This document shows positions 1-22,243 of a DNA stretch of 22,243 nucleotides, one piece after another. The position numbers and the translations under genes are program-made. Below the pieces are notes generated by a model that saw nothing but the letters and a program-made list of their open reading frames with translations, was not told the origin of the DNA and ran no database searches. Location of the stretch: positions 1 to 22,243 of IMG/VR virus record IMGVR_UViG_3300009480_000080, one strand, 5' to 3'. Position 1 is the stretch's first letter, and each line of letters starts with the position of its first letter. The DNA is from a virus.

Positions 1-960
1 GAAGGATTAAATAAAGCAATAGATGGAAGCAAAGTTGATGCTACTATTTTCTATGATTATCCACAAAACTGGAAGCAAGGTAGAGGAATTACAATAGGAC
101 ACTTTTGTCATGAAGGAACCAAATTACATCAAGGATGGTCAGATGTAATGAATCGTGCAGATATTGTAACTACTCCAAGTTTAGCTAATCGTAATATGTT
201 TAGGTGGAATGGGGTAAAAGACCCAATAGTTATCAACTATGGGGTAAGCCCAATATTCAAACCAAAAGAAAAAGAAGAACCCTCTGAAGAGTATGTATTC
301 TTATCTGTTAATAGTTGGACTGGTCAATTAGGTGATAGAAAAGGAACTGACCTTTTAATAAAAGCATTTGATGAAGAATTCAAAGAGGAGAATATAAAAC
401 TAGTTTTAAAGATTTCAACATTTTGGAGATTACAGAAACCAGAGTTCTATGCTCAATCAATTGTAAACATTCTAGGCCATGCAAATAAGAATATCTTATT
501 TAACCCAGATTATTTTACTGAGGAACAATTAGCAGAGTATTATAGGAACGCTGATTGCTTTGTTTCTCCAACAAGAGGAGAGGGTTTTGGGCTAACAATT
601 CTAAATGCTTTAGCAACAGGATTACCAACAATTGTTACAAAGGATATTAACTCAGGGCATATGGATTTTTGTAAGGATAACCCTGCAGTAATTTGGGTAG
701 ATGCTCCAAGTTCTATTCAAGGAGACCCACAATTCTATGCACCAGGAAATTTACTAGCAGAACCAAGTTTAGAGGATTTGAAAAAGAAGATGAGATATGC
801 CTATGAAAATAGAGAGAGTTTAAAGAAAGTCGCATTAGATAAAGGAGTAAAGAAAGCAAAGGAATTTACTTGGGACAAATCAGCAAATAAACTAATTTCA
901 CTTATAAAACAAAATGAACGACCTGCTACTCCAAATCTCGAAGTGCAGTCAAATCAGTAG
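1..960 (+). CDS. GT4-type glycosyltransferase, 5' truncated
   Basis: The reading frame is open from base 1 (first residues EGLNKAIDGSK), so the gene starts upstream; the ATG at 148 is internal. About 319 residues are visible. The C-terminal half has the GT-B signature of family 4 glycosyltransferases: VINYGVSPIFKP (linker and start of the donor domain), a KGTDLLIKAF motif, then CFVSPTRGEGFGL near codon 190. Enzymes of this family transfer a sugar from a nucleotide-activated donor. Oddity: the usual E-x7-E donor motif reads E-GFGLTIL-N here, so the second Glu (codon 604-606) is Asn. It lies just upstream of a second GT4 gene and the terminase, so a role in glycosylating virion or host-surface components is plausible but inferred. 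The end overlaps the next ORF by 47 bases. Confidence 0.85.
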   Translation, partial: EGLNKAIDGSKVDATIFYDYPQNWKQGRGITIGHFCHEGTKLHQGWSDVMNRADIVTTPSLANRNMFRWNGVKDPIVINYGVSPIFKPKEKEEPSEEYVFLSVNSWTGQLGDRKGTDLLIKAFDEEFKEENIKLVLKISTFWRLQKPEFYAQSIVNILGHANKNILFNPDYFTEEQLAEYYRNADCFVSPTRGEGFGLTILNALATGLPTIVTKDINSGHMDFCKDNPAVIWVDAPSSIQGDPQFYAPGNLLAEPSLEDLKKKMRYAYENRESLKKVALDKGVKKAKEFTWDKSANKLISLIKQNERPATPNLEVQSNQ

Positions 961-1096
961 TTTATTAAAAGATGGAGATTGCTATCCTCTTTTCAGAAGG
1001 GCAATATTTAAACTACAAGCAGAAGGATTAGTGATAGTAAAAGGAGACAAAATAGAACTAACAGAAGATGGAAGAAAAAAACTCAAAGAAAAATAA
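914..1096 (+). CDS. small winged-helix-like protein
   Basis: This 60-residue ORF lies between and overlaps both glycosyltransferase genes, by 47 bases upstream and 29 bases downstream. Residues 26-60 (FRRAIFKLQAEGLVIVKGDK, then IELTEDGRKKLKEK) read like the recognition helix, beta-hairpin wing and final helix of MarR/ArsR-type winged-helix domains. The N-terminal third is short for a complete domain. No clear Shine-Dalgarno precedes the ATG, so translation may be coupled to the upstream gene. It could be a minimal regulator, a remnant of one, or a helix-turn-helix small terminase-like protein, since no other small terminase candidate precedes the large subunit. Function is not assigned. Confidence 0.5.
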   Translation: MNDLLLQISKCSQISSLLKDGDCYPLFRRAIFKLQAEGLVIVKGDKIELTEDGRKKLKEK

Positions 1097-2279
1097 GAAG
1101 CTAAAAATAATTTCATATGGTGACAATCCTTATGTAAGCACAGGATATGGGCAGGTTTGGTTAAACCTTTTATCTCGTTGGTGTAAGTTGAGACCAGATT
1201 GGGCCTTTTATCACTTGGGATGGCAGAATAGAGATAGACCCCACAAGACCTTAGAAGGATATACTATGCTTCCAATGGGTAAAAAGGAGTATGGATTTGA
1301 TACAGTATTCGAGAACTTAATGAAATACAAGCCAGATTTCTTAGTAACTCTATGTGATGTTGGATGGCAGTCTGGATTCATTGAAGGAGTAAGACAAGCA
1401 AAGATTAATGGTTGGAAGGGGAAGTGGGTAGCTTACACACCAGTAGATACAGATGCTTGGGCTATGACTTGGGACGAAGTATTCAAAGAGCCAGATATTA
1501 ATGTGGCAATGTCTAAATTCGGTGAGACTAAACTAAAAGAGCATTCTGTTGAAAACATAATAACAATCCCTCATGGAGCAGACATAGAAACCTTTAAGCC
1601 AATAGAAGATAGGAATTCCTTAAAGCAGAAATATGGTCTTGCTGGAAAGTTTGCTGTTGGATTTGTTGGAAGAAACCAAGTTAGAAAAATGCTAGACAGA
1701 TTAATGCTCGCCTTTAAAAACTTTTCAAAGGGTAAGGATGATGTTGTTTTAGTATTACATACTGATATGGAACCCCCACAACAAGGATGGAGTATCCCTT
1801 ATTTACAATGGAAATTTCAAATTGCAGATAAACTAAAGCTAACCAAAGGCAATTTAGACATAGATGCTAGGCAAAGAATTCAACCTGAGGGAATGAATGA
1901 AATTTACAATATGATGGATGTTTTCTGTTATGCAACTGGAGGAGAAGGATTTGGACTTCCAGGGTTAGAATGTCAAGCAAGTGGAGTCCCTTTGTTAATG
2001 ACTGACTGTACTACTGCATACGACTTGTGTCAAGAAGAGAACAAGATACCAGTACTTAAAGATAAGTATGGGAGGGAATGTGTTAATATTGGTACAAATG
2101 GTGTTCACTTCGTATATCCAGATGATGTTGCGATGTCTGAATTATTGGATAAGAAGTACAAGAAATGGAAAACTGGTGAACTCCAAGAGGAAGCAAAAAA
2201 AGCACGGGCCTTTGCAGAGACTTATGGATGGGACGAAATAGCAAAAGTTTGGTTAGACCTATTTGAAAAGGGGGACTAA
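1068..2279 (+). CDS. GT4-type glycosyltransferase
   Basis: A 403-residue GT-B fold glycosyltransferase. The N-terminal acceptor domain contains SYGDNPYVSTGYGQVW (glycine-rich first loop) and AYTPVDTDAW. The donor domain begins near IPHGADIETFKP, continues with VGFVGRNQVRKMLDRLMLAF (phosphate-binding Arg/Lys region), and ends with ATGGEGFGLPGLECQASG, which has an intact E-x7-E motif. Length and motif order fit a complete GT4 enzyme. The start is the ATG inside the upstream small ORF; no strong ribosome-binding site is seen, so coupling is likely. It ends immediately before the terminase gene, making it part of the viral operon. The substrate cannot be told; modification of capsid or tail proteins or of host surface glycans are options. 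Confidence 0.87.
   Translation: MEEKNSKKNKKLKIISYGDNPYVSTGYGQVWLNLLSRWCKLRPDWAFYHLGWQNRDRPHKTLEGYTMLPMGKKEYGFDTVFENLMKYKPDFLVTLCDVGWQSGFIEGVRQAKINGWKGKWVAYTPVDTDAWAMTWDEVFKEPDINVAMSKFGETKLKEHSVENIITIPHGADIETFKPIEDRNSLKQKYGLAGKFAVGFVGRNQVRKMLDRLMLAFKNFSKGKDDVVLVLHTDMEPPQQGWSIPYLQWKFQIADKLKLTKGNLDIDARQRIQPEGMNEIYNMMDVFCYATGGEGFGLPGLECQASGVPLLMTDCTTAYDLCQEENKIPVLKDKYGRECVNIGTNGVHFVYPDDVAMSELLDKKYKKWKTGELQEEAKKARAFAETYGWDEIAKVWLDLFEKGD
2268..2274 (+). promoter_or_regulatory. Shine-Dalgarno of terminase gene
   Basis: AAGGGGG lies 6 bases before the ATG at 2281. It sets the start there rather than at the in-frame TTG at 2263, which lies within the end of the upstream gene. Confidence 0.7.
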
Positions 2280-2280
2280 G

Positions 2281-3699
2281 ATGCGTTCCATTAAAGATAT
2301 ATTAGAAGGAACAAGCTATTCAGATAGACAACTGGAGTTATTCCTTTCTACCTGTTATGCTGATTTTATCTATTTTGCAGAGCATTGTCTTGGTTTTGAT
2401 ATTGCTCCATATCATGAAGAATGGTTTGAATTAGTTGAAAAATATAAAAGACTTTGTATAGAGGCTTACAGAGGTTCTGGAAAAACTAATTTCTTTGCAG
2501 CCTATTATCTATGGAAAGCAATCTTCACAGACAAACCATTAAACTTTTTGATAGTTTCTAATAACTTTGAACAATCAAAGATGGTTTTAAAGATTATAAG
2601 AAACATGATTCTAGAAAATGAATTACTAAAGGAATTTGCTCCAGATAGTCGGGATATGTCCTGGAAAGCAACAGAATTGACAATAAAGACTGGATGCAAT
2701 TTTTATTGCAAACCATACGGAGAGGGTATAAGGGGATTAAGGATAGATTATTGTATGTGTGACGAAGGGGGGCTATATGAAGACAAGGCAATCTTTTGGA
2801 CAGTTATAGGGCCCGTAGTTCAATTAAACATGGGTAGAATAACCGTTGTAGGAACCCCCCGTTCTAGAATAGATTTACTAGCAGAACTACATGAGAACGA
2901 AGAATACTTTGCTAAGAAATATCCAGCAGAGCATAACGGACATCCACTGTGGGCTAAAAAGTATACTATGAAAGAAGAAGACGAACCTGGAAAAAGGTCA
3001 TTAAAATTAGTAAGGAAGGAGTTAGGAGAATTAAATTACATGCAAGAGTATATGTTAATCCCAATAAGTTCTGCAAATAGTATATTTCCTTTAGAGATGA
3101 TTATGCCCTGTGTTAGTAACATAGAGACCTTTCAACAATATGGAGAAGGGAAGGCTAAGTATTTTGTTGGAGCAGATATGGCTATTTCTAAAGATGGAGA
3201 CTACACGGTTTTCTCTGTTATCTCTGTAAAGGACGAAGGTAAGCGTTTGGTCTTTGCTAAACGATTTAGAGGAGAATACAAAGAGCAAAAAGATAAACTC
3301 CAAGATATTTACAATAGATTCAGACCAAGTAAGATTCTAATGGATAAAACAGGATTAGGAGAACAGATTTTTAGAGAACTAAGTGTTGAGATTCCAAATA
3401 TAGAGCCATTACATTTTACATACGACGAGAAGTTTAAATTAATAATGGACCTAAGACATGAATTTGAAACAGGGAACATGCTTCTTCCAAGTAACAAGGC
3501 AGACATAGCCTGTTATGATTTTACTCAAGAGTTAATAAAGGAACTAAATGATTTCGTATTAAAGGTAGATTTACAAAATAGAACTAAGACTAAAACAAAA
3601 TTTGGTTCTGGAGCCTATGATGATTGTGTAATCTCATTAAGCCTTGCTAATCGTGCTTCTCAAAATCCATTCGGTTCTGCAAGTATAAGGTCTATCTGA
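2281..3699 (+). CDS. terL: terminase large subunit (DNA-packaging ATPase/nuclease)
   Basis: A 472-residue protein with both halves of a large terminase. ATPase: Walker A region EAYRGSGKTN (residues 62-71, a divergent loop as is common in this family), Walker B-like LRIDYCMCDEGG with D161/E162, and the coupling motif VVGTPRS near 190-196. Nuclease of RNase H fold: acidic residues in VGADMAISKDGDYTVF (D299), ILMDKTGLGEQ (D355) and SGAYDDCV (D447/D448). The enzyme pumps DNA into the procapsid through the portal and cuts concatemers. The order terminase, portal, protease, capsid downstream is the HK97-like gene order. The last 8 bases overlap the end of a convergent minus-strand gene. Confidence 0.96.
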   Translation: MRSIKDILEGTSYSDRQLELFLSTCYADFIYFAEHCLGFDIAPYHEEWFELVEKYKRLCIEAYRGSGKTNFFAAYYLWKAIFTDKPLNFLIVSNNFEQSKMVLKIIRNMILENELLKEFAPDSRDMSWKATELTIKTGCNFYCKPYGEGIRGLRIDYCMCDEGGLYEDKAIFWTVIGPVVQLNMGRITVVGTPRSRIDLLAELHENEEYFAKKYPAEHNGHPLWAKKYTMKEEDEPGKRSLKLVRKELGELNYMQEYMLIPISSANSIFPLEMIMPCVSNIETFQQYGEGKAKYFVGADMAISKDGDYTVFSVISVKDEGKRLVFAKRFRGEYKEQKDKLQDIYNRFRPSKILMDKTGLGEQIFRELSVEIPNIEPLHFTYDEKFKLIMDLRHEFETGNMLLPSNKADIACYDFTQELIKELNDFVLKVDLQNRTKTKTKFGSGAYDDCVISLSLANRASQNPFGSASIRSI

Positions 3700-3934
3700 T
3701 TATTGGTTGTCTCATTATATTCAAGGCTATATAGGCACTAGAATGGTTGAGAGAACCTTCTCTAAATCTAAGGAGAATTGCTTTGTAGAATTCTTCTAAG
3801 AGTCTAGTCTTGTTCATTTTTAGTTCCTTACACAAAGCTGCAAAATCTTCCTTAAGAGTTTTACTAATAAGGAAAATCTCAAACTTTTTATTTGCATAGT
3901 CATATTCTTTACGACCATTACTTATTTTTACCAT
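3692..3934 (-). CDS. ribbon-helix-helix-like DNA-binding protein
   Basis: An 80-residue protein from the ATG at 3934; an in-frame TTG at 3949 would add five residues. The sequence KFEIFLISKTLKEDFAALCK followed by ELKMNKTRLLEEFYKAIL follows the ribbon-helix-helix pattern: a short beta strand, a helix, a turn (KMNKT) and a second helix. Such proteins bind palindromic operators as dimers. It is the only minus-strand gene here, convergent with the terminase and divergent from the portal. A TATA-like box lies about 25 bases before the ATG, so the mRNA is probably leaderless. Two palindromes sit between that box and the start, suggesting autorepression. The fold call is by eye; a role as regulator of the structural operons is inferred. 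Confidence 0.68.
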   Translation of the reverse strand: MVKISNGRKEYDYANKKFEIFLISKTLKEDFAALCKELKMNKTRLLEEFYKAILLRFREGSLNHSSAYIALNIMRQPIIR

Positions 3935-3935
3935 A

Positions 3936-3945
3936 TTTATATAAA
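3936..3945. promoter_or_regulatory. palindrome TTTATATAAA, copy 1
   Basis: A perfect 10-bp palindrome centred 6-7 bases upstream of the ATG of the minus-strand regulator, between its TATA-like box and start codon. The same sequence recurs at 3972, 5954 and 18264. The position suits a repressor site for autoregulation. Confidence 0.5.
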
Positions 3946-3947
3946 CC

Positions 3948-3957
3948 AACCATGGTT
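3948..3957. repeat. palindrome AACCATGGTT
   Basis: A perfect 10-bp palindrome immediately next to copy 1 of the TTTATATAAA palindrome, in the leader/promoter zone of the minus-strand regulator. It is a candidate operator half or second operator; seen only here. Confidence 0.35.
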
Positions 3958-3964
3958 TTTAAAT
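3955..3964 (-). promoter_or_regulatory. archaeal promoter (BRE/TATA) of the minus-strand regulator
   Basis: On the minus strand the sequence reads GAAAG (BRE-like) then ATTTAAAAACC (TATA-like), centred about 25 bases before the ATG at 3934. That distance gives a leaderless transcript, common in archaea. No Shine-Dalgarno is present. Confidence 0.55.
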
Positions 3965-3971
3965 CTTTCTA

Positions 3972-3981
3972 TTTATATAAA
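3972..3981. promoter_or_regulatory. palindrome TTTATATAAA, copy 2 (portal promoter)
   Basis: Centred 21 bp upstream of the TATA-like box at 3994-4001. It is part of a 17-bp sequence (3971-3987, ATTTATATAAACTTTTA) repeated exactly at 5953-5969 ahead of the protease gene. It is followed by a second inverted repeat, ACTTT-N3-AAAGT, at 3981-3993. It is either an operator or an alternative upstream TATA box. Confidence 0.5.
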
Positions 3982-3992
3982 CTTTTATAAAG

Positions 3993-4002
3993 TTATTTAA
4001 AT
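3993..4002 (+). promoter_or_regulatory. TATA-like box of the portal operon
   Basis: TTATTTAAAT is centred about 25 bases before the portal ATG at 4023, the spacing expected for a leaderless archaeal transcript. There is no Shine-Dalgarno before that ATG. Confidence 0.55.
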
Positions 4003-4022
4003 GCAAAAAACCTAGATAATTC

Positions 4023-5948
4023 ATGGCTAATAGTGAAACTATCTCTAAAGCAAGCATTCGTGGATTAGATGATACTTATGTCCCTTCTGCAGGATATGGG
4101 ATAGACAGAGCCCTATTCACAAACGAAGTTGGTGTTAATCTAGATACCCTTTACAAGACCGTTCAGAAAACCCCCGAAGTTGTTGCATGTATTCAAGCAA
4201 TAACCGAGGACATAATGGCAGACGAGTGGAAATATATTGGTGGGAAAAAACCAATAGCAGATGTTGACGACTTTGCATTACAATCTAAGTTCTATAAAAT
4301 TCTAACAAATGCAATCTATGATTTGCTTATTACAGGTAATGCATATATTCTTAAATTAAGCGTCAGAGAGTCAGAAGTTAAATCCCTTTTTTCTAAATTA
4401 ACAAAGGGGCTGGCTAGTGATTTACAAGTTGGATTCAGAAAGAAAACAAGAGTTCTTATTCAAAACCTAACAAAGCCAAAGGATTTACAGGTTCTTAAAA
4501 GTTCTACAGTAAGCATAAACTATGATGAAACAGGAAAGGTAGAATCTTATGAACAGCTTGTTCAATCTGAAAGAAGAACATATCTACCTGAAGATATAAT
4601 CCATTTAAGCTTAGTTAATGTTGGGGGACAACCTTATGGTTTCTCTCCATTAGAACCATTACTATCAGATGTAGCAACTCTTATTTTAGCAAAAGAATAT
4701 GCAGGAAAATACTTTGAAAACGACGGGGTACCAAACTTCTTATTCAAGATGCCAGAAGATAATCCAGATTCTAGAAATTACACCTTACTTAAGAAAGAGT
4801 TAAAAGAACTTAAAAAGAAGGAAGAGAAGTTTAGAAATCTTGTTTTAACTGGAAAGGTAGATGTTGAACAATTACAAAAGTTCAATAAGGATATGGAATA
4901 TGCAAAATTAATTCAACACTTTACTCAAATAATTTTAATTGGTTATGGGGTTCCTTCTCATAGAATAAACTTCACATTAACAGATAAACAAGTTGGAAGC
5001 CAGATAAACCGTGCTTACGAAGGGTATTACAAAAAGATTTCATTTATGCAAAAGATTATAGAGATAATGCTTAACACAGAATTATTCCATAGATATTGGA
5101 AAGTAAAACTTAAATTTAATAGGTCTTATAAGATTGATGAAATGAGAGAAGCACAGATTATCCAAATTCTAACCCAAGTTGGAGCAGTAACAATAGAAGA
5201 GGCTAGGGATATGATGGGCCTAGACCCAGAGATTCCAAAAGGAACAATGCCAAATGCTACAGGAGATAATATGGGTATTGACTTTAATGCAGACCAAAGA
5301 ACACAACAAGGGCAAGATAATAATCCTAAAAGTCCAGATTCAAAAATGGATAACAAGACAAAAGACTTTGTAGAAGAATTAAGTTTATTAAAAAAGAACT
5401 ATGAAAATAAATTCATAGAGGAGAAAGTAATGTTAAGACAAGAACTTGAAAGAAAAAGGGAAGAATTAGACAAGGAGAAAGAAGGAATAAAGGAGCAAGG
5501 CAAATCTCAATTAGACCTTCAAAAAGCAAACCTAGAAAAAGAGTATATTGCTAGACTTAATGCGATTGAACTACAAATGAAAAAGGATTTGAATGTAGAA
5601 AAAGCAAAACTAATGAAAGAAACAAAACCACAAGTTATCAAGGTTAAATCTATGCCAGATAAAGACTTAAAGAAAATGTATAAACAGGTGATGTCTGGAG
5701 TTAAAAAGTTAAACAGTGAAAAAACATTTGGAGATGTTGTTGAAATAAACCATGTTCAGTTTGAGATAATCGTTGAGAGATATGGTGGTTTCGGAAAAGC
5801 AAAGGTTTTATACAAAGAAGACGACAACGAATTTAGACTTTACTTCAACGATGGTACATGGAAATACTGCACAATTTATTCTAAGAAGGGCCTGAATGTA
5901 GAAAGATTTAGGGTAGAAGTCTTACCATTTGCTTTGAGAATAGGTTAA
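4023..5948 (+). CDS. portal protein with long C-terminal extension
   Basis: A 641-residue protein. Residues 40-410 match the HK97/SPP1-type portal pattern: TVQKTPEVVACIQAITEDIM near the N terminus, LITGNAYILKL, YLPEDIIHLSLVNVGG, YGFSPLEPLL, the long stem helix region 250-300, and ILIGYGVPSHRINFT. Twelve copies form the ring at the capsid vertex through which DNA enters; it docks the terminase and the neck. Beyond the usual end at about 410, residues 440-540 are a highly charged predicted coiled coil, and residues 545-641 form an extra compact domain (DLKKMYKQVMSGVKKLN, ERYGGFGKAKVLYKED). A leaderless start at 4023 is supported by the TATA-like box. The C-terminal extension is unusual; it may act in scaffold or capsid contact, but that is inference. 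Confidence 0.95.
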   Translation: MANSETISKASIRGLDDTYVPSAGYGIDRALFTNEVGVNLDTLYKTVQKTPEVVACIQAITEDIMADEWKYIGGKKPIADVDDFALQSKFYKILTNAIYDLLITGNAYILKLSVRESEVKSLFSKLTKGLASDLQVGFRKKTRVLIQNLTKPKDLQVLKSSTVSINYDETGKVESYEQLVQSERRTYLPEDIIHLSLVNVGGQPYGFSPLEPLLSDVATLILAKEYAGKYFENDGVPNFLFKMPEDNPDSRNYTLLKKELKELKKKEEKFRNLVLTGKVDVEQLQKFNKDMEYAKLIQHFTQIILIGYGVPSHRINFTLTDKQVGSQINRAYEGYYKKISFMQKIIEIMLNTELFHRYWKVKLKFNRSYKIDEMREAQIIQILTQVGAVTIEEARDMMGLDPEIPKGTMPNATGDNMGIDFNADQRTQQGQDNNPKSPDSKMDNKTKDFVEELSLLKKNYENKFIEEKVMLRQELERKREELDKEKEGIKEQGKSQLDLQKANLEKEYIARLNAIELQMKKDLNVEKAKLMKETKPQVIKVKSMPDKDLKKMYKQVMSGVKKLNSEKTFGDVVEINHVQFEIIVERYGGFGKAKVLYKEDDNEFRLYFNDGTWKYCTIYSKKGLNVERFRVEVLPFALRIG

Positions 5949-5952
5949 AACC

Positions 5953-5982
5953 ATTTATATAAACTTTTAGCAACTTATAAAT
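5953..5982 (+). promoter_or_regulatory. promoter region of the protease-capsid unit, with palindrome copy 3
   Basis: Contains TTTATATAAA at 5954-5963, inside the 17-bp sequence shared with the portal promoter, and a TATA-like TTATAAAT at 5975-5982, 20 bp further on. Transcription would begin near 6005. A short inverted repeat CTTAA-TCGG-TTAAG (5998-6011) follows, just before the start codon at 6020. No Shine-Dalgarno is seen. Confidence 0.55.
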
Positions 5983-6019
5983 AAGGCGAAATCTATACTT
6001 AATCGGTTAAGCGAATAAA

Positions 6020-6586
6020 ATGCCAGCAAAATTCGATAAAATTCTAGAAGGTATAAAACAAAGTCTTAGTGGAAAGACTAATCCAAAAACTAAAAAACCA
6101 TATACAGAATCTGAAATGTATGCAATAGCACAAGCCCAATATAACAAAACTAAAAAATCTTTCTCAGCTTATTTACCAATAACAAAGGGGTGGATTGAAA
6201 CAGTTAAAAACGAAGAGGGTGAAGATTCTGAACAGAGATTTATTAAGACAGTAGTTACAGGCACTAAGGAAGATAGGGATGGTGAGGTAATGGACCAAGA
6301 GGCAATAGACGACATGATTATCCAATTTAAGGGTGGAAAAATTCCTTTGTTTCCAGACCACGGAATGGATGATAATGGCAATAGAACATACTCTTGGAAA
6401 CAAATAATGGGGGTATGGACTGATGCTCATCAAGAAGGAGAAAATGTTATTGCAGTTGCAAGATTAAATAAGGCCCACCCAGATTCAGAGAGATTTTGGA
6501 ATTATCTAAAAGAAGGTATGCCTGTTGGTTTTTCAATAGGTGCAAAGGTAATAGAGGTAGAAAACGAAGATGTCATTGAGGAATAA
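6020..6586 (+). CDS. prohead protease, N-terminal catalytic part
   Basis: 188 residues covering the catalytic region of an HK97-type prohead serine protease: the TGTKEDRDGEVMDQEAIDDM strand/helix, PLFPDHG with the likely catalytic His114, and GMPVGFSIGAKVIEVE with the likely catalytic Ser172. These enzymes digest scaffold and capsid propeptides during maturation. An N-terminal 50-residue helical segment precedes the domain. The family's usual next segment (a DLLEVS-type strand and the PA-x-x-DA turn) is missing here but lies in the next ORF, one frame on. So this is a split gene, a +1 frameshift, or a sequencing indel. The ORF ends VIEE at the TAA at 6584-6586. Confidence 0.88.
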   Translation: MPAKFDKILEGIKQSLSGKTNPKTKKPYTESEMYAIAQAQYNKTKKSFSAYLPITKGWIETVKNEEGEDSEQRFIKTVVTGTKEDRDGEVMDQEAIDDMIIQFKGGKIPLFPDHGMDDNGNRTYSWKQIMGVWTDAHQEGENVIAVARLNKAHPDSERFWNYLKEGMPVGFSIGAKVIEVENEDVIEE

Positions 6587-7070
6587 AAAGAGGAGACGAT
6601 ATTTGAAAGTAGATTTATTAGAAACAAGTGTAGTTGGAACACCTGCTTATGCAGATGCTCATTTTAGTTTTATGAAAGCACTTAAAAATTTTGAAAGGGG
6701 GGTTTTAAAAATGTCAGAAGAAGAGACAGTTCAGCAAGAGGAAGTTCAACCAGAACCTACTGAAGAAGCAAAACCTGAAGCACCAGCTGAAGAACCTGCA
6801 GAAGAAGTAGAAGCACAAGTTGAAGCAAAAGACGCTACACCAGAAGATGACTCAGAAGAAGAATCGGAAGAGGAAGACGAAGAAGAATCAGATGATGAAG
6901 AAGAAATGAAATCTGCTAGTGCAAAAGTTGAATCTTTACTAAAGAATGCTCTAGAAAAACTGTCTGTCGACAGAGGCTTAGTTGAGAAGAAAAAGACTCA
7001 GGAAGAAATGGTAAAACATGCTACTCCTGGAGAACTCGCTATAGCATCTAACTGGCTAATACCAAAATAA
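6570..7070 (+). CDS. prohead protease C-terminal part fused to acidic scaffold
   Basis: 166 residues from the ATG at 6570, in the +1 frame relative to the upstream ORF and overlapping it by 17 bases; the frame itself is open from 6561. Residues 12-34 (YLKVDLLETSVVGTPAYADA) are the segment that normally follows the GFSIG motif inside prohead proteases, so the two ORFs make one domain. GAGGT at 6554-6558 could allow separate initiation. From residue 48 the sequence becomes an extremely acidic Glu/Asp/Pro-rich stretch, then a helix (KVESLLKNALEKL) and a terminal GELAIASNWLIPK, consistent with a scaffold or capsid delta domain. It ends with TAATG, overlapping the capsid start. Confidence 0.78.
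   Translation: MSLRNKKRRRYLKVDLLETSVVGTPAYADAHFSFMKALKNFERGVLKMSEEETVQQEEVQPEPTEEAKPEAPAEEPAEEVEAQVEAKDATPEDDSEEESEEEDEEESDDEEEMKSASAKVESLLKNALEKLSVDRGLVEKKKTQEEMVKHATPGELAIASNWLIPK
6697..6702 (+). promoter_or_regulatory. internal Shine-Dalgarno for scaffold
   Basis: GAAAGGGGGG ends 8 bases before an in-frame ATG at 6711. It is among the strongest ribosome-binding sites in the head module, yet lies inside an ORF, pointing to internal initiation. Confidence 0.6.
6711..7070 (+). CDS. capsid scaffold protein from nested internal start
   Basis: An in-frame internal start inside the protease/scaffold ORF would give a separate 119-residue product. It begins MSEEETVQQEEVQPEPTEEA, has an uninterrupted acidic region to about residue 65, a helical segment (SAKVESLLKNALEKLSVDRG) and a C-terminal tail. 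Expressing a scaffold from within the 3' end of a protease gene is known from lambda (Nu3 within C). It would supply many scaffold copies beside few protease-linked ones. The capsid protein downstream lacks a delta domain of its own, which supports a separate scaffold. The case rests on the ribosome-binding site and composition, not on a recognised family. Confidence 0.6.
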   Translation: MSEEETVQQEEVQPEPTEEAKPEAPAEEPAEEVEAQVEAKDATPEDDSEEESEEEDEEESDDEEEMKSASAKVESLLKNALEKLSVDRGLVEKKKTQEEMVKHATPGELAIASNWLIPK

Positions 7071-7996
7071 TGGCAGACATAATCAAAGCATTGAGAGAAG
7101 CTAGCGAAGCAGCTGGAGGTTACCTTGTACCAGAAGAATTTGCAGCAAGAGTTCTTGAGTTAGTTCAAAACAACACAGTAGTTGTTCCAGATTTGGAACA
7201 AGTACAAATGGCTACAGATACTTGGCATGTTCCTAAAGTTACATCAGGGACTACAGCATATTGGGTTAGTGAAACAAATTCTATATCTACATCAGATGTT
7301 CAATTTGACCAAATTACATTAACACCTAAAAAAGTTGCAGCTTTAGTTGAAGCATCTACAGAAGTTATTGAAGACGCAAATGTTTCTGTTGCAAATACCA
7401 TTGTTAACCAAATGGCTAAAGATTTAGCTATTGCACTTGACAATGAGATTTTAAACGGAACTGGAGGAAACTTCGAAGGTCTAAGATATACAGGCTCTTT
7501 CACAAATTCATATAGTGCAGGAGACGGAACAGGTGCAGGCAATATCAATGTTACAGCAATCTCGAAAGCCGTTGACACAATCTTAACAGACAACCACGCT
7601 TATCCAGACGTTTCTTATTTCCATCCAAGAACAATTGGAAGTTTAAGAGTATTAACAGATGGGTCAGCTAGACCAATTTTCAACGAAGAAACTTGGGGTA
7701 GTCCACTTCTTAAAGAAGGTAAAGTTGGGAGAGTATGGGGTGTTGCTATTAAACCAGCAGCAAACTTACCAGTAAACTTATCTTACGGAACAGGAGTAGG
7801 AGAAACTACTAGTTGTACTGATGCTATCATTGGTGTTTCAAAGATGTTTGGAATATATGGTAACAGAAGAGGTTTAAGATTTAGAAATGATTATAAGATA
7901 ACTGAAGACGTAAATCAGTATCAAGTAACCATGAGAGCAGCTTTCAGTGTTAAATACGCAGACGCATATTGCGTACTTAGAGCTATCAAAAACTAA
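7070..7996 (+). CDS. major capsid protein, HK97 fold
   Basis: 308 residues typical of the phage HK97-type capsid family: EAAGGYLVPEEFAARVLELV at residues 13-32 (start of the mature N-arm and E-loop region), WHVPKVTSGTTAYWVSE, QITLTPKKVAALVEASTEVI (spine helix region), LDNEILNGTG, and a C-terminal YQVTMRAAFSVKYADAYCVL strand of the A domain. It forms the icosahedral shell. The conserved GG-LVP segment lies only about 16 residues from the start, so there is no long N-terminal delta domain; the preceding scaffold ORF probably supplies it. The start overlaps the upstream stop (TAATG), implying translational coupling. A strong terminator overlaps the stop codon. Confidence 0.97.
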   Translation: MADIIKALREASEAAGGYLVPEEFAARVLELVQNNTVVVPDLEQVQMATDTWHVPKVTSGTTAYWVSETNSISTSDVQFDQITLTPKKVAALVEASTEVIEDANVSVANTIVNQMAKDLAIALDNEILNGTGGNFEGLRYTGSFTNSYSAGDGTGAGNINVTAISKAVDTILTDNHAYPDVSYFHPRTIGSLRVLTDGSARPIFNEETWGSPLLKEGKVGRVWGVAIKPAANLPVNLSYGTGVGETTSCTDAIIGVSKMFGIYGNRRGLRFRNDYKITEDVNQYQVTMRAAFSVKYADAYCVLRAIKN

Positions 7997-8030
7997 ATTT
8001 AGTTTTTTATTTTTTTTATTTTTTTTAATT
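7988..8030 (+). terminator. terminator after the capsid gene
   Basis: A perfect 20-bp palindrome AAAAACTAAATTTAGTTTTT (7988-8007) overlaps the capsid stop codon and runs into T-tracts broken by single A bases. T-tracts are the normal archaeal intrinsic stop signal, and the hairpin would reinforce it. Partial read-through would keep capsid mRNA in excess of neck and tail mRNA. Confidence 0.75.
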
Positions 8031-8073
8031 TGTATTCCTCGTAGAGGATAAGGTAAAAGTCGAAGACATAAAA

Positions 8074-9135
8074 ATGGGAAAGTATAGTAACTCCTACAAC
8101 ATTTGGAAAACCCTAGGTTCAGATACTTATACAAAGGTAAGAACAGAGGTAGTAGGAACAGGCGATGGTTCTACAAGTGTATTCGATTTAGAACACGATA
8201 ATGTTATTTCTGGTTCTACAGAAGTAACTCAATCGGCAGCATTTCTCGCATCTAATTTTAATGGTTCTCCTTCAGAAAACCCCGTAGATTATTATGAGGC
8301 TGGGGGAATTTATAACCAAAAACCCTATTACTCTGGATTAACAGGAAGTAAATATATTTGGGCCAATCCTAGTGGCCTTTATTTAATAAGCCCAACAATT
8401 GGAAGCAGCACTTCTGCTTTATACAACTCTACAACAACAGGAAGCGTTCCTGGAGCATATCAATCTCTTGTTACAGGTACTTGTAGCGTTTCTATTTATA
8501 CTGGTTCTTCAGTTACTTTTGATTATGATGATGGAACATTCTCATTTGCTAGTGCTCCCCCATCAGGTAGCGAAATAACCGTTGATTATTCTTATACAAG
8601 TATCCCAGATTCTCAGGTTCAATCTCTTTTAAATCAATCAGATGAAGAGTTAGAAGACTTAACTGCAAGAAACTTTGATTTAACAACTACCTCTGAGTAC
8701 ATAGATGTAGAAGATAGACAAACAGTATTCTGGCTAAGGAATTATCCTGTTGTTAGCATGATTGGTCTTTCTGAAAATACTGCTAATTCAATTACAGATT
8801 CTCCCAGCTGGAGTGCATCAACAGAAGGAATAGGAAACGATTACCTTATGGATGCAAATGATAAGCTTGTTGGTACTTTTGAATATATTGATAATAAACC
8901 AATAAAAGGAAGTAAAAGATTATATGCTACATACTCCTATGGTTATGCTACAATCCCAGACATGGTTGTAGAACTTAACAATTTATTAACATTAAGGAAG
9001 ATGATTAATTCAACAATTTATAAGTCTATTTATACGGGGCAAGATGGATACTCTCCAGTTCGTCTTGATGAAATTGAGAATAGAATAAATGCCCTTGTAA
9101 CTAAGCTTAGAAAGCAAGGAATAAATAGGATATAA
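8074..9135 (+). CDS. head-tail connector with nested beta-domain insertions
   Basis: 353 residues, much longer than the usual 100-200 for a gp6-like connector. The connector core is at the C-terminal half: SQVQSLLNQSDEELEDLTAR, FWLRNYPVVSMIGL, YATYSYGYATIPDMVVELNN and helices to the end; it docks under the portal ring. Residues 26-175 form a beta domain of the GTGDGSTSVFDL ... DYDDGTFSFASAPPSGSEITV type seen in viral structural proteins. It is interrupted at about 52-145 by a second small Tyr/Trp-rich domain (GGIYNQKPYYSGLTGSKYIW ... GLYLISPTIG). No strong Shine-Dalgarno is next to the ATG; AGAGGATAAGGT lies about 20 bases upstream next to a small hairpin (TCCTC-GTA-GAGGA, 8036-8048). Confidence 0.8.
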   Translation: MGKYSNSYNIWKTLGSDTYTKVRTEVVGTGDGSTSVFDLEHDNVISGSTEVTQSAAFLASNFNGSPSENPVDYYEAGGIYNQKPYYSGLTGSKYIWANPSGLYLISPTIGSSTSALYNSTTTGSVPGAYQSLVTGTCSVSIYTGSSVTFDYDDGTFSFASAPPSGSEITVDYSYTSIPDSQVQSLLNQSDEELEDLTARNFDLTTTSEYIDVEDRQTVFWLRNYPVVSMIGLSENTANSITDSPSWSASTEGIGNDYLMDANDKLVGTFEYIDNKPIKGSKRLYATYSYGYATIPDMVVELNNLLTLRKMINSTIYKSIYTGQDGYSPVRLDEIENRINALVTKLRKQGINRI

Positions 9136-9148
9136 ATACCGAAGGTAT
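9136..9148 (+). promoter_or_regulatory. small hairpin covering the ribosome-binding region
   Basis: ATACC-GAA-GGTAT, a perfect 5-bp stem, sits 3 bases before the ATG at 9152 and buries the only AAGG-like ribosome-binding bases. It could tune translation of the tail terminator gene. Confidence 0.3.
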
Positions 9149-9151
9149 AAA

Positions 9152-10090
9152 ATGAGAAGATTCGAAGAATACACATACAGTGAAGTGGACTCAGGAGCCC
9201 TACAAGTAGAGTCTGGTTTTAATATAGCCCAGTCTTTTTCTATTAATTTGGAATCCCCTGAAAAGTTTAAACCAAAGAAGCTTAGACTTTGGCTTAATAA
9301 ACAGAACACTCCAGACTATACCCTAACTGCTGCAATTCAAGTTGCTGGGTCAGATGGAACCCCCCAAGGAACAAATCTTTTTTCTGGGACAATTAATACA
9401 ACCCTCTTATCAAATGATGTTGCTTCTTATGATATTAATCTAAATCCAACAACCTATTCAGATGGCTATCTAACTGGTGGAAGTAACTATTCTATTGTAT
9501 TAACTGAAAATCAGACAAGCGGTACGGGGGTTGATTTTGCAAAGATAGTAATAAAATCAACGGGGGGGGTGCAATATCCTGGTTCTTTTTATTATAGCAC
9601 AGATGGAACCTCTACATGGGCCTTAGCCGACAACTACATAGGGTTCTTCGAAATTTGGGGATTGCCTGGAAATTCAGTGTTCTCTACTTCCTACGAGCAA
9701 GTTTATAACTTTCTAAATGACAATATTGTAGACCCAAGAGGAAGGTATAAGAAAAAGTGGATACACAATTCTATGCCTAATGTTAATTCAAAGGAGTTTA
9801 ATGGTTATCCCTTTATCACGGTTTCATTAGAACAAAATGAAGATAATCCCTCTTTTGATAAATACTTTTCTCAAAACAACTTTCGTGGGGTAATTACAGT
9901 TTACTCAGATGAAGCAACAGAAGTGGATTCTATTTGTGATGAGATAACAAACCTTTACAATGACGAGGATTACTTAACTTACTTTAAGTCTAAAAGTATT
10001 TTATCTTCACCATTTAGGTGGGATTTGGATTTAAAAGGAAAGAAAATAATGTGGAGAGAATTAACTTTTTCAATGAGGAGAAGACAATGA
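9152..10090 (+). CDS. tail terminator fused to N-terminal beta-sandwich
   Basis: 312 residues with two parts. Residues 22-170 (NIAQSFSINLESPEKFKPKK, TPQGTNLFSGTI, LTGGSNYSIVLTEN, GSFYYSTDGTSTW) follow the pattern of secreted adhesive beta-sandwich domains. Residues 178-312 (SYEQVYNFLNDNI, GYPFITVSLEQNED, FRGVITVYSDEATEVDSICD, ELTFSMRRR) resemble siphovirus tail terminator/completion proteins, which cap the tail tube and join it to the head. Position between connector and tail tube genes agrees. The role of the N-terminal domain is inferred as surface display. A G8 tract lies inside that domain at 9562-9569 (residues 137-140). Confidence 0.72.
   Translation: MRRFEEYTYSEVDSGALQVESGFNIAQSFSINLESPEKFKPKKLRLWLNKQNTPDYTLTAAIQVAGSDGTPQGTNLFSGTINTTLLSNDVASYDINLNPTTYSDGYLTGGSNYSIVLTENQTSGTGVDFAKIVIKSTGGVQYPGSFYYSTDGTSTWALADNYIGFFEIWGLPGNSVFSTSYEQVYNFLNDNIVDPRGRYKKKWIHNSMPNVNSKEFNGYPFITVSLEQNEDNPSFDKYFSQNNFRGVITVYSDEATEVDSICDEITNLYNDEDYLTYFKSKSILSSPFRWDLDLKGKKIMWRELTFSMRRRQ
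9562..9569 (+). repeat. G8 homopolymer in coding sequence
   Basis: Eight consecutive G in an AT-rich gene, encoding Thr-Gly-Gly-Val in the beta-sandwich of the tail terminator. Slippage here would truncate the protein. A second G8 lies at 14894-14901. Confidence 0.6.
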
Positions 10091-10509
10091 TAAAAATAGA
10101 TGTTGATGCAAAAAGTGTACTTAATAAAATAACAAAGATAATTAGTGGTTTGCCAAAGGTCTCTAGGAAAGTAGAAAACGACTCAGCAGACTTAGGAGTA
10201 AAGAAAGCAGTAAGCAAGGTGCCAAAAGATTCTGGTGCAACCGCATCTAGGATAATCAAAAGGCAGATTCCAAAGGCGGGATTTGAAGTAGTCTCAACAA
10301 CCCATCCAAGTGATTTAATAAATCGTAAGGGAGACCCAGGAAAAGATTTAGCACCATTACTAGAACGTGGGGAAGTAAGCAAACTTAACTGGGGTAAAAC
10401 CACAAGCCCATTAACAGGACAATTTCATTTTATTGAAGCAACAGCGATAGAATTAAGAACCGAGATACCCTCTTTATTAAATAAGGAGATTGAAATGTTA
10501 GTGAACTGA
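10087..10509 (+). CDS. HK97 gp10-like neck/tail component
   Basis: 140 residues from the ATG at 10087, which overlaps the upstream stop in an ATGA junction and follows AGGAG a few bases before. The frame extends upstream to 10018, but that part lies inside the previous gene. Pattern: N-terminal MIKIDVDAKSVLNKITKIIS helix, VPKDSGATASRIIKRQIPKA (the Asp-Ser-Gly turn before a strand), a central loop, and HFIEATAIELRTEIP near the end. This is the layout of HK97 gp10-type minor structural proteins, which sit at the head-tail joint or help in tail completion. Family resemblance is moderate; no catalytic function is expected. Confidence 0.7.
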   Translation: MIKIDVDAKSVLNKITKIISGLPKVSRKVENDSADLGVKKAVSKVPKDSGATASRIIKRQIPKAGFEVVSTTHPSDLINRKGDPGKDLAPLLERGEVSKLNWGKTTSPLTGQFHFIEATAIELRTEIPSLLNKEIEMLVN

Positions 10510-10524
10510 GAATGTAAACTAAAT

Positions 10525-10529
10525 GGAGG
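10525..10529 (+). promoter_or_regulatory. Shine-Dalgarno of tail tube gene
   Basis: GGAGG ends 10 bases before the ATG at 10540. It is one of the clearest sites in the window, fitting a highly expressed tail tube gene. Confidence 0.65.
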
Positions 10530-10539
10530 ATAAATAAAA

Positions 10540-11103
10540 ATGGCATACGCAACAAAAGCATGGTACGAAGATTGTTATATTAGCGTGGCTCCTGTAGGCG
10601 GTTCTGAAGTACAAATGTGTACTAAGACTACAAATTTAAGTGTTTCTGGCGGAGAAAGAGATGTTGAAGCTATTAATACAATGTGTGGAGATGTTTCTAG
10701 AATAGGAAAAGAGACAGAAGTAGAAATTAGTATGGATGGAATCCCAGTATCAAACAGAGATTTTGATTGGATTTTTCATGGAACTAGTGCTACTGGAAAT
10801 ACAATAACAAGTTCAACTGCAACAAAGCATAGGGTAACTTTCCTTTGGACAAACCAAACTGGAGTTACTGCAGCTACACAAGCAATTAATACTGCAAGTG
10901 AAGCTTACAGACAAATCTATGCAGAAGCTTATTGTACAGGTTTAGAGTATAACATGGATGCTGAAGAACACTTAACTGCTACTATTAACTTTAAATTAGC
11001 ATTTGAAGATGCAGATGGAGTTATGAACTTCAAGAAAGAAGCTTGTGACACTACAAGTGCATTATCAGCTACACCAGCTTATACTACAACAACTAAATTT
11101 TAG
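10540..11103 (+). CDS. major tail tube protein
   Basis: 187 residues. The pattern CTKTTNLSVSGGERDVEAIN, then DVSRIGKETEVEISMDGIPV, then AYCTGLEYNMDAEEHLTATI fits a siphovirus tail tube protein: a beta-sandwich with a long loop, many copies stacking as hexameric rings. Position directly ahead of the chaperone pair and tape measure is the standard place. It starts at the ATG with a strong GGAGG site. The C-terminal tail is Thr/Ala-rich and probably flexible. No C-terminal Ig-like domain is present. Confidence 0.87.
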   Translation: MAYATKAWYEDCYISVAPVGGSEVQMCTKTTNLSVSGGERDVEAINTMCGDVSRIGKETEVEISMDGIPVSNRDFDWIFHGTSATGNTITSSTATKHRVTFLWTNQTGVTAATQAINTASEAYRQIYAEAYCTGLEYNMDAEEHLTATINFKLAFEDADGVMNFKKEACDTTSALSATPAYTTTTKF

Positions 11104-11112
11104 AGGTAATGA

Positions 11113-11382
11113 ATGAACTACATAACTGAGATAGATGGAGAATTGAAGAAAATAAACTTCAAGATTAATTCAATCCCAGTTGAACTTCTAAAAGAATTTA
11201 AACAATTTTGTAAAACTGAGTGTGGGGATGTCTATTGGGTTGGAATCTTTCAACTAATGAAGATTAAAAAACAATATGAACAAGCCCTCACTCATTTTAA
11301 TTTATTACAAACTCAAATTGATGAGTTAAAATCATTATCAAATAAACAGGTTAAGGAGGAACCCCAAACATTCGGAAAATGA
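11113..11382 (+). CDS. small tail-operon protein, RHH-like strand/helix plus coiled coil
   Basis: 89 residues between the tail tube and chaperone genes. GAGGT at 11103-11107 supports the ATG at 11113; the ATG at 11109 is in a frame that stops quickly. Residues 13-45 (KINFKINSIPVELLKEFKQF, CGDVYWVGIFQLM) have the strand-helix-turn-helix look of small ribbon-helix-helix-like proteins. Residues 48-80 are a probable coiled coil (KKQYEQALTHFNLLQTQIDE). Its stop overlaps the next start in ATGA. It may act in tail assembly because of location, but no specific function can be assigned. Confidence 0.7.
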   Translation: MNYITEIDGELKKINFKINSIPVELLKEFKQFCKTECGDVYWVGIFQLMKIKKQYEQALTHFNLLQTQIDELKSLSNKQVKEEPQTFGK

Positions 11383-11693
11383 GCAAACTATCAAACCTTT
11401 TAGGAAAGTCGAAGACATATACTGTGGGTGGAATCGAGATGGAATTGAAACCAAGAACAATGAAGGACTTGGACTTAATTCTAAGTTTGTCAAATGAATC
11501 AGAAAGAAGCGAAGCTTTGAAGAAACTAATAAGAGTTACATTATTAGATTCTGTTGAAGGTGCTACTGAAGAAGAAGTTGACCAAGTTGCATTCCAACAT
11601 TTCAAGGAATTGTCTGAGGCAATAGTTGATGTAAACGGACTAAAAGAAATGCAAGATGCAAGCACCAATAGAGATTCAAAAGTTACTGAATAG
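11379..11693 (+). CDS. tail assembly chaperone (gpG-like)
   Basis: 104 residues. GGIEMELKPRTMKDLDLILS near the N terminus and the following helical region (LKKLIRVTLLDSVEGATEEE, QHFKELSEAIVDVNGLKEMQ) match the layout of siphovirus tail assembly chaperones, encoded between tail tube and tape measure genes. The protein coats the tape measure during tail polymerisation and is not in the finished virion. A second ORF overlaps its end in the +1 frame, the usual place for a recoded G-T type fusion. AAGGAGGAA lies upstream inside the previous gene. Confidence 0.8.
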   Translation: MSKLSNLLGKSKTYTVGGIEMELKPRTMKDLDLILSLSNESERSEALKKLIRVTLLDSVEGATEEEVDQVAFQHFKELSEAIVDVNGLKEMQDASTNRDSKVTE

Positions 11694-11862
11694 AAAGGGA
11701 CATAAGAATCGTGAAGTTATTTTATTTTATAATTTAATGGTAGGGTTAAATCAACCCTATTCTTCGATTTTAGAGATGCCAATCCCAATGGCATTAAAGT
11801 TGAACGACCAATTAATCGAAGAACAAAAGAAACAAGATAAGGAGATGAAAAAGAAAAGATGA
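11656..11862 (+). CDS. tail assembly chaperone second frame (gpT-like extension)
   Basis: A 68-residue ORF in the +1 (or -2) frame relative to the upstream chaperone; the frame is open from 11644, so the overlap window is 11644-11693. HKNREVILFYNLMVGLNQPY and the following SSILEMPIPMALKLNDQLIE resemble the small helical T domain that binds the tape measure. In many siphoviruses the T domain is made only as a frameshift extension of G. A possible +1 slip site is TCA AAA GTT at 11676-11684, where tRNA-Lys could move from AAA to AAG. Alternatively the ATG at 11656 is used independently. It ends in an ATGA overlap with the tape measure gene. Confidence 0.72.
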   Translation: MQAPIEIQKLLNRKGHKNREVILFYNLMVGLNQPYSSILEMPIPMALKLNDQLIEEQKKQDKEMKKKR

Positions 11863-13820
11863 CAGAAGAAGTAAAGATTAAAATTACAATTGTAGACACA
11901 GAAGCATTAAAACAACTTGATGCTCTTAATTCTAAACTTAGTTCTCTTAGTTCAATTGCTAAATCTAGCATAGGAAACACGGGTAATGGTCTGGACCAAT
12001 TAAGTAAAAAAGTTATTTCCGTTAATAAGCAGTATGATGAAGCAGGAAGTAATATTGAAAAAATCACCAGTACCTATAACGACGCTGGTGAAGAAATAAA
12101 AAGGGTAACAGAGCAAATTAAAAGTTCTGCTAAGACTACCGAAAGGTATGGTTCTGTAAATGATGTTTTTTTTGGAAACCTTAAAACACACCTAAAGAAT
12201 TGGTCTATTGGGCAGAAGCAAGCACAGGCAGATGCAAAAGAACTCGGGGCAGCTATAGAGAAACGTTATAAATCTATGTTTGGCAATTTAAATAAAGACC
12301 TAAGGGGATATATTAAAAATTGGTCTATCGAGCAGAATAAAGCAAAAGAGGATTCTAAAGAATTAGGTAAATCTATAGAGAAACGTTATAAATCTATGTT
12401 TGGTTCTATTCAAGGTAATCTTAAAACATATGATGATTTTATAAGGAAATCTGAAGAATTAGGATTTTCAAGTAATAAACTTGCAGATTATATGAAGGCC
12501 GAAAATCTAGCATTTGATAAGAATGGTCAAGTTATAACAACTGTAACTGGCGAGCACAGAAAATATGGAGATGTCCTTGCCAACATGACCAAGGATTCTA
12601 GAAGATTTAAGATGGAGTTCTTATCAATTTTATTTACTGGTATGGCCTTAGATAGAGTATTTGGTAGCCTGGTAAGAAAACAATTTGAACTTTTTGGAGT
12701 TACAGACCTACTTGGGGCTGCGTGGACCCTTGTCCTTTTACCAATTATGGAGTTAATCACGCCCATTATATACCAGGTTCTAGAAGCGTTTATGAATCTA
12801 CCAGATGGATTAAAACTAGCAATAGGGGGGTTTGTGTTATTGGCTGCTGCAATCGGGAAGATTTTAACAACGGTTGGAATTGCAGTTTTAGGATTTCAAG
12901 GACTTGCAAAGATTTTTCCAACATTAGCAACCTTCGGAACAAAGGCTGTTGGGGCAATATCAAAGGGTTTTTCCACATTAGCTACATTTATGGTTCCAAT
13001 AATCGCAATTGTTTGGGGTATAATCGATGTTATTAACGGTTGGGGAAAGTCTACTAAGGATGTTGTTGCAGGAGTCATTAAGATACTTGCAGGACTTGCA
13101 GGGATTGTTGCATTAATTTTGGGGGCTCCAGCATTGCTTGTAGCAGCCATAGTTACAGCAGTAGTTTTAACAGTTTACATAATCCAAAGCAAATGGACTG
13201 AGATAAAAGAATTCTTTATAAATACCACAAAAAAGATGGGGGAGGCCTTTAAAGAAATTTGGAATGGAATTAAGAACTTTTTTGTTGCTCTTTGGAATGG
13301 ATTAAAGGATTTTATTAGTAACTCTGTCAATGCTATAAGACAAAAGTTTGTAAATGGTTTCACCTCAATAAAAGAATTCTTTTCTAATATATGGGAACAA
13401 ATAAAAGAGATATTTAGAAAGTCTGCTGAATTCATAATGTCCCTTCCTGGAAAGATAATAGAGGCCTTTAAAGGATTAGGAAAAAAGATTAAAGACGCTG
13501 TAACAGACCTTCTACCAGATTGGATGCTTAAATTATTTAAAAAAGGGACAAGCTGGCTTAGAAATGGAAGTGAGGCAGATGTTTTAGGTAGCTTCCAAAC
13601 TGGTGGTATTATCCCAGAAACAGGACCTTACTTATTACATAAAGGTGAAGAAGTTGTTAGAAGAAGCGAGGTAGGAACAAATACAACAAACTTTAGTCCA
13701 TCAATTACAGTAAATGTAAATGGTGGGGGAAAGGTCTCTGGAGATGATATTGCTAGAAGGGTATCGGAACAATTAAATAGGGAGTGGTCTTATAAATTTC
13801 AGAGGATGACACAAAGATAA
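11859..13820 (+). CDS. tape measure protein
   Basis: 653 residues. N-terminal helical region with a duplicated 40-residue unit (113-192), then long hydrophobic helices at about 280-445 (e.g. LKLAIGGFVLLAAAIGKILT, GIVALILGAPALLVAAIVTA), then Trp/Phe-spaced amphipathic repeats (FKEIWNGIKNFFVALWNGLK) and the C-terminal GGIIPETGPYLLHKGEEVV motif common in tape measures. The protein sets tail length and probably reaches the host membrane on DNA entry. By the known rule of about 1.5 angstrom per residue the tail would be roughly 100 nm. It starts in an ATGA overlap with the upstream chaperone frame. Confidence 0.93.
   Translation: MTEEVKIKITIVDTEALKQLDALNSKLSSLSSIAKSSIGNTGNGLDQLSKKVISVNKQYDEAGSNIEKITSTYNDAGEEIKRVTEQIKSSAKTTERYGSVNDVFFGNLKTHLKNWSIGQKQAQADAKELGAAIEKRYKSMFGNLNKDLRGYIKNWSIEQNKAKEDSKELGKSIEKRYKSMFGSIQGNLKTYDDFIRKSEELGFSSNKLADYMKAENLAFDKNGQVITTVTGEHRKYGDVLANMTKDSRRFKMEFLSILFTGMALDRVFGSLVRKQFELFGVTDLLGAAWTLVLLPIMELITPIIYQVLEAFMNLPDGLKLAIGGFVLLAAAIGKILTTVGIAVLGFQGLAKIFPTLATFGTKAVGAISKGFSTLATFMVPIIAIVWGIIDVINGWGKSTKDVVAGVIKILAGLAGIVALILGAPALLVAAIVTAVVLTVYIIQSKWTEIKEFFINTTKKMGEAFKEIWNGIKNFFVALWNGLKDFISNSVNAIRQKFVNGFTSIKEFFSNIWEQIKEIFRKSAEFIMSLPGKIIEAFKGLGKKIKDAVTDLLPDWMLKLFKKGTSWLRNGSEADVLGSFQTGGIIPETGPYLLHKGEEVVRRSEVGTNTTNFSPSITVNVNGGGKVSGDDIARRVSEQLNREWSYKFQRMTQR
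12195..12434 (+). repeat. tandem 120-bp duplication in the tape measure gene
   Basis: Two adjacent 40-residue units (residues 113-152 and 153-192) share KNWSI, KELG and IEKRYKSMFG. At DNA level 31 bases are identical (12253-12283 and 12373-12403, exactly 120 bp apart). This is an in-frame internal duplication, so it lengthens the protein without breaking it. Confidence 0.85.
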
Positions 13821-13821
13821 A

Positions 13822-14334
13822 ATGGTAAGCACAATAACTATCTCAAAAGCAATTCCTTCTAGTAATTGGTATTCTGGAAATGGTAGCACAACATTAACTC
13901 TTTACGCAGAAGAAATTACAGTAAACACAAAAAGAAGCCTTATTAAGATTCCAATTCCTCAATCATCAAATACACAAGATAATTCTGGTTCTGATACTGG
14001 AAGAAATTATGTTAAAGATTTAAAACGTGTAGAGGATACTATAAAAATTCGTGGATGGATTCCAGATACAACAGATTCAAGTGCTTGGACTAAGGCCTGG
14101 AAACTAAGGGCTATGTGTGCTGGGGGGAGTGTTGGAGGAGATAAAGGGGCAGTTACTTTAGTTATGGATAATATTACTTGCGGAACAAATACACAACAAG
14201 CATTCTTAGAAGAATTCACATTTATAGCTAAACGTGAAGGTACTGCAGATTCTTTAGATACTACTGGAAGCAACGCCAAGGGCATAGCAAGAGTCGAGTT
14301 TGACTCCGCATTCTACCTTGGAGATGCTAGATGA
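13822..14334 (+). CDS. distal tail protein (putative)
   Basis: 170 residues, mostly beta-strand by appearance: STTLTLYAEEITVNTKRSLI, then VEDTIKIRGWIPDTTDSSAW, KLRAMCAGG, GAVTLVMDNITCG, EEFTFIAKREGT and ARVEFDSAFYLG. Position between tape measure and hub is that of the distal tail (Dit) protein, which links tube to hub. The layout of a strand-rich fold with an early loop and a central short helix is compatible. There is no motif that proves the family, so the name rests mainly on gene order. It begins one base after the tape measure stop and ends in an ATGAG overlap with the hub gene. Confidence 0.6.
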   Translation: MVSTITISKAIPSSNWYSGNGSTTLTLYAEEITVNTKRSLIKIPIPQSSNTQDNSGSDTGRNYVKDLKRVEDTIKIRGWIPDTTDSSAWTKAWKLRAMCAGGSVGGDKGAVTLVMDNITCGTNTQQAFLEEFTFIAKREGTADSLDTTGSNAKGIARVEFDSAFYLGDAR

Positions 14335-17210
14335 GTTTAATTAGACATTATAAGCTTAATGATTCTGCTGGAGATTACATTGTAGTTGATAGTTCTATTT
14401 CTCAAAGTAATGGGACTGCTACAAGTACTTCTGCAGCAATGTCTGTTGAGGGTAAGATAAATAAAGCATTTGGTTTCCCAGGTACTTCAGTAATTGACCT
14501 AGGAAATCCTGCAGATTTAGATTTTGGAACGGGGAGTTTTTCTATTGCGTTATGGTCTAATGCCTTGGAAATAAGCCCCAATGCATCCTCTTTTGGTGAA
14601 TTAGAACCAGTACCACCATATGAAGGAGAATGGTTTGGTACAGTTAGGTATAGTGAAGTTTATGGTCCGAAGTATAATTTAGAAATTGGATTAATGGGCA
14701 CGGATGGAACCTGGACAGACCTTATAGGTCCACTTATTGATGGAACTAAGGGAACATGGCATCATTTTGCATTTGTTAAAGAGGGTACTTCTGGGAAATT
14801 TTATGGTGATGGTTTGCTTCTAAGCACTGGGGCCTTTCCAGCAGAATTGACCTCATCTACTGGAGGAATTAATATTGGTTCCGTAAATGCATTGGGGGGG
14901 GTAAACTTTCATGCAGATGGTCTAACAGATGATTTTAGAATATATAACCATGCACTTTCTTCAGAAGAGGTATCTCAGATTTATAATAACGGCGAAGGAA
15001 CAGAGGCAGGCGTAGGTGGTGGGTCAAATAATTCATTTTATGTAAAAGATTTAAGTGGGACCTGGAGACTATTTAGCCATTATGACTCTTTTAACATAAA
15101 GAAAAGACAAAACCAACCAAGTGAGTTTGAAGTAGTTATCTATGATATTCAAGATGCAGAGAAGGCTTACTTTAAGGAACAAGCAGAAGTCTTATTCTTT
15201 GCTAATGAGAAGATGATTCTAAAGGGAAGAATTCAAGCAATTGAGTATGGTTCTGAATTCAGAGTTATTGCAAGAGGATTTGGAATGGAATCAGTTTTAA
15301 TGGATAAAGAGTTCATAAAATCTGGAGATAAACGTGTTCAATATACAAATGAATCTGCTCAAACAATGGTTCAAGAGATTTTGAGTGAGAATGCAGATGG
15401 AAGTTCTCCTTGGACTATGACTCCAGATACTGGCGGGATTTTTAATTCAGATTATGGAGACATAAGTATGAGGTTTGAATATGCAAACAAGTTGAATTGC
15501 CTTGGAAGTGTAGCAAACGCAATAGACTATGAGTGGTGGGTTGACCAAACAAATTCAGATGATTATGATGAAGATTATTTTAATATGTCCGCATCAAGAG
15601 GAGGGACTAGTAGTGAACAGACATTTAGAATATCGGGAGTTAGTGAAAATGCTGTAAGAACTGCAAGAGAAAAAGATATAACAAACATGGCTAATTATGT
15701 AAGCGTCCTAGGATATGGAGATGGGATTAATCAGCTTAGTACAACTACATATGTTGCGAGTACACAAAGTAGTACTTTAAGTGTGGATGTTACAACTTCA
15801 GCAGGAACTAGTATAAGTCTTGTTGATGCTAGTGGTTTTGATGCAACAGGAAGTGCAAGAATGGCAGAAGAAGTTTTTACATATGCTGGAATTAACTCAA
15901 ATACCCTAACTGGTTGCGCTCGTGGTGCTTTGTCTACAACACCTGCAACACATAAAAAAGGGGTTTATGTTGAACAATACTTTACAGATACAAGTCCACA
16001 ATCTGGAAGTTCAATAAGTACCTATGGAAAAATGGAAAGCACTCAAGTTGATAGAACACTTTTAGACAGAGAAACTGCAGAGGTAATAGCTAGTAGATTC
16101 CTAATAGACCATAAAGACCCAATAGAAAGAATAACAATTACACCAGATGAACCAAGCACAGATGTTGCTAACTTAGAGATAGGAGATTTAGTTACGGTTA
16201 TAGACGACGAGGCTGGAATAAATGATTCTTATAGAATTGTAGGAATTGAATACAATGATGAGTATGGATATTTGACAATGAATATTGAGGTTGCAAATGT
16301 CACCTTACAATTCATTGAACAAATGCAGAAAGAAAAAGAAGCACAACAGAATTTACAGAAATATATGCAGGGTGCTACAAATATTTATGCTATAAATGAG
16401 GCAGAGAATTGTGATGCAACACATGACTTAAATATGCGGTTCTATCTCCCAGAGGATGCTGTTTCAGTTAATCAAGTTAAATTGAATTTTAAATTAAAGG
16501 ATTTCAGAGCCTATAATGGAACGGGTGCAACAACAGACAATGATGCAATAACTGCAATAGCTGGTACTGGAACATTTAACAGTGGGGCTACAATTTCCTC
16601 AAATACCTGGACTACTATTGCACAGATAACTACTGCAAATACGGACTGTGAAGGTGTTTTTTTGAATGGTGCAATGCAATTTGTTTCTATGGCCACAAGT
16701 ACAGATAATGGTTCTGGTTCATTTAGATGGAGAATTTATGACGGGACAAGCTATTACCCCAATAGTTCTGGTTATGATATGATTGCTGGAGGATACCTAT
16801 GGAATGATTCTCCTATGCTTAGTGGAACTATTGCACATTATATCCCAGGCAATAATAAAAACAAAACCTATTATTTACAAGTTCAATGGGATGGATGGTC
16901 TAGCGATATTGACTGGACAGTTAATGGGAGCCTAAGTTATAACACTTTCTCTAAACATACTCACGATTTGGATTTTGGAATCTATGAAGAAAATTTAACT
17001 AGCCCAAGTGTAGATGTTTCTGTTGGAGTCGAAGGTAGTGAGGTTGCCGTTGGTACATATACTAATGACCAAGAGGATTTGGATATAACAGAACAAGTCC
17101 TAGCAGTAGGTCCTGGAAACTGGGTGAACATTAAATTCGAAGCAAATAAACGTATGAGGATTGAAGCAGATGCCTATGTAAAGATTTTTATAGAGAGCAC
17201 TACTAATTAA
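14331..17210 (+). CDS. tail hub protein with N-terminal LamG domain
   Basis: 959 residues, multidomain. Residues 1-222 are a LamG/concanavalin-like sugar-binding domain (YKLNDSAGDYIVVDSS, GTGSFSIALWSN, GTWHHFAFVKEG, LTDDFRIYNHALSSEEVSQI). Residues 233-465 and 551-660 form a hub core (SHYDSFNIKKRQNQPSEFEV, AEVLFFANEKMILKGRIQAI, ETAEVIASRFLIDH, LEIGDLVTVIDDEAGINDSY). A small beta domain at 485-550 (TSISLVDASGFDATGSARMA, TLTGCARGALSTTPATH) interrupts the core. After a helix at 660-690, residues 695-959 form a further beta-rich region with HTHDLDFGIYEE. The hub closes the tail tip and starts infection. A G8 tract lies in the LamG part. Confidence 0.85.
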   Translation: MSLIRHYKLNDSAGDYIVVDSSISQSNGTATSTSAAMSVEGKINKAFGFPGTSVIDLGNPADLDFGTGSFSIALWSNALEISPNASSFGELEPVPPYEGEWFGTVRYSEVYGPKYNLEIGLMGTDGTWTDLIGPLIDGTKGTWHHFAFVKEGTSGKFYGDGLLLSTGAFPAELTSSTGGINIGSVNALGGVNFHADGLTDDFRIYNHALSSEEVSQIYNNGEGTEAGVGGGSNNSFYVKDLSGTWRLFSHYDSFNIKKRQNQPSEFEVVIYDIQDAEKAYFKEQAEVLFFANEKMILKGRIQAIEYGSEFRVIARGFGMESVLMDKEFIKSGDKRVQYTNESAQTMVQEILSENADGSSPWTMTPDTGGIFNSDYGDISMRFEYANKLNCLGSVANAIDYEWWVDQTNSDDYDEDYFNMSASRGGTSSEQTFRISGVSENAVRTAREKDITNMANYVSVLGYGDGINQLSTTTYVASTQSSTLSVDVTTSAGTSISLVDASGFDATGSARMAEEVFTYAGINSNTLTGCARGALSTTPATHKKGVYVEQYFTDTSPQSGSSISTYGKMESTQVDRTLLDRETAEVIASRFLIDHKDPIERITITPDEPSTDVANLEIGDLVTVIDDEAGINDSYRIVGIEYNDEYGYLTMNIEVANVTLQFIEQMQKEKEAQQNLQKYMQGATNIYAINEAENCDATHDLNMRFYLPEDAVSVNQVKLNFKLKDFRAYNGTGATTDNDAITAIAGTGTFNSGATISSNTWTTIAQITTANTDCEGVFLNGAMQFVSMATSTDNGSGSFRWRIYDGTSYYPNSSGYDMIAGGYLWNDSPMLSGTIAHYIPGNNKNKTYYLQVQWDGWSSDIDWTVNGSLSYNTFSKHTHDLDFGIYEENLTSPSVDVSVGVEGSEVAVGTYTNDQEDLDITEQVLAVGPGNWVNIKFEANKRMRIEADAYVKIFIESTTN
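14894..14901 (+). repeat. G8 homopolymer in LamG domain
   Basis: Eight consecutive G encoding the end of Leu plus Gly-Gly-Val near residues 188-191 of the hub protein. Same length and same Gly-Gly-Val coding as the tract at 9562-9569. Confidence 0.6.
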
Positions 17211-17213
17211 AAG

Positions 17214-17849
17214 ATGGTAAACATAACGGAAGATATAGACTTTGGAACAAATAATCTTAGTGGAGATGGGGGCTCTATAGATGTAGATTCAGATATAGAC
17301 TTTGTTGGAAACCAAGACATTTTAGATGTTGACGATATTTATGGTACAACTGGGAATATAGATTTTAATAACACCGAGGGATTAATTTTAGATGGAACTG
17401 TTGACGGAGATGATGGAACCTACATTGTTGGAAAATTAACTGTAGAGGGGAGTACAGACCCACCATGCGTTTTATTTGATTGCAAAACTAGGAAGGAAAT
17501 AATTGATTTAGCAAACGACTACCATCCACCAAGTAAGCAAGATGGGGCTGCAATGTTTTTCAATAAAGAGACAAAATTAATGGAGGTATATATTCAATCA
17601 GAAGGAAAATTTTACGATTTAAATGGAAACCTTTTAGAAACAGTTGCTGTTAAGAAAAGAAATGACACAGAAAAAATTTACTTATTTAACAGAAAGACTG
17701 GAGAAATAGAAGAAAGACAGAAATTAAAAAAGAAGAAACAGGATGTTTGGAAGATTAAAAGGGGATTAAAGTTTAATAAAAAAACTGGAGAGTTCGTAGA
17801 TAAGGAAGGTAAGAAAATAAATAAAGAAGAGGCTATAGATAAAAAATGA
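17214..17849 (+). CDS. small tail fibre-like protein
   Basis: 211 residues. The N-terminal 85 residues are Asp/Gly/Asn-rich with repeated DIDF-type strands (ITEDIDFGTNN, DSDIDFVGNQD, TGNIDFNNTEG), as in fibre shafts. Residues 86-140 (CVLFDCKTRKEIIDLANDYH, QDGAAMFFNKETKLMEVYIQ) look like a small head domain. The last 65 residues are strongly basic (RQKLKKKKQDVWKIKRGLKF). It follows the hub by three bases with no clear Shine-Dalgarno, so coupling is likely. Probably part of the tail tip or a fibre base; receptor unknown. Confidence 0.65.
   Translation: MVNITEDIDFGTNNLSGDGGSIDVDSDIDFVGNQDILDVDDIYGTTGNIDFNNTEGLILDGTVDGDDGTYIVGKLTVEGSTDPPCVLFDCKTRKEIIDLANDYHPPSKQDGAAMFFNKETKLMEVYIQSEGKFYDLNGNLLETVAVKKRNDTEKIYLFNRKTGEIEERQKLKKKKQDVWKIKRGLKFNKKTGEFVDKEGKKINKEEAIDKK
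17231..17304 (+). repeat. 60-bp spaced repeat in fibre shaft
   Basis: AGATATAGACTTTG occurs at 17231-17244 and 17291-17304, exactly 60 bp (20 residues) apart and in the same frame, encoding the repeated DIDF strand. This fits a repeat-built fibre shaft. Confidence 0.6.
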
Positions 17850-18061
17850 AAACAGGATGTCCATTCGGTAGAGAAAATCGTATTATGATTCAAGATTTAA
17901 AAGAAAACGTAGGAGAAATAAAGGACATCCTTAAAGCCGTTGATTCAAAGATTACAGATTTATTCAATCATCAATCTAGTAGGTTGCCACCATGGACTGC
18001 TTTTTGGATTACTTTCTTAGCATCTATTGCGGTTGGCTCTGCTGTTGCTTTAATTAAATAG
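17846..18061 (+). CDS. small membrane protein, XhlA/holin-accessory-like
   Basis: 71 residues starting in an ATGA overlap. An N-terminal coiled-coil stretch (IQDLKENVGEIKDILKAVDS) is followed by one C-terminal membrane segment (WTAFWITFLASIAVGSAVAL) and a short IK tail. This is the layout of XhlA-type hemolysin/holin accessory proteins of phage lysis modules. A second small membrane protein follows directly, so a two-component lysis or membrane function is reasonable. There is a CPFG sequence near the N terminus. No endolysin gene is in this window, so lysis is not proven. Confidence 0.62.
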   Translation: MKTGCPFGRENRIMIQDLKENVGEIKDILKAVDSKITDLFNHQSSRLPPWTAFWITFLASIAVGSAVALIK

Positions 18062-18070
18062 GAGGAAAAG

Positions 18071-18262
18071 ATGAAAAATACATATAGTCTGTTGGTAGGG
18101 TTAAAGAAGACCCTTAAGAATATGTTAATCATTTGGGCTCCTGCAATTTTAGCTTCTATGGCTGCATTAGCAAATAATGCTCCAGAAGAGTATGCTGGAA
18201 TAGCTGGGATTCTTGCATCGGGTGTAGCATATCTTATTAAAAACTATTTAGAGAATAAATAG
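18071..18262 (+). CDS. holin-like small membrane protein
   Basis: 63 residues with AGGAGG (18060-18065) ahead of the ATG. A basic N terminus (GLKKTLKN) precedes a membrane segment (MLIIWAPAILASMAALA), a short acidic loop (NNAPEEYAG), a second membrane segment (IAGILASGVAYLI) and a charged end. Two membrane spans, tiny size and position after the tail tip genes are typical of holins, which permeabilise the cytoplasmic membrane at the end of infection. In an archaeal host the lysis mechanism is less certain. It is the last gene before the next promoter. Confidence 0.65.
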   Translation: MKNTYSLLVGLKKTLKNMLIIWAPAILASMAALANNAPEEYAGIAGILASGVAYLIKNYLENK

Positions 18263-18263
18263 T

Positions 18264-18293
18264 TTTATATAAATAAAACACAAAGTATATAAG
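18264..18293 (+). promoter_or_regulatory. promoter of fibre module, with palindrome copy 4
   Basis: TTTATATAAA at 18264-18273 is followed 21 bp on (centre to centre) by TATATAAG at 18286-18293. Transcription would start near 18315-18320, next to the GTG start at 18320. The layout matches the portal and protease promoters. Confidence 0.58.
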
Positions 18294-18312
18294 TAGAGAT
18301 TTCCTTAGTTTG

Positions 18313-18339
18313 GTGTGCTGTGAGGGCCGCCTCCGACAC
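18313..18339 (+). other. GC-rich stem-loop at the start of the fibre transcript
   Basis: GAGG-GCCG-CCTC (18322-18333) forms a GC-rich hairpin, enclosed by a possible outer pair GTGT (18313-18316) with ACAC (18336-18339). It is a conspicuous GC island in AT-rich surroundings, lying exactly where transcript start and start codon are expected. Confidence 0.45.
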
Positions 18340-18742
18340 GTTAAACATTCGAATAAAAATGGTCCTAAGAGAAGCTAAAGGAGATAGAGAATATGATAAG
18401 TTCACTACTGGAAGTTCTGGTGAAACAGCAGTTAGAACCGTATTAGATTCTGCAATAAGTGTTGAATTAACTAGTTCTGATATTCAAATAGGGGCTGTTG
18501 AGATTAAAGACGCTACTAGCTCTGATAGGGCCGTAGTAAGTTCAGATGGAGCCATTAAGGTGTTTGACCACATAGCAAATAGCTTAGTTCCAAACGAATA
18601 CGACTATATAGGCTTACTTTATTCTGGTTCAAACCTTACACAGGCTACATATAAATCTGGAGGCGTTGGTGGAACCACAGTTTCTACATTAGAGTTAGCC
18701 TATGATACTTCTGGAAACATTACCTCTGTTACTAAAGTATGA
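18320..18742 (+). CDS. tail fibre-associated structural protein
   Basis: 140 residues if the GTG at 18320 is used. An in-frame ATG at 18359 (residue 14) is an alternative, but SDTLNIRIK ahead of it looks like genuine protein and the upstream promoter suits a leaderless GTG start. The N-terminal [15 protein letters not shown] strand is reminiscent of phage tail proteins that precede fibres. The middle and C-terminal parts are beta-rich ([56 protein letters not shown]). It ends in an ATGA overlap with the fibre gene. Probably a fibre connector or short fibre; family not recognised. Confidence 0.68.
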
Positions 18743-20577
18743 AATTAGTTTTTAATCCATTAACAGGGAAGTTTGATTATGTTAATGAAACCAGTGGGGC
18801 AAGTACCTCAACTTTTCTTGACCTTAGCGATACCCCTTCTAGTTATTCTGGCCAAGCAGATAAGGTCCTGGCTGTAAATCATGGAGAAAGTGCAGTAGAA
18901 TTTATTAATACACCTAGTGAACCAACATATCCCTCTCAGTCTGGAATTGCTGTTTGGGATGCTGGGGGTAGTCAGTGGAACATATCTATAGCTGGGAACT
19001 CAGATGAATTCGTTAAAGGAGATGGAAGTTTAGATTCTAAGGCTTATGTCCCCTATAGTGGTGCCACAACTTCTGTTAATCTTGGAGCATATAACCTTTC
19101 TGCATCAACAATTACTGCAAGTACATTCAACGTTGGTGGGAACTATGCCTTCCCAACAACAGATGGTTCAAACGGTTATATCTTAAAAACAAATGGTTCT
19201 GGAGATGTTACTTGGCAACCAGACAATAGCGGAGGTTCTTCAAGCCCATTAACAACAAAGGGAGACCTCTATACCTATGATACTGCTGGTACAAGATTTC
19301 CACTAGGAACAAATGGTTATATTTTAAGTGTTGATACTTCTACTGCTACAGGTTTAAAATGGGTTCAGAATAGTAGTGGTACCTCTGGGGCAAGTGTTTC
19401 TTTTGGAACTGAAGGACAAATTCCTTATACTAATGCTACAACAGATGATTTTGATTATAGTGATTTTACTTTTGACGGAAATACAGTTCAATTGCCTGCT
19501 GGAACTACCTCTGCAGCACCCTTAAAGTTTCAAAACGGAACAAAACTAATTACCTCAGAAACAGGTGCGATGGAGTTTGAAACAGATAACCTTTATTTTA
19601 CTATTTCAACTGGGGCAACAGAGCAGTATTCAAGTCAATATCCACCAAGTCAAAATTCAACATATGTTAAGGCAACAAGTACTTATTCAACAAGTTTTTA
19701 TCCTTATTATGCTACAGACCCCACAAAAACATTAATTGGAACTGCTAATGGCAATGCTTGGGTAGCTAGTGCTCCAACTAATCAACGCTTTCATATAGAC
19801 CTGGGTTCTTCCAAAGTAGTTAAAAGAATTTATTATGAGAATTATCATAATAATGGTTCTTATACTAATGGTGGAGCAAAAGCATTTACTTTTTGGGGGT
19901 CTAATGACCCTGATGCCTTTGCAGAATTAACTTATGGAACAGATACTGGCTGGACCCAATTATCTACCGTTGTGGATGAATTTGAACAACACGTTGCAAG
20001 TAATGTTGCGGACCCAAAGTATATTACTGTTACTAATTCAACATCGTATAGATATTATGCAGTTAAAATTGCTAATAATTGGGGTGATGGAACAGTGATG
20101 GCTCTAAGAAGAATCGAATTACAGACTGAGAATACAATAGCTAGAAAGAATATTTTGTTAGATGACGGAACACAATTAACTTCCTTGCGTGTACCAATAG
20201 TTACAACAAATGGAAGATTAACAGATAATGCAGAGTTTACATTCGACGGAACAACCTTAAGTTCTCCAAAAATAATTGCAACTACTTCAATAGACTTAGA
20301 AGATAATGTGCCAATTAATCTAGGAACAGGAACCGACAGTGTATTAACCTTTGACGGAACCGATACACTCTTGACTACTGCTGGAGATTTAAAAGTAATA
20401 GCCGATGGAAAGGCTTGGCTTAGGGGTAGCGTTGTTCTAGATGCTCCTGCCTCTGCACCTACACTTAGCGATAACGGGACGATAAGTTTTAGTCTTGACG
20501 AATCGGGGAATAATTTAGTGGTTACAGTTAAATATAGTGATGGAACTGAGAAATCAGGTACTGTTGCTCTTACATAA
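18739..20577 (+). CDS. receptor-binding tail fibre with F5/8-type (discoidin-like) domain
   Basis: 612 residues. The N terminus ([38 protein letters not shown]) is the usual attachment end of such fibres. Shaft modules follow: [40 protein letters not shown], then [20 protein letters not shown]. Residues 296-465 form a discoidin/F5/8C-like carbohydrate-binding beta-sandwich ([58 protein letters not shown]). It sits within a fibre module whose two halves ([11 protein letters not shown] and [20 protein letters not shown]) flank it. The C terminus ([20 protein letters not shown]) ends the fibre. Most likely the host-recognition protein. Confidence 0.85.
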
Positions 20578-20589
20578 AAAGGAGGAAAA

Positions 20590-20844
20590 ATGGCTTTAAA
20601 ATTACAAAAAAACTTTAAGGGAATTAATGCAGATTACTGGAAAATCTTAAGAACTGATGTAAGTTTAATAGAGAATAAAACATTAGTTAGAATAGGGTTA
20701 TATGTTAGTGAAGATGTTAGAAAGAAAGAAATTAATAATTTTCTAGAATTACAAGCAGTATTTGTTGAAGGAACAGGGGACTTAGAATTCCTTTATAAAA
20801 ATTTAAAAGAAACAGAATTATTTAAAGGTGCCATAGATTGTTAA
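20590..20844 (+). CDS. small conserved-looking tail-module protein
   Basis: 84 residues with AAAGGAGG close before the ATG. The N terminus MALKLQKNFKGINADYWKIL, followed by strand-rich IENKTLVRIGLYVSEDVRK and a C-terminal helix LEFLYKNLKETELF, resembles short proteins often encoded right after tail fibre genes in siphoviruses. Function is unknown; fibre assembly or a minor virion component are possibilities from location only. It is the last gene of the fibre transcription unit. Confidence 0.68.
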   Translation: MALKLQKNFKGINADYWKILRTDVSLIENKTLVRIGLYVSEDVRKKEINNFLELQAVFVEGTGDLEFLYKNLKETELFKGAIDC

Positions 20845-20853
20845 ATAGAAACC

Positions 20854-20862
20854 TTTTTAAAC
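20854..20862 (+). promoter_or_regulatory. archaeal promoter of the membrane-protein gene
   Basis: GAAACC (BRE-like) followed by TTTTTAAAC (TATA-like). Transcription would start near 20885, leaving a leader of about 45 bases that carries AAAGGAGG before the ATG at 20929. AGTACTT occurs twice just downstream of the TATA-like box (20863 and 20874), with a related AATACTT at about 20885, possible regulator sites. Confidence 0.55.
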
Positions 20863-20928
20863 AGTACTTACCTAGTACTTTTGAATACTTATCAATATTC
20901 CATACAATGAAAGGAGGATTCTATTAAA

Positions 20929-21495
20929 ATGACACAAGCAATTATGAATGCTGGCTATCAGAAGATTTTAGCTACTCTCTTGATTATTCTTTTACTAGTT
21001 AATGCTGGAGCATTAGTCTACATGGCTAACAGACCAGTTGAGGTTCAAGGAATAACAGAAGCAGAGTTTATAGGGATGCTAAATGCTGCTATACCAGAAA
21101 ATACAGATAATCCTAAAATAGATGCTATCTACGATGAGGTCTTTAAAGAAGACAATGTTGAAGATATTGCATTAAACTTAGCATTAACTGAATTAGAAAC
21201 TAAGGATGTTAAAAAGAAAATTGTATCTAAACTTAACTCAGCTAATGAGGATGTTGAAGACTACAAGGATTTAACAAATTTAACAGTTTTAGATTCAGAG
21301 GTTGTTGTAAACGGAAAAAAGGCAGAAGTTACATTAGAGGTTAAGGCTTACTACTTTGTTGACGGAGACGAAGATGAAGAAGGAAGGGCTAGATTTGAAG
21401 TAACTTTTGATGTTTCAGGACTAGATGAAGACGAAGATTATGCAGATGCAGAAGTTTCAGACTTCAAAACAGTTCTTGAAAAAGTTTACGACTAA
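20929..21495 (+). CDS. membrane-anchored acidic secreted protein
   Basis: 188 residues. One N-terminal membrane anchor at about 13-32 (ILATLLIILLLVNAGALVYM) with a short cytoplasmic end, then an outer domain of about 155 residues rich in Asp and Glu (e.g. AYYFVDGDEDEEGRARFEVT, SGLDEDEDYADAEVSDF). The middle is helical; the last third looks like beta strands (SEVVVNGKKAEVTLEVKAYY). No family is recognised. It has its own promoter, a strong ribosome-binding site and a terminator, so it is a single-gene unit, outside the tail operon. A role in changing the host surface (superinfection exclusion or lysis control) is possible but not shown. Confidence 0.75.
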   Translation: MTQAIMNAGYQKILATLLIILLLVNAGALVYMANRPVEVQGITEAEFIGMLNAAIPENTDNPKIDAIYDEVFKEDNVEDIALNLALTELETKDVKKKIVSKLNSANEDVEDYKDLTNLTVLDSEVVVNGKKAEVTLEVKAYYFVDGDEDEEGRARFEVTFDVSGLDEDEDYADAEVSDFKTVLEKVYD

Positions 21496-21499
21496 AACC

Positions 21500-21513
21500 G
21501 AAACATTTATTTA
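21500..21513 (+). promoter_or_regulatory. possible promoter of the phosphoesterase gene
   Basis: CGAAAC (BRE-like) then ATTTATTTA (TATA-like) would start transcription near 21536. It overlaps the T-tract terminator, so the same bases may serve both roles or only one. Confidence 0.35.
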
Positions 21514-21534
21514 CTTTATTTACTTTATTTTTTT
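21504..21534 (+). terminator. T-tract terminator
   Basis: Repeats of TTTACTTTA ending in a run of seven T lie a few bases after the stop codon of the membrane-protein gene. T-rich tracts terminate transcription in archaea; no hairpin is needed or seen. Confidence 0.55.
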
Positions 21535-21547
21535 GTGAGGTATTAAG

Positions 21548-22243
21548 ACGAAAAAGGAAGAGGTACTATCACTAATTGAAGAGAGGGGTCTCAGTTTAAA
21601 AGATTTAGAGACTTTACTATCTCACAGGGAGCCTTCTCAATATCAAGCACGTAGACTTCCTTATTCAGATAAGAGGGTTAGATTTACAGTTATTTCTGAT
21701 TTACATATGGGGCACAAAGAGTTTAGACCTGATGTTTTAGAGCATGCAATAAGAAGTGCTAAGAGATTTAAGTCTGAATTCTTTTTAATTCCAGGAGATA
21801 TACTGGAAGGTATGAGCGGGCGTGAAGGGCATATCTTTGAGTTAGCACATATCGGGGCCACAGAACAGCTTAATTATGGGGCAGAGCAATTAAGACAAAT
21901 TCCTGTTCCTTCTTATGGAATTACAGCCACTAATTCTCATGATGGTTGGTACCACTCTAAGAATAATGCTGGTTTTGAAGTAGGACCAGAGTTAGAAAGA
22001 ATGGTTCCAGGATTTACCTTTTTAGGCTATGATGAAGCAGATTTAGAACTAGATAATGGATTAAGACTTAGAATGACACATCCAGGAGATGGAACCGCTT
22101 ATGCTATTTCTTACAAATTACAGAAGTATTTGAATGCTCTTAGTGGGGGAAAGAAGCCAGATGCTTTATTTCAAGGACATTATCATAAGGCAATGTATAT
22201 GTTCTATCGTAATGTTCATGCTTTTGATTCAGGAACACTTTGT
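21548..22243 (+). CDS. calcineurin-like metallophosphoesterase, 3' truncated, no standard start codon
   Basis: The open frame runs to the end of the window (232 codons visible). Metal-binding motifs of calcineurin-like phosphoesterases: ISDLHMGH (Asp51, His53), IPGDILEG (Asp84), ATNSHDG in place of the usual GNHD/E, MTHPGDG (His178) and QGHYHK (His211, His213). Such enzymes hydrolyse phosphomonoesters or phosphodiesters, including nucleic acids. The N-terminal 40 residues form a helical extension. The frame contains no ATG, GTG or TTG between its upstream stop (21536) and the DLH motif. The best start is ACG at 21548, with GAGGT 6 bases upstream, giving (M)KKEEVLSLIEERG. ATT at 21542 is an alternative. 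The substrate is unknown. Confidence 0.8.

Follow-up and report, generated by a model that had tools for sequence, protein, structure and literature searches.

In the IMG/VR virus record IMGVR_UViG_3300009480_000080, analysed here from position 1 to 22,243 (this stretch of 22,243 nucleotides is referred to as the window), a single open frame encodes a protein that sequence comparison and structural modelling identify as a siphoviral tail terminator with an additional beta-sandwich-type domain fused to its N-terminus. This protein anatomy, a terminator plus an extra domain, is well supported, and the extra domain is homologous at the sequence level to modules that related viruses carry on their tail-tip proteins. 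On balance we favour the view that a sandwich module of tail-tip type has been fused in frame to an otherwise normal siphoviral terminator, where it most likely faces outwards and is weakly adhesive. The features discussed below are listed in Table 1.

Table 1. Neck and tail features of the window (positions in the window; aa, amino acids)
Feature	Position	Strand	Evidence
Head-tail connector (adaptor-like), 353 aa, with insertion	8074..9135	+	Alignments with relatives, 42-56% identity
Insertion of ~85 residues in a connector loop (approximate limits)	8227..8511	+	Absent from 14 of 15 relatives
Tail terminator with N-terminal beta-sandwich domain, 312 aa	9152..10090	+	Single open frame
Extra N-terminal domain, residues 1-168, choice_anch_R-like beta-sandwich	9152..9655	+	Window-excluded profile, pairwise comparison with L044, G022 match, AlphaFold strands
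Tail terminator domain, residues 169-312, gpU/DUF3168-like	9656..10087	+	15 relatives, PHROG families, Foldseek
Neck1/tail completion protein (phrog_5)	10087..10509	+	PHROG match, E = 3e-5
Probable major tail tube protein	10540..11103	+	Kept in 14 of 15 relatives searched; gene order; weak phrog_238 match
Tail-tip (Tal-like) protein, 959 aa, N-terminal LamG-type module	14331..17210	+	Laminin_G_3, E = 3.6e-15; weak Prophage_tail

Judged by homology, the frame is not a chance ORF, because both of its parts have relatives elsewhere. Its C-terminal 144 residues (169-312) align end to end, at 39-53% identity, with a free-standing gene in 15 distinct related IMG/VR viruses (17 contigs), and its residues 7-172 are matched by a profile of tail-tip domains from which this virus had been left out (E = 1.1e-5) as well as by a protein search of the relatives' records (E = 4.5e-5). 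The ATG lies 16 nt downstream of the connector stop and has AAGGT on its 5' side. A preliminary description of this DNA had proposed a beta-sandwich fused to the tail terminator, and this is borne out by the one frame and by the homology found for each half; all three peptides it quoted lie within the single stop-free frame. The span it gave, 9215-9661, corresponds to residues 22-170 and falls inside the extra domain, the complete domain being residues 1-168.

The terminator half was recognized through its relatives, its model and its gene neighbourhood. Although this virus's domain alone matches the PHROG terminator families only marginally (0.23), members of the alignment scanned singly match phrog_176 (4.6e-6), phrog_78 (1.9e-4) and phrog_347 (4.1e-4), with up to 10 of the 15 members doing so. 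In an AlphaFold monomer model built with a 16-row alignment, the terminator half is predicted mostly in blocks of 70-91 pLDDT, in the order helix, two strands, helix, strands. Foldseek searches of the PDB with the C-terminal domain returned lambda gpU, both as crystal and as in situ structure, with probability 1.00 (3fzb and 8iyd; E 2.6e-4 to 2e-3, TM by target 0.49-0.59), and further matches, several of them cryo-EM neck terminators, came from the necks of Chi, SaPI1, NF5, Sf14 and phiXacm and from a tail chain of HFTV1. In the relatives the gene always lies directly 3' of the connector, and the order on to the tail-tube gene is identical wherever it can be read, so that the position between connector and tail tube is common to this virus and its relatives. 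The same PHROG and fold matches rule out a stopper, an identity that gene position could also have suggested. Residues 169-312 are thus, from sequence and model, a siphoviral tail terminator of gpU/DUF3168-like type, and the possibility raised earlier that the C-terminal half might not be a terminator is answered by PHROG families, fold matches and synteny.

The relatives also show where the added part begins. The free-standing terminator has 141-150 aa including the start in 14 of the 15 distinct relatives; in the remaining one, L011 (7998-8339), it ends at 113 aa, also without an extension, a stop that may be a sequencing error or a real truncation. The end of the module in the 312-aa protein coincides exactly with the relatives' terminator start codon. 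A search for the same fusion in metagenomic relatives had been proposed; none of the 15 carries an N-terminal extension on the terminator gene, which indicates that the sandwich domain is dispensable for the core function.

The origin of residues 1-168 is more distant. Residues 1-172 belong to no family in Pfam, NCBIfam or PHROGs, including the named Ig-like and CBM families of these collections, and have no match in PDB sequences or in phage or plasmid records; direct NF041539 and Pfam searches with the domain were negative, and an exact-peptide-pattern search of IMG/VR with the whole protein and with the N-terminal domain returned nothing. Matches by tblastn to a cyanophage fibre and a Streptomyces plasmid were rejected as chance hits after inspection, and a scan with the motif YYS.DG..TW retrieved non-homologous proteins, mostly with Asp-box-like repeats. 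The link came from the relatives: the protein search matched residues 5-172, at 26% identity, in G022 (the record that contains locus L044), the match lying at the start of an open frame of 1316 residues, the tail-tip gene by position. The profile mentioned above, built from the tail-tip-protein domains of L044, L009 and G015, aligned its positions 4-161 of 168; run across the open frames of all collected loci, it yielded no further new copy below 0.01. In comparisons with shuffled sequences the N-terminal domain and the L044 domain gave z = 9.5, with none of 500 shuffles reaching the score, against 12.4 for L044 with L009 and 3.8 for this virus's domain with G015; L012 showed no link to the others by this measure. 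Single-sequence hhalign was dropped since it could not relate two known choice_anch_R domains.

These relatives connect the domain to a curated family. The tail-tip domains of L009 and L012 and the domain of a similar protein in G015 match NF041539 (choice_anch_R) at 1.4e-7, 1.0e-9 and 2.4e-10, the L009 domain falling just under the cut-off of that model and the G015 domain above it. We therefore assign the N-terminal domain, by sequence, to a choice_anch_R-like superfamily and not as a certified member, the cut-off of the curated model not being reached. AlphaFold predicts ten short strands in a beta-sandwich-like pattern at moderate confidence (pLDDT ~46-75 for the bulk of the domain, falling below 50 in residues 1-26 and 160-177); a single-sequence model was useless (mean pLDDT 37.5). 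The beta-sandwich reading of the N-terminal part thus holds, as an extra beta-sandwich-type domain, on strands and profile homology. Of the two checks suggested for it, structure prediction gave the strands, whereas the domain search gave no family directly. The label 'secreted-type' agrees with a composition of 43% S/T/N/Q/G, and this composition is its whole basis.

The neighbouring connector carries an addition of its own. The insertion, which had also been pointed out in the preliminary description, is confirmed by the alignments as a second addition to the neck: the connectors of 14 relatives have 256-271 residues and lack it. L044 has an insertion of ~100 residues in the same loop of its connector (4865-5980), either independent or shared; the two do not resemble each other significantly (46 of 1000 shuffles score as well), and homology is not claimed. 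Farther downstream, the probable tail tube protein has the length seen in relatives, with no added domain. Ahead of the tape measure, two short frames overlap (11379-11862); they are possibly tail assembly chaperones linked via a programmed frameshift. The genes in tape-measure position are longest in this virus (11859-13820, 653 aa) and L044 (8190-10250, 686 aa), those of the other relatives compared having 378-575 aa, which suggests longer tails in these two. An open frame between the capsid and connector genes of L009 (6667-7212) was considered as a decoration protein and rejected, as it is HNH-like and matches HNH nuclease.

A four-gene tree places L044 as the sister of this virus (support 0.998). 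In the sister the homologous module opens the tail-tip protein; the connector insertion is present and the terminator fusion is absent. In this virus the LamG module of the 959-aa tail-tip protein occupies the site at which relatives (L009, L012, L044) have a module of choice_anch_R type. Across the relatives the tail-tip N-terminus bears choice_anch_R, LamG plus choice_anch_R, or no such match, and so appears as a hot spot of module swapping. Positions 18739-20577 encode a putative fibre protein of 612 aa in which a DUF5000/F5_F8-type (discoidin-like) domain is recognized, and two glycosyltransferase-like open frames were noted by eye before the large terminase (1-2279).

The window itself contains no host marker, and provirus searches for the host found no provirus. 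An archaeal host is likely, since close relatives encode a group II chaperonin: Cpn60_TCP1 genes are present in G005 and G022 (L045, 9270-10691; L050, 4665-6077, minus strand), the G005 copy is closest by sequence to thermosomes and other group II chaperonins, and tailed viruses that infect marine group II archaea are known to carry thermosome genes (PMC5332604). Both relatives also encode a protein with a Ku domain close to an ATP-dependent DNA ligase (L045, 3103-5276, minus strand; L050, 8062-10372), possibly a viral end-joining pair, and RuvB-like AAA+ ATPases occur in G005 and G002 (L045, 1946-3115, and L046, 11492-12661, both on the minus strand).

How the fusion may work can be outlined from these parts. 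On the favoured view, a mobile choice_anch_R-like module has been joined in frame to the N-terminus of the terminator; in related viruses, modules of this kind lie within the tail-tip (Tal) protein or at its N-terminus. In described siphophages terminators are hexamers and adaptors dodecamers (PMC11313276, PMC10276861), and from this stoichiometry we infer six modules and twelve inserted loops here. A hexameric terminator ring, with the connector on one side and the first tail-tube ring on the other, would thus surround the upper end of the tail with about six sandwich domains, adjoining a dodecameric connector with its own inserted loop domains. Most likely facing outwards, the added domains could bind material of the host surface (S-layer or glycan) in a weak, multivalent manner, which would help to keep the virion on, or close to, the cell as its tail tip searches for the receptor. 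Weak adhesion to the host surface is favoured on two grounds: the virions of Douge and of 936 phages carry comparable sandwich domains that bind glycans of the host (PMC13033339, PMC6669499), and tail proteins of this virus also bear modules of LamG and DUF5000/F5_F8 type. Counting against adhesion, a virion standing on its tail tip would hold a neck domain well away from the cell; counting against the favoured view as a whole, only a single metagenomic contig shows the fusion. A broader and more tentative reading is that host-binding modules swap between tail tip and neck, the terminator and connector rings forming a second, head-proximal adhesive collar.

The main rival to an adhesive role is a structural one, which we consider rather unlikely: the added domain and the connector insertion would together stabilize the head-tail joint or touch the capsid vertex. 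Two added domains on neighbouring rings of one neck agree with this, and it ranks as the main rival because the Ig-like domain of the R4C adaptor has been interpreted as an element of capsid attachment or stability and not of adsorption (PMC10276861). No stopper gene is recognized between connector and terminator in this virus or elsewhere in the clade, as is also the case in T5 (PMC11313276). However, all 15 relatives, whose gene order is the same, assemble with a terminator that lacks the module, and 14 of them lack the insertion too; L044 has the insertion without the fusion, and the nearest kin of the module are tail-tip modules and not neck parts.

The remaining explanations have less in their favour. 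That the module arrived by recent illegitimate recombination and is tolerated but unused would agree with a fusion present in one of 16 contigs and joined exactly at the ancestral terminator start, and it appears improbable given the intact frame with its own ribosome-binding site. The ~24-26% identity between the modules of this virus and L044, both of them in open frames, likewise indicates that the domain is old, although this does not date the fusion. Alternatively, a bare terminator might also be made from the weak internal starts TTG 9662 and GTG 9677, both at the old start position, such that the domain would occupy only some positions of a mixed ring; partial decoration is known, through a frameshift, from SPP1 gp17.1* (PMC9022992), and yet neither start has a ribosome-binding site at the proper distance, which leaves this improbable too. 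An assembly chimera, in which the module of another gene or virus was misjoined to the terminator, is scarcely credible in spite of the single contig, as the two parts join in frame precisely at the domain boundary, the start is normal and closely follows the connector stop, the tail-tip gene of this virus is complete and begins with another module, and the connector shows the alteration also seen in the sister.

Under the favoured reading, of a tail-tip-type module fused to a normal terminator, even a low-copy ring, the one that completes tail assembly, can accept an N-terminal addition of 168 residues, and modules of host-surface type are suggested to be movable to the particle neck. The sister pair, with the module on the tail tip in L044 and on the terminator here, offers a direct comparison of whether module position matters for adsorption. 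The practical consequence is modest, namely one more permissive fusion site in tailed viruses.

Compared with known terminators, lambda gpU, T5 p142 and DUF3168 proteins such as that of SaPI1 (9mu3_D) are alike in fold (probability 1.00), in the order helix-strand-strand-helix-strands and in their position between connector and tail tube; however, they are bare proteins of ~125-160 aa, whereas the terminator of this virus has 168 additional N-terminal residues. Terminators of myophages and contractile machines are larger and have additional domains, for example contacting the sheath (PMC11784142). The curated choice_anch_R family (NF041539) has a similar length (155 positions) and profile-level homology via the relatives' tail-tip domains, although the model itself is not reached by this virus's domain. 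Catalogues of virion display domains cover capsids, tail tubes, fibres, baseplates and collars of the neck (PMC9022992, PMC6669499), and a review of virion Ig-like domains distinguishes five classes (fibre, baseplate, tail tube, major capsid and Hoc), with the terminator not among them (PMC9022992). Among archaeal tailed viruses, HFTV1, already met in the fold matches, has a glycan-binding-like domain away from the tail tip; it sits on the capsid turrets, and the accessible part of that account mentions no decoration of the neck or terminator (PMC12494034). The roseophage R4C likewise has an extra sandwich-type domain at the periphery of a siphoviral neck ring, but there an Ig-like domain of another family is placed on the adaptor, comparable to the connector insertion here, and is read in terms of stability (PMC10276861). 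Lactococcal 936 phages also display host-binding modules at several virion sites, carbohydrate-binding modules being found on the neck passage structure, the TpeX-extended tail tube and the evolved Dit; their neck module is a separate large collar protein, with none described on the terminator, whereas here the added domain is on the terminator (PMC6669499). The suggestion in the preliminary description that this decoration strategy was not known is therefore too strong in general, given the R4C adaptor and the 936 neck passage structures, and appears to hold only for the attachment to a siphoviral terminator, since no described terminator with such a domain was found in open PMC papers. Decorated neck proteins are already known, and what appears new here is the sandwich module on a siphoviral terminator.
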